From positions 1 to 64,000 of the IMG/VR virus record IMGVR_UViG_3300034407_003411: 64,000 nucleotides of DNA; one strand, 5' to 3'. Position numbers and translations under genes: made by a program. The notes below the pieces were generated by a model. That model was not told where the DNA came from. It was given only the letters and a program-made list of their open reading frames with translations, and searched no databases. Of the stretch, positions 1 to 64,000 are shown piece by piece (the stretch's first letter is position 1; every line of letters starts with the position of its first letter). The stretch comes from a virus.

Positions 1-155
1 AATTTAATAAGTGCTTCTTCAGCATTCTTATAAAAGTCTTCTGTCGAATGATCCCCAATACCAACTGCTTTATTGCCCAATAGTTCAAGAGACAAAAGTG
101 CTTTGGCTTTATCTGCTTGTGCAGACGTACGTAACATTTCTATTAATTTTATCAT
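1..155 (-). CDS. Unknown small protein, cut by the window start
   Basis: The reading frame starts with ATG at 153-155 and is still open at base 1, giving at least 51 residues (begins MIKLIEMLRTSAQADKAKAL). Its ATG overlaps the TGA of the gp62 gene (ATGA), so it is translated in the same operon and is a real gene. In T4 the regA translational repressor follows gene 62, but the visible part does not look like RegA. The visible part is helical and charged. No function is proposed. Confidence 0.7.
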   Translation of the reverse strand, partial: MIKLIEMLRTSAQADKAKALLSLELLGNKAVGIGDHSTEDFYKNAEEALIK

Positions 156-565
156 TTTATTAGTGGTTTTATTTCTTTTTTGTCTAATCCAATTGACGTC
201 AATATAAGACTAATTTCTGTGTTATCCAAAAGACTTATATACTGTTTTGCTTCTACATTTGAACATTCCCAATATGCACTTAAATATTCTAATAATTGTG
301 GGTTATGTTTTTTAACACTGGATTTGATGTATTTATTCCATCTATTATTTTTAGGGATATATTCCCTATAGATATTATAAATTTGTTTTTTATCTTGAGG
401 TTGCATTTTCTGTGCCTCATTAACTAATTCTAAATAGTTAGGATTCATAGACATAAATCTATGAACCATATAGCTGTTCCAAACTTCCCAATCTTTATCA
501 GAAAAGGAGTTTGGATCAGATTTGATTGAATTTATTTGTTTAAGCCAATCAAATATATTTTTCAT
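152..565 (-). CDS. 62: Clamp loader small subunit gp62-like
   Basis: This 137-residue protein is a short relative of T4 gp62 (187 aa), the single small subunit that joins four gp44 ATPases to load the gp45 clamp onto DNA. The N-terminal pattern FDWLKQI followed by a YMVHRFMSMN segment around residues 32-41 is typical of gp62 proteins of marine T4-like phages. It lies downstream of gp44, separated only by an 82-residue gene, with a one-base overlap at 565. It has no ATPase motif, as expected. The short length is like that in cyanophages. Confidence 0.8.
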   Translation of the reverse strand: MKNIFDWLKQINSIKSDPNSFSDKDWEVWNSYMVHRFMSMNPNYLELVNEAQKMQPQDKKQIYNIYREYIPKNNRWNKYIKSSVKKHNPQLLEYLSAYWECSNVEAKQYISLLDNTEISLILTSIGLDKKEIKPLIK

Positions 566-813
566 TATGCTAATTCGTCCTTAAGTTCTTCTCTTAATTC
601 AACAGGTATTCCTTCACCTAAAATTTTATTGTTTGTAGGATCAAAAAATACAGGGATAGGCATGATAGCATCATTATCTGTTCCCGCTACGAATTTTGAG
701 ATTTTTCTAAGGATTACTCCTGATTGGAAAATACTTCCACCGTCAGCATTTTTAATACCTTCAGTTGTTTTTAAATCAACGTTTAGTTGAGGTTGTTGGT
801 TTTGATTACTCAT
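565..813 (-). CDS. Conserved hypothetical protein between gp44 and gp62
   Basis: The product has 82 residues, is acidic and contains no recognisable catalytic motif. The middle part (GGSIFQSGVILRKISKFVAG) is beta-rich. It shares one base with the end of gp44 and one with the start of gp62, so it is translationally coupled to both clamp loader subunits. In T4 genes 44 and 62 are adjacent, so this is an extra gene in the clamp loader operon. A role with the clamp loader is only inferred from position. Confidence 0.7.
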   Translation of the reverse strand: MSNQNQQPQLNVDLKTTEGIKNADGGSIFQSGVILRKISKFVAGTDNDAIMPIPVFFDPTNNKILGEGIPVELREELKDELA

Positions 814-1724
814 TACTTATTATTTATTATATTATTAATTAAACTCATTATATTTATCTCTTTATCAATTCTAAAATTAGCTTTATATTGATGATCATTA
901 ATTAGAATTGCCACCGTACCTGATTTACCAGGAAGATATTCGTCAGCTTTGTCATATAGAAACCTAAATACTTCTTCAAAATCATCAATATTTGAATCAG
1001 CAATAATTTGTCTAATAATATTAAATTTAGGTTTATCTTTTTTTAGTTCATCTAATATAGCAGACAAATAACTAGTACTTACAAGCAAAGAATCATCTAA
1101 TTTTAGTTTGTTCTTAATGGTGCTTGCCTGTATAGTATTAAGCATTTTACGTAAATCCGGATAGAACTTATTTACAATTTTACCAATGGCAGTTGGTTCA
1201 TAACTTATGCTTTCACTATCACAAATACTAGCTAAATGTACTGCTACCTCTCTTTTAGTTGGAGGTACTACTTTAAATGTTTGACATCTTGATTGTAACG
1301 GGTCTATTACACGTTCAATATAATTACACGTTAAAACAAATCTTGTTGTTCTAGAAAATGTTTCTATTATGTTTCGGAGTGACGCTTGCGCTTGAATCGT
1401 GAGAAAATCCGCCTCGTCCAAGATAACAACCTTGATGGGCTTAAATGAAGCAACCGACGCGAAACTAGAGACTTTATCCCTAATAGTTTCGATCCCACGC
1501 TCGTCAGAAGCGTTAATATAAATGTGATCACAGTCTAAATTTTTTACTATTAATTTTGCAAGTGTTGTTTTACCTGTACCAGCTGGACCATAGAATAAAT
1601 AATTTTGAATATCATTTTGTTCTAACTGTTTAGCTATTGATGACTTAAGGTTTTTATTACCTACATAATCATCTAACTTAACTGGTCTGTATTTTTCGTT
1701 TAATAAAGTGTTAGTACTCTCCAT
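813..1724 (-). CDS. 44: Clamp loader ATPase gp44
   Basis: The protein has 303 residues, close to T4 gp44 (319). It is the AAA+ ATPase that opens the gp45 ring and places it at primer ends. Walker A is GPAGTGKTT at residues 46-54, Walker B is VILDEAD near residue 100, sensor 1 is the TCN segment, and the arginine-finger SRC motif follows (LQSRCQTF). The start ATG lies inside the end of the upstream 88-residue gene (14-base overlap). The operon likely runs from the promoter at 1984-2012 through gp44 to gp62. Confidence 0.95.
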   Translation of the reverse strand: MESTNTLLNEKYRPVKLDDYVGNKNLKSSIAKQLEQNDIQNYLFYGPAGTGKTTLAKLIVKNLDCDHIYINASDERGIETIRDKVSSFASVASFKPIKVVILDEADFLTIQAQASLRNIIETFSRTTRFVLTCNYIERVIDPLQSRCQTFKVVPPTKREVAVHLASICDSESISYEPTAIGKIVNKFYPDLRKMLNTIQASTIKNKLKLDDSLLVSTSYLSAILDELKKDKPKFNIIRQIIADSNIDDFEEVFRFLYDKADEYLPGKSGTVAILINDHQYKANFRIDKEINIMSLINNIINNK

Positions 1725-1977
1725 ATATTGAATAACGTTGTGGTTTTGGTTCTTCTATTTCTTCTTCTTTAGTTGAAACAGCAAACAATTCACTTTTTAA
1801 TGGTGCTAATCTATATTCACCTCTAAATCCTGTTTTAACCATATAAGCTTCAAGTGTATCGGTTAATGTTTTGTGTATAGGACCATCTGGTTCATTAGCA
1901 ACTAATCTCCATTTATCGCCAGGCGGTACTCGCCTAGCGATTAGGATATTTTCTTCTTTTATTTGTATTTTACTCAT
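1711..1977 (-). CDS. Hypothetical protein before gp44
   Basis: This 88-residue protein is not recognised. It has an N-terminal half with mixed beta and charged residues (ARRVPPGDKWRLVANEPDG) and an acidic tail (STKEEEIEEPKPQ). It is the first gene after the promoter at 1984-2012, whose TATATT box ends only six bases before the ATG, so the message would be leaderless or nearly so. It overlaps the start of gp44 by 14 bases, indicating coupled translation. Position suggests an early gene linked to replication. Confidence 0.75.
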   Translation of the reverse strand: MSKIQIKEENILIARRVPPGDKWRLVANEPDGPIHKTLTDTLEAYMVKTGFRGEYRLAPLKSELFAVSTKEEEIEEPKPQRYSIYGEY

Positions 1978-1983
1978 ATCTAT

Positions 1984-2012
1984 AATATACGAACCCTTTT
2001 AAAATTGTCCAA
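1984..2012 (-). promoter_or_regulatory. Host-like promoter before the gp44/gp62 operon
   Basis: On the minus strand TTG (2012-2010) is followed by 20 bases and then TATATT (1989-1984), preceded by TTCG. This fits the Bacteroidota pattern of a TTG -33 box and a TAnnTT -7 box. The ATG at 1977 begins six bases after TATATT. The -33 box lies inside the end of groEL. Confidence 0.6.
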
Positions 2013-3660
2013 CCGGAAGTCCTTGATTATTTGCTAGATTTCCTGTTGTAGCATCTTGTAAGATTCTCATTTTTTCTTCAATACTATTTTTATCTTGAGT
2101 AATTGTACACTCAGTTAATAAAACAGTTCCTGCAACTGATGCTGCATTTTCAAGTGCTAGTCTTGTTACTTTTGTTGGGTCAATAATACCAGCATCTTTC
2201 ATATTAACAACCTTTTCAGTTTCAATATTATATCCTGCCCAAGCATCATTACCTGAGTTACATAATTGATCTGCTAATATTTGTCCCTTAACATCAGTAT
2301 AACCAGCATTAACTAGAATCTGAGTAAACGGTTTAGAACAAGCTCCAAGTACAATTCTAGCTCCTGTAGAATCAGCTTTAATACCATTAGAAGCATATAA
2401 TAATGCTGCTCCACCTCCTGGTACTACACCTTCTTCAATTGCTGCTTTTGTTGCATGTAAGGCATCATCAACTCTATCTTTCTTCTCTAGCATTTCAGTT
2501 TCAGTGTTACCACCTACATGAATAATTGCTACTCCTCCGACGAATTTTGCCAATCTGTTTTGGAGTTGTTCTGTTTCGTACGGGGTTTGGGCTTTTTCGA
2601 TTTGCGATTGTAGCTCTTCAACACGTGCTTCAATTTGTTCAGCTGTTCCTTTTCCATCTACTATTGTTGTTTGTTCCTTCGTTACTGTTGCTGTTCTTGC
2701 TTCACCAAACCAATCCCAACTGAATTTGTCTAGTTTCATTCCTTTTTGTTTATCAAATACTTTACCACCAGTTGTGATTGCAATATCTTCTAAAACTAAT
2801 TTACGTCTATCACCAAAATCAGGTGCTTTTACAGCACACACATTAATTGTACCTCTCATTTTATTTACAATCAAAGTTGCTAATGCTTCATTATCAATAT
2901 CTTCAGCAATAATCAATAATGATTTACCTTGAGATGATACTGCTTCTAAAATTGGTAATAATTCTTTAACAGAATTTAATTTATGATCCATAACTAATAC
3001 CGCAGGGTTATCTAAAACACATTGCATTGTATTATTATCTGTTACAAAGTAAGGTGATTTAAATCCTCTATCGAATTGCATCCCTTCTACTGTTTCAAGA
3101 TATGTATCTCCTGTTTTAGATTCTTCAATATGTACTACACCTTCTAAACCAACTTTTTCAATTGCTTGAGAAATTAGTTTTCCAGTTTCTGGGTCGTTAT
3201 TAGATGATATAGTGGCAATTTGTTCTAATTGTCCTTCTTCAGAAATATCTTCTGATATGTTGTTTCTTAGATTGCTAACAACTTTTTCTACTGTTTTATC
3301 AATATCTCTTTTAATTTGAACAGCATTTTCATTATTATTTAAAGCATCTAATCCACTTACTACCATTTCTCTAGCTAATAGTGTTGATGTTGTAGTACCA
3401 TCACCAGCTTTATCTGCTGTTTTTACAGCTGCTTGTTTAAGTAAAACAACTCCTAGTTCTTCACTTGGGTCATTTAATATAACTGATTTTGCTACAGTAA
3501 CACCATCTTTTGTTGATTGTGGTGGTGCTCCTACTCCTTTAAAAATAACAACATTTCTACCATTAGGTCCTAATGTTGATACTACAGCATCAGCTAATTT
3601 ATTAATACCTTTTACAAGACCTGTTCTTGCATCTTTACTATATTTAATTTGTGTTTCCAT
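1999..3660 (-). CDS. groEL: Phage GroEL chaperonin (60 kDa)
   Basis: A full-length (553 aa) group I chaperonin. Visible family signatures are LGPNGRNVV near residue 31, the ATP-binding [11 protein letters not shown] near 86, and the late hallmark [13 protein letters not shown] near 405. With GroES it forms the folding cage in the cytoplasm. The usual Gly-Gly-Met C-terminal repeats are missing; the protein ends LPVGQF. An insert-like, strongly charged coil lies in the region 330-375. It sits six bases after groES and ends just before the gp44 operon promoter. Most T4-like phages encode only a GroES substitute (gp31), so a complete phage GroEL is notable. Confidence 0.97.
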
Positions 3661-3666
3661 ATTATT

Positions 3667-4026
3667 TTAAATGTCAGTTAAATTTTCTTTATCTTCTTCA
3701 GTTACTTCAGTTTCAGCTAATACTTCTTCTACTGATTGTTGTACTTTTGCTAATATTTGGTTTTCAGGACCAACATAATACTCTTCACCATCAAATGGTA
3801 ATTTAGTAAAACCTTGAGTTGGTAATACAACTAAGTCTCCAACTTTTACTTGCATAGGAATATGATTGCCACTTATAGTAAATCTACCAGTACCAACTGC
3901 TATTACTTCACCAAACTCATTTTTCTCTTTCCCCATATCAGGGACAATAATATTTCCATAAAGTGTTTCTTCGTTTTCAATGGGTTTAACGATAACCGCG
4001 TCAAATAGTGCTTCAAGCTTTTTCAT
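3667..4026 (-). CDS. groES: GroES-type co-chaperonin
   Basis: The protein has 119 residues and the GroES beta-barrel pattern: an N-terminal LFDAVIVKPIE strand, a mobile-loop region (YGNIIVPDMGKEK, residues 23-35), the GEVIAVGTG strand and a KVGDLVVLP segment. An extra acidic tail of about 25 residues follows residue 95. It plays the role of T4 gp31, which lets GroEL fold the large capsid protein gp23, here together with the phage's own GroEL. The start ATG overlaps the end of the upstream 103-residue gene. Confidence 0.92.
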   Translation of the reverse strand: MKKLEALFDAVIVKPIENEETLYGNIIVPDMGKEKNEFGEVIAVGTGRFTISGNHIPMQVKVGDLVVLPTQGFTKLPFDGEEYYVGPENQILAKVQQSVEEVLAETEVTEEDKENLTDI

Positions 4027-4324
4027 TAATGTAATTTTTAATATTTGTTTCTATTGTTTTATAATAATCTAAAAAATCATTTAGTGATTCATAAGACTTT
4101 TTTGTGTGTAACTGATCTTTAGTTACCCTTTCTAATGCAGATCTAAAACTTGCATGAAAAGTAAGTGCTTTTGTATAAGTTTTACTTTTACCTGTAGATC
4201 TAAAATGATTTGCGTCAGATTTAACTTTAATGTTAACTGTATAACAGTTTTCATCATTTGTAATGAAATAAGGTTCTAAATTAGGATCCTCAATCATTGT
4301 AATAGACTTTGGTTTTCTTGCCAT
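4013..4324 (-). CDS. Conserved phage hypothetical protein before groES
   Basis: The 103-residue product begins MARKPKSITMIEDPNLEPYF and resembles small proteins I recall from other marine phages, but no function is known to me. It has two likely beta hairpins (residues 17-55) and a helical C-terminal half. It is the first gene of a unit with groES and groEL and overlaps groES by 14 bases. A promoter candidate lies at 4362-4390. Confidence 0.75.
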   Translation of the reverse strand: MARKPKSITMIEDPNLEPYFITNDENCYTVNIKVKSDANHFRSTGKSKTYTKALTFHASFRSALERVTKDQLHTKKSYESLNDFLDYYKTIETNIKNYINEKA

Positions 4325-4361
4325 ATAACTTTTATTAGTGTTTAAACTTAAATGTGACGTA

Positions 4362-4390
4362 AATATACGAAAAAAACATTGCTAGGACAC
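4362..4390 (-). promoter_or_regulatory. Host-like promoter before the groES/groEL operon
   Basis: On the minus strand GTG (4390-4388), 20 bases, then TCG and TATATT (4367-4362) match the same layout as the sites at 1984 and 37086, but the -33 box is GTG instead of TTG. The leader to the ATG at 4324 would be about 30 bases. Confidence 0.5.
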
Positions 4391-4408
4391 GTTTTTTTGA
4401 TAAAACTA

Positions 4409-4828
4409 TTACTTAATTTTAACTGATTTTGGTTTAGCTTCCTCAGCTAATGGTATAAAAATTTCTAATAAACCATTTTCTAAGGTGGCATCAATTTTAC
4501 CTAAATCAAATTTAGGTGCTATTTTATACCTTAAATCAAATGATTTTTTAGATAAACCATTATGAATCATTCCATCAGGGAAGTCATCTTCTGGTTTGTT
4601 ATAACTTATTTTTAAAGTATCCCCTTCAATATCTAAGACTACGTCTTTTTTAGTTAGACCAGTACAGGCAACTTCAAAATGAAGTCCGTTATCGTCAAAG
4701 AAAATATTAAGTGGATGTGGTTGTTTGAAATTTCCAACAGGTTGAAATGTGCTGTCAGAGTTAAAGTGATTCCTAAAAAGGATGTCGAAAGGACTTATAT
4801 GCCTTTCAAAGATTTCTAATGTACTCAT
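4409..4828 (-). CDS. hsp20: Small heat shock protein Hsp20
   Basis: A 139-residue protein with an alpha-crystallin domain from about residue 40 to 130: PHPLNIFFDDNG, then EVACTGLTKKDVVLDIEGDTLKI, and the late LENGLLEIFIPLAEE segment that corresponds to the A-x-x-n-G-v-L motif. It ends PKSVKIK, like many sHsps. Such ATP-independent holdases are common in cyanophages and related T4-like phages. It lies upstream of groES/groEL and probably belongs to a chaperone set. A 5' leader of about 90 bases with a weak hairpin separates it from its promoter candidate at 4920-4948. Confidence 0.92.
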   Translation of the reverse strand: MSTLEIFERHISPFDILFRNHFNSDSTFQPVGNFKQPHPLNIFFDDNGLHFEVACTGLTKKDVVLDIEGDTLKISYNKPEDDFPDGMIHNGLSKKSFDLRYKIAPKFDLGKIDATLENGLLEIFIPLAEEAKPKSVKIK

Positions 4829-4919
4829 ATCATTTTATTTTGTGAGGCCGAAGCTCTCGGTTAATTTAATTTAAACATAACAAGTGCCCTAGCTAAATGT
4901 TTTGTTCTATTATACATAT

Positions 4920-4948
4920 ATAATACGAAGGAAAAGTCGCTATTCCAA
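4920..4948 (-). promoter_or_regulatory. Host-like promoter before hsp20
   Basis: Minus strand TTTGG (TTG at 4948-4946), 20 bases ending in TTCG, then TATTAT (4925-4920). The layout equals the other sites. The leader to the hsp20 ATG (4828) is about 90 bases and holds a small CCGA...TCGG stem (about 4844-4857). The -33 box lies inside the end of the upstream zinc-ribbon gene. Confidence 0.5.
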
Positions 4949-5254
4949 ATTATTTTTTAATTTTTCCTCAGTTTCTTCATCCATAAATGCTGCCCATTTT
5001 CCTTTAGGACATGAAGCGGATAGTGACCTTATTTTTAATGATAAGATACAACCACAATCAGAACAACAAGGTTGGGAACCAGGTACAGCACAATAAGTTC
5101 CTACATGATCTACATACTGACAGGTATCACATATACTCCATCTCATAGATGCTATTTCTTCAACGTCATCCTTACTGAATACTTTATTTTTTATACCTTC
5201 TAGTATTTGGGGTATGTTACCAAAAGCTCCAATAAGTTTGTTGAATCTACCCAT
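4940..5254 (-). CDS. Small cysteine-rich (zinc ribbon-like) protein
   Basis: A 104-residue protein with a cysteine cluster between residues 42 and 82: CDTC, then a Cys near 55, then CCSDCGC and a final SCPKGKW. This CxxC...CxxC layout suggests one or two bound zinc ions. Proteins with a PGSQPCCSDCGC core occur in other marine phages; function unknown to me. It overlaps the downstream end of the oxygenase-like gene by one base, so both are co-transcribed with the clamp gene. Confidence 0.75.
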   Translation of the reverse strand: MGRFNKLIGAFGNIPQILEGIKNKVFSKDDVEEIASMRWSICDTCQYVDHVGTYCAVPGSQPCCSDCGCILSLKIRSLSASCPKGKWAAFMDEETEEKLKNNLE

Positions 5255-5877
5255 TATTTTGCGTCAAAAAAGAATATATGAAATAATCTTGATGAATTAA
5301 TATCCCATCCAAAATAATCTGTTGCTGAATGGATTAATTTAGCATCCCATATTACTAATCTGTTAAATACATTTCCTACAGTATCAACCATTTCATATGG
5401 TGTTCTATCTACATATGTTTTACCATTAAAGGCATTAAAAATAGTTTCTTCACCTCCCCTTAATCCTGTTGCTTTGTGTTTAAAGAAAGAAGTACCTGTT
5501 GCTACAGGAGCATCTGGTGTCATGTAAATACAAGCAGCCCAAGTTTGTTCATCACAATGATAAACTAAAGGTGTACCTGCTTTATTTGATTGGAATCTAC
5601 CATTCATTGTATGTCCTTCCCATTCAGTAATTTCCATACCTAAAATGGATTCAAATTTTTCTTTAGTACCATCAAAGAAGAATTGTTTTCTGGTTCTATA
5701 ACCAAGATAACCTTCATCATCATGATACCATTGATCTAATGCAAAATCTCTTACTGCATAAGGATCGTCATAAAAATTTTCACACACAAATATTTTTTTA
5801 TCTGGTGATGTTACTTTAAATTGATCGGAGTTAATGTGTCCGTATTCTGAGTTTGGGTCTGAGTCGTATATATTCAT
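5254..5877 (-). CDS. DUF6445-like / 2OG-Fe(II) oxygenase-like protein
   Basis: The 207-residue protein resembles the DUF6445 family, which has the fold of 2-oxoglutarate, Fe(II)-dependent oxygenases. A HCD triad part lies in the segment PLVYHCDEQTWAACIYMTP (about residues 103-121), and a distal His is in the segment LIHSATDYFGWD followed by SRLFHIFFF near the C terminus, where the 2OG-binding Arg is expected. Substrate is unknown. It sits four bases from the sliding clamp gene. A hydroxylase role is inference from family resemblance. Confidence 0.6.
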   Translation of the reverse strand: MNIYDSDPNSEYGHINSDQFKVTSPDKKIFVCENFYDDPYAVRDFALDQWYHDDEGYLGYRTRKQFFFDGTKEKFESILGMEITEWEGHTMNGRFQSNKAGTPLVYHCDEQTWAACIYMTPDAPVATGTSFFKHKATGLRGGEETIFNAFNGKTYVDRTPYEMVDTVGNVFNRLVIWDAKLIHSATDYFGWDINSSRLFHIFFFDAK

Positions 5878-5880
5878 AAT

Positions 5881-6603
5881 TTATTCATTTCTTGCTATAT
5901 AATAATAACTATTAATTTCTTCTGATTGGAATGATAACTTCATCATTCCTTTTATTGATACTTGTAATCTTGCGCCATCCATATCTTTGTTGGCTTTTAA
6001 TATATCTGTAAAGATACTAGAATTAAAAGGAATATTAATATCATCTTTTAATATAGTACCTTGAGCTTGATATGTAATTTTATTTGAAAATCCGGTATTA
6101 TCACCAAAAATAAATTCACACACATTATTACCGTCAAAATCAGAGGTAGTAGTAATAAGCATGTTATCTACATCAGCTAATGCGCTTTTTGCTTTAATTA
6201 AATATTCAACATCTTCTTGGGATAATTCTAAATCAATTTCATATTGTTCTGGATCCTCGTACCATGTTGTTTTAGGTAAGATTAATGGATCTGCTAGTGA
6301 ATATGTTAAATCAAAGTTAGAATCAGCGATATGCATTTTGGTAAATATTGTTTGCATTTTTTCTAATTTTAACAATAAATCACCATTCATTATATTAACT
6401 AACTTATTTAATTTGTTAGTATCAAATACACCTAATTCACCATCTTCTAATGGGAAATTATTTAATTCAACTTTACATACTCTGCCTTTTTCACCTGCAT
6501 AGATAGTTAGATTACTATCTTTCATTCTCCATTTTACTTGATTATTTAATCCATTTAAATAATACTTTGATATAACACTTTGTAAAACATTTTTACTTAT
6601 CAT
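5881..6603 (-). CDS. 45: Sliding clamp gp45
   Basis: The 240-residue protein fits T4 gp45 (228 aa), the trimeric ring that tethers the DNA polymerase and, in T4, also activates late transcription. The beginning (MISKNVLQSVISKYYLNGLNNQ) and the alternating beta-strand pattern throughout are those of marine gp45 proteins. The start ATG overlaps the stop of the radical SAM gene by four bases. In this window gp45 is close to both polymerase halves and the loader genes. Presence of gp45 agrees with a T4-like late promoter system. Confidence 0.88.
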   Translation of the reverse strand: MISKNVLQSVISKYYLNGLNNQVKWRMKDSNLTIYAGEKGRVCKVELNNFPLEDGELGVFDTNKLNKLVNIMNGDLLLKLEKMQTIFTKMHIADSNFDLTYSLADPLILPKTTWYEDPEQYEIDLELSQEDVEYLIKAKSALADVDNMLITTTSDFDGNNVCEFIFGDNTGFSNKITYQAQGTILKDDINIPFNSSIFTDILKANKDMDGARLQVSIKGMMKLSFQSEEINSYYYIARNE

Positions 6604-7490
6604 ATAACTATATTTTTACTTTTAATTAATTCACTTGGACTTATTCCATTCTCACATCTTCTACAAATATCATAAGTAGTTAAAGGTGGAGGCATTAAAT
6701 CATCATAGGATTCTTCTAATATATTTCCTAATATTTTTTCTAAACTATAATCCTGACAACATACGGAAAGATCTCCATTAGGCAAACAGACTTGATGATA
6801 AACGTGTTCTATACAATTACAAGTGCTTGGTCCTTTAATTGGTGCATGATTTACTCTATCCATTATTTTTTCTAAAGCTGGTTTCATAGTTGCTTCTCCA
6901 ATTAAATTGCCTGCTCTATTGTAAAAGGGTGGAACAAAAACTTCTGGCCATAAATCACTGCAAAATTCATGTACTGGACCCATAGACATAATATAAAAAG
7001 TTTGAATGTGTCCCTCAAGTTCTTTTAATCTTTCATATACTTTTCTTAATCTTGGAGTAAGAGGATGTTCTGCTATTCGTTCTGCATCTGGTAAATGTAA
7101 AGTAAAACCACCATTAGGTCCTGCAGTCCAAGGTATATCTTTTAATCTTTCAACATCATCTAAAGTCATACCTACACCTGTTGTAAATGCTGATAAAGGA
7201 TGTCCTTTATAATGAGCATATTCTACCATTTTAGTACATTCTTTATTTAGCCAAGGTTCAGTAAAACCAGACATTGTAATTCTTACTTCTTGGGGTATTT
7301 TATCACATATAGTAATAAAATTTTCTAATGATAAGGTTTTAGGTTTACCTTTATGAGCATGATATATTTTTTCTAATGTTCTTTGAGGACAATAAGCACA
7401 ATTAATAACACACCCCTTAGGTGAAATGGATGTAGTAAATTCCATTGTTGGCCATTTTGATGTTCTCCAATAATCTTTTAATGTACTCAT
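6600..7490 (-). CDS. Radical SAM protein with SPASM-like C terminus
   Basis: A 296-residue enzyme counted from the ATG at 7490 (a TTG three codons upstream is unlikely as it overlaps the promoter box). The 4Fe-4S motif for S-adenosylmethionine cleavage is CVINCAYC at residues 27-34 (CxxxCxxC). A C-terminal cysteine cluster (C-x-C-IEH, C-LPNGDLSVCC, and CRRC) resembles a SPASM domain that holds extra iron-sulphur clusters, as in peptide-modifying enzymes. The substrate is unknown. It lies directly upstream of the clamp gene, with a promoter whose TATATT ends seven bases before the ATG. Confidence 0.85.
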   Translation of the reverse strand: MSTLKDYWRTSKWPTMEFTTSISPKGCVINCAYCPQRTLEKIYHAHKGKPKTLSLENFITICDKIPQEVRITMSGFTEPWLNKECTKMVEYAHYKGHPLSAFTTGVGMTLDDVERLKDIPWTAGPNGGFTLHLPDAERIAEHPLTPRLRKVYERLKELEGHIQTFYIMSMGPVHEFCSDLWPEVFVPPFYNRAGNLIGEATMKPALEKIMDRVNHAPIKGPSTCNCIEHVYHQVCLPNGDLSVCCQDYSLEKILGNILEESYDDLMPPPLTTYDICRRCENGISPSELIKSKNIVI

Positions 7491-7497
7491 ATCGTTC

Positions 7498-7526
7498 AAT
7501 ATACGAAAGTTATTTTATATTTCAAA
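7498..7526 (-). promoter_or_regulatory. Host-like promoter before the radical SAM/gp45 operon
   Basis: Minus strand TTTG (7526-7523), 19 bases ending in TTTCG, then TATATT (7503-7498). Only seven bases separate the box from the ATG at 7490, so the message would be leaderless or nearly so. The -33 box lies inside the end of the 43B gene. Confidence 0.55.
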
Positions 7527-8447
7527 GGAAGATAATGCATCTAGATGAGGGTTTAAATCTAAACTCCATTCTAAATCATTAAAGAATCCTTCTAATTTGT
7601 TTAATAAGATTGAATCAAATACTTTTTGCCTATCAGCGTAGGTATCTAAAAAATCTTTAATTTTTTTAGGCATATCATAATCAAAAAATGCTAAACCATC
7701 AATTTTATATGGATTATCTTTTAAATAAATCCATTTTACTTTATCAGCCATAGTAATTAAATTATGTTTTCTATCTAATTGCCATAATTTTAATAAATCA
7801 TTATAACGAATAGCTGCTCTTACAGGTGCAGGAGCACCTTTAAGTATTTCAGTAAACATTTCTCCTGTTCTAGATCTACCTGAGTATTTATCTAGTTTTT
7901 TTACTGATGTTGGGTTGCCTAATTTAGTTAATGGTATTGAACCATTTAATATTTGTGTTTTAAATTCTTTTATTTGGCTTAAAACACTAGCTTTCTGTTC
8001 TCCTTTTAATACTTGTTGAAGTATGTCGTTGAAAAAATCCCCTAAAATAGGTGGAAAATTCGCTTTCATAAACTCCAAACCCTTTATATCTAGGATTTCT
8101 TTTTCTATTCCTTCTTGTTTTGTAATCCATTGTGCATAACGTCTAGTAGCTCTAAAGTAAGCTGAACGAATAACACATTCAGTTTTCATTTCGAGCCTGT
8201 GTTCAGTGACATTAAAGGCTTCACTGGCTAGCCTATCGTAATCTTCATTTATAATATCTTGGTAAGCTAATGCTACCTTTTCTAATTTATCATCTTTTTC
8301 TTTATCATCAAAGTCTTCAAAATTAGGATATAAATGTCTTAATATAGGTTCAGCATTAAAATAATTAGAATCTGTGTCAACATAAGCACAGTAATTCTCA
8401 TCATCTTTATCACATATCCACCAAGGTGTATCTTCTATATGTTTCAT
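7515..8447 (-). CDS. 43B: DNA polymerase gp43, C-terminal part (43B)
   Basis: The 310-residue protein is the C-terminal palm and thumb of a family B DNA polymerase. Motif C, YVDTDS, which holds the second catalytic aspartate, is at residues 22-27. A RRYAQW segment near residue 103 corresponds to the conserved K/R-x-Y motif that contacts primer DNA, and the last part is the thumb. The N-terminal two thirds are encoded separately at 9086-10786, so the active site must be rebuilt from two chains. The gene overlaps its upstream neighbour by four bases (ATGA). A promoter candidate at 8607-8635 could drive it on its own. Confidence 0.9.
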   Translation of the reverse strand: MKHIEDTPWWICDKDDENYCAYVDTDSNYFNAEPILRHLYPNFEDFDDKEKDDKLEKVALAYQDIINEDYDRLASEAFNVTEHRLEMKTECVIRSAYFRATRRYAQWITKQEGIEKEILDIKGLEFMKANFPPILGDFFNDILQQVLKGEQKASVLSQIKEFKTQILNGSIPLTKLGNPTSVKKLDKYSGRSRTGEMFTEILKGAPAPVRAAIRYNDLLKLWQLDRKHNLITMADKVKWIYLKDNPYKIDGLAFFDYDMPKKIKDFLDTYADRQKVFDSILLNKLEGFFNDLEWSLDLNPHLDALSSFEI

Positions 8448-8812
8448 CTATATTCTTTTATATCTTTAAAATTTGAACCTGAAATAATATTGATATCATT
8501 TTTTAGTTGGTTTCTAACTTCATTATATTCAAATATTAATAATGATGCTTTCCTAAATTCTTTATCTGTAATACTTTTATCTCTAACTCTATTTTCCAGA
8601 TCCCATAACATACGATTTACTTTTGACAACTCCAAAAATAATGCCTTAATTTCTCTCCCATTTTTAGTAAATAAATCTACAACACCAGGATTAAGCATTA
8701 AAAATTCTTTTTCAACATTAGCTAAATTTTCAGGGTCAACCATATTCAATTTTTTAATTTCTAAAATTGAAATTTTATCTAATAATTCACCATTTGAGAT
8801 TTCTATCTTCAT
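8444..8812 (-). CDS. DUF6165-like protein inside the split polymerase locus
   Basis: I choose the ATG at 8812, one base after the upstream stop; a longer form would overlap the upstream gene. The 122 residues start MKIEISNGELLDKISILEIK, which matches the DUF6165 family seen in bacterial surface polysaccharide regions; the function is unknown. The protein is almost entirely helical (IKALFLELSKVNRMLWDLE). It separates the two parts of gene 43 and overlaps 43B by four bases. It could also be a helper for the split enzyme, but this is only position-based. Confidence 0.7.
   Translation of the reverse strand: MKIEISNGELLDKISILEIKKLNMVDPENLANVEKEFLMLNPGVVDLFTKNGREIKALFLELSKVNRMLWDLENRVRDKSITDKEFRKASLLIFEYNEVRNQLKNDINIISGSNFKDIKEYR
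8607..8635 (-). promoter_or_regulatory. Possible internal promoter for polymerase part 43B
   Basis: Minus strand TTTTGG (TTG at 8635-8633), 20 bases ending in ATCG, then TATGTT (8612-8607). It lies inside the DUF6165-like gene, about 160 bases before the 43B start. The spacing is identical to that of the better sites; the -7 box has one change. Confidence 0.35.
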
Positions 8813-8813
8813 A

Positions 8814-9089
8814 TTAAAATGTTCTTTCTCCACCCCCTGGTATTGGTGGAACTGTAATTGGTCTATTGCCTGATGAGTCAATATCATTTTTAGGTTCAAC
8901 AACTATTCTATATGGAGTATTATTTATTTTAAAATGACCCCCTTGTTTAAGCATTTTTCTAAAAAATTTCTCTTGTGATTCAGTCCATCCTTCACTAATT
9001 ACGATCATTTCTTCTTTTGATATTCTTTCTTTAGTTATACCTATGTAAATTTCTACGTTGCCTCGAATGGATTGTTTTTTTAGTGTCAT
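8814..9089 (-). CDS. Hypothetical protein between polymerase halves
   Basis: The 91-residue product is basic at the start (MTLKKQSIRGNVEIYIGITK), has a charged helix (ERISKEEMIVISEGWTESQE) and ends with a proline-glycine tail (PPIPGGGERTF). No homing endonuclease motif (GIY-YIG, LAGLIDADG, HNH) can be seen. Its ATG overlaps the stop of 43A (ATGA) and its stop lies one base before the next gene, so it is firmly embedded in the polymerase operon. Confidence 0.7.
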   Translation of the reverse strand: MTLKKQSIRGNVEIYIGITKERISKEEMIVISEGWTESQEKFFRKMLKQGGHFKINNTPYRIVVEPKNDIDSSGNRPITVPPIPGGGERTF

Positions 9090-10786
9090 ACTTTTAATTT
9101 TAATTCTCCTCTAATTACTTTATTCATATGTCTGTTAGCACATAAAGCACTTTCTTGAATAATTCTTTGTCCTGATAATGTAATAGCTTCTGATAGTATT
9201 ACATTACCATATCTAAAACTACCTAATGCTGTTGCTCCATATAAACTATTAAGCAAAATTTTCATTGTATATTGCATTAAATAATTATATTCGCCTTTTT
9301 CTGTGTCTCCAGCTTTATAAGCTGATTTCATACGTCCCTTATAAATAACACGTTCTTCAAACCATTTTTTAAGGATTGTAGATAATACTGATTCTCTTTC
9401 TGTTTCAAAAAATACACCATTAGCTGATATGGCTAAGTTGTTTTCTTCAATCATTTGAATTAGTTTTCTTACAGGTACATATGCTTGTCTACGATGTTTA
9501 TTTTCTACTAATAATTCTTCTTCAGGGTCACGTTCTTTTAAATCGTTAAGTGCCAATCTATTATTACGGTCATCTGCATCTATTATACGTCCCTTGAGTG
9601 TTTCTTTACCTATGTTTATACTCATTATAATTGATGGATACAGCGATGTTAAATCTTCATCAAACATATACTTGTATAATCCTGCTTTAGGACAAAATAA
9701 ATAACCACCAGCATAATTCTTTTTATGAATTGGGTTTTCATCTCTTCTAGGTGGAATAATTCCTTGAGATAATAGATAAGCTGAAATAGCACCATCTTGT
9801 GATACTGTATTAGCATAAACTTCACTGTAATTATGTTTACCTTTATGAGATAAATTTTTAGTTAAAGCAATATATTGTAATTTTTCGTCTAATTTTTGGA
9901 GTATTTCAACATCAACAAAGTTATACTGAATAAATTTATGGATATCAGTTTCAAATAATTGGTCCAGGTTTCCTTCATATTCAACTTTACCCATGCCAAC
10001 ATATTTTTCTCCAATAGCATCTAATTTCCAACTTGGTTCATCTTTCCAACTATATTTTTTATGCAAACGAATATAATCAAGTGATTCAACTCCAACAATT
10101 TCAACAAATTGATTACGTTTATACCACCATTGGTTACCTTTTTTACAATTTACTTTACCAATAGGAGATAAATGATTAGCAAATTCTTCACCTATTGTAT
10201 TACACATTCTATAGTATAAATAAGGTATATCAAAATAATCTGAATTATAACCAACCAAAATATCAGGGTCGATATCTCTAATATGTTCAATAAATTTACC
10301 TAATAGTTCATTTTCTGTTCTACAAGGTATAATTTCTTTATTTTTAGCTTTAGTATGTTTAAGTTGGTTTTTCTTATCAAGAATTAAGATATGCCAAGTA
10401 TCAGGTGTTTTATCCCACCAAGCTATAGAAGTAATAGGCATCGGGGCACTTTCAATATAATCTTCGGTCAAAGCACCCCCGATTTCACACTCAATATCAA
10501 AAAATACTTCTCTATGACCAGTAGAAGGAGTATCATCAGTGCCATATCTTTCGATAAGGAACTTTTGATATGGTTTCATATCATGAAAATGGATATTAGT
10601 TGTTGTTTTATCCCATTTATAAGTTTTACTTAATTTTTCACCATTAATGCCTTTTAATTTACCGTTTGGATCTTCAACATAAGCTGGGTTCCACCATTCT
10701 ATTTCATCATAGCCTGCTTCGTCCCAAAGATGTATTTTAAATTTGTTTTTTCCTAAATTAGTAGCATAGCATTTTTTATAACTCAT
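9086..10786 (-). CDS. 43A: DNA polymerase gp43, N-terminal part (43A)
   Basis: The 566-residue protein carries the N-terminal domain, the 3'-5' exonuclease and part of the palm and fingers of a family B polymerase. Exo I is FFDIECE near residue 96, Exo II is GYNSDYFDIPYL, Exo III is YNFVDVEIL. Motif A is DLTSLYPSII and motif B is KILLNSLYG near residue 525. The chain stops about 40 residues after motif B (ends GELKLKV), before motif C, which is encoded at 7515-8447. T4 gp43 is one chain of 898 residues; here 566 plus 310 gives 876. No intein start is visible at the end. It shares ATGA with both neighbours. Confidence 0.95.
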   Translation of the reverse strand: MSYKKCYATNLGKNKFKIHLWDEAGYDEIEWWNPAYVEDPNGKLKGINGEKLSKTYKWDKTTTNIHFHDMKPYQKFLIERYGTDDTPSTGHREVFFDIECEIGGALTEDYIESAPMPITSIAWWDKTPDTWHILILDKKNQLKHTKAKNKEIIPCRTENELLGKFIEHIRDIDPDILVGYNSDYFDIPYLYYRMCNTIGEEFANHLSPIGKVNCKKGNQWWYKRNQFVEIVGVESLDYIRLHKKYSWKDEPSWKLDAIGEKYVGMGKVEYEGNLDQLFETDIHKFIQYNFVDVEILQKLDEKLQYIALTKNLSHKGKHNYSEVYANTVSQDGAISAYLLSQGIIPPRRDENPIHKKNYAGGYLFCPKAGLYKYMFDEDLTSLYPSIIMSINIGKETLKGRIIDADDRNNRLALNDLKERDPEEELLVENKHRRQAYVPVRKLIQMIEENNLAISANGVFFETERESVLSTILKKWFEERVIYKGRMKSAYKAGDTEKGEYNYLMQYTMKILLNSLYGATALGSFRYGNVILSEAITLSGQRIIQESALCANRHMNKVIRGELKLKV

Positions 10787-10950
10787 TCTGGCCTTATTGT
10801 TGATAGTATTTCCATTAAATCTTCTACTTCAAATTTACATAATTGCCCTTCACATAAATCTTGACAACACTTATCTGTATTAAGATAAATAAACTCTAAT
10901 GATTTATCAATCTTTTCCCATTGTTCCTTAGATAATTGTTTCGGACTCAT
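10783..10950 (-). CDS. Small hypothetical protein before 43A
   Basis: Counted from the ATG at 10950 the product has 55 residues (MSPKQLSKEQWEKIDKSLEF...). A longer version from 10971 would overlap the MazG-like gene more. It contains three cysteines in a CCQDLCEGQLC stretch. The stop overlaps the 43A start by four bases. Function unknown. Confidence 0.6.
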   Translation of the reverse strand: MSPKQLSKEQWEKIDKSLEFIYLNTDKCCQDLCEGQLCKFEVEDLMEILSTIRPE

Positions 10951-11491
10951 AAAATTTATCCAATTCATCATCAGTAAAAAACTGTGACAAATCTGGTCTA
11001 TAGTAGTTAATACTTTTCATTACTTTTTTATCACGGGTTCTGTAGACAATGTACCGTCCTTCCTCAAGTTTTTCAAAATGACAGGCCTCACCTTGTTCCT
11101 TACTTCGTTGGCTGACGGTTTGTATGGCCTCTTCTTCAGTTTTACAAGCTTTCGACATATTACTTCCTTGTACCTCTTGATATGCAGGCCATATCTTATC
11201 CTTAAGGCCGTGTAACATAGCACCGTTCCCAAGGGAAACATAAGTAATGTCGCACAAAGCGTCCAAAACTTCCACAATGTCGCCTCGTTCGCAAGCTTCT
11301 CTATACTCTTCGAGCTCTTCTTGAACGAAGTCATATACGAATTGCCATTCTTTTTTAGATGGGATTGTTGGTTCATAATTATTAGGTTTACCAAATGTTT
11401 TGTTAAACGTTTCTACCTCGCTAACAAATGGAACTTCGTTAGTCCATACAGGTAGTTCTTCTTCTTTAAATAACTTTAATTGTTTACTCAT
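10928..11491 (-). CDS. MazG-like NTP pyrophosphohydrolase
   Basis: This 187-residue protein contains the all-alpha NTP-pyrophosphatase pattern: FVQEELEEYREACERGD (EExxE) around residues 54-70, then VEVLDALCDITYV (ExxD-type) around 72-85. Enzymes of this kind hydrolyse (d)NTPs or related nucleotides to monophosphates; phage MazG proteins may alter nucleotide pools or ppGpp. The C-terminal 80 residues are of a type often found in phage versions. It overlaps the downstream small gene and the upstream phosphoribosyltransferase gene. Confidence 0.75.
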   Translation of the reverse strand: MSKQLKLFKEEELPVWTNEVPFVSEVETFNKTFGKPNNYEPTIPSKKEWQFVYDFVQEELEEYREACERGDIVEVLDALCDITYVSLGNGAMLHGLKDKIWPAYQEVQGSNMSKACKTEEEAIQTVSQRSKEQGEACHFEKLEEGRYIVYRTRDKKVMKSINYYRPDLSQFFTDDELDKFYESETII

Positions 11492-12017
11492 CTTTCTGTT
11501 TATTTACAAATTTCATAAATGATCCTTCTTTATCATTAGTTAATCCTCCTATCGTATGTAATTTACAATCTTCTTCTGGCCAAACCACATTATTATCTTC
11601 TCTTTCTGCAAATTCTAGAAATTCATCTGATTTAAAATAATCTTGTATAGGTTCTGAATCTTCTCTTTCCCATGGGTATACTATCCATTGATCATTTACT
11701 TCTTTAGCATAAAAATTTGGTTTAAATTTAGAAGTTGGTTTATGGTGTAATACAGCCCAATAAGCACCTGGTGCTTTACTTAATGTTTTTCCTGTGTCAT
11801 TAATATCATCTATTACTATAGTATTTTTACCTGGGTGAATAACAAAAGGAATATCTAATTGATGAGAAATTAATACTGCTGGGATTAAACCTCCTCTAGG
11901 TAACCCCATTACCGAGTCAATATTTGGATAATCATTAATTATTTTTGAACATAAAATATTTACACATTCGTGTATTTCATTCCATTCAAGATATACTTTA
12001 GATGTTGTGTCCCCCAT
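11484..12017 (-). CDS. Phosphoribosyltransferase
   Basis: The 177-residue protein has the type I PRTase signature VIDDINDTGKT (residues 67-77), which binds the ribose phosphate of PRPP, and a GLPRGGLIPAV loop (about 38-48) typical of purine salvage enzymes such as xanthine or hypoxanthine-guanine PRTases. The hood that determines the base is divergent. It lies between folE and the MazG-like gene, so a role in guanine/deazaguanine or purine pools is an inference. It overlaps folE by 20 bases. Confidence 0.8.
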   Translation of the reverse strand: MGDTTSKVYLEWNEIHECVNILCSKIINDYPNIDSVMGLPRGGLIPAVLISHQLDIPFVIHPGKNTIVIDDINDTGKTLSKAPGAYWAVLHHKPTSKFKPNFYAKEVNDQWIVYPWEREDSEPIQDYFKSDEFLEFAEREDNNVVWPEEDCKLHTIGGLTNDKEGSFMKFVNKQKDE

Positions 12018-12690
12018 TATTTATTTTTAAACTATCAAAGAATTCTTTTCTAGCTAAGTTATCATTTTCTTTAAATACTCCTGATGCTTTAGTTGTAACC
12101 ATAGCAGCACCTTGATGTTTAACACCTCTACAACTAACACAATTGTGTGTTCCAACTATAGTTACAATTACACCTTTATTATTTTCACAAATTTTATCTA
12201 CAGCATTATGAATTGCTGATGTTAATTGTTCTTGTATTGCTCCTCTTCGACCAAATAGTTCTACAATTCGGTTTAGTTTAGATAATCCAATTACTCTACC
12301 TTCCTGTCCTACAATATAACCTATATGAACAACACCTCCAATTGTTTGGTGATGATGTGAACACATTGAAGTTAACGGTATATTACGTTCAATAACAATG
12401 CCATCATAACCATCTGATGGGAATGATGTAATAGGAGACATCTCAGTGTATCTACCAGCCCATAAATCATTTACGTAAGCTTTAGCTACTCGCATAGGAG
12501 TATCTGCTGAATTTGGATCTTGTCTCCAATCACATTTTAATTCATCTAAAAACAAACCAAATTTATGGGCTGCTTTTACTATCATTTCTTTTTTGTCTGC
12601 GTCGCTAAGAGGAAATCCTGGTGCTACACCATTTGCAAATCCCTCTTGTACAACTTCTAATTCTTGGTGAATTTTTTTTCTATTGTTCAT
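11998..12690 (-). CDS. folE: GTP cyclohydrolase I (FolE)
   Basis: The 230-residue protein catalyses GTP to dihydroneopterin triphosphate, the first step of 7-deazaguanine (and folate) synthesis. Zinc and active-site residues are visible: SMCSHHHQ at about 108-115, the GLSKLNRIVE segment at about 135-144, and HNCVSCRGVKHQGA at about 182-195. Length agrees with bacterial FolE (about 220). It is followed upstream by queE and queD, so the product probably feeds preQ0 synthesis. A promoter candidate lies at 12786-12814. Confidence 0.95.
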   Translation of the reverse strand: MNNRKKIHQELEVVQEGFANGVAPGFPLSDADKKEMIVKAAHKFGLFLDELKCDWRQDPNSADTPMRVAKAYVNDLWAGRYTEMSPITSFPSDGYDGIVIERNIPLTSMCSHHHQTIGGVVHIGYIVGQEGRVIGLSKLNRIVELFGRRGAIQEQLTSAIHNAVDKICENNKGVIVTIVGTHNCVSCRGVKHQGAAMVTTKASGVFKENDNLARKEFFDSLKINNGGHNI

Positions 12691-12814
12691 TTATATAACT
12701 TTCTAATTTATCTATTAATACTAATACCTCATCTGGTTCCATTGTAATGGCACAACAAACGTGTACGTTCTCTTTTATGTCTTCTAATATACGAAGAGCT
12801 TCTTGCTTATCCAC
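12680..12814 (-). CDS. Possible small gene between queE and folE
   Basis: A 44-codon frame starts with GTG overlapping the queE stop (TAGTG) and ends 11 bases inside folE. The product (VDKQEALRILEDIKENVHVC...LIDKLESYINEQ) is amphipathic and looks protein-like. The same bases contain a promoter-like site at 12786-12814, so the frame could also be chance. Confidence 0.4.
   Translation of the reverse strand: MDKQEALRILEDIKENVHVCCAITMEPDEVLVLIDKLESYINEQ
12786..12814 (-). promoter_or_regulatory. Possible promoter for folE
   Basis: Minus strand GTGG (GTG at 12814-12812), 20 bases ending in TTCG, then TATATT (12791-12786). Spacing and the TTCG before the -7 box are as in the other sites. The leader to folE is about 95 bases and would overlap a possible 44-codon gene. 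Confidence 0.4.
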
Positions 12815-13632
12815 TATACTTCGCGTTGATCTTGAAAAGCTATGATATGTGGTCTCCAAGTCATTCTATAACCATTATCTCTTACCCAATCAAATAATAC
12901 AGGATAAGATTTAAATAAAGCTTCTCTAGAATCACCAGCAGGCATAAACCAAACTTTTTCAGGTTTAACTTCTAACTGGGCTAAACAATCCATAATTTCA
13001 GCTAATGCTTTTTGATCTTTACCATCCCATACTGGTTTGATGTGAAAGTCAGAATGATAAGCTATTGATTGTTTAATTGCAGCATAATTAAGTCTTAACT
13101 TATTATGTTGTTTTACCATTTTTTCGTCTGTAACTTTTCCTTGAGGAGTAAGAGTACCAACAACGGGGACGCTATTACTAAACTTAGGAGAAATTGACAG
13201 GAGATTAATAGGATAATCAGTAGGAAGGAAATGTGATCCTTCAGTTTCAATAGTGATAAATATATTGTTTTCATGAGCAAAATGGGTTAATTCATTTACT
13301 AATGCTGCATGCATAGTAGGTGAACCCCCAGTTAACATCATTTCTTTTATATGAGGGTTTTTCTCATACATTGCAATAATGTCTTTAAAATTAAAGTGTC
13401 CTTTTTCTGGGTGAATACTTGTATACCAACTATCACACCATCCACCTTCACCGAAATAACATCTGTGAGTGCATCCTGTTGTTCTAATTACTACTGTTGG
13501 GTATCCTGCTCTTGATCCTTCTGATTGTACTGCAGTGTAAATTTCTACAATGGGGAGGTTTTTATCGTAATCCTCAATACGTTTCAGCTGTTTGTGCATA
13601 TTGTTAATTTTTTTAAGTGGTTTTTCATTCAC
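12814..13632 (-). CDS. queE: 7-carboxy-7-deazaguanine synthase QueE
   Basis: A radical SAM enzyme of 272 residues that turns 6-carboxytetrahydropterin into 7-carboxy-7-deazaguanine. The N-terminal part IVEIYTAVQSEGSRAGYPTV is the QueE substrate-site signature. Cysteines C54, C58 and C66 (GCTHRCYFGEGGWCDSWYT) hold the iron-sulphur cluster with an enlarged spacing compared with the usual CxxxCxxC. A GGSPTMH segment corresponds to the SAM-binding GGEP. It lies between folE and queD, as expected for a pathway operon. Confidence 0.92.
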   Translation of the reverse strand: MNEKPLKKINNMHKQLKRIEDYDKNLPIVEIYTAVQSEGSRAGYPTVVIRTTGCTHRCYFGEGGWCDSWYTSIHPEKGHFNFKDIIAMYEKNPHIKEMMLTGGSPTMHAALVNELTHFAHENNIFITIETEGSHFLPTDYPINLLSISPKFSNSVPVVGTLTPQGKVTDEKMVKQHNKLRLNYAAIKQSIAYHSDFHIKPVWDGKDQKALAEIMDCLAQLEVKPEKVWFMPAGDSREALFKSYPVLFDWVRDNGYRMTWRPHIIAFQDQREV

Positions 13633-13641
13633 TATTATAAC

Positions 13642-14106
13642 TTATTCGCTGTAATAAGCAGCGTTTTTACCATGTTCTGCAAACTTAACTTTCGATACTT
13701 TTACTCTACCTTCAGTTTCAGTTTTAACAAATTCATTTAATTTATGATAAATATATTCAGCAAATTTCTCTGCGCCAGTAGCTGGTATTACTCTTACTTG
13801 AGCTACTCCTGCTTTATCCATCATTTTAAATGCTTGTAATTCAGGATCATCTTCTGCTATAATCATAGTATGATCAAACATATAATCCATCCATTCTTTA
13901 GGTGATTTACCATCGATTTTAGTTTTTGCTCTTTTCATGCCACCAAAATCCCACACCCAATTTCTTTCATCTAATCCTCCTTCAAAATATACTTTAAAGG
14001 ATATTCCATAACCGTGTACAAATCTACAATGTGTTGTCTGAGCTTTCCATTGACGAAACACTGTACTAAACCCGTCAAATACTTTACTTGATTGAAACTT
14101 ACCCAT
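13642..14106 (-). CDS. queD: 6-carboxytetrahydropterin synthase-like QueD
   Basis: The 154-residue protein belongs to the QueD/PTPS family and should convert dihydroneopterin triphosphate to 6-carboxytetrahydropterin. The core THCRFVHGYGISFKV (residues 25-39) replaces the usual CxxxHGH with C27-xxx-H31-G-Y33, so one of the classic zinc histidines is a tyrosine. A NWVWDFGGMK segment and a FDHTMII segment match family positions. A similar CRFVHGY form occurs, as I recall, in some proteobacterial homologues, so it may be a real subfamily. The start overlaps thioredoxin by eight bases. Confidence 0.8.
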   Translation of the reverse strand: MGKFQSSKVFDGFSTVFRQWKAQTTHCRFVHGYGISFKVYFEGGLDERNWVWDFGGMKRAKTKIDGKSPKEWMDYMFDHTMIIAEDDPELQAFKMMDKAGVAQVRVIPATGAEKFAEYIYHKLNEFVKTETEGRVKVSKVKFAEHGKNAAYYSE

Positions 14107-14347
14107 TAAACCAATTTAATATGTCTTCCCTTGACTTGTTACCTACTGATCTAGCTATTTCATTATTGTTTTGATCCACTTTAACTAAAGTTGGGACTGA
14201 TCTAACAGAATAATGAGATGCTTTTTCCATATCCTCATCAATATTTACTTTATGAATTGGAATATCTAAACTTAATTTGTCCATTACTGGTCCTAATGCT
14301 CTACAAGGACCACACCATGGAGCTGTAAAATAAATTATTTTGTTCAT
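14099..14347 (-). CDS. Thioredoxin
   Basis: A compact 82-residue thioredoxin with the active site APWCGPCRALGP (WCGPC at residues 11-15) and the cis-proline segment VRSVPTLVKV. There is no signal peptide, so it acts in the cytoplasm. A likely role is electron donor to the phage class I ribonucleotide reductase, as T4 uses its NrdC thioredoxin. It is located within the deazaguanine gene group and overlaps queD. Confidence 0.93.
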   Translation of the reverse strand: MNKIIYFTAPWCGPCRALGPVMDKLSLDIPIHKVNIDEDMEKASHYSVRSVPTLVKVDQNNNEIARSVGNKSREDILNWFNG

Positions 14348-14365
14348 TTTTAATTTTTATTATAA

Positions 14366-14572
14366 TTATACTAATTCTTCTACTATTCCTACTATCTCCG
14401 ATAATATAAGAATAATTGCTGCAATCTCCAAACTAAATGGTAAAAAACAGTAACCTGCTATTCTAATTGCTGATTTGATAAAGCTTACTATTTGATGCCA
14501 TTTTTGATTAGGCATATTTTCTAAATTTTCTCTATCTTTAATTATTCCATCCATATCTTTTATTTTTATCAT
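14366..14572 (-). CDS. Small membrane protein
   Basis: A 68-residue protein with a charged N terminus and one or two hydrophobic segments (AIRIAGYCFLPF and LEIAAIILILSEIVGIV, about residues 35-65). Its ATG overlaps the stop of the preceding small membrane gene (ATGA). Not recognised. A membrane location is predicted from composition only. Confidence 0.6.
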   Translation of the reverse strand: MIKIKDMDGIIKDRENLENMPNQKWHQIVSFIKSAIRIAGYCFLPFSLEIAAIILILSEIVGIVEELV

Positions 14573-14763
14573 TTTTTTCCGTTTTTCTTGTAATCAATTA
14601 TAAACCCTACTGCTACTAGTATATTTAATCCTAAACTAGCTAGTATTTCATGTATGTCGTGGTAAACATTTAAATTTAAATGAACATGACCAATAACCCA
14701 AAAGGGAATAGCCATTTGTTGACTATACCATATTAGTGCAAACTCAAGAAACTTTTTCACCAC
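14569..14763 (-). CDS. Small membrane protein with GTG start
   Basis: The 64-residue product has two hydrophobic stretches (FALIWYSQQMAIPFWVIGHV and LASLGLNILVAVGFIIDY) and a basic end (KKNGKK). The start would be GTG at 14763 (a second GTG follows), inside the end of the 2OG oxygenase gene with a 20-base overlap. Function unknown; it could belong to a pair with the next gene. Confidence 0.55.
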   Translation of the reverse strand: MVKKFLEFALIWYSQQMAIPFWVIGHVHLNLNVYHDIHEILASLGLNILVAVGFIIDYKKNGKK

Positions 14764-15451
14764 AACATGATTCTTGACTACTTGCTTCAGGTACTGGATT
14801 AGACTTTTGGTTAGTTATCATTATATTATAATTAATAACTAATCTATAATCATTTACTATTGGTGGGCAACCTGTGTGTAAATAGTCTTGGTTAAACATT
14901 ATTATACTTCCTTTTTTAGGTTTATATGTTCTTTTAATTTCTAATTCTTTACCCAGAGTTAGATAATTTATTCCTTTATTTTTAAAAATAATAGTATCTC
15001 CATCTGAGTCGTTAATATAATAAAGAAGAGTCCAACCTCCAAATCCTTCAAAATCACAGTGAGGGATAAAAGACATATCACTATTTTCAGGTACTTCTCT
15101 ATAATTAAAATTAGATTTAATCTTCATTAAATCATAATCAAAGTTCATTACTTTAGAAATAGCATTTAAAGGTGGTAATACTATTTTACTATAAACTTGT
15201 TCTTTTTGTTCCCACAATCCTTCTTCATAAAAAACACTTTGGAAAATTCCAGGCCTTAATTTAATTGTTTTATAATTATCCGTCATTGTAAGAGAATCAA
15301 TGTCGATAGGATTTTTAATAATATTAGCCTGAGGTTTGTGTGTAGATGCAAACTCATACTTAATGTTTCCTAAATGTTGTTCTAAGATATAATCTTGTAC
15401 ATCTTCAGGAACAATATTTTCTAAATGATATATTAAATTTTTTAGTAACAT
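14744..15451 (-). CDS. 2-oxoglutarate, Fe(II)-dependent oxygenase
   Basis: Counted from the ATG at 15451, because the longer frame runs into the tRNA gene, the protein has 235 residues. It shows the double-stranded beta-helix iron triad: HCD in FIPHCDFEGFGG, and the distal His in YLHTGCPP, followed by the 2OG-binding Arg in DYRLVINYNI. It resembles prolyl-4-hydroxylase-type oxygenases common in cyanophages. The substrate is unknown. The tail is Ser/Cys-rich (ASSQESCCGEK). Confidence 0.85.
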   Translation of the reverse strand: MLLKNLIYHLENIVPEDVQDYILEQHLGNIKYEFASTHKPQANIIKNPIDIDSLTMTDNYKTIKLRPGIFQSVFYEEGLWEQKEQVYSKIVLPPLNAISKVMNFDYDLMKIKSNFNYREVPENSDMSFIPHCDFEGFGGWTLLYYINDSDGDTIIFKNKGINYLTLGKELEIKRTYKPKKGSIIMFNQDYLHTGCPPIVNDYRLVINYNIMITNQKSNPVPEASSQESCCGEKVS

Positions 15452-15469
15452 TTTATTTTTATTCTTTGT

Positions 15470-15540
15470 TGTCTCGACAGGTCTCGAACCTATACTCTTC
15501 TGGACCAAAACCAGACGTGTTACCAATTACACCACGAGAC
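15470..15540 (-). tRNA. tRNA-Gln (anticodon TTG)
   Basis: The 71-base minus-strand sequence folds into a cloverleaf: a 7-bp acceptor stem (GTCTCGT with TCGAGAC, last pair mismatched), D arm with GGTAAC, anticodon stem TCTGG/CCAGA with loop TTTTGGT, and T arm with TTCGAGA. Anticodon TTG is at 15508-15506. The discriminator base is A; the CCA end is not encoded. Glutamine tRNA is not a queuosine target, so the nearby que genes are not explained by it. Confidence 0.93.
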
Positions 15541-15548
15541 ATTTAAGT

Positions 15549-15962
15549 TTAATAACTTAACCCGTAATCACTTACCTTTGTAAATAACCACGCTTCACCA
15601 TACCCACTTACTGAGTCAGGTTTCATAACAATTAACTGCATACCTTTAAGATAAAATAACAACCTATATTCTTCATTTTCTTTTTGAACATAAATGTATT
15701 TTTCTTCAAGTGTAAAATTACCTTTTGCTACTTCTCTACCATCAGGAGTATCAGACATTCTGTAAAATGTATCTTTATCTTCACTGTAATTCATATAAAG
15801 AACACTTGAACCATCCCAACTTTGCCAAGTACCATAAATATTTTCATTATCAGTACCAAGCCCAATTCTTTTTTCTTGGGAATAAGTTGTTGCACAAAAC
15901 ATTAAAGCAAAAAATAATAATGCAATAATAGCAAATTTGTCTATTAAATCGAATTTTTTCAT
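15549..15962 (-). CDS. Exported or membrane-anchored lipocalin-like protein
   Basis: The 137-residue protein has an N-terminal hydrophobic segment (IIALLFFALMFCATTYS, about residues 12-28) that could be a signal peptide or anchor. The rest looks like a small beta-barrel (YGTWQSWDGSSVLYMNYS and later strands), with the IYGTW sequence similar to lipocalin-like domains. No function is assigned. It lies directly after queC with a one-base overlap at 15962. Confidence 0.65.
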   Translation of the reverse strand: MKKFDLIDKFAIIALLFFALMFCATTYSQEKRIGLGTDNENIYGTWQSWDGSSVLYMNYSEDKDTFYRMSDTPDGREVAKGNFTLEEKYIYVQKENEEYRLLFYLKGMQLIVMKPDSVSGYGEAWLFTKVSDYGLSY

Positions 15963-16756
15963 TAATTTGAATATTCTAATAAAACTTTTTCTACTGAAGC
16001 TTTAGCCACTTCATAAGAAACTGGACCTGTCTCGTCCTCATATTGCACTGGGTCAGGTCTTCCTAACGCAATAAACGCTTCTATTCTTTCCACAGACGAA
16101 GCTGATTTGTAATCTGAATTACCACTTGGATAAGGTTTGTAAGATGTATTTGTTCTCTTATAAACTTCATCAAAGTCAATTTTTAGTCTAGCACATAAAA
16201 TTTCTCCATTTTGTAAAATGCCAAATTTATCAGTATCTAAATAAGGTGTAAAGTAACCTACTTTATCTGCATCCCAATTACCAATTCTAAAAGCTGCATC
16301 ATCTGCATCTCTAAATTCTTGTCTACAATCAGGATAAACAGCATGGTCACCTGCATGAATACCTAAAGCAATATCACAAGTCTCTCCTGTTCTATTTGCT
16401 ACAGATAATGCTACAGCTTGAGTAATAGAAGCAAACATTTTATTTCTATTAGGTACAACTGTTTCTTTCATGTTATCTTGCTCATAATGTCCTTCTGGTA
16501 CATCATCTCCACCTTGAACTAAAGCTGAATCTAGTAAGTCTACTAATCCATCTAGTTTAATTTGTCTATAATTTACTTTGTGACCATTATCTGCTAGATA
16601 ATTAATTAGAGATTGAGCTCTTTCAAGTTCAACTCTATGCTTTTGACCATAATCAAAAGAGATACCTGTTACAGTATCATATTCATTGATAGCTCTTAAT
16701 AATAGGGTGCTGCTATCCATTCCACCACTTAACGAAACTACTACGTGTTTTGCCAT
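15962..16756 (-). CDS. queC: 7-cyano-7-deazaguanine synthase QueC, without zinc cysteines
   Basis: The 264-residue protein is an ATP-dependent enzyme that converts 7-carboxy-7-deazaguanine to preQ0. The ATP pyrophosphatase loop SLSGGMDSST is at residues 8-17 and the VVPNRNKMF segment at about 100-108 matches QueC. In canonical QueC four cysteines near the C terminus bind zinc (C...CGxCxxC); here the equivalent stretch at residues 201-228 (NTSYKPYPSGNSDYKSASSV followed by ERIEAF) has serines and other residues instead. The Ser/Tyr pattern keeps the length, so this is probably a natural variant and not decay. A promoter candidate is at 16834-16862. Confidence 0.9.
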   Translation of the reverse strand: MAKHVVVSLSGGMDSSTLLLRAINEYDTVTGISFDYGQKHRVELERAQSLINYLADNGHKVNYRQIKLDGLVDLLDSALVQGGDDVPEGHYEQDNMKETVVPNRNKMFASITQAVALSVANRTGETCDIALGIHAGDHAVYPDCRQEFRDADDAAFRIGNWDADKVGYFTPYLDTDKFGILQNGEILCARLKIDFDEVYKRTNTSYKPYPSGNSDYKSASSVERIEAFIALGRPDPVQYEDETGPVSYEVAKASVEKVLLEYSN

Positions 16757-16944
16757 AATTTAAAATTTAATTTTTGCCAGGTATTTTGCGTATAGGCTAA
16801 CGCTTGTTTAATTTTACATTTTATATATAATCTAACATACGAAAAAATAGTAGATAATCCAACCCCTCCTAAAAGAAGAGTCCATAAATTTGGATGAAAG
16901 TGTTCTCCACAAAGTCCTAATGCGTGTTTTATTATTTCAGCCAT
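16741..16944 (-). CDS. Small membrane protein
   Basis: Counted from ATG at 16944 the product has 67 residues (MAEIIKHALGLCGEHFHPNL...). It contains one hydrophobic segment (NLWTLLLGGVGLSTIFSYV) and a basic C-terminal half. I recall similar GLCGEHxHPN proteins in other marine T4-like phages, always small and of unknown role. It overlaps dpdA by eight bases and queC by 16 bases. Confidence 0.6.
   Translation of the reverse strand: MAEIIKHALGLCGEHFHPNLWTLLLGGVGLSTIFSYVRLYIKCKIKQALAYTQNTWQKLNFKLWQNT
16834..16862 (-). promoter_or_regulatory. Possible promoter for queC
   Basis: Minus strand TTGG (TTG at 16862-16860), 20 bases ending in TTCG, then TATGTT (16839-16834). It lies inside the small membrane gene, about 80 bases before queC. 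Confidence 0.35.
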
Positions 16945-17740
16945 AATGTTCAATTTTTTCTATATTATTTATTTTTCTAAATTTATTTGTATTATAAAGT
17001 ATACTTCCATATTGAATGTCTTCAAATTTAACATCAAAATGATCATTCATGTTAGCTTTAGGTTTATTATTTAAACCATAATCTTTATACTCTATACCTT
17101 CTAAAGCTGCCATTACTGGGTTTGAAGTATCTATTGATTCAATTTGTGGGTGGTTATCATACCAACCAAATTCCTGAGGTATAGAACAACCTAGTAAATG
17201 GTATTTAACATCTTTAAGATGTTCTAATTTTAATAATCCTTGTACAAATCGTACTCTACCTAATGCCTTTCCCATATCTGGATTAGCGTGTGGAAAGAAA
17301 TCGTTATACCAAGTAGCACCATAAGAAACACATAATTTATCATAACCCTGATTCATTAATAGGTTAGCACATAAATAAGCTTCATTTTTATCTTTACCTT
17401 GAATTACAGCTATAATTTTAGTATTTTCAGGATACTCAAATTGTTTCCAATATTTAGCTTGAGCTGCTGTCATATGGCATTCCATCCAAACATCAGGAAC
17501 AATAAATTCATTAGGTTCTAATTCTTTAACCCAATGTAATAATCTTTTATGGTCATATGCTTCCCCTAATTCGTGAAGCGAATTATCCATGATAATATAC
17601 CTTCCTGCTTTTTTAGCGTTTTTAAAATATTGCAAATATTCTTCATCCTGGTCTAATAGGTGGGGTAAACAATAATCATAATCGTTAAATTCAGTTGATG
17701 CTGTTAATAAACATCTAGGTACTTCATGGCTTACTTTCAT
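16937..17740 (-). CDS. dpdA: DpdA-like deazaguanine DNA transglycosylase (TGT fold)
   Basis: The 267-residue protein resembles phage DpdA proteins, relatives of tRNA-guanine transglycosylase that exchange guanine in DNA for a 7-deazaguanine base. Visible TGT-like features are MDNSLHELGEAYD near residue 51, FIVPDVWMECHM near 78, the VIQGKDKNEA segment (compare QGG in TGT) near 110, LCVSYG, and the YHLLGCSIPQEF...IESIDTSNP region near 180-205, where TGT has its second catalytic Asp. It is shorter than cellular TGT (about 375). Its place next to queC, queE, queD and folE supports a DNA modification role. Confidence 0.75.
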   Translation of the reverse strand: MKVSHEVPRCLLTASTEFNDYDYCLPHLLDQDEEYLQYFKNAKKAGRYIIMDNSLHELGEAYDHKRLLHWVKELEPNEFIVPDVWMECHMTAAQAKYWKQFEYPENTKIIAVIQGKDKNEAYLCANLLMNQGYDKLCVSYGATWYNDFFPHANPDMGKALGRVRFVQGLLKLEHLKDVKYHLLGCSIPQEFGWYDNHPQIESIDTSNPVMAALEGIEYKDYGLNNKPKANMNDHFDVKFEDIQYGSILYNTNKFRKINNIEKIEHYG

Positions 17741-18243
17741 ATACTTAATTTTTTAGGTCGTCCTCTACGAGAAACTCGAATTTGTTTTCTATATTTTTCT
17801 TCTATAATATAATAAAGATCTATTATTTCTCCACTACATTTTTCAGCTTCTTCTTTTGCTTGGGATTTTGTTATATTGAAATTCTTTGAAAATTCACTAA
17901 ATAAAGCTTCTAACTTACCGTTTTCATCTTTTTCATAATCTTCCCATAACCTTTTTCTTCTTGCACTTAATAATTTAGTTTTTTCTAGGAATTTTTGTAA
18001 ATCAGGTACACACTCTTCATAAATTTCATTCATCATATGCTCACATAACCATGCTTGCCATTGGTAACATGATGGGTCATAGTCACCATTGAATATTTTA
18101 TCCCTAAAATCAGCTTTGGTTGGAAGTGGTGTATTTTTATCTTGATACCACCTCCACCATCTAAACTTATTATAGTTTATTTGCTGGTAATTTTGCTTTA
18201 GGTGCTTTTCTATTTTTTTCTTTCCAATAGGAACATTAAACAT
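17737..18243 (-). CDS. Hypothetical protein upstream of dpdA
   Basis: Counted from ATG at 18243 the protein has 168 residues; a longer start at 18306 would overlap the neighbouring membrane gene by about 100 bases, and its first 21 residues look unlike the rest. It is rich in Trp, Tyr, Lys and Glu (KFRWWRWYQDKN) and mostly helical, ending with RRGRPKKLS, which resembles an AT-hook. Its stop overlaps the dpdA start by four bases. DNA binding and a link with dpdA are inferences from the AT-hook-like tail and from coupling. Confidence 0.6.
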   Translation of the reverse strand: MFNVPIGKKKIEKHLKQNYQQINYNKFRWWRWYQDKNTPLPTKADFRDKIFNGDYDPSCYQWQAWLCEHMMNEIYEECVPDLQKFLEKTKLLSARRKRLWEDYEKDENGKLEALFSEFSKNFNITKSQAKEEAEKCSGEIIDLYYIIEEKYRKQIRVSRRGRPKKLSI

Positions 18244-18392
18244 ATAACTATTATTAGAATGATTAAACTTTGTGCGGGGTAATACATCATTTGCAATAAT
18301 ACCCAAAATGCTGCTTTAATAATTACAGGAACAAGTAATATTGCTAATACTATAATCCCGATAAATAATGATTTTTGAATTGTATTATTCAT
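18210..18392 (-). CDS. Small two-segment membrane protein
   Basis: A 60-residue protein with two hydrophobic segments (LFIGIIVLAILLVPVIIKAAF and SLIILIIVICLMFLLE). It is the first gene after the promoter at 18418-18446 and overlaps the next gene by 34 bases. Function unknown. Confidence 0.6.
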   Translation of the reverse strand: MNNTIQKSLFIGIIVLAILLVPVIIKAAFWVLLQMMYYPAQSLIILIIVICLMFLLERKK

Positions 18393-18417
18393 GACCTTTA
18401 TTTTTTAATTATACATA

Positions 18418-18446
18418 AATATACGACTCCCCTTTCGGGGAGCCAA
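18418..18446 (-). promoter_or_regulatory. Promoter with a hairpin inside its spacer
   Basis: Minus strand TTTGG (TTG at 18446-18444), a 20-base spacer, TATATT (18423-18418). The spacer is made almost entirely of a stem-loop, see 18427-18442. The leader to the ATG at 18392 is about 25 bases. It would start the dpdA-queC-folE region. Confidence 0.55.
18427..18442 (-). terminator. GNRA hairpin after the LamG lipoprotein gene
   Basis: CTCCCC-GAAA-GGGGAG forms a 6-bp GC stem with a GAAA tetraloop, 17 bases after the LamG stop. The base run after it is GTCGTATATTT, so the U tract is weak. It may be a terminator, or it may act on the promoter in which it is embedded. Confidence 0.4.
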
Positions 18447-18458
18447 ATGTTATATTAA

Positions 18459-19217
18459 TTACAGTTGAAATAAATCAAATATTTCTGTTTGGTTTAACGG
18501 TCTTGTCCACATACCAAAATCATCCATTTTACCATTAAAGAAATACCAATAACCATTACTTGATAATGTTTCTCCAATAGCTAAACCACTAACAGTTTGA
18601 GGTAAAACCATACCAGTTGTACCACTAGTAACTAATTCAGAATTTATATAAAATTTATAATTACTTCCTTCTAGGGTAAATGTTACATGAGTCCACTCAT
18701 TAAATTCAACATTTATAGAAGATTCAACCATCCCTAATAATGGGGATGGACTTTGTCCGTCTCCAAAAACAAATACTAGTTTACCATCACCATTAATTTG
18801 GAACCTAAATATATTCATTCCATCACCATCCCATCTAGAGGCAATAGTATAATATTCTATTCTATTTATTTGTCTTTTAATAGGATTTACCCAAGCACTT
18901 AAAGTAATATTTTCACTATTTAATAACTCATTATGGGGTATCGTAATTAGATCATCTCTTCCTCCTTCTGACTCAGTATCATTAGTATCAAATTTAGCAG
19001 CTTGGGTTGGATTACCATACTGATCTGATGTTAATTGGACTTCATAAGTAGAAGTTGGAAAATAATTAGGAGATTCATCTTGGAAATTTGAATTAAAAGG
19101 CATCCATACTGTTGGGTTACTTGGAAGCTTAGATTCATTTACGGGGTCTGAAATTTCAAATGATTCATCGCTACATGAACTTAAAATAACAATACTTAAT
19201 AATAACATTTTTTTCAT
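18459..19217 (-). CDS. Surface lipoprotein with LamG/concanavalin-like domain
   Basis: The 252-residue protein starts with a short lipoprotein signal (MKKMLLLSIVILSSC) and the lipid-bearing cysteine is followed by SDES, an acidic stretch that in Bacteroidota marks export to the cell surface. From residue 40 to the end it has a LamG-like jelly roll: ITLSAWVNPI, FNEWTHVTFTLEGSNYKFYI, and a final FNGKMDDFGMWTRPLNQTEI, all typical. Such domains bind glycans or proteins. It may alter the infected cell surface. A promoter lies at 19249-19277. Confidence 0.85.
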   Translation of the reverse strand: MKKMLLLSIVILSSCSDESFEISDPVNESKLPSNPTVWMPFNSNFQDESPNYFPTSTYEVQLTSDQYGNPTQAAKFDTNDTESEGGRDDLITIPHNELLNSENITLSAWVNPIKRQINRIEYYTIASRWDGDGMNIFRFQINGDGKLVFVFGDGQSPSPLLGMVESSINVEFNEWTHVTFTLEGSNYKFYINSELVTSGTTGMVLPQTVSGLAIGETLSSNGYWYFFNGKMDDFGMWTRPLNQTEIFDLFQL

Positions 19218-19248
19218 AACTTTTATTGTTTTAATAATTTATGCTATA

Positions 19249-19277
19249 AATATACGACCCCTCTATGCGGTAACCAA
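19249..19277 (-). promoter_or_regulatory. Host-like promoter before the LamG lipoprotein gene
   Basis: Minus strand TTGG (TTG at 19277-19275), 20 bases ending in GTCG, then TATATT (19254-19249) in the 77-base gap before the gene. The sequence after the box (TATAGC) also partly matches the late-type motif. Confidence 0.55.
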
Positions 19278-19294
19278 GCTTCCTGTGCATTACT

Positions 19295-20413
19295 CTAATA
19301 AGTCTTCGTAGTATCGTCTTCTTCTATTTCTTTTAATGCTTTTTCTATTCTGTCCTCTACATTATCTATATTGCCATTCCAACCACCTTTATCTGTAAGT
19401 AATTCTTTTAATATCTCTTTTTTCTTTTCAAGTCTATCAACGAAATAATGTTCTCCATCATTTCCATTCTGGCCTATGATGTCCATTCTTTTTTCATCCT
19501 CTTCAGTATAGGCAGGAACATCATGTAAAAGTGTTTCTTCTGCTACACTTAAAGGTTTATCTTCTACTTTTTCTCCATATAAATTATCTCTTGTTTTTCG
19601 TCTAGGATATGCTTTATCAAAAGCAAAGTTAGCTGCTACAACTAATGAAATAGCTAGCGGGTCAAATACAAAAATTATAATAAGTAGCAATACATTTATG
19701 ATTTTATCCATAGGTATACCGGTTAAACCCGATAAATACTGCAGTGGCCCTAGCTCAGCAGCGATTTCATTGTTACTTTGTAGTTCCAGTATATTTAACT
19801 GGTATTTTTGAAGCGAATCTGCTGCAATGGTTCGTTTTTCATATACATCTTTACGATTTTCTTCTTCAACTTCAATACGTTTTTGTGATAATCTTAATTC
19901 TGCTGTAGATATAGTTTGTCTAAACCCAGTAGATGATGCAGTATCCCTAACTTGAATAGAGCTTGCCTTAGCATTTGATAAAATGGATATATTATTTGAT
20001 ATTTGAGCAAGTTCTTTATCAAATCTAGCTACATCTTCGGAATAAAAATCTCTTTTATTTTCTAAAAATTTAACTTCATTTTCTGCTATACTTAATTTAC
20101 TATAAGTATCTTGATAAGCTGCACTTAAGAAACCATAAATACCCATACTAGTAATTAATACTAATACAACTGTTGCTATAGATAAATAAGTCCTTAAAGT
20201 TTTATTAATTGTGTCCCAATATTGGTACAATAATGAAGCCGTAACTAATTTAGCAAATTCTAATGAACCCGCCATAATAATAACTTGAAATTGTGCTCCC
20301 GCAAATAATTTACTTAGTCCATAAACTGAATAGAAGGCTGCCGATGCACTTACTGATAAAGCAGAAAATGCTATAAGAAACGGAAACATTCCTTTTTTAA
20401 TATTTTGTAACAT
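19295..20413 (-). CDS. Multi-pass membrane protein with long coiled coil
   Basis: The 372-residue protein has hydrophobic segments near residues 12-37, 42-60, 72-95 and 235-262. Between the third and fourth lies a long coiled coil (about 105-220: KLSIAENEVKFLENKRDFYS and onward). The last 110 residues are acidic and soluble. Similar membrane/coiled-coil proteins occur, as I recall, in other marine T4-like phages with no known role. Its position next to the DUF5675 and small membrane genes makes a role in lysis or envelope interaction possible but unproven. Confidence 0.7.
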   Translation of the reverse strand: MLQNIKKGMFPFLIAFSALSVSASAAFYSVYGLSKLFAGAQFQVIIMAGSLEFAKLVTASLLYQYWDTINKTLRTYLSIATVVLVLITSMGIYGFLSAAYQDTYSKLSIAENEVKFLENKRDFYSEDVARFDKELAQISNNISILSNAKASSIQVRDTASSTGFRQTISTAELRLSQKRIEVEEENRKDVYEKRTIAADSLQKYQLNILELQSNNEIAAELGPLQYLSGLTGIPMDKIINVLLLIIIFVFDPLAISLVVAANFAFDKAYPRRKTRDNLYGEKVEDKPLSVAEETLLHDVPAYTEEDEKRMDIIGQNGNDGEHYFVDRLEKKKEILKELLTDKGGWNGNIDNVEDRIEKALKEIEEDDTTKTY

Positions 20414-20424
20414 AGTTTTGTTTT

Positions 20425-20898
20425 TTATACCGTGTCGTAATCAATATACGAAATTTCTACTTCGTCTCCACGCTCTAATGCTTCTGCTATTGGTGGGTAG
20501 ATTCTTTTATAAGCATCATTTGAGGCACCTATAAATCCACTTTCTGATTTTGATATGTTTTGTTGTTGAGTGTCTCCTACTAATAAACACCCCATAGTGT
20601 GTTCATCAGTATTACCTGTATGGATTAAAATATATTCAAATCCTGGTACATCTCTTACCCAAAGCATTCCTTTATGGAATGAACCATATTTGTTAGCGTA
20701 TCTACCATGAAATCCACCTACTTTTCTTAATGTAATTTTATATGTTCCTTCAGGGATTCTGGTTTCACCCTTTACTTTATTTTCTCTGTATTCATCTTCT
20801 AAAGTATAACACAAGAATTTTCTATCTGTTGTTACATCAAACAGTAATCCATTAGTGCTATCTTTTTGTGAACTTATTCTTAATACTTCTAATTTCAT
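20425..20898 (-). CDS. DUF5675 protein (possible peptidoglycan-related enzyme)
   Basis: I take ATG at 20898 (MKLEVLRIS) as start; an upstream ATG adds an unlikely 19-residue stretch. The 157-residue protein matches DUF5675: FLCYTLEDEYR, then ETRIPEGTYKITLRK, then VPGFEYILIHTGNTDEHTMG followed by CLLVG. The IHxGN...xxGC pattern recalls the active site of YkuD L,D-transpeptidases. In many phages DUF5675 genes lie in lysis regions. It is next to holin-like membrane genes here. Confidence 0.8.
   Translation of the reverse strand: MKLEVLRISSQKDSTNGLLFDVTTDRKFLCYTLEDEYRENKVKGETRIPEGTYKITLRKVGGFHGRYANKYGSFHKGMLWVRDVPGFEYILIHTGNTDEHTMGCLLVGDTQQQNISKSESGFIGASNDAYKRIYPPIAEALERGDEVEISYIDYDTV
20443..20471 (-). 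promoter_or_regulatory. Possible promoter for the coiled-coil membrane gene
   Basis: Minus strand GTGG (GTG at 20471-20469), 20 bases ending in TTCG, then TATATT (20448-20443), inside the 3' end of the DUF5675 gene and 30 bases before the ATG at 20413. The same bases encode the DUF5675 C terminus. Confidence 0.4.
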
Positions 20899-20990
20899 TT
20901 TTTCATGTGTTTTGTTAAATTGGGATATAAATCGTATAATACATCCAAAATCCATTTCTCTATTTTTTTTAATAATTTTTTCATAATATA

Positions 20991-21018
20991 AAAATTCCCG
21001 TACCTTGCAGTACGGGAA
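20991..21018 (-). terminator. Rho-independent terminator after the 21037-21267 gene
   Basis: Stem TTCCCGTAC (minus strand from 21018) with GTACGGGAA, loop TGCAAG, followed by TTTTA. It lies 19 bases after the membrane gene stop. The stem is 9 bp. It could also work on the other strand, but no plus-strand gene is near. Confidence 0.8.
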
Positions 21019-21036
21019 TAAATATTGAACACCTCC

Positions 21037-21267
21037 TTATTTTTTAACTATGTGATACAATACAAAAGCTCCTACTAAACCTAGTAGTCCTTCTGCGTTA
21101 AGTCCTCCTAAAATAGCCATGATATTATCTACCACAGATATATTAGGCCAAAAAGGGATTCCTGCTCCACTGAATAGTACTTCGAGTACTACTCCTAAAG
21201 CGATTAAAGACACACCTATGTGGGTCAGTTTGTCAGCCCAAGAGCCGACCTTGTTTAGAATTTCCAT
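21037..21267 (-). CDS. Small membrane protein, holin-like candidate
   Basis: From ATG at 21267 the protein has 76 residues (MEILNKVGSWADKLTHIGVS...). Hydrophobic segments are at about 17-35 and 55-72 (GLLGLVGAFVLYHIV). With the 80-residue membrane protein upstream and DUF5675 downstream it forms a possible lysis group followed by a terminator. A holin role is only inferred from size and topology. Confidence 0.6.
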   Translation of the reverse strand: MEILNKVGSWADKLTHIGVSLIALGVVLEVLFSGAGIPFWPNISVVDNIMAILGGLNAEGLLGLVGAFVLYHIVKK

Positions 21268-21304
21268 AAAATTGGGTTTTAAGTTAAACAAATGTAACTA
21301 GCAA

Positions 21305-21547
21305 CTAGTTTACTTCTTCGTTGTTTTTCTTACCGAAGATTTTGCCTACCTCAGCGATTCCGAATGAACCGAGGGTTATGATTACGAAAGAATTATAAAT
21401 GTAATCTTGTATTACTATTTCTTTACCATAGATACCTGTTATAATATCTACTAATGCAAAGATAATCATTACAATAAAGGATGAGAATCCTACTACTGAT
21501 TTTTCATTAATGTCGTTGTTGTCTTTAAACAAATCTTTAAATGCCAT
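21305..21547 (-). CDS. Small membrane protein, holin-like candidate
   Basis: The 80-residue protein has two hydrophobic segments (VVGFSSFIVMIIFALVDIIT and NSFVIITLGSFGIAEVG) joined by a short polar turn with IYGKEIVIQDYIY, and a charged end (FGKKNNEEVN). This hairpin topology is known from small phage holins and similar phage membrane proteins. A late-type promoter motif lies at 21602-21611, which agrees with late expression. Confidence 0.65.
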   Translation of the reverse strand: MAFKDLFKDNNDINEKSVVGFSSFIVMIIFALVDIITGIYGKEIVIQDYIYNSFVIITLGSFGIAEVGKIFGKKNNEEVN

Positions 21548-21601
21548 ATTTCTAGTTTTTAAAAATTAGCAAAACTATTAATGGAACCTTATTAGTTGTG
21601 A

Positions 21602-21611
21602 TTATAAATAT
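21602..21611 (-). promoter_or_regulatory. Late-type promoter motif
   Basis: Minus strand ATATTTATAA (followed by TCACAA), in the 63-base gap before the holin-like gene. It matches the motif found between virion genes. Confidence 0.45.
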
Positions 21612-22033
21612 TAAAATCTGTTGGAATTTTGCGCTTCTTCGATAGCTTCATTTACTTCTTCTACGCTTACAGGAAATTCTAGATCTAATCCTGCTTTAAA
21701 TTTAATTAAATTATCTCGAGTTATTATAAACATAGTTGGGGCCATTCTAATTCTATATTTTTTCTTTGCTTCTGGAGCTTTAGCTATATCTACTCTATAA
21801 TAATCTACGCCTGGTCTATCTGCTAAATCTTTCCAATTAGGGTAACAATTTATTTCATTAAATTTAGCCCAATATTCAACTACTATTACTTTATTATCAT
21901 CATCTCCAAAGGCAGAATTACCATTTACAACTTCTTCATAGTTTGAATCATCTAACCAATATTTTTCTGGAACGTCTTGTTGTCCTAAAAGAATTAAAGG
22001 CATCAATGAAAACAATATTAGTAAATTTTTCAT
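21611..22033 (-). CDS. Exported thioredoxin-fold protein without CxxC
   Basis: The 140-residue protein has a signal peptide (MKNLLILFSLMPLILLGQQ). A thioredoxin fold is suggested by VIVVEYWAKFNEINCYPNW, then YYRVDIAKAPEAKKKYRIRM and the cis-proline APTMFII. At the active site position only one cysteine remains (NEINC), so disulfide oxidoreductase activity of the classical type is unlikely. It would act in the periplasm. It ends the row of exported-protein genes. Confidence 0.75.
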   Translation of the reverse strand: MKNLLILFSLMPLILLGQQDVPEKYWLDDSNYEEVVNGNSAFGDDDNKVIVVEYWAKFNEINCYPNWKDLADRPGVDYYRVDIAKAPEAKKKYRIRMAPTMFIITRDNLIKFKAGLDLEFPVSVEEVNEAIEEAQNSNRF

Positions 22034-22036
22034 ACG

Positions 22037-22321
22037 TTATCTTTGTTTAGACATCTCGTACATACGTTCTTCTAGCTTATCAAATTTTTCTAAAAGCATT
22101 TCAACGTCTTCTTGAGTGTCCATTATTGTTTGGCGAATTAACTCATCCTTTAAGTCATATTCAACCCTTTCAATAACTGGTTCTGGTTGTGTTGCAGCAT
22201 ATGCTATATCTGCCTTTAATGTAAAATACATACCTGCTAGAGAAACAGTAAATGCTACTATCATTCCAATAGTTTTTAAATCTAAAGTTATTTTAGTATC
22301 TTCTCCTATTTGCTTTGCCAT
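22037..22321 (-). CDS. Single-pass membrane protein with coiled coil
   Basis: The 94-residue protein has one transmembrane segment (TIGMIVAFTVSLAGMYFTL, about residues 17-35) and a C-terminal helix with heptads (VEMLLEKFDKLEERMYEMSK). The start codon overlaps the stop of the outer-membrane candidate by one base. It lies in the exported gene group. Function unknown. Confidence 0.65.
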   Translation of the reverse strand: MAKQIGEDTKITLDLKTIGMIVAFTVSLAGMYFTLKADIAYAATQPEPVIERVEYDLKDELIRQTIMDTQEDVEMLLEKFDKLEERMYEMSKQR

Positions 22322-23514
22322 TATTTAAAAGTATAATTTAATCCGAAGGTTGTTTGATATAATTTGCTATCCCACATTTTAGAATATTCACCTTCTATAA
22401 AAATTCCTAAATTTTTTCCTATTTTAGTTCCTAAATTAACACCAAAAGAATAATCGTGCCACTGTTCACCTTTTAAATTATTATTATGACCACCTAATCC
22501 CCAGCTATTTCTATGCATGTAGCTAAAATCTTCTTCTCCTCTAATATATCTGTGGTATGGTAAAATATAATTTGCGTATGCATGTAACCAAAAATCTCTT
22601 TTATAATGGTAAAAATCTACACCTACTATTGGAGCTAAATCTAACCAAGGATCTAATAAATCCCAAGCTTCACCATTAAAGCGATTCATTAACCCAGGCA
22701 TTATAATTTCTCTAAATTCTAAATCTGTTTGAGCAACTTCATTTCCGTCTGCATCAATCCAATACCAATCTTGAATTTGATTACCATTATTGTCTGTACG
22801 AGTATAGAATATATCACTAAAACCATATTCTCTACCTAATTCATACCATTGGTTAGTTGGATATTGATTTCCGAATTCATCAACTGTCATTTCATTTAAC
22901 CAAATTTCTACAGGATTATAACCATAAGCTCTTTCATGTCCTCTTAATATAGCTCCAGCTGAAAAACTAAACTTTTTTCCTATTGGTAATCTACCTCTTA
23001 CTTCAGCTGAATTGTATTTAAGATTAATTTTACCTACTTCTCTAGCTTGTAATTTTACAATATGATATTTGCCTGTATGTTTTAGAAAATAATTATAGTT
23101 GGTAAAATCTTCTCCTCTCCATCTTTCTTTTTCATAATGGAATTGATATTCTAATCCTTGTACTGCTGATGTTGGGGCAGAAAATACTAATTGTTCTTCT
23201 GTACCATCATAGAAATTTTTTGGTTTTCTTTCATAGTCAAATCTGGCTAGTTTTCTTATACCAAATCCGTATCTGTAGTCAAAAGGGTATTTTGGAGTGT
23301 TATCAACTACGTCAGGAATTGAATATAAACTTCCATCTTGGTTTGTTCTTAAAAAATAAGTAGGCTCTGCAGCCTCAATTGAATTTGAAATATCACCAGC
23401 GGCATATACAGTACCATATTTTAAGAAATCTTTATAGATATCTTTAAAAATTTGGGCTTGTAAAACAGTTGGTGAAAATAAGATAAACGAAACAATTAAT
23501 ACTAATATCCTCAT
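22321..23514 (-). CDS. Outer membrane beta-barrel candidate
   Basis: The 397-residue protein has a signal peptide (MRILVLIVSFILFSPTVLQAQ) and a mature part rich in Tyr, Trp, Phe and alternating patterns (YQFHYEKERWRGEDFTNYNY; FWLHAYANYILPYHRYI). It ends with the strands GIFIEGEYSKMW and TTFGLNYTFK, whose last residues match an outer membrane C-terminal signal. Barrel nature is inferred. It is in an operon-like run with a CsgG-like gene. Confidence 0.65.
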   Translation of the reverse strand: MRILVLIVSFILFSPTVLQAQIFKDIYKDFLKYGTVYAAGDISNSIEAAEPTYFLRTNQDGSLYSIPDVVDNTPKYPFDYRYGFGIRKLARFDYERKPKNFYDGTEEQLVFSAPTSAVQGLEYQFHYEKERWRGEDFTNYNYFLKHTGKYHIVKLQAREVGKINLKYNSAEVRGRLPIGKKFSFSAGAILRGHERAYGYNPVEIWLNEMTVDEFGNQYPTNQWYELGREYGFSDIFYTRTDNNGNQIQDWYWIDADGNEVAQTDLEFREIIMPGLMNRFNGEAWDLLDPWLDLAPIVGVDFYHYKRDFWLHAYANYILPYHRYIRGEEDFSYMHRNSWGLGGHNNNLKGEQWHDYSFGVNLGTKIGKNLGIFIEGEYSKMWDSKLYQTTFGLNYTFK

Positions 23515-23574
23515 ATTATTATCGTTTTATGTTTGTCAATAAATATATGAAAATTTAATTATATTCGAAGAAAT

Positions 23575-24015
23575 CTAAAATTTTATTCGATCAATTGCCT
23601 TTTTTACCGCAGAAGAAAATGTTGTTTTATTAAATGGTAATTTATCATTATTTAAATCAATAAAAGTTGATTCAACTGTAGATTTAGCTTTACCAATTAC
23701 TTCAATTTCTTTGCCATCTATATAAACTGATAGTTTAACAATTGTCTTTTTTGCAGCTTTACTCCAAACTCCAAATTCAATACTTGTTGTTGGTGCTTCA
23801 ATGGATTTTACTATTACTGTTATAGGTTTTCCATCCATACATAGTTCATATTTATCTGAAATTACATCTTCCATTATTTGTTTTATACCAAATATTATAC
23901 GGTTTTTACTAATTTCTTCCATTTGAACCTGTGTACTTACTTTAGTTACCGTATAACATTCTTGTGATAATGCAAATACAGGTAAGCACATTAATAGTAT
24001 AATTATTTTTTTCAT
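23575..24015 (-). CDS. Small exported protein of the CsgG-like cluster
   Basis: The 146-residue protein has a signal peptide (MKKIIILLMCLPVFALSQ) and a mature part of mixed beta and alpha (VTKVSTQVQMEEISKNRIIF, then VIVKSIEAPTTSIEFGVWSK). The final FNKTTFSSAVKKAIDRIKF resembles the end of the CsgG-like protein at 25155-25859 (FNKSTIGIATKKALESG), so the two may be related domains. Function unknown; periplasmic location is predicted. The gene is separated by one base from the next. Confidence 0.65.
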   Translation of the reverse strand: MKKIIILLMCLPVFALSQECYTVTKVSTQVQMEEISKNRIIFGIKQIMEDVISDKYELCMDGKPITVIVKSIEAPTTSIEFGVWSKAAKKTIVKLSVYIDGKEIEVIGKAKSTVESTFIDLNNDKLPFNKTTFSSAVKKAIDRIKF

Positions 24016-24016
24016 A

Positions 24017-25174
24017 TTAAAATCTTATTTTACCACCAGTTAATACCTGGAAGTTTAATGCATTTCCTTGTGAATGCCAAACTCCAGTAAAACTGATATT
24101 ATATTTAAATGTTTTTGTTATTTTTATATCCCATGAACTAAAAGGTACTATTAACATACCTGGATCCCACCATTTACCTTCATAATATTGAGTAAATGGA
24201 GAATAAACACCTAATAGTAAAGCTGATGTTGTAATTTTTTCATTAATTTTAAAATTTCTATGTATCCCAGCTACTGATGATATATTTTGTAGTTCTCGTT
24301 TACCTAATTTACCTATTGTAAGATTAATACCAGCCATACCTGTAAATTTCTTTTTATAAAATTTAAAGGATTCTAAAACAGTAGTTGTATTTAAATGATT
24401 TAAATTCCAATCTGTCATTGTAGTATTTGCACCTACTAAATTAAATGTTCTGTTTGGGTTAATCCATGATTTATAAAGTGTTAAACTAAAATCATTAGTA
24501 ACAGATGTATATGTAAGTAAAGCTCCTTTAATTCTAGTTTGTTCTGTATTGGCGTGTGTAATTGAACTAACTACTTTTACTTGTCTACCATTTGAATTAT
24601 CTTGATTATCAATAACTACAATATCACCTGATGCTATCAATGAACCAGCATTTTTATTAGCTTCTGCACTTCCACCATCAGCTGCATTTGAAAGAGAATT
24701 AGCTAGTGAAGTAGCAATAGCCCCTTCAGCTTCTTCTTCTTCATTTTCCTCATCACCCTCACCTGCAGAATTATCTATTGCTTCTGCTACTGGAGCTGCT
24801 GTAGATGATGCTGCTTGAGGTAACATATCTCCTCCTAATATAGACATTATATTTGTAACAACTGTAATTGTATTTTGTACTGCTGCTGAGTTAGCTGTGT
24901 TTAATAATACTTGAGTTACACTTTGACATGGACTTGAAGAATTAGCTTGAGTAACTAAGTCTAACCAAGAATCAAAAGTACCATTAGAAAAGTCATCTTG
25001 AGTAAATGTTTGAACATTACCAAAATAATTTAATGCAACATTATTACTACCACCTATTTGAATTGTTTGTTGAGTTAAAGTACAAGGATCTGTAAACGTA
25101 TAAGACCATTGGCCATAACTTACCAGTGGTAAGAGAAATAAAATTAATAATATTTTATTCTTTAAATATTCCAC
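24017..25174 (-). CDS. Exported protein with probable C-terminal beta-barrel
   Basis: The 385-residue protein has a signal peptide (KILLILFLLPLVSYGQ), an N-terminal region beginning WSYTFTDPCTLTQQTIQIGG, a low-complexity acidic linker (EGDEENEEEEAEGA, about residues 138-151), and a C-terminal half with amphipathic strands (FSLTLYKSWINPNRTFNLVG to NFQVLTGGKIRF). It overlaps the CsgG-like gene by 20 bases. In curli systems CsgF works with CsgG; similarity to CsgF is not clear by eye. Outer membrane location is predicted. Confidence 0.6.
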   Translation of the reverse strand: MEYLKNKILLILFLLPLVSYGQWSYTFTDPCTLTQQTIQIGGSNNVALNYFGNVQTFTQDDFSNGTFDSWLDLVTQANSSSPCQSVTQVLLNTANSAAVQNTITVVTNIMSILGGDMLPQAASSTAAPVAEAIDNSAGEGDEENEEEEAEGAIATSLANSLSNAADGGSAEANKNAGSLIASGDIVVIDNQDNSNGRQVKVVSSITHANTEQTRIKGALLTYTSVTNDFSLTLYKSWINPNRTFNLVGANTTMTDWNLNHLNTTTVLESFKFYKKKFTGMAGINLTIGKLGKRELQNISSVAGIHRNFKINEKITTSALLLGVYSPFTQYYEGKWWDPGMLIVPFSSWDIKITKTFKYNISFTGVWHSQGNALNFQVLTGGKIRF

Positions 25175-25859
25175 GTTTTATCATCCTTTTTACGATACGG
25201 GCAGTTCCAGATTCTAAAGCTTTTTTAGTAGCAATTCCTATTGTGGATTTATTAAATTGAACTTCATTATCCTCTCCAATTTGAGATCGTTTAATTGTAA
25301 CAGCTTCACCACTACCACTGCCTGTAAAAATAGTTCCAGTCTCAGCATTAACAAATCTTACTTGCATACCAATAATGGTTTTTAATACAGTTTTAACTCC
25401 ATTAACTGTAACTTCTTCTTCCTCAGAGATAGAATAATCATAGATTTCTACATATACAAAATATTCTGCTAAGACAACATTACCTATAACTTGAATATCA
25501 TTTGCTGATATACCTTTAGCTGCGGCTTGATGTTGCTTAACCATTCTTTGTTTAATTTCTTCTTTATCTTCGGTAAATAAAAATCTATCAGTCCATTCTA
25601 AATAAGATAAAGTAATATTACTAACACCTAATCCTACTCTATTTTCTCTTAATTCAGGGTAAAATTCATATAATTCTGGTGTAAAGCCAATATTTAAGAC
25701 TTGAATTGGTAATTGATAATCTAACATATAATCAGATACTTCATCTATGTCAGCATCTTGTTCAAATTTACCTTTATAATTTTCTGTTTCAGTTTTACCT
25801 AATTGAGCATTAACTGTAAAACTTAAGAGTAACGATATGATTAAAAATATTCTTACCAT
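25155..25859 (-). CDS. CsgG-like exported protein
   Basis: The 234-residue protein has a signal peptide (MVRIFLIISLLLSFTVNAQ) and resembles the CsgG/LpoB-type fold: long strands with VLAEYFVYVEIYDYS, then TIIGMQVRFVNAETGTIFTG, and a final helix (STIGIATKKALESGTARIVK). CsgG forms the outer membrane pore that exports curli subunits in Gram-negative bacteria. The signal peptide here lacks a lipobox cysteine, unlike CsgG of E. coli, so a typical lipid-anchored CsgG is uncertain. CsgG-like genes have been reported from marine myophages. Confidence 0.6.
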   Translation of the reverse strand: MVRIFLIISLLLSFTVNAQLGKTETENYKGKFEQDADIDEVSDYMLDYQLPIQVLNIGFTPELYEFYPELRENRVGLGVSNITLSYLEWTDRFLFTEDKEEIKQRMVKQHQAAAKGISANDIQVIGNVVLAEYFVYVEIYDYSISEEEEVTVNGVKTVLKTIIGMQVRFVNAETGTIFTGSGSGEAVTIKRSQIGEDNEVQFNKSTIGIATKKALESGTARIVKRMIKRGIFKE

Positions 25860-26110
25860 GTTATTTCTTCTTTTTTTTCTTCTTTTTTAGGAGGTATAAC
25901 TATTGTTTTAGAAATTACAATAGTATCTTTAGAAGTTGATGGTGGGTTAATTCTTTGTTCCATTATAGGTGGTTCTGCAACTTCTTCCTTAGGGGAAAAA
26001 ATTGATTGCATATTAGCTATTAATAATGCAAAAGCTGCTGTTATAACTAATCCTATACCTGTTACTATTTGGTTTTTAATTTCCGAAAAAAATCCTTTAT
26101 TTTCACTCAT
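25853..26110 (-). CDS. Single-pass membrane protein
   Basis: The 85-residue protein has one hydrophobic segment (IVTGIGLVITAAFALLIANM, residues 15-34) and a periplasmic-type tail rich in Pro, Glu and Lys that ends KKEEKKEEITW. It overlaps both neighbours by a few bases, so it is part of the exported gene operon. Function unknown. Confidence 0.6.
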   Translation of the reverse strand: MSENKGFFSEIKNQIVTGIGLVITAAFALLIANMQSIFSPKEEVAEPPIMEQRINPPSTSKDTIVISKTIVIPPKKEEKKEEITW

Positions 26111-26841
26111 TTTTTAATTATTTTAAATGTTTTAACAAATCTACCATTAGTTACTTGTAGCAAATAAATTGCAGATGCTAAATCTGATAGATCCATTTGG
26201 AATGAAACGTAACCACTAAAAAATCTCTTTGTAGTTGATTTCATTAATGTTCCGTTATACGTAATTACTCTAATTGTATAAAAATCATTATCAGGTACTG
26301 TTAATTCAAATGTTAATGGACCTGATACTGGAACTGGGTATACTATACCATAAATGCCATCTGCTGGTTGTGTATTGAATGGAAGTGACATTTTATTAAC
26401 ATATCCATCTGTGTTATCAACATCAATATCCCACCCTAAATCTGTACCTGCTGTTTTTCTTCCTATAGTAATTGGTATTTCAGTCCAATTTTGATCAATA
26501 ACCTTAAATCTTACTGTAAATAATTCAGTTGTATTACTTATAGTAAAGTTACCAAAAGAGGCATCATAACCTCCCCACCTTACTTTTTCACCTTCCCAAT
26601 CCTGTGTATATGTTAGCCATTCTTGTGCTTTAGCTGTTACAGTAATTTCCTCAAATTTTAAGTATTGAGAATCAAAATTTAAAGCAAATTCTAAACTTCC
26701 AACTGTTTCTCCTGATGTTTCAATTTCTACAGGTAAATTAATATATTCACTAACAGGAACCTCAATCTCAGGTACGTTAAATACGACCTGAGAATGAGCT
26801 ACTGTTGTTATTGTTAGTAATAATATTAATAATAATCTCAT
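26107..26841 (-). CDS. Exported protein with cohesin-like domain and T9SS sorting signal
   Basis: The 244-residue protein has a signal peptide (MRLLLILLLTITTVAHSQ), a cohesin-like beta domain (about 20-150: VGSLEFALNFDSQYLKFEEI, ELFTVRFKVID), and a C-terminal type A sorting domain of the type IX secretion system (168-244: VYPVPVSGPLTFEL, then YTIRVITYNGTLM, then DLASAIYLLQV and FVKTFKIIKK). T9SS is found only in Bacteroidota and relatives, so the phage appears to use the host's T9SS to place this protein on the cell surface or outside. Confidence 0.85.
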   Translation of the reverse strand: MRLLLILLLTITTVAHSQVVFNVPEIEVPVSEYINLPVEIETSGETVGSLEFALNFDSQYLKFEEITVTAKAQEWLTYTQDWEGEKVRWGGYDASFGNFTISNTTELFTVRFKVIDQNWTEIPITIGRKTAGTDLGWDIDVDNTDGYVNKMSLPFNTQPADGIYGIVYPVPVSGPLTFELTVPDNDFYTIRVITYNGTLMKSTTKRFFSGYVSFQMDLSDLASAIYLLQVTNGRFVKTFKIIKK

Positions 26842-26844
26842 TTA

Positions 26845-27927
26845 TTAATTTAATCCTGTTCCATTAACATCACCTAATATTAACATATAGAAATTACCAG
26901 TTGTAGTTCCATTTATATTTGGTGATAAGAATTCTACTAGACCTGGTATTGAACTAGACTGATCTGAAGTTGCATTATTAATAGTATTATATTGAGCTTC
27001 AGTAAAGAATAACACATCTGGGTTTATAGGATAACCTGTGCCGTTTTGTGCTAATCTAGCAAATAATAAATAAGAATCTGCTACTGTAATTCCATTTGTT
27101 TGGTTTATATTACCAGTATAAAATTGTATACCTGATGTTGCTTGTGCTCCTGCTGCTATTTGAGCAATCATATTAGCATCAGCTGTTGATAAAGCTGTAC
27201 TTGCATTTAAGCCACTTGCAATCTTAAGTCTAATCTGCCAGTAATCTTGATCTAGATTTGCTGAGAATGTTGCTTTTCCATCTGCTCCAGTTGTTACTGT
27301 AGCTACATCTGTCCAAGAACTACCATCTGCAGATTTTTGTAAAATTACAGGGATAGATTCAGCTGGATTAGAAGGATTATTTAGAATAGTTGCTGCATAA
27401 TCAAATGCTGGTTCTGTAAAGTTACCACCATTATCGGAAGTGCCTAAGACAGCATCAGTACCATCAGCTTTTGCATAATAAGCAGTTAAGTTGTTAGTAA
27501 AATCAATGTCAGCAACTGCACCATTAGTATAACTAGATTTAAATGGTAATGAGACATCAAACATATTACCTGCAGTAATATCAAAAGTAGTAGTACTACC
27601 AGTATAAACCCATACAACTTTTACTACACCACTTGCTATACTTGTAGATAAATAAGCATCAGTACCTGAGGTATTGTTGTAAGTTACAGTTGGAGGATCA
27701 AATACATTTACATCATAATTAAAAGAAAATTGAATACCTTTTACTTTAGTACCTGAAGTATTGTCATAATAAAGATCAATTACAGTTGGATTTGATGAAT
27801 TGGTAGATTCTAAAGCATAACTTGAATCAAGAATCACATAAGGCTTAGTAGCATCAGGTGATGTGGTTTGGGCATAAATCATGGTTGTTAGCATTAACCC
27901 CGCTAACGTTAAGAGTAATTTTTTCAT
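26845..27927 (-). CDS. Exported cohesin/dockerin-like protein
   Basis: The 360-residue protein has a signal peptide (MKKLLLTLAGLMLTTMIYAQ), a cohesin-like domain (about 30-150: VKGIQFSFNYDVNVFDPPTV, GNMFDVSLPFKSS), and a dockerin-like part (about 245-297) made of LSTADANMIAQIAAG and YTGNINQTNGITVADSYLLF, which recalls the calcium loop of dockerins but with Asn in place of some Asp. A last GDVNGTG near the end may be another loop. No T9SS domain is visible. It is preceded by a late-type motif at 27949-27958. Confidence 0.7.
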   Translation of the reverse strand: MKKLLLTLAGLMLTTMIYAQTTSPDATKPYVILDSSYALESTNSSNPTVIDLYYDNTSGTKVKGIQFSFNYDVNVFDPPTVTYNNTSGTDAYLSTSIASGVVKVVWVYTGSTTTFDITAGNMFDVSLPFKSSYTNGAVADIDFTNNLTAYYAKADGTDAVLGTSDNGGNFTEPAFDYAATILNNPSNPAESIPVILQKSADGSSWTDVATVTTGADGKATFSANLDQDYWQIRLKIASGLNASTALSTADANMIAQIAAGAQATSGIQFYTGNINQTNGITVADSYLLFARLAQNGTGYPINPDVLFFTEAQYNTINNATSDQSSSIPGLVEFLSPNINGTTTGNFYMLILGDVNGTGLN

Positions 27928-27948
27928 TGGTCTAGTAAATTTATATTG

Positions 27949-27958
27949 TTATAAATAT
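27949..27958 (-). promoter_or_regulatory. Late-type promoter motif before the cohesin-like gene
   Basis: Minus strand ATATTTATAA followed by CAATATAAAT, 22 bases before the ATG at 27927 in a 36-base gap. It suggests late expression of the following exported genes. Confidence 0.5.
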
Positions 27959-27963
27959 ATAGA

Positions 27964-29163
27964 CTAATTCTTATGTCCCGCTCTTATTAAATAAAATATA
28001 GTAGAATCACCATTACTTCGATCAAATAGACTATAACTTCCATATCCAAAATTTTCAGATTTGTCATCAGTATCTGTGTCTAGAGGATCCCAAAAATATG
28101 GAGCTTGTTGGTAATGGAAAACTTTTGTAGAAGGAGTAGTATTAGAATACTGTGTAAATATACCATTCATATAAGCTAACATAGAATATAAATCTGCAAC
28201 ACTAAATTTCCCGTCATTATTAACATCCATTCTCCAATAATCTTTAGAATTATAAACCCCACTAATTAATTTACTAGTAAAGTAACTGATATCATTTAAA
28301 GTAGGTATTGATAATGCAGGTTGTACTATATCAATTGTGTAATCATAGCTATTATAATCTAAAGTAGTATTAAATGAATAATATCCATTTGAATTTGTAG
28401 TTGTAGTAGCTTGCGTTGTATATGAAAAGCCTACTTGGTTTTTATTTTGAGTTTTTAGTTGTACTGTAACCCCAGATAAGGCTTCTTCTTCTGCTCCGTA
28501 AACATATCCAGTATGAGTTATAGGTTCAAAATTAGGATCAGTAGCAGACCACTCTCCAAATGGATGTGAAGAACCATTTGAACCGCCTAGTTGATTATAG
28601 CTACTACCATTTGGTATTTTATATTGAAAATTAGCAGCACCTACACCACCATAATTTTGAATTCTATATTCAAACTCATACCATGTATCTTTATCTAGAG
28701 TTGCTGTACCATAAGCCCATACATTCCAACCATAATGTTTAGTAACTATATCATCAGTTTTACCAATACCTTTAATCATAAACTCATGTGAGTCATCAGT
28801 ATATGTTCTAAATGAATATAGGCCTGTTTTATTAGGTTTTACCCAACCGTGATAGATAATTGCATATCTTTCTCCAACTGCATCCCACCTTGGTGGGTTC
28901 CATAATTGTTGTGGGGTATGATTACCGCCTCTTGGTCCTTGATAACTTAATATATCAACAGTTGTATCTAAATAAAGTGTAGTACCATTAGAACTAAGAT
29001 TAACCATGTTGTCAAACTCTATATGAGAATTAGCATTACCTGAATATCCAGTCCCTGAAGTACCAGCACCATAGTGAGTCTTAAGTGATCTTAAGTTTAC
29101 AGTAGTCTGTGCATTTATGAATCCACTAATTAAAATTAAAAAGCAAAGTATTCTGGTTTTCAT
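27964..29163 (-). CDS. Exported protein with PA14 and dockerin-like domains
   Basis: The 399-residue protein has a signal peptide (MKTRILCFLILISGFINAQ), a PA14-like domain (about 95-185: YAIIYHGWVKPNKTGLYSF, then YTDDSHEFMIKGIG), a carboxypeptidase-regulatory-like domain (218-280: GYVYGAEEEALSGVTVQLK) and a dockerin-like segment (288-334: LNDISYFTSKLISG, then MDVNNDGKFSVADLYSMLAY). PA14 domains bind glycans or proteins. The dockerin-like part could pair with the cohesin-like proteins from neighbouring genes. It overlaps no gene and starts 6 bases after nrdA ends. Confidence 0.8.
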   Translation of the reverse strand: MKTRILCFLILISGFINAQTTVNLRSLKTHYGAGTSGTGYSGNANSHIEFDNMVNLSSNGTTLYLDTTVDILSYQGPRGGNHTPQQLWNPPRWDAVGERYAIIYHGWVKPNKTGLYSFRTYTDDSHEFMIKGIGKTDDIVTKHYGWNVWAYGTATLDKDTWYEFEYRIQNYGGVGAANFQYKIPNGSSYNQLGGSNGSSHPFGEWSATDPNFEPITHTGYVYGAEEEALSGVTVQLKTQNKNQVGFSYTTQATTTTNSNGYYSFNTTLDYNSYDYTIDIVQPALSIPTLNDISYFTSKLISGVYNSKDYWRMDVNNDGKFSVADLYSMLAYMNGIFTQYSNTTPSTKVFHYQQAPYFWDPLDTDTDDKSENFGYGSYSLFDRSNGDSTIFYLIRAGHKN

Positions 29164-29168
29164 ATTAT

Positions 29169-30881
29169 TTATCCATCACAGCTAATGCAATCTGCCATTC
29201 TAGATCCTAAATCCCCTTTAATTACTGAATCCGTTCGTAGATAATATAGAGTTTTTACACCTAATTTCCAAGCTTCCATATGAACCTGATTAATCCATTT
29301 AGGGGAATCATTAGGGTCAAATGATAAGTTTAAAGATTGTGTTTGATCTATATATTTTTGCCTTTCAGCTGCTTGTTTTACTAATTCTAATTGATTTACT
29401 TCTGAAAAGGTTAAGAATACTTCTTTTTCTTCTGCAGATAGTATATTATCTGGTAAACCTAATACTGATCCTCCTTCTTGGAGCATTTGTTTCCACCATT
29501 TTTCTTTATTTTCACCCTTAGACTCAAGTAAAGACTCTAATGATTTATTTTTTCTAATAAAAGTACCTTTAGCACCATTAAAAGTATAAACATTAGCAGG
29601 TAAAGGTTCAATACCAGCAGAAATACCACCACAAATAACTGAGTTAGATACTGTAGGTGCGACTGCTAGTAAATGAGTATTTCTCATACCAGTTCCTCTA
29701 CACCATAAAGGTTCTCCATATTCAGCAGCTAAATCCATTGAAGCACTTTCTGCTTCGCTTCTAATTTTATTAAATATATTTCTAGTATGAACTGTAGAAG
29801 CTACTGAGTTAAATGGTAATCCTTTTTGTTGTAAAAATGTATGCCAACCCATTACACCTAATCCTAATGCTCTACCTTTAGCAGCATGTTTATGAGTTCT
29901 TTTTAATGATTCTTTACCATTAGATTTATCAATAAATTCTTGCATTACACCATCTAAAAACCAAATTGCAGTTTGGATACAATCTGTGTCTTTAAATTCT
30001 TCCCATTTAGCTAAATTAAGAGATGATAAACAACAAATAAATGAATGTTCTTCATCTGTAAATAAAGTGATTTCAGAACAAATATTAGTCATAGAAACAT
30101 CTAAGTTATGCATTCTATAAGCTATAGGATTATTTTTATTAACATTATCTTTATACATGACATAAGGTTCTCCTGTTTCCATTCTTGATTTAAGAACTTT
30201 AGCCCATCTATTCATTGATTCTGGGTCTCTAGCTTCTAATTTTCTCATAAATGAATCACCTACAACAACGCATTGATGTAAATTTAAACATTGTCTGTTA
30301 GGATCACCTTTAGGTCTTCTAATTTCTAAAAATTCATCTATATCACCGTGTTCAATATCTAAATTAACTGATGCTGCCCCTCTACGAACATTACCCTGAT
30401 TTGTTGCTATAATTGATGAATCATATATTTTAGCCCAAGGTACTACACCTTCACTTTTACCATTACCTGAAATATATTCTCCACGTTGTCTAATACGAGA
30501 TAACGAAATACCTACACCCCCGCCGGATGCTGTCAACTTCATTAGTTCTGCGTTAGTTAAACCGATTCCACGTATTGAATCAGGCGTATCAATACCAAAA
30601 CATGATATTGGTAAACCTCTATCAGTTCCCATATTTGATATAACAGGTGATGCTAATCCAATCCAACCATTCCAAATATATTTAAAGAATTTATTTGCTA
30701 ATTCTGGTTTTTTAAGTCTATTAGCTGAGGCATTTGCTACTCTTTTATAGGCATGTTTTACTGTTTCACCTGGGAGTAAATATCCTTTAGATATTGTTGC
30801 TAAAGAAATTTCATCCATCCATTCAGGATATTCTTTTCCTGGTGTCCAATTACTATAATCTGCTATTAAATTATTATCCAT
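29169..30881 (-). CDS. nrdA: Class I ribonucleotide reductase large subunit NrdA
   Basis: The 570-residue protein reduces ribonucleotides to deoxyribonucleotides with NrdB. Key residues are visible: active-site Cys in GLPISCFGID, the N-x-C-x-E pattern in TNICSEI, the partner Cys in ICCLSSLNL, the radical-transfer tyrosines in KTLYYLRT, and the C-terminal redox cysteines in ADCISCDG. It begins directly with the catalytic core and has no room for an ATP-cone, so it lacks the usual dATP feedback switch (E. coli NrdA has 761 residues). It starts next to the lipoprotein gene, one base away. Confidence 0.96.
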   Translation of the reverse strand: MDNNLIADYSNWTPGKEYPEWMDEISLATISKGYLLPGETVKHAYKRVANASANRLKKPELANKFFKYIWNGWIGLASPVISNMGTDRGLPISCFGIDTPDSIRGIGLTNAELMKLTASGGGVGISLSRIRQRGEYISGNGKSEGVVPWAKIYDSSIIATNQGNVRRGAASVNLDIEHGDIDEFLEIRRPKGDPNRQCLNLHQCVVVGDSFMRKLEARDPESMNRWAKVLKSRMETGEPYVMYKDNVNKNNPIAYRMHNLDVSMTNICSEITLFTDEEHSFICCLSSLNLAKWEEFKDTDCIQTAIWFLDGVMQEFIDKSNGKESLKRTHKHAAKGRALGLGVMGWHTFLQQKGLPFNSVASTVHTRNIFNKIRSEAESASMDLAAEYGEPLWCRGTGMRNTHLLAVAPTVSNSVICGGISAGIEPLPANVYTFNGAKGTFIRKNKSLESLLESKGENKEKWWKQMLQEGGSVLGLPDNILSAEEKEVFLTFSEVNQLELVKQAAERQKYIDQTQSLNLSFDPNDSPKWINQVHMEAWKLGVKTLYYLRTDSVIKGDLGSRMADCISCDG

Positions 30882-31697
30882 TTATTTATTACTTTCTGCT
30901 GTTACTCTTACATTTGAGATAGTATATTCTGATCCACCTTTACATAAATCAGACCAACCACTACAATTAGGGTCACTATAATTATATAAATTATCAGGAT
31001 TAGGTGAAAATCCTTGCCATAATGAAGCAACAACTTTATATCCTTTTTCCATGTTTTCTTTTAAACCATCTAAGCTAGTTAATCCACTTCCTGGACCTGC
31101 TTCATTATTTTTAAAATCATATACTACTACACTATTATCTCCTTGAACATAAGTAGTTGTCATATTAGTATAATCATCATTAAATTCAGTTACAATATTA
31201 AATGGTAATGAAGGATCTATTTTACTTGCATCTACAATACCAGTACCAGTTGTTCCAGTAAAACAAGAAGTATCTCCTCCTAAAAATGCCCATTGATAGT
31301 TTTGAATTTTATTTATGTGTATTGTTGCCTGAGTAGCTACATTTCCATTAGTTTCTAAAAAATCTATTTCATCACAACAGTTTGTACAACCATCACCAGA
31401 ATCACAATATTCTGTTTCATTCATAACTAAATAAAAAGTTGCATTAACAAACTTTTGACCTGCTAATTTTGAAATATCTACTGTTGCTGAGATTTTAGAA
31501 ATATTTTTATACCCTTGAGCAGAACGAACTCTACCTGGGTTAAAAAATACCTTATCTTCTCCAATTACAGGAGCACCTTGATCACATCCTTGATTTGCGT
31601 CAAGATTAAAAGTAGGGGTAAATTCTTGTACTGAAACTTCCGAATTATTACATCCTATAAAAATAAGAGATAATAAAATAATTAAATAATTTTTCAT
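30882..31697 (-). CDS. Lipoprotein with glucanase-like (GH16/GH7) motif
   Basis: The 271-residue protein has a lipoprotein signal (MKNYLIILLSLIFIGC) and from residue 50 a beta-sandwich-like pattern. The segment CTNCCDEIDFLETNGN (104-119) contains E110-I-D112-F-L-E115, the ExDxxE catalytic signature of clan B glycosidases (GH16, GH7), and the preceding Cys pair and following ETN resemble GH7 cellobiohydrolases. A secreted glucanase-like role is an inference. It lies between nrdB and nrdA, where such a gene is unexpected. Confidence 0.7.
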   Translation of the reverse strand: MKNYLIILLSLIFIGCNNSEVSVQEFTPTFNLDANQGCDQGAPVIGEDKVFFNPGRVRSAQGYKNISKISATVDISKLAGQKFVNATFYLVMNETEYCDSGDGCTNCCDEIDFLETNGNVATQATIHINKIQNYQWAFLGGDTSCFTGTTGTGIVDASKIDPSLPFNIVTEFNDDYTNMTTTYVQGDNSVVVYDFKNNEAGPGSGLTSLDGLKENMEKGYKVVASLWQGFSPNPDNLYNYSDPNCSGWSDLCKGGSEYTISNVRVTAESNK

Positions 31698-31715
31698 TTT
31701 TATTGTTTTTAATTG

Positions 31716-32702
31716 TTAAAATATTGATGCGGCATCCCAATTTTGAACGCCTTTGCTATAATTAGTTACTCTATTTGCAAAGAAATCTGTATGTTGTTTT
31801 CCACCTGATAAGTTATCAAACCAACTCATTCTTTGTACTGCTTCTTGATCTATGCCATTAACTATTGCTCCATATCCTAGATCACTCATTTTTGTATTTA
31901 CTCTATGTTTAATAAAAGATATTAAATCATATTTAGGACAACCTGGTAAGTCTCCCATTTCATAAACAGTATCAATAAAATCTAATTCTAATTTTAAAGA
32001 TAATTTAGCTGCTTCTTCAATATCAGCTTTTAATTCTGGAGTATCAAATTCAGGATGTTCTTGTAATAAGGTTCTAAATAACCAACAACCAGCATCTGAG
32101 TGTAATGATTCATCTCTAATACTCCATTCTACTATTTGACCTACTCCTTTTAGTTTATTATCTAATTTAAATGATAATAAAACTGCAAATGATGAAAATA
32201 AATTAACACCCTCTGTAAATGCAGAAAATATAGCTAATGATTTAGCTCTTTCATGCCAATTAGGAGTACCATCATGTGAATCTCTAACTTCAGTTAATGC
32301 TTCAATTTTAGCCATTGTAGCTTCATCTTCTAAAAACTCACTAAAATCATCTAAACCTAATTCTTCATTTAATAAACTATATGCTTCAGCATGTATAGTT
32401 TCAAAGGCACCAAATGTAACAGCCATTTTAATTACTTCAGGTTTTCTAAACCATTTTGTTACTAATGATGACCAATAATCATTTACTACAGTTTCTGTTT
32501 GAGCAAATCCCTTTAAAATCGAACCAATAATAGTTTTTTCTGTATCAGTAAGATTTTGTTTCCAGTCATTAACATCACTCATCATTGGTACTTCTGTATG
32601 TAACCAATGTGCTTGTTGTTGTTTCATCCAATAATCATGTGCTTCTGGATATTCAAAGGGTTTATAAACGATACGTTCCTGCAATAATGATGTTTTTGCC
32701 AT
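31716..32702 (-). CDS. nrdB: Class I ribonucleotide reductase small subunit NrdB
   Basis: The 328-residue protein supplies the radical for NrdA. Metal ligands and radical site are visible: TETVVNDYW (first carboxylate, Glu in place of Asp), FETIHAEAYSLLNEE (Glu, His and the Tyr that would carry the radical), FTEGVNLFSSF and IRDESLHSD (Glu, Glu, His). The end has the usual tail for NrdA binding (QNWDAASIF). It is separated from nrdA by the lipoprotein gene. Confidence 0.95.
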   Translation of the reverse strand: MAKTSLLQERIVYKPFEYPEAHDYWMKQQQAHWLHTEVPMMSDVNDWKQNLTDTEKTIIGSILKGFAQTETVVNDYWSSLVTKWFRKPEVIKMAVTFGAFETIHAEAYSLLNEELGLDDFSEFLEDEATMAKIEALTEVRDSHDGTPNWHERAKSLAIFSAFTEGVNLFSSFAVLLSFKLDNKLKGVGQIVEWSIRDESLHSDAGCWLFRTLLQEHPEFDTPELKADIEEAAKLSLKLELDFIDTVYEMGDLPGCPKYDLISFIKHRVNTKMSDLGYGAIVNGIDQEAVQRMSWFDNLSGGKQHTDFFANRVTNYSKGVQNWDAASIF

Positions 32703-32722
32703 TTTTAAATTGTTTTATTAAG

Positions 32723-34108
32723 TTATTTTTTTAGTTCGAAAAAACCTGGGTCGTAAGCCTTTTTTAGTTTTGCTCTGTCAAATTTATCAACATCAGTATC
32801 AAACTTATTTGTCTTTGGTGATTGAGATAAATGTTCTTCTTCACTTAAGTCTGTATTATAATTATGTACTTCAAAATGTCCTGTAGAAGTATCTGCTTTA
32901 ACTGCAAATGTAAGACCATCTATACCATATCTATTTTTCATAATATGAAATCTACCTGTGTTGTTAACTTTGTCTTCTTTCTTCCTTGATAAAGACATCG
33001 CGAAATCAGAAATCATCAGCTTATCATAAGAACCAGCTGCTTTGTCTCCTTCGATTATCTCATCATTGGCACCTGCCCTATTTACTTGAGAGACTGACCA
33101 AATAGGTATGTCTAATTCTCTCGCAAGGCCTTTTGTGCTTGTATAAATATCATCAATTTCGTCCTTACGCTCTCTATTTTTGCGTTTTGATGAAAGTAAA
33201 TCAACATAATCAATTATTATTAAATCTGCCTTTACACCCATTCCTTCTACTTTTTTAAGGTGTGATTCAATTGTTGACATAGTCGCACGACCTGTGGGGT
33301 ATTCTTTAATTATTAACCTACCTGGCAATTGAGGAATGATTTCTTCTGCTTTTACTTTAAGTGCTTCAGTTTGGTTAACTGGTATGTTTGTGAAAAAAGC
33401 GTCATATCGTTTTCCAACATAAGCTTCACCTAATTCTAAAGTATAATGCAAAACATTATACCCTAACCTAATAGCATATCCTCCTAATGCAACTAAAGAC
33501 CAAGATTTACCACCTCCTGGGCTACCAAATATGAGGCCAAAATCTCCATTTCCCAATCCGCCTTGTAAAATATCATTAATTTTTGCCCATGGCGTTGGTA
33601 CAATTGTCCTTGAATTTTCTCTATATCTTTCTTCAATGTCTTTAATATATTCATGTCCTACATTTTTATCTTGTCCTGCTTTTAATGCCCCTTCAACTAA
33701 AAATCTAATTCCTTCAAAATCACCTGCTTTCAATAAATCAACTGAGGACATTAATGCTTTTTTTAATTGTTGATTTCTACAGAAATTAGTAAATTCTTCT
33801 TGTACATACTTTAAATCTTCATCTGATGCTACATAGGCTAGCTTTAGTTGCTCCTTAATTGATAATTGTAAAACATCATTATCAACTTTTTGTAATTCAA
33901 CTTTTAAAATTTCTAATGTAGGAGTAGTATGATATTTATCATAATATTTTAGGATCTGTTTAATAGCCCATTTATGTGCGCTATTTTCAAAAAACTCTTC
34001 ACTGATAATATCATGTATATTAACTAAAAAATCTTTATGTGTTAATAACGATGAAAGAGCTTTTATTTGAAAATCGTGTCCGTACTGATTTAGTGTTTGT
34101 AATGTCAA
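32723..34108 (-). CDS. 41: Replicative DNA helicase gp41
   Basis: A 461-residue DnaB/gp41-type hexameric helicase. The N-terminal domain (to about 150) is followed by the RecA-like motor with Walker A GSPGGGKSW near residue 195 and Walker B ADLIIIDYVDLL near 300; a SVSQVNRAG segment near 340 is the H3-like motif. No gp61 primase gene is seen in this window. It overlaps the RNase H gene by four bases. It works ahead of the gp43 fork. Confidence 0.93.
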   Translation of the reverse strand: MTLQTLNQYGHDFQIKALSSLLTHKDFLVNIHDIISEEFFENSAHKWAIKQILKYYDKYHTTPTLEILKVELQKVDNDVLQLSIKEQLKLAYVASDEDLKYVQEEFTNFCRNQQLKKALMSSVDLLKAGDFEGIRFLVEGALKAGQDKNVGHEYIKDIEERYRENSRTIVPTPWAKINDILQGGLGNGDFGLIFGSPGGGKSWSLVALGGYAIRLGYNVLHYTLELGEAYVGKRYDAFFTNIPVNQTEALKVKAEEIIPQLPGRLIIKEYPTGRATMSTIESHLKKVEGMGVKADLIIIDYVDLLSSKRKNRERKDEIDDIYTSTKGLARELDIPIWSVSQVNRAGANDEIIEGDKAAGSYDKLMISDFAMSLSRKKEDKVNNTGRFHIMKNRYGIDGLTFAVKADTSTGHFEVHNYNTDLSEEEHLSQSPKTNKFDTDVDKFDRAKLKKAYDPGFFELKK

Positions 34109-35145
34109 TTTTTATAACCTTTAAAATGTAAAAATATATCTTTTAACCATGTCTCTAAATTCCTAATCATCCCTCCTAATTTATCTTCGTTGTAAAACGA
34201 AACAAACATATCAGGATTAAATTCAGGTATGTCTTCTGCTATTAAATCATCTAAATAATCCTTTTCTCTATCATCAATCATTGGTTTACTTAGATCCATA
34301 ATTTTATAGTTAGTTTCTAATCTATTTTGATCTTGAACTATGCGTGAATATACAACGTGATCTTTAAATTTCCTAGCAGATATGTCAAAAATGTCATTTA
34401 GTGTAAGTGATTCGGTTTGTAATTCAGGAAACTTTTTAAATATTCCCTTTACACCTAACCCTTTAACACCTGGAATTTTGTCTGAACTATCACCTAATAA
34501 TGTTTTGTATAGAATAAAATTTTCAGATAGTACGCCAAATTTTTCTTTAACTACCTTAGGAGTATAATATTCTTTTTCCATCGGTCTATAAAGTATAATT
34601 TTATCAGTTACTAACTGTACAAAATCTTTGTCGCTTGAAACAATAAAACACGTTGAATTATGCTTTTCTACTAATTTTTCAGCTAATACCGCGATAATAT
34701 CATCTGCCTCGACTTTATCAATGACTGTTGTTTTAACAGGTAACATTTTTAGATATTGAATAATTCTAACTATTTGATCTACTTTTGAATCATGTTCTTC
34801 TTCTAAATTATCAAATGCATCCCAATTAGTAATTCGCCTAATATCTCTATCTTGTTTGTACTCGGAGTGCAAGTTTTTACGGCTAGCCGTTGAACCTGCA
34901 CCATCGAATACTACATAAACAGAAGTAGGGTTAGTTTGTCTGATCATTGCACCTAAAGAACGAAAGAATCCACCTAACCCTCCAATGTGAATCCCATCAG
35001 GATTTACCATATTCATCATAGCAAAGTTTCTAAAAAACAGATTTAAACCATCTATTAGTAATACTTTATCATGTCTATTTTGTACAGTTTCCTCCCCTTG
35101 CTCCTGGACTTCATCCAGCAACTTAAATAATTCTTTTTGCTTCAT
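34105..35145 (-). CDS. rnh: RNase H / 5'-3' exonuclease (FEN family)
   Basis: The 346-residue protein removes RNA primers and flaps. The nuclease core has the aspartates of the FEN family: LLIDGLNLFFRNF (about 29-41), VYVVFDGAGSTASRK, VEADDIIAVLA, and SSDKDFVQLV, with a helix-hairpin-helix like KIPGVKGLGVKGIFKKFP. T4 RNase H is 305 residues; this one has an added 25-residue N-terminal helix. It lies between gp41 and UvsX. Confidence 0.92.
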   Translation of the reverse strand: MKQKELFKLLDEVQEQGEETVQNRHDKVLLIDGLNLFFRNFAMMNMVNPDGIHIGGLGGFFRSLGAMIRQTNPTSVYVVFDGAGSTASRKNLHSEYKQDRDIRRITNWDAFDNLEEEHDSKVDQIVRIIQYLKMLPVKTTVIDKVEADDIIAVLAEKLVEKHNSTCFIVSSDKDFVQLVTDKIILYRPMEKEYYTPKVVKEKFGVLSENFILYKTLLGDSSDKIPGVKGLGVKGIFKKFPELQTESLTLNDIFDISARKFKDHVVYSRIVQDQNRLETNYKIMDLSKPMIDDREKDYLDDLIAEDIPEFNPDMFVSFYNEDKLGGMIRNLETWLKDIFLHFKGYKN

Positions 35146-35148
35146 AAT

Positions 35149-36219
35149 TTATTCTGGTTCTTTTTCGAAATGTGAAATGTTTTCAACAAAATTTTCTTCA
35201 ATGATATCAAAATCACCACCACCAAGCACTTTAGCCCATTCAGCTGTATTATCTGACTTGTATTGTTTTAGTTCTTTATCGTTATCATTAATAAAACCAT
35301 GTGGAGTCATAACAATTTTTCCCCTCGTAGTAACACCATTAATGTGATTTTTATCAATTTGGATGTTTACTCTTTTAGCAAATTCTACTTGCTTACCATC
35401 TTTAATTGCTTTAATTTTAGATGTTCCAGCGTTTGAAATATTACCAAATGTAACTACAAATGTAGAATCAAACCACATAGCAAATCCACCTTTATTCATT
35501 AATTTAGGTTGCCCCATAGGTGATTCAGCTTTTGCTGTCCATACTTTATTAATACAAACTAATGTATTAGTAAATACAGAAGATTCTTTTCGAGATAATG
35601 TAATTCTTTGGTTTACACTATTTCCAAATTGAGTTGACATTGCACCAGCATTCCATTCATTATTATTTTTGTTTGACTTAATTGACATTTCACAAGGTAC
35701 TGATCCAATACTATCCCATAGGAATAATAAATCATAAGGTAAATTACCTTTCTTTTGTTCGTCAATTAAATCTAAAATAAATGCTGCTACATCTTCAATT
35801 GAATGAAGAGTTTCTCTATCAACATAAAGGAAATTTCCATCATAATTAATAACCTCACCATGTTCATCTTTTTCAATATTGAGTTCTAATCCCATTTGCA
35901 TGGCATGTTCCCAATTCCATTTCATCTCAGTAATAATGAATACAGGTAGTATTTTACGTTTTTGCGCTGATACTGCTGCTTCAATTAATGCTGTTGTCTT
36001 GCCTGTATCGGAGTGTCCTCTTAGTAACACAATATGTCCCATTGGAATTCCAGGAATAGAAGTAACGTCTTGGAATGCTTTTGATAAAGGTAACCATTCT
36101 TGGTCCTTAAACTTTACATTCTTATCTAGTCCTTTTTTATTCTTAAAACTTGATAAATCAAATTTAGATTGGATTTCTTTAGAGACTGCCGCCGATAATG
36201 ATTTTTTCTGTTTGGCCAT
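35149..36219 (-). CDS. uvsX: UvsX recombinase (RecA-like)
   Basis: The 356-residue protein is a RecA-family strand-exchange ATPase. Walker A is GHSDTGKTTA near residue 69 and the Walker B region is LLFLWDSIGSVP near 165, followed by an NQRITLSRKES segment. It serves recombination-dependent replication and repair, together with gp32. It is two bases from gp32 and coupled with it. Confidence 0.93.
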   Translation of the reverse strand: MAKQKKSLSAAVSKEIQSKFDLSSFKNKKGLDKNVKFKDQEWLPLSKAFQDVTSIPGIPMGHIVLLRGHSDTGKTTALIEAAVSAQKRKILPVFIITEMKWNWEHAMQMGLELNIEKDEHGEVINYDGNFLYVDRETLHSIEDVAAFILDLIDEQKKGNLPYDLLFLWDSIGSVPCEMSIKSNKNNNEWNAGAMSTQFGNSVNQRITLSRKESSVFTNTLVCINKVWTAKAESPMGQPKLMNKGGFAMWFDSTFVVTFGNISNAGTSKIKAIKDGKQVEFAKRVNIQIDKNHINGVTTRGKIVMTPHGFINDNDKELKQYKSDNTAEWAKVLGGGDFDIIEENFVENISHFEKEPE

Positions 36220-36221
36220 AT

Positions 36222-37055
36222 TTAGAAGGGTAGATCATCTTTTTGATTATCTCCATCAAATAATGAATCAAACTCATCAGTTTTCTTTTGTTTAGCTTTT
36301 GTAGTGTCTAAAGCAAAATTACTAGATGGTTTATCATCAAAATCACTTGCTGGTTCAGATATAATATCTCCCTCACTTTCACCACCTTCAGGTTCTAACC
36401 ATTTTTCTAAAGCGGATTTCATTTCATCAAATGTAAATTGTTTGAATTCCTTTTTAGGATCTGGTTGGTCTTTTAACCATTTTTCTACTAATGTAGCATC
36501 ATCACTAAGCGCAGTTTGTTTAAGTCTAACTCTAACTGAGGACTTGTTGTATTGAGTACCTGTAGCTTCTGGTCCTACTGTTTCTATAGTAAGGTCTCTA
36601 CCATTTACTACATCAGTATAATCACCAATCTCATCATCCACTGCTAATGAAAGTAATTCTTCATATATCAGTTTCCCGAATTGCCATAGTCGAACTCCTT
36701 TGTCCTCCTCTCCTCTAACGATAACTGGAGCGAAAATCCTAGTTTTGGCATCTAACTTTTTAGCAAGTAGATAATTTTCTTTGCTATATTCTTCTCTTAA
36801 TTTTTTCGCGAATAAAGCAATTGGGTCTTTCTCTCCCCACGTTTCAGGTGAAAGCATAACCTTATTAGTAATACCATAATAGAATTTTAATTCCGTGAAT
36901 GGGTTGTTAGAATTAACGGCACTAGGCACAATTCTAATCTGTTGTTTACCTACTGTAGGTCTCCAAAATGTAAGAGAATAATCTCGTTTGGCACCACTGG
37001 CAGGTGTTTTTTGTTGGAGCGTATCCAACTTCTGTTTAAGCATTGATAAATCCAT
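36222..37055 (-). CDS. 32: Single-stranded DNA-binding protein gp32, zinc-free
   Basis: The 277-residue protein has the gp32 order: a basic N-terminal domain that begins MDLSMLKQKLDTLQ, an OB-fold core (FWRPTVGKQQIRIVPSAVNS and KLIYEELLSLAVDD), and an acidic tail ending DDLPF that binds replication partners. T4 gp32 holds zinc with one His and three Cys; this protein has no Cys and no His at all, so the zinc subdomain is lost or replaced, as also occurs in cyanophages. It starts 31 bases after the promoter at 37086-37114. Confidence 0.9.
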   Translation of the reverse strand: MDLSMLKQKLDTLQQKTPASGAKRDYSLTFWRPTVGKQQIRIVPSAVNSNNPFTELKFYYGITNKVMLSPETWGEKDPIALFAKKLREEYSKENYLLAKKLDAKTRIFAPVIVRGEEDKGVRLWQFGKLIYEELLSLAVDDEIGDYTDVVNGRDLTIETVGPEATGTQYNKSSVRVRLKQTALSDDATLVEKWLKDQPDPKKEFKQFTFDEMKSALEKWLEPEGGESEGDIISEPASDFDDKPSSNFALDTTKAKQKKTDEFDSLFDGDNQKDDLPF

Positions 37056-37085
37056 AATTTTTATAACTTTTTTTAATGTAACTGT

Positions 37086-37114
37086 AATATACGAAGCAAA
37101 GATTGGGCCTCCAA
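37086..37114 (-). promoter_or_regulatory. Host-like promoter before gp32/uvsX
   Basis: Minus strand TTTGG (TTG at 37114-37112), 20 bases ending in TTCG, then TATATT (37091-37086), in the 60-base gap before gp32. Leader about 30 bases. One of the best matches. Confidence 0.6.
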
Positions 37115-37115
37115 A

Positions 37116-37583
37116 CTATACTTCAATTATTTTGTAAATTTTTGTATTTAATTGATTTAATTCATTGTGTTGTGTCAATAAAATACAATTTTTATACTGT
37201 TGCCAATTTACTTGATACTTAGTATCAACAACACCACCATTAAGCTTTTTAATTAATTCATTTAAAGCATTAATTGTGTATAAGGTATTAGATTCCTTTT
37301 TTCTATGGACTAAGATAGTATTATCTGGAATGGTATGAACATTGCCTTGGTCGACATTATAAGTGATAACAAATTCATCTTTACCTACAATTTCTAAGAC
37401 AAAAAGTTTGTTGTAAATGATTGTATATTTTGATTGAATTTCTTCAAGCAAATTATCTAAGTTATCTATATCAGTAAAGGTGCAAAACAGCTTATTATTC
37501 AAATCGCCAATGTTATTTAATGATGTTATTACATCATAGTTCACATTATACGTATTCACAGGTCTATCTAAAGTCGTAATCAT
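37116..37583 (-). CDS. Conserved marine-phage protein next to the family A polymerase
   Basis: The 155-residue protein begins MITTLDRPVNTYNVNYDVIT and contains IPDNTILVHRKKESNTLYTI near residue 85, a segment I recall from uncharacterised marine phage proteins. It is alpha/beta and low in Cys. Its start overlaps the end of the polymerase-like gene by 20 bases, and a possible promoter lies inside that gene. Because of this coupling it may work with the polymerase-like protein; no function is known to me. Confidence 0.7.
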   Translation of the reverse strand: MITTLDRPVNTYNVNYDVITSLNNIGDLNNKLFCTFTDIDNLDNLLEEIQSKYTIIYNKLFVLEIVGKDEFVITYNVDQGNVHTIPDNTILVHRKKESNTLYTINALNELIKKLNGGVVDTKYQVNWQQYKNCILLTQHNELNQLNTKIYKIIEV

Positions 37584-38832
37584 TTCCTTGTTTGGTTTTT
37601 ATGTTAAATTTGTATTTCTTAAATACCTTTTTTATGTCATCTAAAACGTGCGTTTCTTCTTTATCCCAATCAAATAAAAACGAATCATATGTATATAACA
37701 CTAGTTTTGTTTTTTTACCTCTTAATACTCGTAATATATCCCACAGTATACGAACGTTCATTGACGTTTCCAAGTTTTGTAACAAATAATTAAATAACTT
37801 TTGCGGATTCATATTCTCTAGCCTATCTTTTTCATACACATATCCAGAAATTGGACATTTTATTTTACCCTCGCTTTGAAACTTACTCCAAAGCTCTTTT
37901 ACGTATATATCAATTTTACTAAAAAATTCCAGATGTTTATACTGTTTGAATACTCCTCCGTATAGTTGCTTGAACGTTAACTCTTTTGATTCTTTATAGC
38001 TTACTCCGTAAAGTTGTTGTAAATGAGAGTGAATATCCACAGTGGGAAAACTATAATCGACGAGATGACAAGACAAGCTAGGATGGTAAGCGCTAATGTC
38101 AATTTCGTAAAGACAATCATTAGATGGTATAAAAGATTTTCTACATCCGTTTTCTTTATTAAGTGCTGCATAGTTTACTCCTTTGAATTTATTACTTGGT
38201 CTAGTTGTTGTTGTTTTTAAGTTGAACTGAGTGTAGACTCTTCCATTATCAACGGAATGGAAATGTCCTTCGAATGTCGGTATGTGTATTTGTATTCCAC
38301 TTCTCTCGATAGCGTTGAATACCACGGATACTCTATGGTTAAAGAACTCATCATAATCGGTTTTGTTTTTATTTATATTAATTTTTAAATCATTGTAAAT
38401 TTGCTCACACATCTCATAGTGTTTAACAACTGGAATAAAAGTGTTTATGTCTTTTTCATCCTTATGTTGATAATACATTACCTCATGTGCTTTGGTTAAT
38501 GGTCGTATATACGTAGTAGGGGGCACATTTATGTCATAAAGAGCTTTGCTTGGAAAATAATGTAACATCTCCTTTTTATCGCGACAATACAATATATCAA
38601 ACTTATTTATTAATTCGTCTACACGCGTATTTAACGCATTCAATGTTTCACTATGTGAAACGCATAACATATAGCCTTTACTTGCATTAATCGGTCTAAT
38701 ATACACTAAACTTACGAGATTTTCTACAGGGTGAACATTGTAACTATAAGGAATAACCTCAATGAATGCTTGTTTGTAACCACTATTTAATAAAACCTCT
38801 AATTGCTTATCTTCTTCTACTAGCCAATACAT
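37564..38832 (-). CDS. Family A DNA polymerase-like protein without exonuclease
   Basis: The 422-residue protein shows the motifs of polymerase I in the right order: TTTTRPSN (207-214, like TxTGRLSS), motif A YEIDISAYHPS with D245, motif B KELTFKQLYGG (283-293, K283, F287, Y291), and motif C LYTYDSFLF with D383. In motif A the usual steric-gate Glu (DxSxxE) is His250, and motif C has YDS instead of HDE. The N-terminal 150 residues do not show exonuclease motifs. Role (repair, priming, translesion) is open. The phage also has a family B replicase. Confidence 0.8.
   Translation of the reverse strand: MYWLVEEDKQLEVLLNSGYKQAFIEVIPYSYNVHPVENLVSLVYIRPINASKGYMLCVSHSETLNALNTRVDELINKFDILYCRDKKEMLHYFPSKALYDINVPPTTYIRPLTKAHEVMYYQHKDEKDINTFIPVVKHYEMCEQIYNDLKININKNKTDYDEFFNHRVSVVFNAIERSGIQIHIPTFEGHFHSVDNGRVYTQFNLKTTTTRPSNKFKGVNYAALNKENGCRKSFIPSNDCLYEIDISAYHPSLSCHLVDYSFPTVDIHSHLQQLYGVSYKESKELTFKQLYGGVFKQYKHLEFFSKIDIYVKELWSKFQSEGKIKCPISGYVYEKDRLENMNPQKLFNYLLQNLETSMNVRILWDILRVLRGKKTKLVLYTYDSFLFDWDKEETHVLDDIKKVFKKYKFNIKTKQGNDYDFR
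37745..37773 (-). promoter_or_regulatory. Possible internal promoter
   Basis: Minus strand TTGG (TTG at 37773-37771), 20 bases ending in TTCG, then TATACT (37750-37745), inside the polymerase-like gene and about 160 bases before the gene at 37583. One base differs from TATATT. Confidence 0.35.
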
Positions 38833-38853
38833 TTATAACCTATTTAGACCGTA

Positions 38854-38882
38854 AATATACGACCTAAATTAGTAACCTCCAC
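38854..38882 (-). promoter_or_regulatory. Host-like promoter before the family A polymerase gene
   Basis: Minus strand GTGG (GTG at 38882-38880), 20 bases ending in GTCG, then TATATT (38859-38854), 21 bases before the ATG. It separates the virion block (ends 38869) from the replication block. Confidence 0.5.
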
Positions 38883-39723
38883 CCCTTCTTGGAGAAATAT
38901 TTGGTCTTCTTGAAGAGCCTACGTTTTCATCTTCTAATAAATCTAAATAGTCGTGGAATTTATCTATATGATTTTTTCCTACCATTGGCCCTTTTGTTGG
39001 ATGTACATGATAAAAGCCTCTATATACTTTTCTTGTTCTTCTATTTATAAATTCATCCCCCTCAGTAAATAATCCTTCACCTTCATCAAATTTATAATAT
39101 TTAGCAAATTGTGTTTTGAATGAAGCATAAAAACCATATAGTCGATTTTCTTTTTCTATCAAGCTAACCATATTTCTATTTACTTTATATACATCAACAA
39201 ATTTCCCTGTTAATTCCCAATTAATTCTAATAGGAGTATATAACTGCCATTGAACATTAGATTCTTTATTTGAATAATTATTAAATGTTTGACTGTTTAC
39301 TTCTATATATTTTAATTCATTATTCTTCTTTAAAAAGAACCTTTGAAATTCACCAACTTCATATTGTTTTTCTGTAGGGAAAGTTATACTTGGGGTTGGT
39401 GCAAGGGGTGCATCATAAACAAAATCATTTCCTTTTGCTATTTGATATGAAAAATTGAATTCATTATAAGACTCAGGGTACACTGATGCAGATGGGTTTG
39501 ATTTAACCTGTTGTGTTGATTTATATTGTCCTTCTTGGGGATTTTCACCAAATGTACTATTAATTGTTAAAAGTTGTGATGATGGATCACTTGGTGTTTT
39601 ACCACTATAGTAATTACCTGCAGATGTTTTAAAGTAATCTCCTTGGTAGGGTTGTCCATCTAATGAAAATTCCTCTCCATTAGTGTATAAATTAGTTACT
39701 ATTTGTGATTTAGGTAAATACAT
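38869..39723 (-). CDS. Virion protein, tail or baseplate candidate
   Basis: The 284-residue protein has a Pro/Ser-rich N-terminal half (about 40-110) and a C-terminal part with HPTKGPMVGKNHIDKFHDYL, ending in RPNISPRRGGGY. Segments of this kind occur in phage structural proteins. It is the last gene of the virion block before the promoter at 38854, so a late structural protein is likely. Exact role unknown. Confidence 0.6.
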   Translation of the reverse strand: MYLPKSQIVTNLYTNGEEFSLDGQPYQGDYFKTSAGNYYSGKTPSDPSSQLLTINSTFGENPQEGQYKSTQQVKSNPSASVYPESYNEFNFSYQIAKGNDFVYDAPLAPTPSITFPTEKQYEVGEFQRFFLKKNNELKYIEVNSQTFNNYSNKESNVQWQLYTPIRINWELTGKFVDVYKVNRNMVSLIEKENRLYGFYASFKTQFAKYYKFDEGEGLFTEGDEFINRRTRKVYRGFYHVHPTKGPMVGKNHIDKFHDYLDLLEDENVGSSRRPNISPRRGGGY

Positions 39724-39729
39724 ATTATC

Positions 39730-42700
39730 TTATATTGATACTATTTTGTTATTATCCCTTGACCATTGTTCTGTTTGGTTTTTAAATAGAATATCAAAAT
39801 GGCCTCCTGTTGCTTTTGAGGTAGGGTTTGAATATTCATCTAAAGCTTTAAATGGGTATTTATTGTGAAAATTAATTGCTGAAAAATCCATGTTATTAGG
39901 TAATTCAAAACCTTCCATAAACTTCCAACCATAATCTTCCCAGAGTAATTTATCAGGTTTTTTTCCTTCACCTAATAACTTTAAAATATCAAATATATAT
40001 TCTATATCTCTATTTGAAACTGATCCCTCTATTGGAATTACTGTAAAATCAATTTTCCAACCTTTAGTATGACCTGAATTTGGTGAATTGGATTGATGGA
40101 ATGAATCATTAGCTGCTGTTAATTTAAATTTAAAGTTATTACCACCAAATCCACCTTCAGTAACATCTTCTAATTCTTCAAATAATGCTATTGTTGCATA
40201 TGCTGTTAATTCTGTTACATCACCACCATTTTTATGTTCATTACCTTTTATTTGGAAATCCGCTATACCATTTGCTTTGCGTTTCATATAGTTTGCATTT
40301 GGTGTTTTTGTTCCCTCAGGCAATTCAAATGCTGGTCCAGTTACACCAGCTATATCACCCATAAACCCATTTAAATCTAAAATTGCTGTATAACTACCTG
40401 TGGGTTCTATGTGTGGTACAGATAAGGTACCTAAACTCGTACTCCAGCTATTATCACTAATAGTATGGTCTAAAGATTTAACTATAAAATTTAATGATTT
40501 AGGATAGGCTGGTGGTAAATATTGTTGGTCAACATTTATACCATTATATATTTTTATCCCAGATATACCATCACACGTTAATGACATATCTATAGGTATA
40601 AACCCTATAGTGTTTGAGGGTTGTCCTGTATTTTGGAATATTTGTTGGTGGAAGTTATTAATAAAACTATCCCAACTAGCTTTGCCTTGGTTAATATTAG
40701 ATTCAATCATTGAAGGATATTTTTGAGCATATTGAGAACCCCATATATCTATCCCATTTTGATAATATCTACCTCCCCATTGTAATACTAACCAATAAAG
40801 ATAATTACCTTGTGCTCTTTCTTTTGCTTCTTCTCTAGTTTCATAATTATCAGCACCTTTAGCTCTTTGTTCTACTTTAAAATCATTAACTTTTTCTAAA
40901 TATTCTTGCCAAAAAACAGAATATTCTAATGATTTATTTATAATTGGACTATTTATTACTCTTCTTCTACCTGTAGCTGTAAGCCCTGCTGCTGTAGAAG
41001 GAATTTCATTGTTCTCAACTTGAGTTGATGTTACTTTTCCTATCATTATTAAAGATGAATCTTCTGCTCTATCTTCAGCACCCTCATCATCTCTATTTTG
41101 TGATGTATCAGTATTATTAAAGGCATTAAATAAAACTTTAACTTCATCTTTTGATATTAATTTGTATTCTTGAGTTTCTTTTAGTGTTTCAGTTGATGCT
41201 AGAGTAAAAGTAGGGTCTATGTATTCTTGTGAATATCTATCTTTTAAACCATCATTCCATTTTGAAAAAGCCGTTGCATCATAATTTTTTATATTGCTAT
41301 TACCTGCCGCTGCTCCAATACTAATCATAGAAGCTAAATCTGGTGTGATTTGAGTTTCAAATCCAAAATCAGTAACAAAATTTCCAGAAGGGCCAGATGG
41401 ATTAAAACCATACAAATTAAAATCTACTGGGCTGTCTTTAGTTACTATTAAATCTTTAAATTTATCTAAAAATTGGAGTCCTGGGATTGGGTTTTGTTCT
41501 GTTATAGTAATATAAACACTATCTTTTAAGGTTACAGTTAAATTATTTTGTCCTCCTAATGCTACATTTACACCATCAAAAATTCCTTCTAAAAATTTAA
41601 ATAGGTTTAAGTTACCTTTTTTATCTGAACTTTTTTTAAGATTTGAGGCAATAAATTCATAGTTTAAATATATATTTAAAAGGCTACCATACATAACAGT
41701 AGCACCACCATTAACTTCTTCTTTATTGATAAATTGTTTAAGATTATCAGTTAAATATTTTGGACGAAAAACGGTGTTTTTACCTTGTTGCATTCCCCTA
41801 TACCCTTCATCAGTAAATATATTATCATAATCTACATCAGGGTTAATTAAACATACCCTAGGATCTAAAGAACATTGTAAGGGATATGCTGCACATATCA
41901 TCATATCTTCATTAAGATCAATTTTTAATATATTATCTAAAGCTTCACCTCTCATCTTTAAACCAGGAACTATAATAGCTTCAACATATTCTAAAAATTT
42001 TCCTACAGTCATGTAGTACTGATATTTTGTATTATTAGCATAAACCCAACCATTATCTTTATTGATGGTAACTTGTGCCCTTCCATAATTTATAGCTAAG
42101 TTATAATAATCTGAATTAGTTCCTGGCAGCCACAAATTTTTATTTAAAAAATCAGTATACAATCTTTGCCCAAATATTGAACTTCCAGCTTGGGAAATGA
42201 TAGATGAGTCTGAGTTTTCAACTAAATCTTCTAAATTTATATTAAATGAATCTCTACCTTGATTTTCTTCTGCGTCAGAAAACCAACCACCCTCAATAAT
42301 ATCATCATCTCCATATGCATTCTCAATATCTTTTTTAATATCAGAAGTTGTTAGTTGTTGTGCTACAGTATTTACTTTTAAGGATTCTATAACATCTCCA
42401 ACTGATATAAGTTTTAATGTTATATTATAAGTTCCATTAGGAGCAAAATCCCATGAAAAATTAGATACTTTTCCAAAAAATCCATCATAATTACCACTAT
42501 ATTTTTCTCTAGTCCCTCGGATTTTTCTTATCATGTCTAATTGGGTTAAAGACGAAGATTCAAACCAATCTGTTTCTATTAAAGTATTACCTACTGTTTT
42601 ATATTCGTTAGAATTAGATTTATATTTGTCCCATCCCCATTCTAACATCATAGTAAAACCTAACCTTAAATAAAGTAATTCTATTAATTCGAATTGAAAC

Positions 42701-43275
42701 TTATTATATGCAATTATTTCAATTTCAGCACCTCTAAGTGAACCTCTATTTTTAGTATCAATTTTAGCTGATACTAAGCCCGGAGCTGGTACCATACCAA
42801 ACTCATTTCCTCCTAACCCATAAGATGAATTATTCCATATGCTGGTACTTGTGTTTATTCCTGATCTAAATTTATAAGAATCTTCATTTAGTTCTGATAA
42901 AGTATTAAATAGTATTGATTTTTTTGCTAATTGAACTCCTGTAAATTCACCTGTGTTACTTAGTCCTATATCTCTTAATCTTTGTTCCCCAGCAGATTTG
43001 TAAATTTGATTTTGACCTTCAATTGTTTGTGTACCAAATTGTTTGTTTTTTTCTACAGATGCTAAAGTTATATTAGAGGCATCATTATTAGAATCTGCGT
43101 CACCTCCAATTTCTACACTAGATGCTAGTTTTAACCAAGCATTTCTATTGTTAATTATATTTAAATCTTGGTTAGATAAATTATTAGAATTAAGTCCTTT
43201 ACCTAATAATTTTTGTCTTATTTGGATTTGATTTTTAACAAATCCCTCAAATTTTTCTCCTACTATGTTTGACAT
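39730..43275 (-). CDS. Large tail/baseplate protein with possible M15-like C-terminal domain
   Basis: The 1181-residue protein is the longest in the window. The N-terminal 300 residues have a T4-baseplate-like pattern (LRGAEIEIIAYNKFQFELIE, then GFTMMLEWGWDKY). The last 127 residues carry NSGHTKGWKIDF (H1069, D1076) and GGHFDI (H1159), which fit the zinc pattern HxxGxxxD...H of M15 peptidases. This may be a peptidoglycan-cutting domain at the tail tip, in the role of T4 gp5, but it is only seen by motif. It lies next to the gp53-like gene. Confidence 0.65.
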   Translation of the reverse strand: MSNIVGEKFEGFVKNQIQIRQKLLGKGLNSNNLSNQDLNIINNRNAWLKLASSVEIGGDADSNNDASNITLASVEKNKQFGTQTIEGQNQIYKSAGEQRLRDIGLSNTGEFTGVQLAKKSILFNTLSELNEDSYKFRSGINTSTSIWNNSSYGLGGNEFGMVPAPGLVSAKIDTKNRGSLRGAEIEIIAYNKFQFELIELLYLRLGFTMMLEWGWDKYKSNSNEYKTVGNTLIETDWFESSSLTQLDMIRKIRGTREKYSGNYDGFFGKVSNFSWDFAPNGTYNITLKLISVGDVIESLKVNTVAQQLTTSDIKKDIENAYGDDDIIEGGWFSDAEENQGRDSFNINLEDLVENSDSSIISQAGSSIFGQRLYTDFLNKNLWLPGTNSDYYNLAINYGRAQVTINKDNGWVYANNTKYQYYMTVGKFLEYVEAIIVPGLKMRGEALDNILKIDLNEDMMICAAYPLQCSLDPRVCLINPDVDYDNIFTDEGYRGMQQGKNTVFRPKYLTDNLKQFINKEEVNGGATVMYGSLLNIYLNYEFIASNLKKSSDKKGNLNLFKFLEGIFDGVNVALGGQNNLTVTLKDSVYITITEQNPIPGLQFLDKFKDLIVTKDSPVDFNLYGFNPSGPSGNFVTDFGFETQITPDLASMISIGAAAGNSNIKNYDATAFSKWNDGLKDRYSQEYIDPTFTLASTETLKETQEYKLISKDEVKVLFNAFNNTDTSQNRDDEGAEDRAEDSSLIMIGKVTSTQVENNEIPSTAAGLTATGRRRVINSPIINKSLEYSVFWQEYLEKVNDFKVEQRAKGADNYETREEAKERAQGNYLYWLVLQWGGRYYQNGIDIWGSQYAQKYPSMIESNINQGKASWDSFINNFHQQIFQNTGQPSNTIGFIPIDMSLTCDGISGIKIYNGINVDQQYLPPAYPKSLNFIVKSLDHTISDNSWSTSLGTLSVPHIEPTGSYTAILDLNGFMGDIAGVTGPAFELPEGTKTPNANYMKRKANGIADFQIKGNEHKNGGDVTELTAYATIALFEELEDVTEGGFGGNNFKFKLTAANDSFHQSNSPNSGHTKGWKIDFTVIPIEGSVSNRDIEYIFDILKLLGEGKKPDKLLWEDYGWKFMEGFELPNNMDFSAINFHNKYPFKALDEYSNPTSKATGGHFDILFKNQTEQWSRDNNKIVSI

Positions 43276-43277
43276 AA

Positions 43278-43595
43278 CTACCCATTATTTAATTTTTCAA
43301 ATGCTAACTGAATTGCTCCTATGTTTTTAGGAATTCTAATTTGTACTCCTAAAGGTGGGAAGTATGAATTTTTAGATAATGAACTATTAGCTGTTGAAAT
43401 AACCCACCATAAAGAAGGATCACCATAATATTGTAAAGCTAATTGATCATATCTATCACCCTGTTCAGCATAAACATATATATCACTAAAATCAAGTGGG
43501 ATTTCAGGGTATTTTGTTCCTTGATAATATCTAGGACCTGGAGACTGATTAGGTTTCCTGTTTTTTAATATATTAGTATCTGAATATCTTCCCAT
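43278..43595 (-). CDS. 53: Baseplate wedge gp53 (LysM-type)
   Basis: The 105-residue protein has the typical gp53 core: IYVYAEQGDRYDQLALQYYG followed by DPSLWWVISTAN (about 38-70), a LysM-like unit, then PPLGVQIRIPKN. T4 gp53 (196 aa) joins baseplate wedges around the hub. The product is short but complete. It is coupled to the upstream 688-residue gene (one-base overlap). Confidence 0.8.
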   Translation of the reverse strand: MGRYSDTNILKNRKPNQSPGPRYYQGTKYPEIPLDFSDIYVYAEQGDRYDQLALQYYGDPSLWWVISTANSSLSKNSYFPPLGVQIRIPKNIGAIQLAFEKLNNG

Positions 43596-45661
43596 TATTT
43601 TTGGATATAATTTATATTATCACCTTGACCATCATAATTGTTACCAGTTGCTGCTGCTAAATTAATATAATGTTGTTTACCATATTTATTTAATTTACCA
43701 TTTTTAGCAAATTCATTTTGTTGTACTCTTGGTACAAAGTTATGAATTGGTATAAATTCAAACCCAGTTACATTTACAATCATAGGCATTTCTTTAACAC
43801 TTGGGTCTGTCTTAATTGCTGTATTTGGGCTAGTAGGGTTAATAACTGAAATGTTATTAGAATCAGGAATTGCTATTTCCCATGGTGATTCATCTGGAAC
43901 ATCTAATGTTATACCCTTCATTATACCTACTTGTTCTTGAAACCAACCACCTATAGTTAAAGATATTAAATTACCTTGCATATAACCCTGAGATGAATAA
44001 TCTGGGGCACATACTGATGCTAAATAATTTAGTTTTTGATGCATAGGGATTAATTCTTGTTTTGATTGCGCTGCAACTGTCCAAGATAATGAAACTGTTC
44101 TGTCAAACCCACTATATCTGTAAAAGTTTTCACCTCTACCCATAAACTTTTGAGCATCCCAATCGGATGTGTATGAATCACTCATACCATTAATTAATGC
44201 TCTAAAGTGAATATATGTTTTTTGTCCTGATCCATCGTTTGCAAATACACCAATTCTAAATTTTACTAAATCATTTTTATCGTTATCTGCTGTTACCGCA
44301 CTTGATTTATATAGTGGAAAAGCGTTAATTTTATCTACTGCATTTTTATATGAACTATTACTTTTAGCACTACTACCAGCAATTTCTTGATTTAAACCTA
44401 ACTTACCTATAGTAAAACTTTGTAAATTACCTCTTCTACCAGGATCACCTAAATTTACTCTTGATTCAATCCTATTTTTGCTTGGTGTATTGTTTCCATT
44501 GCTATCTGTAGATTGTAAATCTAAACCCTTAGGCATTTGTTTAGACCCATTAGGAGCAACTATTTGAAAATATGGAGTTGGTATTAAATTTGTTTTAGAT
44601 GTTGGTACAAATGCTTCCGTTTGTGCTTGAGTAAGTACTTGTATTGGAATTTCATTGTCTATTCCACTTCTTAATTTTGAAGTATCTGTTTTTAATTTAA
44701 TTGTCTCGGGTGAATAAACACTATTTGGGAAAGTTTGAGTTCCAGGTGTTTTATAGAATTGCACACCAATATTTCTATTCCCATTAATGTTTTTTAAGAA
44801 TATTTCTAATAAAGCAGCTTTTCCAAAAATGCCTACATCTGCATTACTACTAACATTTTTAAGAAATTGAGAAGTAAAATATTGTTTTTTCTTATAATTT
44901 CCTTTTTCTTCTGCTAACCAAAAATTCTTTTTAGAATTATTTTTACCTGTTCTGTATTCACTTATCATATTAATGTTGGTTTTACCAACACCTAATGTAG
45001 CACCAGGCCCACCACTGTAAGAATATAAATTAGGTTGTGCTTGTGTATCCTTATCTATTTTAGAAGCTGCAAGAGGTAATAATCTACTTTTTCTACCTAA
45101 TGTATCTTCATTGGTAGGATCCGCGGCAATAGTATTTAAATAAGTAGGTAAACCTAAAGGTGTATTACCATCTGGAGATCCAATAGTTGTTTCTGTTAAT
45201 GGATTAAGTCCTTGTTTATTTAAATGTATTCCTAAGGCATTACCTACTGCTTGTCCTATTGTAGATAATGGAGTATAAATACCTTGATTTAATGCTATGT
45301 TATTTCTTAAAAAGTCACCTACAGCTGATCCATCTTCTGCTTTTTCAAATGGTTCATATCCAGCACCTGAATTAACATTAGATAAAGAAAGTATGTTTTG
45401 TTTAGCTGTAAATAATATTCCTCTTGTTGAACCAAATAATTTAAGTAATCGAGATCCATCACGAAGAATGTTTCTAGGTACAAGATACCCTCCACGTAAT
45501 AAAAAATCCGGCCCCCCAGTTGTAGAAAGATTTTCTACATCTCCAGGTGGAAAAATTTGTGGTGGTCTCTCTTTCCATCCTCCTCCTGGTGTATCACCAG
45601 GTACGCTAGAATAGTTTGTAGAGTTATACCTGCTTAAATCGTATAGATCTCTTAACGGCAT
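43595..45661 (-). CDS. Large virion protein (baseplate candidate)
   Basis: The 688-residue protein begins MPLRDLYDLSRYNSTNYSSV and has a Gly/Pro/Asn-rich N-terminal two thirds and a more compact C-terminal part (FYRYSGFDRTVSLSWTVAAQ, then QKLNYLASVCAPDYS and GGWFQEQVG). It lies between gp53 and the tape-measure-like gene. A baseplate role is inferred from order. The equivalent T4 gene cannot be named. Confidence 0.6.
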   Translation of the reverse strand: MPLRDLYDLSRYNSTNYSSVPGDTPGGGWKERPPQIFPPGDVENLSTTGGPDFLLRGGYLVPRNILRDGSRLLKLFGSTRGILFTAKQNILSLSNVNSGAGYEPFEKAEDGSAVGDFLRNNIALNQGIYTPLSTIGQAVGNALGIHLNKQGLNPLTETTIGSPDGNTPLGLPTYLNTIAADPTNEDTLGRKSRLLPLAASKIDKDTQAQPNLYSYSGGPGATLGVGKTNINMISEYRTGKNNSKKNFWLAEEKGNYKKKQYFTSQFLKNVSSNADVGIFGKAALLEIFLKNINGNRNIGVQFYKTPGTQTFPNSVYSPETIKLKTDTSKLRSGIDNEIPIQVLTQAQTEAFVPTSKTNLIPTPYFQIVAPNGSKQMPKGLDLQSTDSNGNNTPSKNRIESRVNLGDPGRRGNLQSFTIGKLGLNQEIAGSSAKSNSSYKNAVDKINAFPLYKSSAVTADNDKNDLVKFRIGVFANDGSGQKTYIHFRALINGMSDSYTSDWDAQKFMGRGENFYRYSGFDRTVSLSWTVAAQSKQELIPMHQKLNYLASVCAPDYSSQGYMQGNLISLTIGGWFQEQVGIMKGITLDVPDESPWEIAIPDSNNISVINPTSPNTAIKTDPSVKEMPMIVNVTGFEFIPIHNFVPRVQQNEFAKNGKLNKYGKQHYINLAAATGNNYDGQGDNINYIQK

Positions 45662-45663
45662 AA

Positions 45664-45891
45664 TTATTTAGGTAAATTATCTAAATATTTTACCGGTGGT
45701 TGTTGTGGATCCATAGTTGATGGTTGAGGTAATACACCATTTCTAGGTCTTACAGCATCTGCATTTGGATCATTATTTACTGAATAATCCCTGTGTAATG
45801 TAGATTGTTGAAAGTTAGGTATATTTGGTGTTTCACCATCTAAACCACTTAATTGAGATCCGTTTTTTGTTAATTTGTTTAATAGACTCAT
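45664..45891 (-). CDS. Small Pro/Asn-rich virion-block protein
   Basis: I choose the ATG at 45891 (MSLLNKLTKNG); an upstream start at 45933 would run through the late-type promoter motif. The 75-residue product is rich in Pro, Asn and Gln (RPRNGVLPQPSTMDPQQPPV) and probably unstructured. It is immediately before the 688-residue gene. Function unknown. Confidence 0.6.
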   Translation of the reverse strand: MSLLNKLTKNGSQLSGLDGETPNIPNFQQSTLHRDYSVNNDPNADAVRPRNGVLPQPSTMDPQQPPVKYLDNLPK

Positions 45892-45905
45892 GATTAATTG
45901 TTTTA

Positions 45906-45915
45906 TTATAAATAT
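45906..45915 (-). promoter_or_regulatory. Late-type promoter motif
   Basis: Minus strand AATATTTATAATAAAACAATTA (core ATATTTATAA) ending 15 bases before the ATG at 45891, in the gap after the tape-measure-like gene. Confidence 0.55.
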
Positions 45916-45919
45916 TACA

Positions 45920-48244
45920 TTATTGAATTTCATATAGTCCCACAGGGGATAATGAAGGTTTCTTTTTGTTTTGTGTAACTAAGGTACGTAATAACATATT
46001 AGTTTCTTTATTATCATTACCCATTTGTACTTTTCCTGCTCCTGCTGATACAACATCATCTCCTTTAGAAAATAAATCTGTACCTGCTACAATAGTATCT
46101 TTATTATTTAATGCTATTGCTCCTTCAGGACCTAACAATGTTCTTTTCCCATATCCATTAGTTCCATCTCCTGCGGATAGTAAATCATCTGCTTTATTCA
46201 TTTCAGAATTAAAGTATGCCATACCTCCTGCTATAGCTGCTAAAGCTATAGCTACACCAACACCCATAGTAAGTGTACCATTTAAGAATAATGCAGCTAT
46301 ACCTGCTGCTGTTAATAAGGATACTACAATTCCCATAACTGAATTAAATGAGTTAGCCCAATTTAATAAAGCTGTAAGTGGGGATAATATAAATGCTACA
46401 ATATTAGCAATTCCTGTAAATATACCTAATATTGGTTCTAATGCTGCAAATACATCAACTAGTATATCTTTTAATTTATCTATCGTTGCATTAAATTCAT
46501 CTGCAGCTGTTTGTTGTTCTAATTGGGCAGCTAAGTCATCTTTACCCATTGCTCTTAATTCCTTAGCTGTTTTTCCTTGAATATCTTGTTGGAATAAAAT
46601 ATCAGCTAATTGATCAGCTTGCATACCCATTGCTTCTGCTAGGGCTTCTTGTTGGATAACATTCATAGCAGAGAATTCTTCGAAATCTCCTGCTTGTTCT
46701 TTTAATTCTTTTCCTAAAGTAGCTAAATCACCATTTAGAGCTGCTTGTCTTGCTTTTTCTAAATTAATATCTCTATTTAGTAACAATTCAGCTTGTAATT
46801 CATTAGCAATAGATTGTTCAAAATCTAACATTGCTGCACCTGCACCTGCTACATCATCTAAGCTTCCTCCTAATAATTTAGCTTGAGTAACAGCTTCTAT
46901 CATTGCTTCAGTACTTGCTCCTAATTGAGCTCTCATAACACCTGTGATAGCTGCTGTTTCTTCTAATAGTTTTCTTAGATCAAATTGAACACCTTCTTGA
47001 ACTTGCATTTCATGGCTAACAAGTAAAGCACTTTTATATTGATCATCTAAATCTCCACCAGTTGAGGCGGCTAACATAGCTAAACTACCTGCTGCTTCAG
47101 CTTCTAATCCTATTTGTTCTGTTAATTTTGTTGAAATCGCTAATGTTTCAGCTGATAAACCTGCTATAAACCCAAACTGTTCTGTTATAGCTTGGTATGT
47201 TGCTAACATTTTAGATGTAGTAACATTTATGTTTTGCGATTCCATCGCTGCATTAGAAAGTTCTGTTCTAAATAAAATAGCTTCTCTGTTAGTCATTAAC
47301 AGAGTCTTTTGCATGTAGGTAGCTTGTTCATTTGCTTCCATTAATGCATCTGTGAAAAACTTAAATATTAAAGCTGTTTTAGCTAACTGACCTATTCCAT
47401 CTGTAAGGGCCTTAAATCCTTCCATTAGGGGACTTAAAACTTCTTCAGGTAATGCCCCTGTATTTAGATCATCCATAGAAAGACCTTCGCTAGCTACTGC
47501 CGTTTCTTCATCTACCCCTGAATCTATTAATTCTTGGGCTCTAGCTAATTTTTCATTATGTTCTTTGTTGTTAGCAAGTTTTTCTTTAATTTGTTGTTCA
47601 TCCATGCCCTTAAACATCTGATTGTTTAATTTAGCTGTGTTTTGTGCGGCTGTGGCTGCTGCTTCAAAAGGGCCTGAAAGACCTGATAACCCTGGGATAG
47701 ACTTTACTATGTCTGATAGGACTGTAAAACCTTTTACACCCTTATTACTCATAATGGCATCTTGTTCTTTCCTAATATCTTTTACTTTTTCTAAAAATAT
47801 AGTAGCTTGTTTAATACCATCTTGGTTTGCTTTAAACTCATCAGAGGTTTTATCTAGCGTCTCTGACGCTAATTTAAGTCTCATTAAATCTTGTTTAATC
47901 CTTTTTTCAGTAAAATCAATATCTTTTGAACTTACTAAACTGATGTCATTGTATGTAGAAGCTAAATTACTAGCTAAAGTATTTAAACTTCTAAGTGAAG
48001 ATTTTGTGTTATTTAAAGCAATATCTGTTTTAGTTATATCTTGTAAATTACCAGCAAATATCCCTGCTAGAGTAGATAAGTCATTTCCTAGGTCACTTAC
48101 TTGAACTTGTAAACCTTTTAAAAATGTCTGTGCATCTTTCATATCAGATGCCTTAAATATCTTAAAGTTACTGGTTTTGCCCAGCTCCCTTTGAAGATTT
48201 TTAATTTCTTCGTTTAATTTTTTAATTTCATCTGATGATGCCAT
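45920..48244 (-). CDS. Tape-measure-like tail protein
   Basis: The 774-residue protein has long helices with coiled-coil patterns (residues 1-250, 380-580) and a hydrophobic region near 620-700 (VAFILSPLTALLNWANSFNS, then VMGIVVSLLTAAGIAALFL and MGVGVAIALAAIAGG). This arrangement is typical of tape measure proteins, which fix tail length and pass through the tube. T4 gp29 has 590 residues. It is directly downstream of gp26 and the 87-residue gene. Assignment is by architecture. Confidence 0.65.
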   Translation of the reverse strand: MASSDEIKKLNEEIKNLQRELGKTSNFKIFKASDMKDAQTFLKGLQVQVSDLGNDLSTLAGIFAGNLQDITKTDIALNNTKSSLRSLNTLASNLASTYNDISLVSSKDIDFTEKRIKQDLMRLKLASETLDKTSDEFKANQDGIKQATIFLEKVKDIRKEQDAIMSNKGVKGFTVLSDIVKSIPGLSGLSGPFEAAATAAQNTAKLNNQMFKGMDEQQIKEKLANNKEHNEKLARAQELIDSGVDEETAVASEGLSMDDLNTGALPEEVLSPLMEGFKALTDGIGQLAKTALIFKFFTDALMEANEQATYMQKTLLMTNREAILFRTELSNAAMESQNINVTTSKMLATYQAITEQFGFIAGLSAETLAISTKLTEQIGLEAEAAGSLAMLAASTGGDLDDQYKSALLVSHEMQVQEGVQFDLRKLLEETAAITGVMRAQLGASTEAMIEAVTQAKLLGGSLDDVAGAGAAMLDFEQSIANELQAELLLNRDINLEKARQAALNGDLATLGKELKEQAGDFEEFSAMNVIQQEALAEAMGMQADQLADILFQQDIQGKTAKELRAMGKDDLAAQLEQQTAADEFNATIDKLKDILVDVFAALEPILGIFTGIANIVAFILSPLTALLNWANSFNSVMGIVVSLLTAAGIAALFLNGTLTMGVGVAIALAAIAGGMAYFNSEMNKADDLLSAGDGTNGYGKRTLLGPEGAIALNNKDTIVAGTDLFSKGDDVVSAGAGKVQMGNDNKETNMLLRTLVTQNKKKPSLSPVGLYEIQ

Positions 48245-48259
48245 CTAAAGTAATGTTTA

Positions 48260-48269
48260 TTATAAATAT
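48260..48269 (-). promoter_or_regulatory. Late-type promoter motif
   Basis: Minus strand ATATTTATAATAAACAT, ending 16 bases before the ATG at 48244, in the 27-base gap. Confidence 0.55.
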
Positions 48270-48271
48270 TA

Positions 48272-48535
48272 TTACTTATAACCTGTTTTACCCTTATATT
48301 GTTTACTTGATTCAGCAAATGCGGGCACATTAACTTTTCCATCTTTATCTACTAATGTTGATTGTCCTTTACCCTTGTTAGCGGCATCATGTGATTTTTT
48401 TTCTTCAGCATAAAAATCTTGGATTTCCTTAAATGTAAATTTTCTTAGCCATATTGGCATATTATATATTGTATAATAATCGTAAGCTCCTTTACTATGG
48501 AATATGATTGAATGTAAACTTTTAAAGAGGTTCAT
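48272..48535 (-). CDS. Small tail-block protein
   Basis: The 87-residue protein contains YNMPIWLRKFTFKEIQDFYA (about 24-43), a segment I recall from small proteins next to gp26 in other marine T4-like phages. Start at ATG 48535 is kept, though the internal ATG of NMPIWLRK is possible. The C terminus is Lys/Gly rich. Function unknown; baseplate hub assembly is conceivable from location. Confidence 0.6.
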   Translation of the reverse strand: MNLFKSLHSIIFHSKGAYDYYTIYNMPIWLRKFTFKEIQDFYAEEKKSHDAANKGKGQSTLVDKDGKVNVPAFAESSKQYKGKTGYK

Positions 48536-48551
48536 TCTTACCTCTGGGGCA

Positions 48552-49283
48552 TTATCCTGCGTCAGGCCAAAAAAAGCTAATCCCTATTGGGATTTTTACC
48601 TCCTCCCCTCTGTCAGTGCTAATTGTTAAATCAACATCTGGTTGAGTATCTCTGACGTGATCTCTAAATGTTCTTGAGTCTATAGCTAAAAATTGGTTAT
48701 CTACAAAACTTCTAACATCTTTTCTATCCGATTCACCATTAATAGATGTAATCATATATTTTAATCTTGTTGTTAAATCAAATGATCCTTCTTTATTTAA
48801 CTTTTTTAACCCAGCAATTTCTTTTTGAATTTGTTTATCGTCTTTACCAGTTAAGATTTTATAAGTAATAACATCTCCTGTTCTTTCAATTTTATAAGTA
48901 AATTCATTTTTACCTGGTTCTATGTCTGATATATCAAATGGTTTGTTTTCTATTTCAGTTAAATCAGCAATATGCGTTTGACCATTAGATCTAAACTCAT
49001 ACTTTTTACCATACCCTAAAATACGTGTAGCAATTAATAATGCATTTTTATCGCCTACAATAATATCCTCAATGTTAATTTTTGGATCTACAATCACAGA
49101 CTCTAATAATTTATCTAATACTGTACCTTTTTGGATATATGATTGGTTAGTTAAAATATCTTCTTCTTTAGCAGTCATGTATTTAATTTCTACTTTACCG
49201 CTAGATAGGGGATTGTCTTTTTGGTATACTAAGCCTTTTGAAGGTAAATCAATTTCTTCAGTTGGGAATTTAAATTCGCTCAT
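48552..49283 (-). CDS. 26: Baseplate hub protein gp26-like
   Basis: Taken from the ATG at 49283 (MSEFKFPTEEIDLPSKGLVY); a further 14 upstream codons look unnatural. The 243 residues have the pattern of the T4 baseplate hub family: PSKGLVYQKDNPLSSGKVEI, then KYMTAKEEDILTN and an IEDIIVGDKNALLIATRILGYG segment. T4 gp26 is 208 residues and takes part in hub assembly. It lies between the gp19 terminator and the tape-measure region, consistent with its role. Confidence 0.8.
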   Translation of the reverse strand: MSEFKFPTEEIDLPSKGLVYQKDNPLSSGKVEIKYMTAKEEDILTNQSYIQKGTVLDKLLESVIVDPKINIEDIIVGDKNALLIATRILGYGKKYEFRSNGQTHIADLTEIENKPFDISDIEPGKNEFTYKIERTGDVITYKILTGKDDKQIQKEIAGLKKLNKEGSFDLTTRLKYMITSINGESDRKDVRSFVDNQFLAIDSRTFRDHVRDTQPDVDLTISTDRGEEVKIPIGISFFWPDAG

Positions 49284-49332
49284 ATAATCTTTATTTAGTT
49301 TATAACGTGTTTTATAGTTATACATATCAATA

Positions 49333-49360
49333 TAAAAAAAAGCTTGACCGAAGCCAAGCT
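49333..49360 (-). terminator. Terminator after tail tube gp19
   Basis: On the minus strand AGCTTGGC-TTCG-GTCAAGCT followed by eight T. The 8-bp stem has a UUCG tetraloop (one G-U pair), 27 bases after the gp19 stop. It would cut off gp19 messages from the gp26 genes. Confidence 0.85.
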
Positions 49361-49386
49361 ATTTTTAAAAATATGTTGAAAATTTA

Positions 49387-49875
49387 TTAGAAATTTAAAA
49401 TACAGTAATCTGGTTGTACTTCTAAAGATATTTCTTGAGCTGCATTTTCTGTATCCCAATTAAAATCTCCAAAGTCTGCTGATGTGATTAATGCTCCTTT
49501 AATGATCCATTCAGATACTATATCACCTACTGGTCCTAATACATCTAATGTTAGATCTTTTTTATAGAAATCACTATATCCATCTCTACCTGTTACTGAT
49601 TCATGGTGTAATCTTACCCATTCCATTACTGCTTGCGCACCTGATGGTGTAATTGGGTCAAATAACGTCATTGAGATTGGAGCCCAAGTAGATTTACCTT
49701 TAACAAATCTTTGAACGTTAATATGATTTAAAGCTACTGTACCTTGGTTTAATGTTACAGCTCCCATACCTTTAATTTGGTATGATGGAATCCCATCTAC
49801 ATAAAGAATAAATCTATTCTTTTGTTTTGGCTCAAATGCTGTAAAAAATATTTCGTTTGGGTCTAATACTGCCAT
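49387..49875 (-). CDS. 19: Tail tube protein gp19
   Basis: The 162-residue protein equals T4 gp19 (163 aa) in length. The family pattern is visible: FFTAFEPKQKNRFILYVDGI, PSYQIKGMGAV, STWAPISMTLFDPITPSGAQ and VSEWIIKGALITSADFGDFN. It stacks in rings inside the sheath. A late-type motif precedes the gene and a terminator follows it, so it can be made at high level on its own. Confidence 0.93.
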   Translation of the reverse strand: MAVLDPNEIFFTAFEPKQKNRFILYVDGIPSYQIKGMGAVTLNQGTVALNHINVQRFVKGKSTWAPISMTLFDPITPSGAQAVMEWVRLHHESVTGRDGYSDFYKKDLTLDVLGPVGDIVSEWIIKGALITSADFGDFNWDTENAAQEISLEVQPDYCILNF

Positions 49876-49893
49876 TTTTATTGTCTTATTTTA

Positions 49894-49903
49894 TTATAAA
49901 TAT
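49894..49903 (-). promoter_or_regulatory. Late-type promoter motif before gp19
   Basis: Minus strand AATATTTATAATAAAATAAG, ending 19 bases before the gp19 ATG, in a 43-base gap. Confidence 0.6.
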
Positions 49904-49918
49904 TCTATTTTTTAGTTT

Positions 49919-51919
49919 TTATGATGGAAATGTTGCTCCTGTTGGAAGAACATTGAAATCCAAAATTATAAATTCAGCTGTTTTAGTTGGTTGTAAATAA
50001 ATTTGACCTACTAACTCGTTTCTATCAATAACATCTGGTGTGTTATTAGTAGCATCCATTACTACTTTAAATGAATACAATCCTTGTCTTTGTTGTACTG
50101 ATTCTAAGTATGGGTTTACTTGTGATAAGAAACTATTTCTTGTACTAATTGTGTTTTGTTCAAATACTAAATTATCTGATACTTGTACAATATAGTCTTT
50201 AAGTGAAATTAATAATCTTCTTACATTTACTCTATCTAAAGCACTTGCTCTTTTCTGTAATGTTTTCTGTCCAAATACTACTGTTCCACTTCCTGGGAAT
50301 GTTGCTATTGGATTAACATTTGCTTCATATAATGTATCTCTATTTCCTGATGTTAATTTTCTTTCAGCTCTAATTACATTTCCTAAAGCACCTCTAATCA
50401 AACCTGCTGGTGCGAACCATGGGTCAGATGATGCGTCTGTAAACGCATATACGCCTGGTATAAACACGGACGCTGGGCTCCACACAGTCTGTGCGGTATT
50501 AGGATCAATCGATTGTAACCACGGCCAATACGTAGCTGCATAACTTGAATCAAATGCACCTGCTTGTGTAGTTACTGTATTAATTGTTGAATTGTAAGGT
50601 ACTAAATCAACTACTGCCATACAATCTGTTCTTCCTTGTGCTAAATTAACTAATTGGTTAACTTGTGAAGCATGTAAAGAATGGATTAAACCTGGAGCTG
50701 ATATTACATTAAATTGGTAATCATCAGTGTTTGTTAATAGGTTTAATGATTGAGTATAATCATTTGGACCAATTCCTTGTATGTTTGTAGCATCAATATT
50801 TTCATTAAATTTAGCATCATTGTTTTCAATGTTTAAACCATTTCCTCCTTGGAATGAACCTGAGCTCACAATTGGTAAACTATTGAAGAATGAAGACTTA
50901 GCTGCTCCATTATTATCAAAGTATTGTGGGGTTGGTGTTAATACACTTGAAACTCTTACATATGCACTTCTGTTAGGATAGTTACCATTTGTTTTAACAT
51001 AGTAATCTACTCCATCTTGTTCTACTGTGTAATAAGTATCTCCAATTGCTCTAGCTACATAGTTAGGAGCTGTTGGATCCATTGATAAGTTGTTATAAGA
51101 CTCTAATATTGCTTTTTGGTTATTAACGTCATTACCACGTCTAATAAATAAAGCAAATTGTCCTGATGCTGTGTTTTGAGAAGGTATTTCCCATCTTAAG
51201 TTATCAGCTGTACCAAGTGGCAGTGCTCCGTTAGCTAAATCTCCAGTAGATGAGTAATTGTTCATTATTGAACCTTCTGATAATGTAGATAACACAAATG
51301 CTGTTCCATTTATAATGTCATTTGATGTTAATTTTACTTCTACGTTAGTTGTACCACCTATGATAGATGAAGGAATTTGTAAAAATTCATTAACTAAATA
51401 TCCAGTTCCTGCTGTAAATTTTATACTAGTTACTGTTTGGTCTGAAGCAACAACTACTACTGCTGCTGCAGTATTAGCTCCACTTCCACCTCCGATGTCG
51501 CCTGGATTTAATGTATACGATCCTGCTGTACCATCAGATGTGTTTGTTGATATTGAACCACTAACGTTAAATGTTGTATTTAAAGTTCCTGCTGCAGTAG
51601 CTCCATTTTGAATGCTTGAAGAAGCTTCACTAAATGAGCCAGTTACTACTCTAGTTACTAATAGTGACTCACCACCTTGTTCAAAGTAATTTTGAGCTGC
51701 TGTTGAGTTTAAATATGTGTAATATTGGCTACCGCTTTCTACTGTGCCACCAAATATAGCTTGATATTGGGAAAAAGATGAAACTGCAGTTGGGATACCT
51801 ACAGGTCCCATAACTGCTGGTCCTACGATTGCCGCACCATATGTAACGGGTCTTGAACCAATAAAAGATTGATCATTTTCTCTTGCTAATACACCGGGAG
51901 ATATTAATGTTTCTGCCAT
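49919..51919 (-). CDS. 18: Tail sheath protein gp18
   Basis: The 666-residue protein is close to T4 gp18 (659). The start MAETLISPGVLARENDQSFI and the C-terminal part (ALDRVNVRRLLISLKDYIVQ, then NLVFEQNTISTRNSFLSQVN and a final KTAEFIILDFNVLPTGATFP) are typical of contractile sheath proteins. The middle region has an insertion rich in Gly/Ser/Thr (about 110-190). It is upstream of gp19 with a late-type motif at each side. Confidence 0.93.
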   Translation of the reverse strand: MAETLISPGVLARENDQSFIGSRPVTYGAAIVGPAVMGPVGIPTAVSSFSQYQAIFGGTVESGSQYYTYLNSTAAQNYFEQGGESLLVTRVVTGSFSEASSSIQNGATAAGTLNTTFNVSGSISTNTSDGTAGSYTLNPGDIGGGSGANTAAAVVVVASDQTVTSIKFTAGTGYLVNEFLQIPSSIIGGTTNVEVKLTSNDIINGTAFVLSTLSEGSIMNNYSSTGDLANGALPLGTADNLRWEIPSQNTASGQFALFIRRGNDVNNQKAILESYNNLSMDPTAPNYVARAIGDTYYTVEQDGVDYYVKTNGNYPNRSAYVRVSSVLTPTPQYFDNNGAAKSSFFNSLPIVSSGSFQGGNGLNIENNDAKFNENIDATNIQGIGPNDYTQSLNLLTNTDDYQFNVISAPGLIHSLHASQVNQLVNLAQGRTDCMAVVDLVPYNSTINTVTTQAGAFDSSYAATYWPWLQSIDPNTAQTVWSPASVFIPGVYAFTDASSDPWFAPAGLIRGALGNVIRAERKLTSGNRDTLYEANVNPIATFPGSGTVVFGQKTLQKRASALDRVNVRRLLISLKDYIVQVSDNLVFEQNTISTRNSFLSQVNPYLESVQQRQGLYSFKVVMDATNNTPDVIDRNELVGQIYLQPTKTAEFIILDFNVLPTGATFPS

Positions 51920-51948
51920 TGTCTTATATTATATTTAATATTGTTTTA

Positions 51949-51958
51949 TTATAAATAT
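51949..51958 (-). promoter_or_regulatory. Late-type promoter motif before gp18
   Basis: Minus strand AATATTTATAATAAAACAATA, ending 29 bases before the gp18 ATG, in a 58-base gap. Confidence 0.6.
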
Positions 51959-51977
51959 TGGAAACTATTTCAAAAAT

Positions 51978-52250
51978 CTATTCTACTGCATCAAATTCTC
52001 CAGTTTCTAGGTCTATGTTACCTTCACCGTATTTATCCTGCAGATCCTTGGCTGACTTATTTTGTCTTTCAACTAGATCTTTAAAATCTTTTCTTAAATT
52101 TTTTCTTCTTTCCTTTAAACTTTCAAGTGCTACTTCTGTAGCCTCTATATCTAAATCTAAAGTTCCCAAACCAATGATAATTTCACTATTTTTAGTTTGG
52201 ATTTCTTTTAATTCTTGCAACTCTTTTTCTTGTAACTTAACTATTGACAT
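51978..52250 (-). CDS. Small coiled-coil protein of the tail block
   Basis: The 90-residue protein is a helical coiled coil for nearly its entire length (LQEKELQELKEIQTKNSEII, then VALESLKERRKNLRKDFKDL) and ends with acidic residues. It lies between the gp15-like and sheath genes. A chaperone or assembly role is possible, but nothing specific can be said. Confidence 0.65.
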   Translation of the reverse strand: MSIVKLQEKELQELKEIQTKNSEIIIGLGTLDLDIEATEVALESLKERRKNLRKDFKDLVERQNKSAKDLQDKYGEGNIDLETGEFDAVE

Positions 52251-52264
52251 AATTTTTTATTTTA

Positions 52265-52274
52265 TTATAAATAT
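52265..52274 (-). promoter_or_regulatory. Late-type promoter motif
   Basis: Minus strand AATATTTATAATAAAATAAA, ending 15 bases before the ATG at 52250, in a 41-base gap. Confidence 0.55.
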
Positions 52275-52291
52275 TAATAGATTATTTAAAA

Positions 52292-53236
52292 TTAATCTCT
52301 TTTTCTACCATCCCATGTTGGGTTCCAAATTACATCACTATCATGAAGATTACTAACAGCTTCAGTAGTTATTGTAACTTTTGCTTTAGAATTAAACTTT
52401 TTAGTTGAGTTTAAATCTTTTTGAATAGTGTCTGGGATTAAATATCCACGTAATCTAATATTAAAAGTTCCAGTAACCAACCTATCTTTATTAACTGTTA
52501 GTTCTGTTGCTGTAGTAAAACTATCTATAAATGATCTAAACATATATCTTTCAGGATTACCCCAATATGCATCTGATGCATATTCACATGCTTCAACTAT
52601 TTTATTTAATTGTTCCATATAGTAAGTTTGTATTAAACAACTATATTCTATAGTAACATAATCAGGTTGTGCTACTACGTGGAATGTATCTACAGGTCTT
52701 CTATTATTTAAAGTACCAAAATTACTGTAGAAATTCTTACTACTAAATTGTTTTGAAAATACACCATATAAATTAGGCATATTAGCATCTAGTTTATTTG
52801 CTACTGTTCTATCTTTAGTTAATGTATCTCTTTTAATTACAATAATAGGTAACATAATAGCACCTTTTTTATCTCTATAATACCCATCACGTTGAAATGA
52901 TTTCCATCTCTCAGGGGCACCATATATTACAGGTACTTCTCTACGTTGACCATTTTGATAAACAAAAGGTTTAATTTTATTTTCAAAATAATAAAATACT
53001 GCTTCATCAATATCTTTAACACCTACTGAAAATTGTTTAGTATCATCATCTTTAAAACTCATTTGAGATGACCTATTATGTTGAATACCTGTTTCACTGT
53101 AATTTGGATTATTAGGTATATTAGCATCATTAGGGTTTCCTACTCTTCCTCGGTTTTCTATCCCACTAAAAGCATCATGTTTTTTTTCGCTTAAAGTCAA
53201 TTGAGATTTTGGTATTGGTTTTCTTGGTTTTGCCAT
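52292..53236 (-). CDS. 15: Tail completion / sheath stabiliser gp15-like
   Basis: The 314-residue protein lies between gp14 and gp18, the place of gp15 in T4. It has the pattern AVFYYFENKIKPFVYQNGQR, VPVIYGAPERWKSFQRDGYY, then a PDYVTIEYSCLIQTYYMEQL and YMFRSFIDSFTTATEL region, as in cyanophage gp15-like proteins. T4 gp15 (272 aa) caps the tail and joins it to the neck. Identification rests mostly on order. Confidence 0.65.
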   Translation of the reverse strand: MAKPRKPIPKSQLTLSEKKHDAFSGIENRGRVGNPNDANIPNNPNYSETGIQHNRSSQMSFKDDDTKQFSVGVKDIDEAVFYYFENKIKPFVYQNGQRREVPVIYGAPERWKSFQRDGYYRDKKGAIMLPIIVIKRDTLTKDRTVANKLDANMPNLYGVFSKQFSSKNFYSNFGTLNNRRPVDTFHVVAQPDYVTIEYSCLIQTYYMEQLNKIVEACEYASDAYWGNPERYMFRSFIDSFTTATELTVNKDRLVTGTFNIRLRGYLIPDTIQKDLNSTKKFNSKAKVTITTEAVSNLHDSDVIWNPTWDGRKRD

Positions 53237-53766
53237 TAGAATCTTTCTTGATATGGTGAAATAGCTACTTTATCAGCAGGTATATAATAAGTTGAAACTA
53301 AAATTGATATATTATTACCAAATTCTTCTAATCCTGGATTCAGTGGGTTTAATTGTCCATCTGAATCATTATTAGGGTACGAAGGATTTTTACCTCCCCA
53401 ATATTGGTTTGCTACTGTACTTTGAACTCCAAAGTATCCTTCTTCGTATAATATAATATCACCTACTCTAGGTACAACATCTTTTTCTACTAAATCATCT
53501 CTTAAAAAATAAAATTCAATAGGTTGATCAAACTGTACACCTTCATCATTTAAAGCATAATCTTGATTTGATCTGTTTATTAATACATTAAATAGAAAAG
53601 GACCGTTATAATATTTTTCTTCAGCAGCTTCACCATAAATATTAACTTTTGTTTGTTCTAGTTGGAACTGATAAATTGCTGCTTGTTGAGTAATAACATT
53701 ACCCATTACCTCTCTATTTAAGTGCCTCATAAGGGACCAGTCCCTTTGTCTAGTAAACATTGCCAT
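53236..53766 (-). CDS. 14: Neck protein gp14-like
   Basis: The 176-residue protein has TKVNIYGEAAEEKYYNGPFL near residue 40 and FYFLRDDLVEKDVVPRVGDI followed by ILYEEGYFGVQ near 90-115, patterns of gp14-type neck proteins of cyanophages. T4 gp14 (256 aa) is longer. It overlaps the gp15-like gene by one base and lies one base after gp13. It forms the connector between head and tail. Confidence 0.75.
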   Translation of the reverse strand: MAMFTRQRDWSLMRHLNREVMGNVITQQAAIYQFQLEQTKVNIYGEAAEEKYYNGPFLFNVLINRSNQDYALNDEGVQFDQPIEFYFLRDDLVEKDVVPRVGDIILYEEGYFGVQSTVANQYWGGKNPSYPNNDSDGQLNPLNPGLEEFGNNISILVSTYYIPADKVAISPYQERF

Positions 53767-53767
53767 A

Positions 53768-55255
53768 TTATGCTATATATATTGTGTAAGGCACTTGTTG
53801 TAACTCAATCATCTTCGATTCAGCTTCAGATGCTCTTCTATTTAATAATGCTTGTCTTGATGTTTCATCAAGGTATGTTCTTAATCTTTCTATTAATGCT
53901 GTTTTTTCAGCTGTAGCTGCAGAAATTAAATCTCCTTGATTTAAGTTTACTTCTGCATTTGGTATTGGAATACTACTATATTTTCCTCTTACGTATCCTA
54001 ACATTTCTTTACATAATGCTAATGTATACTCAAATATCCAACTTCTACCTACTGAATTAATTTGTTTATAATCAGGGTTTGAGTAAGGTGTATTTGATAC
54101 ATTAGTTACTCTATCGGGCATTAATTGGATTGAACTTGAAACTCTTTCATCTCTTAAAATATATTCAAACCATACTTTACCTGCTGTACATATTTCATTT
54201 AAGTCACTTTTATTAACTTTAAATACAGCATCTCCAGATACAGCTGTAAATCCTAATCCTTCTAGTGTTGCTTGTGTAATTGTAATTTCATCATTTACTA
54301 CATAACCACTTCCTGTTGTTATAACTGTGATTTCTGTAATTGATGTTCCATTACCTGTAATTGTTCCAGTTGCTCCACTACCTGATTTGGCTGTTAATGG
54401 TGTTGTAGCTGATGTCTGTGCTACGGAAGCATTTGGAATTGTTGTTGCTGGTATTTTGTCTCCTATAATTAATGAATTACCTTGAATTACTTCATTTAAA
54501 TCTTGTCCAGCATTAAATTCTGGTATAGGGAATATTCTTAGCATATCATTTTTAATCTCAAATGAATAATTAGACATTCTAACCATTTCATTCATTTCGA
54601 TTTGCTGTATTACTTGTAAGTCATAGTTTAATGGAGCCATTAAATAACCCATTCCTTGACCAAACCCTCCAAATCCTACAATACCAGCTGCTACTGCTCC
54701 TCCAAATCCAAATCCATTATAAGGATCTAAATATCTTGCTGATGCTGGGAATGGTGGTTGATAAAATACTCTTTTTACTTCTAAGCCTAAAGCATACTGT
54801 GAACCTGTATATCCACTAGCTGTCATAAATGTAGAAAATGAATAATCTTGAACACTTCCTGTGAGATCAAAAGAACCAGAATACCAAGGAACGTTTCCTC
54901 CTGATCCTGCTTCAGCACCATATTGTTCTGTTAACCTAACTATAGGTTCAAAACTCGGTGTTATAAGTGAATGATTTAAATCACTACCAGTGGACGATCC
55001 TTCTAATGATAATTGATTATCTCGTATTTTATACGCGTAAATTTCATTACCATATGTGGTTACAGCTTCTTCAAAAGCAGTAAATATAGAAGAAGATTGT
55101 AGTTCAATGTCTGTTAGTGGGTATCCTAATCTAGAAGCAACAAATTTTGCAACTTTAACAGCATCAGTTTGAAATTGAGTGTCGGAATTGTAAAAACCGA
55201 AAGGTACTGCATCAGCGTTCCAGATTGGGCAACCATCATAAATTGGTACATTCAT
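53768..55255 (-). CDS. 13: Neck protein gp13-like
   Basis: The 495-residue protein begins MNVPIYDGCPIWNADAVPFG and has a RLGYPLTDIELQSSSIFTAF followed by EEAVTTYGNEI (about 43-75), typical of marine gp13-type proteins. It is longer than T4 gp13 (309) because of a Gly/Ala-rich part (about 170-210) and a Thr/Gly-rich insertion (about 275-335). The gene is the first after the gp23 terminator and is preceded by two late-type motifs. Confidence 0.75.
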   Translation of the reverse strand: MNVPIYDGCPIWNADAVPFGFYNSDTQFQTDAVKVAKFVASRLGYPLTDIELQSSSIFTAFEEAVTTYGNEIYAYKIRDNQLSLEGSSTGSDLNHSLITPSFEPIVRLTEQYGAEAGSGGNVPWYSGSFDLTGSVQDYSFSTFMTASGYTGSQYALGLEVKRVFYQPPFPASARYLDPYNGFGFGGAVAAGIVGFGGFGQGMGYLMAPLNYDLQVIQQIEMNEMVRMSNYSFEIKNDMLRIFPIPEFNAGQDLNEVIQGNSLIIGDKIPATTIPNASVAQTSATTPLTAKSGSGATGTITGNGTSITEITVITTGSGYVVNDEITITQATLEGLGFTAVSGDAVFKVNKSDLNEICTAGKVWFEYILRDERVSSSIQLMPDRVTNVSNTPYSNPDYKQINSVGRSWIFEYTLALCKEMLGYVRGKYSSIPIPNAEVNLNQGDLISAATAEKTALIERLRTYLDETSRQALLNRRASEAESKMIELQQVPYTIYIA

Positions 55256-55268
55256 AGTTAGTATTTTG

Positions 55269-55305
55269 TTATAAATATGAAATATATTTTTATTATTATA
55301 AATAT
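55269..55305 (-). promoter_or_regulatory. Tandem late-type promoter motifs before gp13
   Basis: Two copies of ATATTTATAA on the minus strand, 55305-55296 and 55278-55269, spaced by 27 bases. The second ends 14 bases before the gp13 ATG. They lie just after the gp23 terminator, so they restart transcription of the neck genes. Confidence 0.6.
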
Positions 55306-55306
55306 G

Positions 55307-55332
55307 AAAAAAAAGCCCCGCTAATGCGGGGC
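55307..55332 (-). terminator. Terminator after major capsid gp23
   Basis: Minus strand GCCCCGC-ATTA-GCGGGGC followed by eight T (55314-55307): a strong 7-bp GC stem and U tract, 29 bases after the gp23 stop. Confidence 0.95.
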
Positions 55333-55360
55333 TTAATTTTTGATCTAAATTAATCTATGA

Positions 55361-57094
55361 TTATAGAGTGTTTAAACCGTTTACTTCGATAGTACCATAA
55401 AATTCTGGTCTAACCATCTTCTTAGCGTAACGAGTTAATAGACCTTTTCTTGGTGTGAAAGTGTCTGGATCGTATACTAATGGAGTCATGATTAACGGAA
55501 TATATGGAGCGAATACAGCACCACTTTCAAGGAACTGAGAACCTCTAAATCCTAAAAGGATTTTGTTTTCAGTCATGTAAGGGTTTTTGTAAACTTTATA
55601 TCTACCATTGATTGAACCAACTTTTTGTACACCAAATGCGTAGCTAGCTTTAGCAGCATCACCATCTGAATCAGCAGCAAATCCTGGAATACTTTCCAAG
55701 ATAGTACCTACAGTTGGAGAACATACTAAGAAGTTAGCACCACCTCTAAGAGTTTTCTGGTGTATAATGTTACTCAATTTTTGGATTTTAGTTCCTAATG
55801 TTTGGAACCATTGTCCTTGAGAGTTGTAGAAATTTAAATCACTTGTAGCTCCTGAAGAGTGTACAATTGATCTGTTGTTAACAGCTGACCATACTTCTGT
55901 TCCAGCAGCAGCGTCATCAATTAACATACTTAAGATTTCTAAATCGATCTCTAGTGAAATGTACTCACTTAAGATTGAAGTTAATTCAGCTTCAGCATCT
56001 AATGCATGGTATGCATTTAAATCCTGTGCGAATTCTGGAGTCCATACAGCTTTCAGTTTTCTAGTTTTAGCAACGATTGCAGATGATTTCATCTGAATGT
56101 TGATTTCTGGAATAACTTGCTCTGGGCAACATCCTGCAGCATCACCTGATCCGCTTTCGTTATTGTAAGCGTTAGGTACTGGGTTTCCAGCTTCAAAGTC
56201 ACCTCTGTACTTGTCAGTAGGTTGAATTTGATATACTATTGATACTGGGTCACCAGCAGCAATTTGAGTTACACCATTGTCTACTGAAGCAGAAGGTACG
56301 ATAAAGTAAACGTGTCCTTCACCTTCGTATCTAGTGAATGCAGATAATTGGTGTCCTTTTGAACCTGTAATTGTTAAGTTCAAGTTATCACTTGCTGGGT
56401 TAGCTTGTGAACCTGAGAATAACTGGAATCCAGCTACACCTTTAAAGTCACCAAATGCTAGAGAAGCAGTTGGAACTCCAATTTTAACATATACATTATC
56501 AGCAGCGATAGATGCAGAATATTCTGAATCATAATCCATATCTTTCCAAGTAGCGTTTGCTACAGTAGTTGTACCTGACATAGATTGTGTGTTTTGGACA
56601 GAATATCCAAATCTACCTGCACCATAAAGACCACCTTCATTTGTGTTACCAAATGGAGCAGTGTTTGCAGTTGTATTACCATATAAAGAGTCACCTGCTT
56701 TAAATGGAGATTTGTCGTTTCCATATTGGAAATCTAGGAAGAATACTAGACCAGAAGGTAAGTTCATTGGTTGAACACTAACGAATTCTTTCGCAGCGAT
56801 CTGTCCAAATACTTTTCTTACTAATGGTAAAGCAACTCCAGCCCACTGACCACCGATATTAGTAGCAGTTTGGCTTTGGAAAGTTCCTGAGGAAGCAGCG
56901 CCTCCACCAGTTGAACTTTGCTCAACAACAAGTTGTTTAGCTTGGTTTTCAAGAATAATTCCCATGTTATTTTTGTGGGAACCTTCTAAACCTTCTAAAA
57001 GACCTGTCTTTTCCCATTTACCAGCAAGTCTTGCTGCATCAGACTGTAAAGACTGATATGGGTTAGCGCTTTCTAAAAGAGAATTTAAGCTCAT
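55361..57094 (-). CDS. 23: Major capsid protein gp23
   Basis: The 577-residue protein is a T4-type capsid protein (T4 gp23 521). The N-terminal part AARLAGKWEKTGLLEGLEG and ILENQAKQLVVEQSS (about 20-60) is the conserved propeptide; E58 after LVV is a plausible gp21 cut site (compare I/L-x-E). The C-terminal part TPLVYDPDTFTPRKGLLTRY is highly conserved. It is followed by a strong terminator. It may need the phage GroES/GroEL to fold. Confidence 0.97.
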   Translation of the reverse strand: MSLNSLLESANPYQSLQSDAARLAGKWEKTGLLEGLEGSHKNNMGIILENQAKQLVVEQSSTGGGAASSGTFQSQTATNIGGQWAGVALPLVRKVFGQIAAKEFVSVQPMNLPSGLVFFLDFQYGNDKSPFKAGDSLYGNTTANTAPFGNTNEGGLYGAGRFGYSVQNTQSMSGTTTVANATWKDMDYDSEYSASIAADNVYVKIGVPTASLAFGDFKGVAGFQLFSGSQANPASDNLNLTITGSKGHQLSAFTRYEGEGHVYFIVPSASVDNGVTQIAAGDPVSIVYQIQPTDKYRGDFEAGNPVPNAYNNESGSGDAAGCCPEQVIPEINIQMKSSAIVAKTRKLKAVWTPEFAQDLNAYHALDAEAELTSILSEYISLEIDLEILSMLIDDAAAGTEVWSAVNNRSIVHSSGATSDLNFYNSQGQWFQTLGTKIQKLSNIIHQKTLRGGANFLVCSPTVGTILESIPGFAADSDGDAAKASYAFGVQKVGSINGRYKVYKNPYMTENKILLGFRGSQFLESGAVFAPYIPLIMTPLVYDPDTFTPRKGLLTRYAKKMVRPEFYGTIEVNGLNTL

Positions 57095-57125
57095 TGTTTT
57101 AAATTTTAATTGTTAATAATAGTTT

Positions 57126-58454
57126 TTAAATTAAACCGGCTAGCTTACGCATACGGTTATAAACATCATTTGATTCGATGATAGGTTGTTTAACAGCCTT
57201 TGGTTCTAAACCACTTGCTTTTGAAGCTGAACCCTTTTTGATTGACTCATTAATAGGAGATTTATCTAATAAACCTTCTGATAACGTTTCAAAAATAGTT
57301 TTTGCTTGTCCAACATTCTTCGCTTTGTCAAATGCTTTTAATACCTTAACTTTTTTACTTTCAGTTAAGTTTTTTGCCTTGAAAATTTTGTTAGTGTAAA
57401 GTAACTTAGCATTTAAAAGGTTAACTTCATTTAATTCAACTTTAAGCGCTTGAATTTCTTCCATTGCTTCTTTGAATCGCATTTTTTCAGTTTCTTTTTC
57501 GATTTTAGAGTCATCTTTGTCTCCATCCTCGTTTCCGACACCTTTTTCACCTTTTACTCGAGATTTTCTTTCGTCAATCTCTTCTTTAGCTTCATCAACT
57601 TTTTCACTTTCATCCATTTCGTCTTTGTCTTTGGCTTCGTCGATTTCTACGTCTACGTCTACGTCGTCTACAACATCAATGTCTTCAACGTCTTCAACTT
57701 CAACTTCGTCTTCTACGAATTCGTCGCCCGGTTCAATTTCTCCGTCAGCGACCATGTCTTTAATGACATCCTCGATAAACCCTTTAAGATCATCTTCTGA
57801 CATATCTTCAAGATCGATTTCTTCATCGTCCATCTTGTCTTCCATGTCTTCTTTTTCGTCTTCCATACCGTCCTTGTAGCCTTCTTCTTCAGCATCAGTT
57901 CTAGCATCTTCCTTAATGTCATCTTTGTCGTCGCCTTTTTTAGCTTCGTCCATTTTGTCATCTTCGTCTTTTGCTTCTGATACTTTTAAAGATTTAAGTT
58001 CTTTTTCGATGTCGTCTTTAGCGTCCTCGAATCCGTCCTTATAGCCTTCTTGTTCAGCATCTGTACGTTTGTTTTCTTTGACCTTATCAGAATCATCAAG
58101 CTCAGCTAATAGCTCGTCAAGATTAATTTCCTCGTCGATTTCTTCATCCTCATTAATTGAATAATTAGGAGTACTTTGTCCAACCTTTTTAGGGTCTTTT
58201 AAAGTAACTGATTTACTTCGACTTGGGTTATTCTTATCGTTCCAGCTAACAGCATCCATTTCCTCAACTTTCTCTTCTTCTTCTTTTACCTCTTCATCTT
58301 TTTTATCCATTTCGTCTAACTTTGCAGCTAGCATAGATTTAAGATGGGGTGTAAAAGCTTCTTCAAGAGCAAGTTTAGCATTCGTGATTGCAGTTTCCCT
58401 AACGGCTCGTGCATCAGCGATTGCTTCTTTTAGCAAATCTTTGTTTGTTGCCAT
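57126..58454 (-). CDS. 22: Prohead core scaffold gp22-like
   Basis: The 442-residue protein is extremely acidic and helical: long Asp/Glu/Lys runs between residues 45 and 330. A repeated unit occurs twice (RTDAEQEGYKDGFEDAKDD and RTDAEEEGYKDGMEDEKED, about 50 residues apart). The C-terminal region (LNEVNLLNAKLLYTNKIFKA and YNRMRKLAGLI) resembles gp22 of T4-like phages. T4 gp22 has 269 residues. Location between gp21 and gp23 supports the call. It is degraded by gp21 in T4. Confidence 0.85.
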   Translation of the reverse strand: MATNKDLLKEAIADARAVRETAITNAKLALEEAFTPHLKSMLAAKLDEMDKKDEEVKEEEEKVEEMDAVSWNDKNNPSRSKSVTLKDPKKVGQSTPNYSINEDEEIDEEINLDELLAELDDSDKVKENKRTDAEQEGYKDGFEDAKDDIEKELKSLKVSEAKDEDDKMDEAKKGDDKDDIKEDARTDAEEEGYKDGMEDEKEDMEDKMDDEEIDLEDMSEDDLKGFIEDVIKDMVADGEIEPGDEFVEDEVEVEDVEDIDVVDDVDVDVEIDEAKDKDEMDESEKVDEAKEEIDERKSRVKGEKGVGNEDGDKDDSKIEKETEKMRFKEAMEEIQALKVELNEVNLLNAKLLYTNKIFKAKNLTESKKVKVLKAFDKAKNVGQAKTIFETLSEGLLDKSPINESIKKGSASKASGLEPKAVKQPIIESNDVYNRMRKLAGLI

Positions 58455-58478
58455 AATCCCAAAATTTAGTTTGTGAAA

Positions 58479-58545
58479 TACGATTATTAAGAATCGTAAT
58501 AGAAATTATTAATTGTCTCACACCATATAAAGATACTCATGGTGT
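58479..58545 (-). other. Two hairpins in the gp21-gp22 gap
   Basis: The 126-base gap between gp21 and gp22 has two inverted repeats: TACGATT/AATCGTA with a 6-base loop (58479-58498) and ACACCAT/ATGGTGT with a 12-base loop (58520-58545). Neither has a GC-rich stem with a U tract. They may shape the mRNA, for example processing or translation of the scaffold gene. Confidence 0.5.
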
Positions 58546-58580
58546 ATTATGCTTATACGTATATGTAGATAATGTTAAAA

Positions 58581-59180
58581 TTAAAAAACGGGGCAAGAGC
58601 CTTTTGAACAGAGGATTTCTGTTACTATTTGATTAACCCTTGTGTAATTATAGTTAACCATTTCTTTTCCTTCTTTAATAGTATGCATATAAGAACCTGG
58701 GTTTGAAGGTGTAGAAACAAAATCCCAACATAATAATTCGAAGTCATCTTGTACTTCCATTACATTACCATTTTGTTCTAATGAACCCATACCACGAGAT
58801 GATACACCTACTGTAACACCATGGCTTATTAATTCTTTAAGTATATTTCCTGCGGGTGTTGGTAAAATTTCTATTTTACCCATTACATTGTCTCCATCCC
58901 ACCAATATTCAGATATTAAATGAGATACATTTTTTAGATTTACTACTGAAGATTCAGGGTGATCTAATTCTCCCATTGAACGTCTTTGTTCAATTAATTC
59001 AGCATATTTATCCATTTCTCTATTCCATAGATCTCTTGAATAATATCTACCATTACCATTTTTAACTTCAGCTGTTGCTAATACTCCTTCAACAAGCAGA
59101 TTACCTGCTTCAGAAATATTTTCTGTTAGTTGTTGGGGTGACGCCTTAAACGCGTGCGTTTCAATTAGTAATGTCTTCAT
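58581..59180 (-). CDS. 21: Prohead protease gp21
   Basis: The 199-residue protein is close to T4 gp21 (212). Catalytic residues of the herpes-assemblin-like fold are seen: His in MGELDHPESSVVN (about 75) and Ser in VGVSSRGMGSLE (about 125). It begins MKTLLIETHAF and has NGNGRYYSRDLW near 42, as in the family. It cuts the scaffold and capsid propeptides during head maturation. The gene precedes gp22. Confidence 0.92.
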   Translation of the reverse strand: MKTLLIETHAFKASPQQLTENISEAGNLLVEGVLATAEVKNGNGRYYSRDLWNREMDKYAELIEQRRSMGELDHPESSVVNLKNVSHLISEYWWDGDNVMGKIEILPTPAGNILKELISHGVTVGVSSRGMGSLEQNGNVMEVQDDFELLCWDFVSTPSNPGSYMHTIKEGKEMVNYNYTRVNQIVTEILCSKGSCPVF

Positions 59181-59192
59181 ATAATAACTTGA

Positions 59193-60551
59193 TTAATCTC
59201 TGTAGTTACCTACGTGTTTAGCATTTATAGCACCGGCAATTTTTTCAGCATCTTCTCTTGATTTACCTTGATCCATGATATCATCTACTACACTATCAAA
59301 TGATTCTTCAACTTCTTCAGTTTCGTCTACCATTTCTTTTTTAGAGTATTTTTTACCACAAGATTTTTCATAAATCTTTTCCATTTTAGCTTTTTTCTTT
59401 TCAAGTTCTTTAATTTCCTTCTGCATTTGCTTCATCTTAGTTTTATCAATTAATTCTTTAAGATTATCATCTTCATTAATTGAATCAACTCTTTGTACTT
59501 TTTCAGCAATATGATCATGTAAAAAATCTAATTGTGCTTCTAATTTTACTGCTTCAGCTTCTTTACCTATTTCAGCTAATTTAGAATCAATTGATTCTTT
59601 TTTCATTTTCTTTTTCTTTTCTTTATCTTTAGCTGCTTTAGCCATTGGTTCTTTTGTATCACCATCTCCATCGATATCTGGGTAATCAGGTCTTGCTTCT
59701 TCAGCCATACCTGCATTTTCTTGAGAAGATTCTATTGCTTTTTGTCTTGCTTGTTCTGCATTTTCATCCATAGGAAGATCTTCTTCTTGCTCCATAAATA
59801 AATCTAATGAATTAGGAACTTCTTTTAAACCTTCTTCAGCTAACATTTTATTAATTACTTCGTTAGACATTGCAGCAAAGCTATTTGGGTTACCTGTTGT
59901 TGTAACTCCAGTAAAATGTTCTTTAAGTGTTTTTTTAATGTTTTCTTTAACTACTGACCAAGATTCACCTCCGTCTTTTAGTTTTTCGCTGTATCCACTA
60001 CCACCATATGTTTCACCATCATTTTCTTGTACTTTTTGTTCTTGGTATCCTAAACCTTCAACACCAAATTGACCTTCTTTTACATAGTGTAATGAATCTT
60101 TAGCTAAATTAGCAATTGCTTTAGCTTGTGCTTCTTCTAATGTTAAATTTGGATCATTTTTAATTTCACAATATACACCCGTAAGCATTTCTTGTGCATT
60201 AACATTATTAATATTATCTACTTTAGGAGAATAATCATAGTTGTGAGAAGCAATATTTTCTACTTCATTTGAAACTTTAAATGAACCTGCTTCTTTAGTA
60301 TCCATTTCAAACTTTAACTTATCATCCGATTTGATTTTTTCTTCTTGTTCCTTAGTATTAACTTTCATATCATTGTTAACAATAGGATTTAAAGATTTTT
60401 CACCAGCTTCGTTTATAAAATTAAAATATTTTTCTTCCCAAGTAGTCTTAGGAGTTGCTTCAATTTTATTGATAGGTTTTAAATCAACATAATGTTCTGT
60501 TATTAACTTTTCAGTTAATTCTTTATGTAGTTGGTTAGCGTTTTTTTTCAT
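59193..60551 (-). CDS. Head-region protein, acidic and coiled-coil
   Basis: The 452-residue protein is highly charged, with a region DYPDIDGDGDTKEPMAKAAKD (near 284-303) and a coiled-coil C-terminal half (KQMQKEIKELEKKKAKMEKI). I recall DGDGD-K-EPM sequences in head-region proteins of T4-like marine phages. It lies between gp21 and gp20, where T4 has gp67/gp68-type core proteins, so a core or scaffold role is likely. Not certain. Confidence 0.65.
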   Translation of the reverse strand: MKKNANQLHKELTEKLITEHYVDLKPINKIEATPKTTWEEKYFNFINEAGEKSLNPIVNNDMKVNTKEQEEKIKSDDKLKFEMDTKEAGSFKVSNEVENIASHNYDYSPKVDNINNVNAQEMLTGVYCEIKNDPNLTLEEAQAKAIANLAKDSLHYVKEGQFGVEGLGYQEQKVQENDGETYGGSGYSEKLKDGGESWSVVKENIKKTLKEHFTGVTTTGNPNSFAAMSNEVINKMLAEEGLKEVPNSLDLFMEQEEDLPMDENAEQARQKAIESSQENAGMAEEARPDYPDIDGDGDTKEPMAKAAKDKEKKKKMKKESIDSKLAEIGKEAEAVKLEAQLDFLHDHIAEKVQRVDSINEDDNLKELIDKTKMKQMQKEIKELEKKKAKMEKIYEKSCGKKYSKKEMVDETEEVEESFDSVVDDIMDQGKSREDAEKIAGAINAKHVGNYRD

Positions 60552-60555
60552 GGTA

Positions 60556-60795
60556 TTATTTTTCTAATAATGTTTCTATATCTTTGATATAATCTTTAAT
60601 TAAATCTGTTCCATATACAACAGAATAACTTTTTGGTTCATCCTGTCTATAATATTTTACTGTTTCTATTTTAGCTTGTCTTATTATTTTTTTAAGACCA
60701 TCTAATTTATTTTCAATTTCATCAAAAGCATCTATACGCCCTTGTTGAAATTTTTCTAATTTGTCTTCCTCTTCCTTAATATTCATATTATACAT
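60556..60795 (-). CDS. Small helical head-region protein
   Basis: I take the ATG at 60795, directly after the upstream stop (TAATATG). The 79-residue product (MYNMNIKEEEDKLEKFQQGR...) is mostly helical. It lies in the region of T4 gp67/68, so a prohead core protein is possible. Function not identified. Confidence 0.6.
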   Translation of the reverse strand: MYNMNIKEEEDKLEKFQQGRIDAFDEIENKLDGLKKIIRQAKIETVKYYRQDEPKSYSVVYGTDLIKDYIKDIETLLEK

Positions 60796-60796
60796 A

Positions 60797-61504
60797 TTAA
60801 AAAAGTTTCTTAACTTCAAGTCCTGATCCCTTTTGTACATAAGTGCCATTACTTTTAGGAACTAACTTGTATTTAAATTGTTTTACATATGCGTTATCAT
60901 TAACTCCATCAGGACCTGCTTTTGGGCCAGGACCTAAATCTGCTCCATCTCCTAACTTGCCTTCTTCCATAGTATAATCCATATAATTTACTAAACCTGA
61001 GGGTTTACTCATTTTATATTTGGATTTTTTCTTTTTCTTGTTGCTTTTAGGTTTTAATGGTTTTCTTACAAACGCATAAGGTGTATTATAAGCACCAGCT
61101 GCTCCTGACATAGATACTTCATCTACTTCCTCTTCACCAATCCTAGTCATTCTTTTATATTCGTCTGGGTATTCGTTTCTAAGATGAGTTCTAATTTCAT
61201 TTCTTAATTTACGAGCACTTTCATAAAAATCTCTAAATTTTTTATCATCTTTAGTTTTAACATAAACTCTTTTAGCTACATTAACTAAATCATCCATCTC
61301 ATCATATAACTTTTCAAATCCTGGTAATTGGGTAATTTTCCAACTTACAGCACCTGTTGTTGGGTTGATGTCAGTGATTGTTGATTTAGAAGTTCCATCA
61401 TCACTAAATGTAACTTTACCTACTTCTAATGTATCAAATTCCTTTTTTGCTTCTTCAGGAGAAGCAGTTTTGGACATTTCACTAAGACTATACTTGTACG
61501 CCAT
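60797..61504 (-). CDS. Hypothetical head-region protein
   Basis: The 235-residue protein has a helical N-terminal half (FEKLYDEMDDLVNVAKRVYV, then KFRDFYESARKLRNEIRTHL) and a basic linker (KPKSNKKKKKSKYKM, about 152-166). The gene overlaps the upstream 288-residue gene by 17 bases. Not recognised. Likely a virion or assembly protein by location. Confidence 0.65.
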   Translation of the reverse strand: MAYKYSLSEMSKTASPEEAKKEFDTLEVGKVTFSDDGTSKSTITDINPTTGAVSWKITQLPGFEKLYDEMDDLVNVAKRVYVKTKDDKKFRDFYESARKLRNEIRTHLRNEYPDEYKRMTRIGEEEVDEVSMSGAAGAYNTPYAFVRKPLKPKSNKKKKKSKYKMSKPSGLVNYMDYTMEEGKLGDGADLGPGPKAGPDGVNDNAYVKQFKYKLVPKSNGTYVQKGSGLEVKKLF

Positions 61505-62351
61505 TTGCTACTTGAATTTCTTTTACTAGTTCATAATATTGTAACAAATCAACTAAATTATCGTCTCCAACCGTTTCTGATTTATTTAACTCAGTTAATA
61601 ATTTTGCTACTTCTGTAATCTTAATGATAGTAGCTTTATCTTTAATATTTTTTGTTTCTTTAACTAATATAGATTTTAAAATATTTACTTTTTTATTATA
61701 AAATTCTCTCAATGAAGGGGTTGAATCTACTGAATATATAAATTCTTTAAGTATTTCTTTTTGTTCTTTACTTAACCCATCATATCTATCATTAAATTTT
61801 TCAAGTAATACTCTATATGTAAGTTGTCTTAAATCCTTATCGTATTCAGAAAATTCTTTTAAAACGTTATCTTTTTCTTCTTTTTTAACTTCAGTTTTAG
61901 TTAAAAACTCTAATATTGTAATTTTATTGTTGTTAACTTGGTCTAAACTTGTTACTTCAGGAGAATTATGGCTTTCTATTAAAGTATAGATAGCTGCTAT
62001 TTGTTTATAATTTGAAATTTTAGAACCAAAAAAAGCTTCTAAATTATAATGTTTTTTAATTTCGTTAATTAAATTGTATTTTTGTTTTCTAAGGGCTGTT
62101 CTATTAAACTTTTTAGAGTTTTCTAATATTGTAGATATAAAAATATTAGCTCTACCCTCATTTAAAACTTTAGATTTAATTATTGATTCATATAACTTAT
62201 ACTCACGACCTAATTCTGTTTTCACAAAGTATTCTTTTAACAATGAAATTGCTTTAGAATCTGTGCCTTTTAGTGTGTCAGCTGTTATTTGTCTTACTAG
62301 TAATTCGAATAATATACCAGTATTTTTGTATTTTGAGTGTTTTATTTTCAT
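61488..62351 (-). CDS. Conserved marine-phage protein after the portal
   Basis: Counted from ATG at 62351 (a TTG upstream adds one residue) the protein has 287 residues. The start MKIKHSKYKNTGILFELLVR followed by QITADTL is a sequence I recall in many marine T4-like phages, always near gp20. It is helical and Lys-rich. A role in head assembly is likely from location only. It follows a late-type motif at 62368-62377. Confidence 0.75.
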   Translation of the reverse strand: MKIKHSKYKNTGILFELLVRQITADTLKGTDSKAISLLKEYFVKTELGREYKLYESIIKSKVLNEGRANIFISTILENSKKFNRTALRKQKYNLINEIKKHYNLEAFFGSKISNYKQIAAIYTLIESHNSPEVTSLDQVNNNKITILEFLTKTEVKKEEKDNVLKEFSEYDKDLRQLTYRVLLEKFNDRYDGLSKEQKEILKEFIYSVDSTPSLREFYNKKVNILKSILVKETKNIKDKATIIKITEVAKLLTELNKSETVGDDNLVDLLQYYELVKEIQVANGVQV

Positions 62352-62367
62352 CAAAAAATATATTTAT

Positions 62368-62377
62368 TTATAAATAT
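62368..62377 (-). promoter_or_regulatory. Late-type promoter motif with exact T4 late box
   Basis: Minus strand ATATTTATAAATAAATATAT contains TATAAATA, identical to the T4 late promoter consensus. It overlaps the stop of the portal gene and ends 16 bases before the ATG at 62351. Confidence 0.65.
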
Positions 62378-64000
62378 TAGGACTTTAGTTGAGATTCATT
62401 AAGTAATGAACTATCATCTTTATCATCTTCAAATACTAATTGTTTTTTATTTAGTTTTTTGAACATATCCTTATTCTTCATTAATGTTACTTTAGGGCTT
62501 TCAAATTCTCTAATGCCTGGTCTACCGTCACCATCATTTTTATCCGTATCTTTCATACGTTTTACACCTAATGGGTCTTTTCCAAAGTTACTATCTTGTT
62601 TTCCTCTACTACTTATAGAATCTTGTGGTCTACCTAATTTAGGGTCATCAGCGGCATATTTTTCTGGTTCAGGTACATTACCTGGGTCAGATTGTGTTCT
62701 ACCTAAACCATATAACGATGCTAAATCATGTGGTGTACCATACGATTTACCTGTAGTAACTGGGTCATTACCTTCTGCTTTTATTTGGTCTAATCTAAAT
62801 TGACGTTTAGCATCTTCTCTAACTAAATCTCTATACTCATCATATTGGTCTTCACTAAATTGATAAATATTATGATATATCCAATCTGAAGGTACTAAGC
62901 CTTGTTCTAATAATGAACCTGCTAATTCTGATTTTTGTTTAAGTAACTCAACTTTTTCTTGTTCAAATATTATTGAAGGTGAAGTCATTGACAATTCAAA
63001 ATTTGTTAATGATTCATCTGTATAGCCTTGAGTATATAAATGAACTAATGCTATTTTATTTAGTTCTGATAGCATAATTCTTTGGATTCGATCAATTGTA
63101 CGAGCAAATCTAATATCTTCAGCTGCTAGTGTAGCTTTGCCTTCTGTTGTTTCATCGTATCCTAAAAATGCTTTAGGTATTTTAAGTGCTGCAAATAATT
63201 TATCTCTTAAATATTCTACATCTTGAATACCATCATATGATAAACCTGGTGTAGTATCAATTTTAGTTGCGTTATCATTACCTCTAACTGGGATATAAAA
63301 ATCTTCAAGCATATTTTGCATGTTATACTTTAGATTATACTCACCTGTTTTTTCATCCATCATAGGAGTACGTTTCATGTTTGAAATAGTTTTCTGCATA
63401 AATGCTTCTATTTCATTAGGAGGTATAGAACCAACGTTAACATAAAATACTCTTTTTTCTGGTGCACGAGCAATTCTATGAATTAACATCGCGTCTTCCA
63501 TTAATGTATATTGTTTAAATAACTTTCTAGCTGGTTCAATATATGATCTACCATATGGAAGATAATTAACATCACCTACCATTCTAAAGTGAGCCATTTC
63601 ATAGTTGTCATAAGTAATACCTCCTTGATCTAAATCAGGATTATTATTCATGTTTGGCACATTATAGTAACCATAAGAACCACCTGCAAAACCATCTGGG
63701 TTCCATCTATATTTTACTTCTGCTGGGTTTTCTGGATTAAATCCTTCTTGTCTTTCAATATGATAAGCTGTATATGGTATAACATTAAATACACCATATT
63801 TTTCTGCTATTTCTAATTTTAAGAAAAAATCACCATACTTACACATTTGTCTAACCCACATCCAAAGATTAAATTCAATGTTTAATACATCATAAAATAA
63901 ATTATAAAGTATTTTTTGTAAATCTTCATTTGAGCTTCTAATTTGAAGCACTTCACCCATATCATTTTTTAATGTTGATTCATCAGCAATAATATCTAAT
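62377..64000 (-). CDS. 20: Portal protein gp20 (5' end outside the window)
   Basis: The frame is open to base 64000 (upstream of the in-frame ATG at 63960 it reads LDIIADESTLKND, a normal part of gp20), so the start is beyond the window and at least 540 residues are present. T4 gp20 has 524 residues. Features are FFLKLEIAEKYGVFNVIPYT, YGRSYIEPARKLFKQYTLME followed by DAMLIHRIARAPEKRVFYVN, and PKAFLGYDETTEGKATLAAE. The dodecamer forms the head vertex for DNA entry. Confidence 0.96.
   Translation of the reverse strand, partial: LDIIADESTLKNDMGEVLQIRSSNEDLQKILYNLFYDVLNIEFNLWMWVRQMCKYGDFFLKLEIAEKYGVFNVIPYTAYHIERQEGFNPENPAEVKYRWNPDGFAGGSYGYYNVPNMNNNPDLDQGGITYDNYEMAHFRMVGDVNYLPYGRSYIEPARKLFKQYTLMEDAMLIHRIARAPEKRVFYVNVGSIPPNEIEAFMQKTISNMKRTPMMDEKTGEYNLKYNMQNMLEDFYIPVRGNDNATKIDTTPGLSYDGIQDVEYLRDKLFAALKIPKAFLGYDETTEGKATLAAEDIRFARTIDRIQRIMLSELNKIALVHLYTQGYTDESLTNFELSMTSPSIIFEQEKVELLKQKSELAGSLLEQGLVPSDWIYHNIYQFSEDQYDEYRDLVREDAKRQFRLDQIKAEGNDPVTTGKSYGTPHDLASLYGLGRTQSDPGNVPEPEKYAADDPKLGRPQDSISSRGKQDSNFGKDPLGVKRMKDTDKNDGDGRPGIREFESPKVTLMKNKDMFKKLNKKQLVFEDDKDDSSLLNESQLKS

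Follow-up and report, generated by a model that had tools for sequence, protein, structure and literature searches.

The locus raises the question of why a phage should encode a protein that ends in a sorting domain of the type IX secretion system (T9SS), and what such a protein would do for the infected cell or the virus. The window analysed is a stretch of 64,000 nucleotides, positions 1–64,000 of the 64,587-base virus record IMGVR_UViG_3300034407_003411; the gene, here called A1, lies on its minus strand. An earlier note, made from the letters alone, had described the product as a phage protein with a signal peptide, a cohesin-like domain and a type A sorting domain, seemingly exported by the host's gliding/secretion system. 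All three elements are confirmed.

26107–26841, minus strand: A1, the putative anchor protein; signal peptide 1–18, cohesin 21–128, T9SS type A sorting domain 167–244
26110–26343, minus strand: T9SS type A C-terminal sorting domain (CTD) of A1, residues 167–244, matched by TIGR04183 and PF18962

The A1 open reading frame starts with ATG and encodes 244 aa without an internal stop. The search with sorting-domain models that the earlier note had proposed as a check matches its C-terminus above the curated cut-offs of both families: TIGR04183 [NCBIfam, residues 167–244 of 244, 33.4 bits (cut-off 23), E = 3.2e-8] and PF18962 [Pfam, residues 167–241, 29.7 bits (cut-off 27), E = 8.1e-7]. A six-frame family search of the whole record places PF18962 at 26119–26343 (31.4 bits, E = 1.3e-8), which is the only match to this family in the 64,587 bases. 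The cohesin domain (PF00963, residues 21–128) also scores above its curated cut-off in Pfam [33.9 bits (cut-off 24.1), E = 4e-8], and the N-terminus passes a simple signal-peptide heuristic (hydrophobic core plus small-x-small). A profile of 18 A1 homologues reaches the C-terminal ends of the solved proteins 5jvk (E = 7e-5) and 9whd (E = 0.002); the solved sorting domain 8glj is matched weakly (E = 0.23 with this profile, 0.03 with a profile of the fused family described below). In the model of a fused homologue (L098) the CTD fold is all-beta, with pLDDT of about 50–79. Published work reports that secretion requires a type A CTD and that the CTD suffices for export of proteins fused to it (PMC10202324, PMC12618676), and export of A1 by the host T9SS is therefore the natural inference, one that the sequence makes highly probable.

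The record has a T4-like core (phrog_213, portal; phrog_138, major head protein; phrog_23, tail sheath). Among cultured phages, the Flavobacterium immuto phages (160 kb, from the Baltic Sea) are the closest relatives in A1, the sheath and A3 (below); their gp015, annotated 'cohesin domain-containing protein', shares 52% identity with A1 and is found in the same gene order. The earlier note had taken the sorting domain to fix the host phylum; a Bacteroidota host is corroborated by these Flavobacterium-infecting relatives, rather than fixed by the domain. Elsewhere on the minus strand, GroEL-like, GroES-like and small heat-shock protein genes (assigned by eye) lie close together at 1999–4026 and 4409–4828, and there is one tRNA gene (15469–15541, Rfam RF00005). 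A 271-aa putative lipoprotein encoded between ribonucleotide reductase genes (30882–31697, minus strand) resembles the GH7-family glycosyl hydrolase structure 8pof (E = 1.3e-5), has EIDFLE where the GH7 protein has ELDIWE, and is without a match in 50,697 phage records.

Scans of viral contigs found A1 homologues at 47 loci and A3 at 151, of which 80 were kept; these 80 correspond to 57 distinct A3 sequences, since the locus counts include near-identical contigs. A1 homologues occur in a split form, as in the window, and in a form fused to the neighbouring gene. TIGR04183 is matched by 18/18 diverse split-form homologues and PF18962 by 15/15 fused-form homologues, so that the sorting domain is kept in all 33 diverse phage homologues tested. 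The 22 phage records searched whole (76–434 kb) each hold exactly one PF18962 match. Pairwise dN/dS ranges from 0.08 to 0.49 in the CTD versus 0.06 to 0.28 in the cohesin, and by these sequence comparisons purifying selection acts on the CTD in the set of phage homologues examined. Its constraint is looser than that of the cohesin, as expected for a signal that is read by fold and not by sequence (PMC12618676). A vestigial CTD was set aside because of its retention in 33/33 homologues and dN/dS values below 1. One A1 homologue (L044, 5998–6408) has a stop after residue 136, with tblastn similarity running on to the end.

The fused form was also sought in 84,980 bacterial and archaeal genomes by a scan that rests on two short motifs and may miss distant cellular relatives; it gave one match, on a contig carrying the same phage module. 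This contig (L130, RFPL01000028.1), binned into a Sphingomonadaceae metagenome-assembled genome, was rejected as a cellular homologue, as the phage module lies on it and it holds the genome's only CTD match. Its fused cohesin–T9SS module stands beside a 1762-aa protein and so probably belongs to a different type of phage.

The single protein of the earlier note proves to be one member of a larger, conserved module of several envelope genes, which also encodes dockerin-like partners and a protein of CsgG fold. On the minus strand the genes run in the order A6, A2, A1, a transmembrane (TM) protein, A3, A5 and A4.

27964–29163, minus strand: A6, exported, 399 aa; PA14-like head, CarboxypepD_reg/SdrD_B-like linker, dockerin-like C-terminus (DVNNDGKFSVAD); signal peptide by eye
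26845–27927, minus strand: A2, exported, 360 aa; cohesin-like N-terminus, Ig-like middle, dockerin-like C-terminus
25853–26110, minus strand: TM protein, 85 aa; one N-terminal TM segment, charged tail with terminal Trp
25155–25859, minus strand: A3, exported, 234 aa; CsgG (curli pore) fold
24017–25174, minus strand: A5, exported, 385 aa, family unassigned; conserved N- and C-terminus, low-complexity middle
23575–24015, minus strand: A4, exported, 146 aa, family unassigned
21611–23514, minus strand: further envelope genes of the run, outside the demonstrated conserved core

Gaps between the genes of the module range from 36 to −20 nt, consistent with one operon, and the TM protein gene overlaps A1 by 4 nt. 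An A1-family protein precedes A3 in 73/73 A3 loci with at least 2.6 kb upstream, A5 and A4 follow A3 in 66/66 with at least 4.5 kb downstream, and a TM protein occupies the corresponding position in L002, L003, L004, L098 and L106. On gene order the operon-like block is conserved in several phage lineages. It adjoins nrdA and replication genes, away from the tail genes. The PHROGs collection holds no family for A1, A2, A6 or A5, and its matches to A3 and A4 are uninformative. A similarity of A4 to ribosomal protein S1 (E = 2e-4; 0.006 in another search) was judged to be chance because A4 is exported. The run at 21611–23514 encodes a 397-aa exported protein (barrel-like by eye, without a Pfam match), a 94-aa TM protein and, at 21611–22033, an exported thioredoxin-like protein (E = 8e-5, slightly under the Pfam cut-off), with signal peptides called by eye.

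A3 is recognized as CsgG by fold only: PDB profile searches do not find CsgG by sequence, and Pfam CsgG is matched in only 2/19 A3 members (best E = 0.0012). The AlphaFold model of A3 (pLDDT 74) has CsgG or curli complexes as all of its top 18 PDB matches (best E = 7e-9, TM about 0.45), and as modelled A3 has the CsgG fold. The CsgF and CsgE partners and curlin repeats have no Pfam match in the A4 and A5 representatives, and profile comparisons found no similarity to CsgF of phage HTVC008M.

In a sister clade (L087–L129, L130) a single open reading frame of about 630 aa takes the place of A2 and A1. This fusion is Rosetta-stone evidence that the two proteins work together. A tree of the cohesin–CTD part divides the split from the fused forms with full support, so that a single fission or fusion would be enough to explain them; the split-form A1 has its own signal peptide and has retained the CTD, an argument for the importance of both. 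The best PDB matches of the fused L098 model are the CipA cohesin–X–dockerin structures (4fl4, 3kcp, E ~1e-6) followed by many cohesins; overall confidence in the model is low (pLDDT 61, pTM 0.43), with the dockerin region below 50. With a profile of the fused family, the ScaB dockerin is matched at E = 6e-4 and T9SS CTD structures are matched weakly. A6, A2 and the fused proteins end in C-terminal domains that align with each other and have in common a stretch resembling a Ca-binding loop, for example DVNNDGKFSVAD. This dockerin-like domain has one canonical Ca-binding loop; the second repeat is degenerate and displaced by an insertion. Dockerin_1 (Pfam) is matched in 7/15 fused proteins and in none of the window's own proteins. 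A2 and A6 have signal peptides and lack a CTD of their own.

The relatives of A6 bear varied N-terminal heads (C-type lectin, lectin plus LamG, GEVED, PA14, Ig_7 or unrecognized) on one conserved C-terminus. Pfam makes no call in the head of the window's A6, which aligns with the PA14-headed protein of L045. Scans of the dockerin-like partners gave no enzyme or carbohydrate-binding module match.

The arrangement points to a scaffold of sugar-binding proteins, made by the virus and displayed on the surface of infected cells. In the most likely reading, the host T9SS serves the phage to place a mini-scaffoldin on the infected cell, whose glycan-binding heads would serve receptor masking or adhesion; the best overall explanation is that A1 anchors a surface-display module encoded by the phage, and we give it somewhat better than an even chance. 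The degenerate dockerin repeat, the low confidence of the fused model, the lack of a sorting domain in A2 and A6 and the nearby lysis genes (below) speak against it. As the sequence has it, Sec would take A1 to the periplasm, where the host T9SS would recognize the type A CTD and move the protein across the outer membrane to end surface-attached or released. Domain content, the A1–A2 fusion and the fold matches point to a second step, in which the A1 cohesin and the cohesin- and dockerin-like parts of A2 would build a mini-scaffoldin and, on it, hold the dockerin-like A6, whose interchangeable head would bind glycans. Assembly by cohesin–dockerin pairing is slightly favoured on these sequence and model data. 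As A2 and A6 have no CTD, they would leave with A1, or via the CsgG-fold A3 helped by A4 and A5. The last step is speculative: the displayed heads may cap host surface glycans during infection and so prevent superinfection and the loss of progeny on debris. This masking idea is modelled on superinfection-exclusion proteins such as T5 Llp and differs in detail (PMC9586334); masking as the purpose is possible but on the whole doubtful. The full picture, of several Bacteroidota phage lineages building an infection-specific, scaffoldin-like surface complex that is T9SS-anchored, assisted by a CsgG-like pore and equipped with swappable glycan-binding heads, is put forward tentatively, at a little less than an even chance.

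The main alternative to masking is adhesion to, or capture of, neighbouring cells. With the displayed scaffold, a cell that is infected or dying would bind its neighbours or particles (sibling capture), and new hosts would thereby reach the progeny. The heads of the A6 type are of adhesin and lectin kinds, and sibling capture has been proposed for the pelagimyophage CsgF/CsgG cluster, which includes a PA14 and curlin-repeat protein (PMC7029224); against this, no clumping was seen for phage Melnitz, which bears CsgGF (PMC9004378). Gene neighbourhood alone does not separate adhesion from masking, and we judge adhesion fairly unlikely. A device for lysis or exit, in which A3 opens the outer membrane late and the cohesin/CTD protein positions or gates it, would fit too, because several lineages have lysis-type genes close to the module: the window encodes DUF5675 (Pfam), L098, L106 and L120 encode GH19/PG-binding endolysins, and L089 encodes a GH19 protein and a holin. 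A lytic role has also been suggested for CsgGF of Melnitz (PMC9004378). It would leave the exported, CTD-tagged cohesin and the swapping of extracellular glycan-binding heads unexplained, however, and is rather unlikely.

Ig-like domains are common on phage virions, and head swapping resembles the evolution of receptor-binding proteins, so A1 and A6 might be virion parts (tail-fibre accessories) with the CTD a neutral or structural Ig domain; yet the members carry signal peptides, their genes lie beside nrdA and replication genes rather than tail genes, and the sorting-domain models are matched specifically, at the extreme C-terminus, in 33/33 homologues, which makes this very improbable. Host-gene contamination or a chance C-terminal match could be argued from the great abundance of T9SS CTDs in Bacteroidota (PMC10202324), but the module recurs in cultured phage genomes and dozens of viral contigs with conserved gene order, and the single hit of the short-motif scan of 84,980 genomes lies on a phage-module contig; this reading can be given next to no weight.

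The proposed surface-display module anchored by A1 has likenesses to several known systems. Cargo of the T9SS type A class includes RemA and AmyB of Flavobacterium johnsoniae. Like such cargo (PF18962/TIGR04183), A1 combines a signal peptide with a type A CTD at the extreme C-terminus; unlike the usual cargo it is phage-encoded, has a cohesin as passenger and is exported by prediction. In the fused form the likeness to the CipA scaffoldin (4fl4, 3kcp) lies in a cohesin, an Ig-like X module and a dockerin in one chain. The phage proteins differ from CipA in the terminal T9SS CTD and the degenerate dockerin repeat, and neither a carbohydrate-binding module nor dockerin-bearing cellulases were found. 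The dockerin-like partners carry lectin, PA14, GEVED or LamG heads, which places the module outside the definition of a cellulosome.

Phage-encoded T9SS type A cargo has been reported before, in the 76-kb Cryophage (Bellas et al., 2020, PMC7468147), as three variable genes (endoglucanase, GH39 and PA14), in a paper that mentions no cohesin, dockerin, CsgG or curli. In a viral structure library the phage protein A0A6J5M064 is already named for its sorting domain. Common to Cryophage and our module are phage proteins bearing T9SS type A sorting domains; here, by contrast, there is one CTD per record, inside a conserved cohesin/dockerin/CsgG-fold block. Phage CsgG clusters were reported in 2020 in pelagimyophages (PMC7029224). 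The CsgF–CsgG cluster of pelagimyophages and Melnitz (PMC7029224, PMC9004378) resembles the module in having a CsgG-fold pore gene in a T4-like phage with an exported, PA14-headed protein nearby, and differs from it in that the module has a T9SS anchor and cohesin/dockerin parts, with CsgF match and curlin repeats not found. In HTVC008M, the hypothetical protein gp018 near CsgFG (L131, 10638–11963) has PA14 and curlin repeats and is a candidate displayed adhesin, unnamed in the record. Comparison of the A9, A10 and A11 profiles with the HTVC008M curli-cluster proteins found no homology, and the two layouts appear analogous, without detectable sequence homology.

No report of a combined cohesin/dockerin, T9SS and CsgG-fold module was found in the open-licence literature, where the conserved combination of T9SS and CsgG fold with cohesin/dockerin parts appears to be unreported. 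An isolated report of phage T9SS cargo is thereby extended to a module that is conserved and widespread and that can be tested in culture, in the immuto phages on Flavobacterium sp. LMO8. If the proposed explanation is true, phages use a cohesin/dockerin-type assembly and the secretion machine of the host itself to remodel the host surface, in parallel to the CsgG/curli clusters of SAR11 phages.
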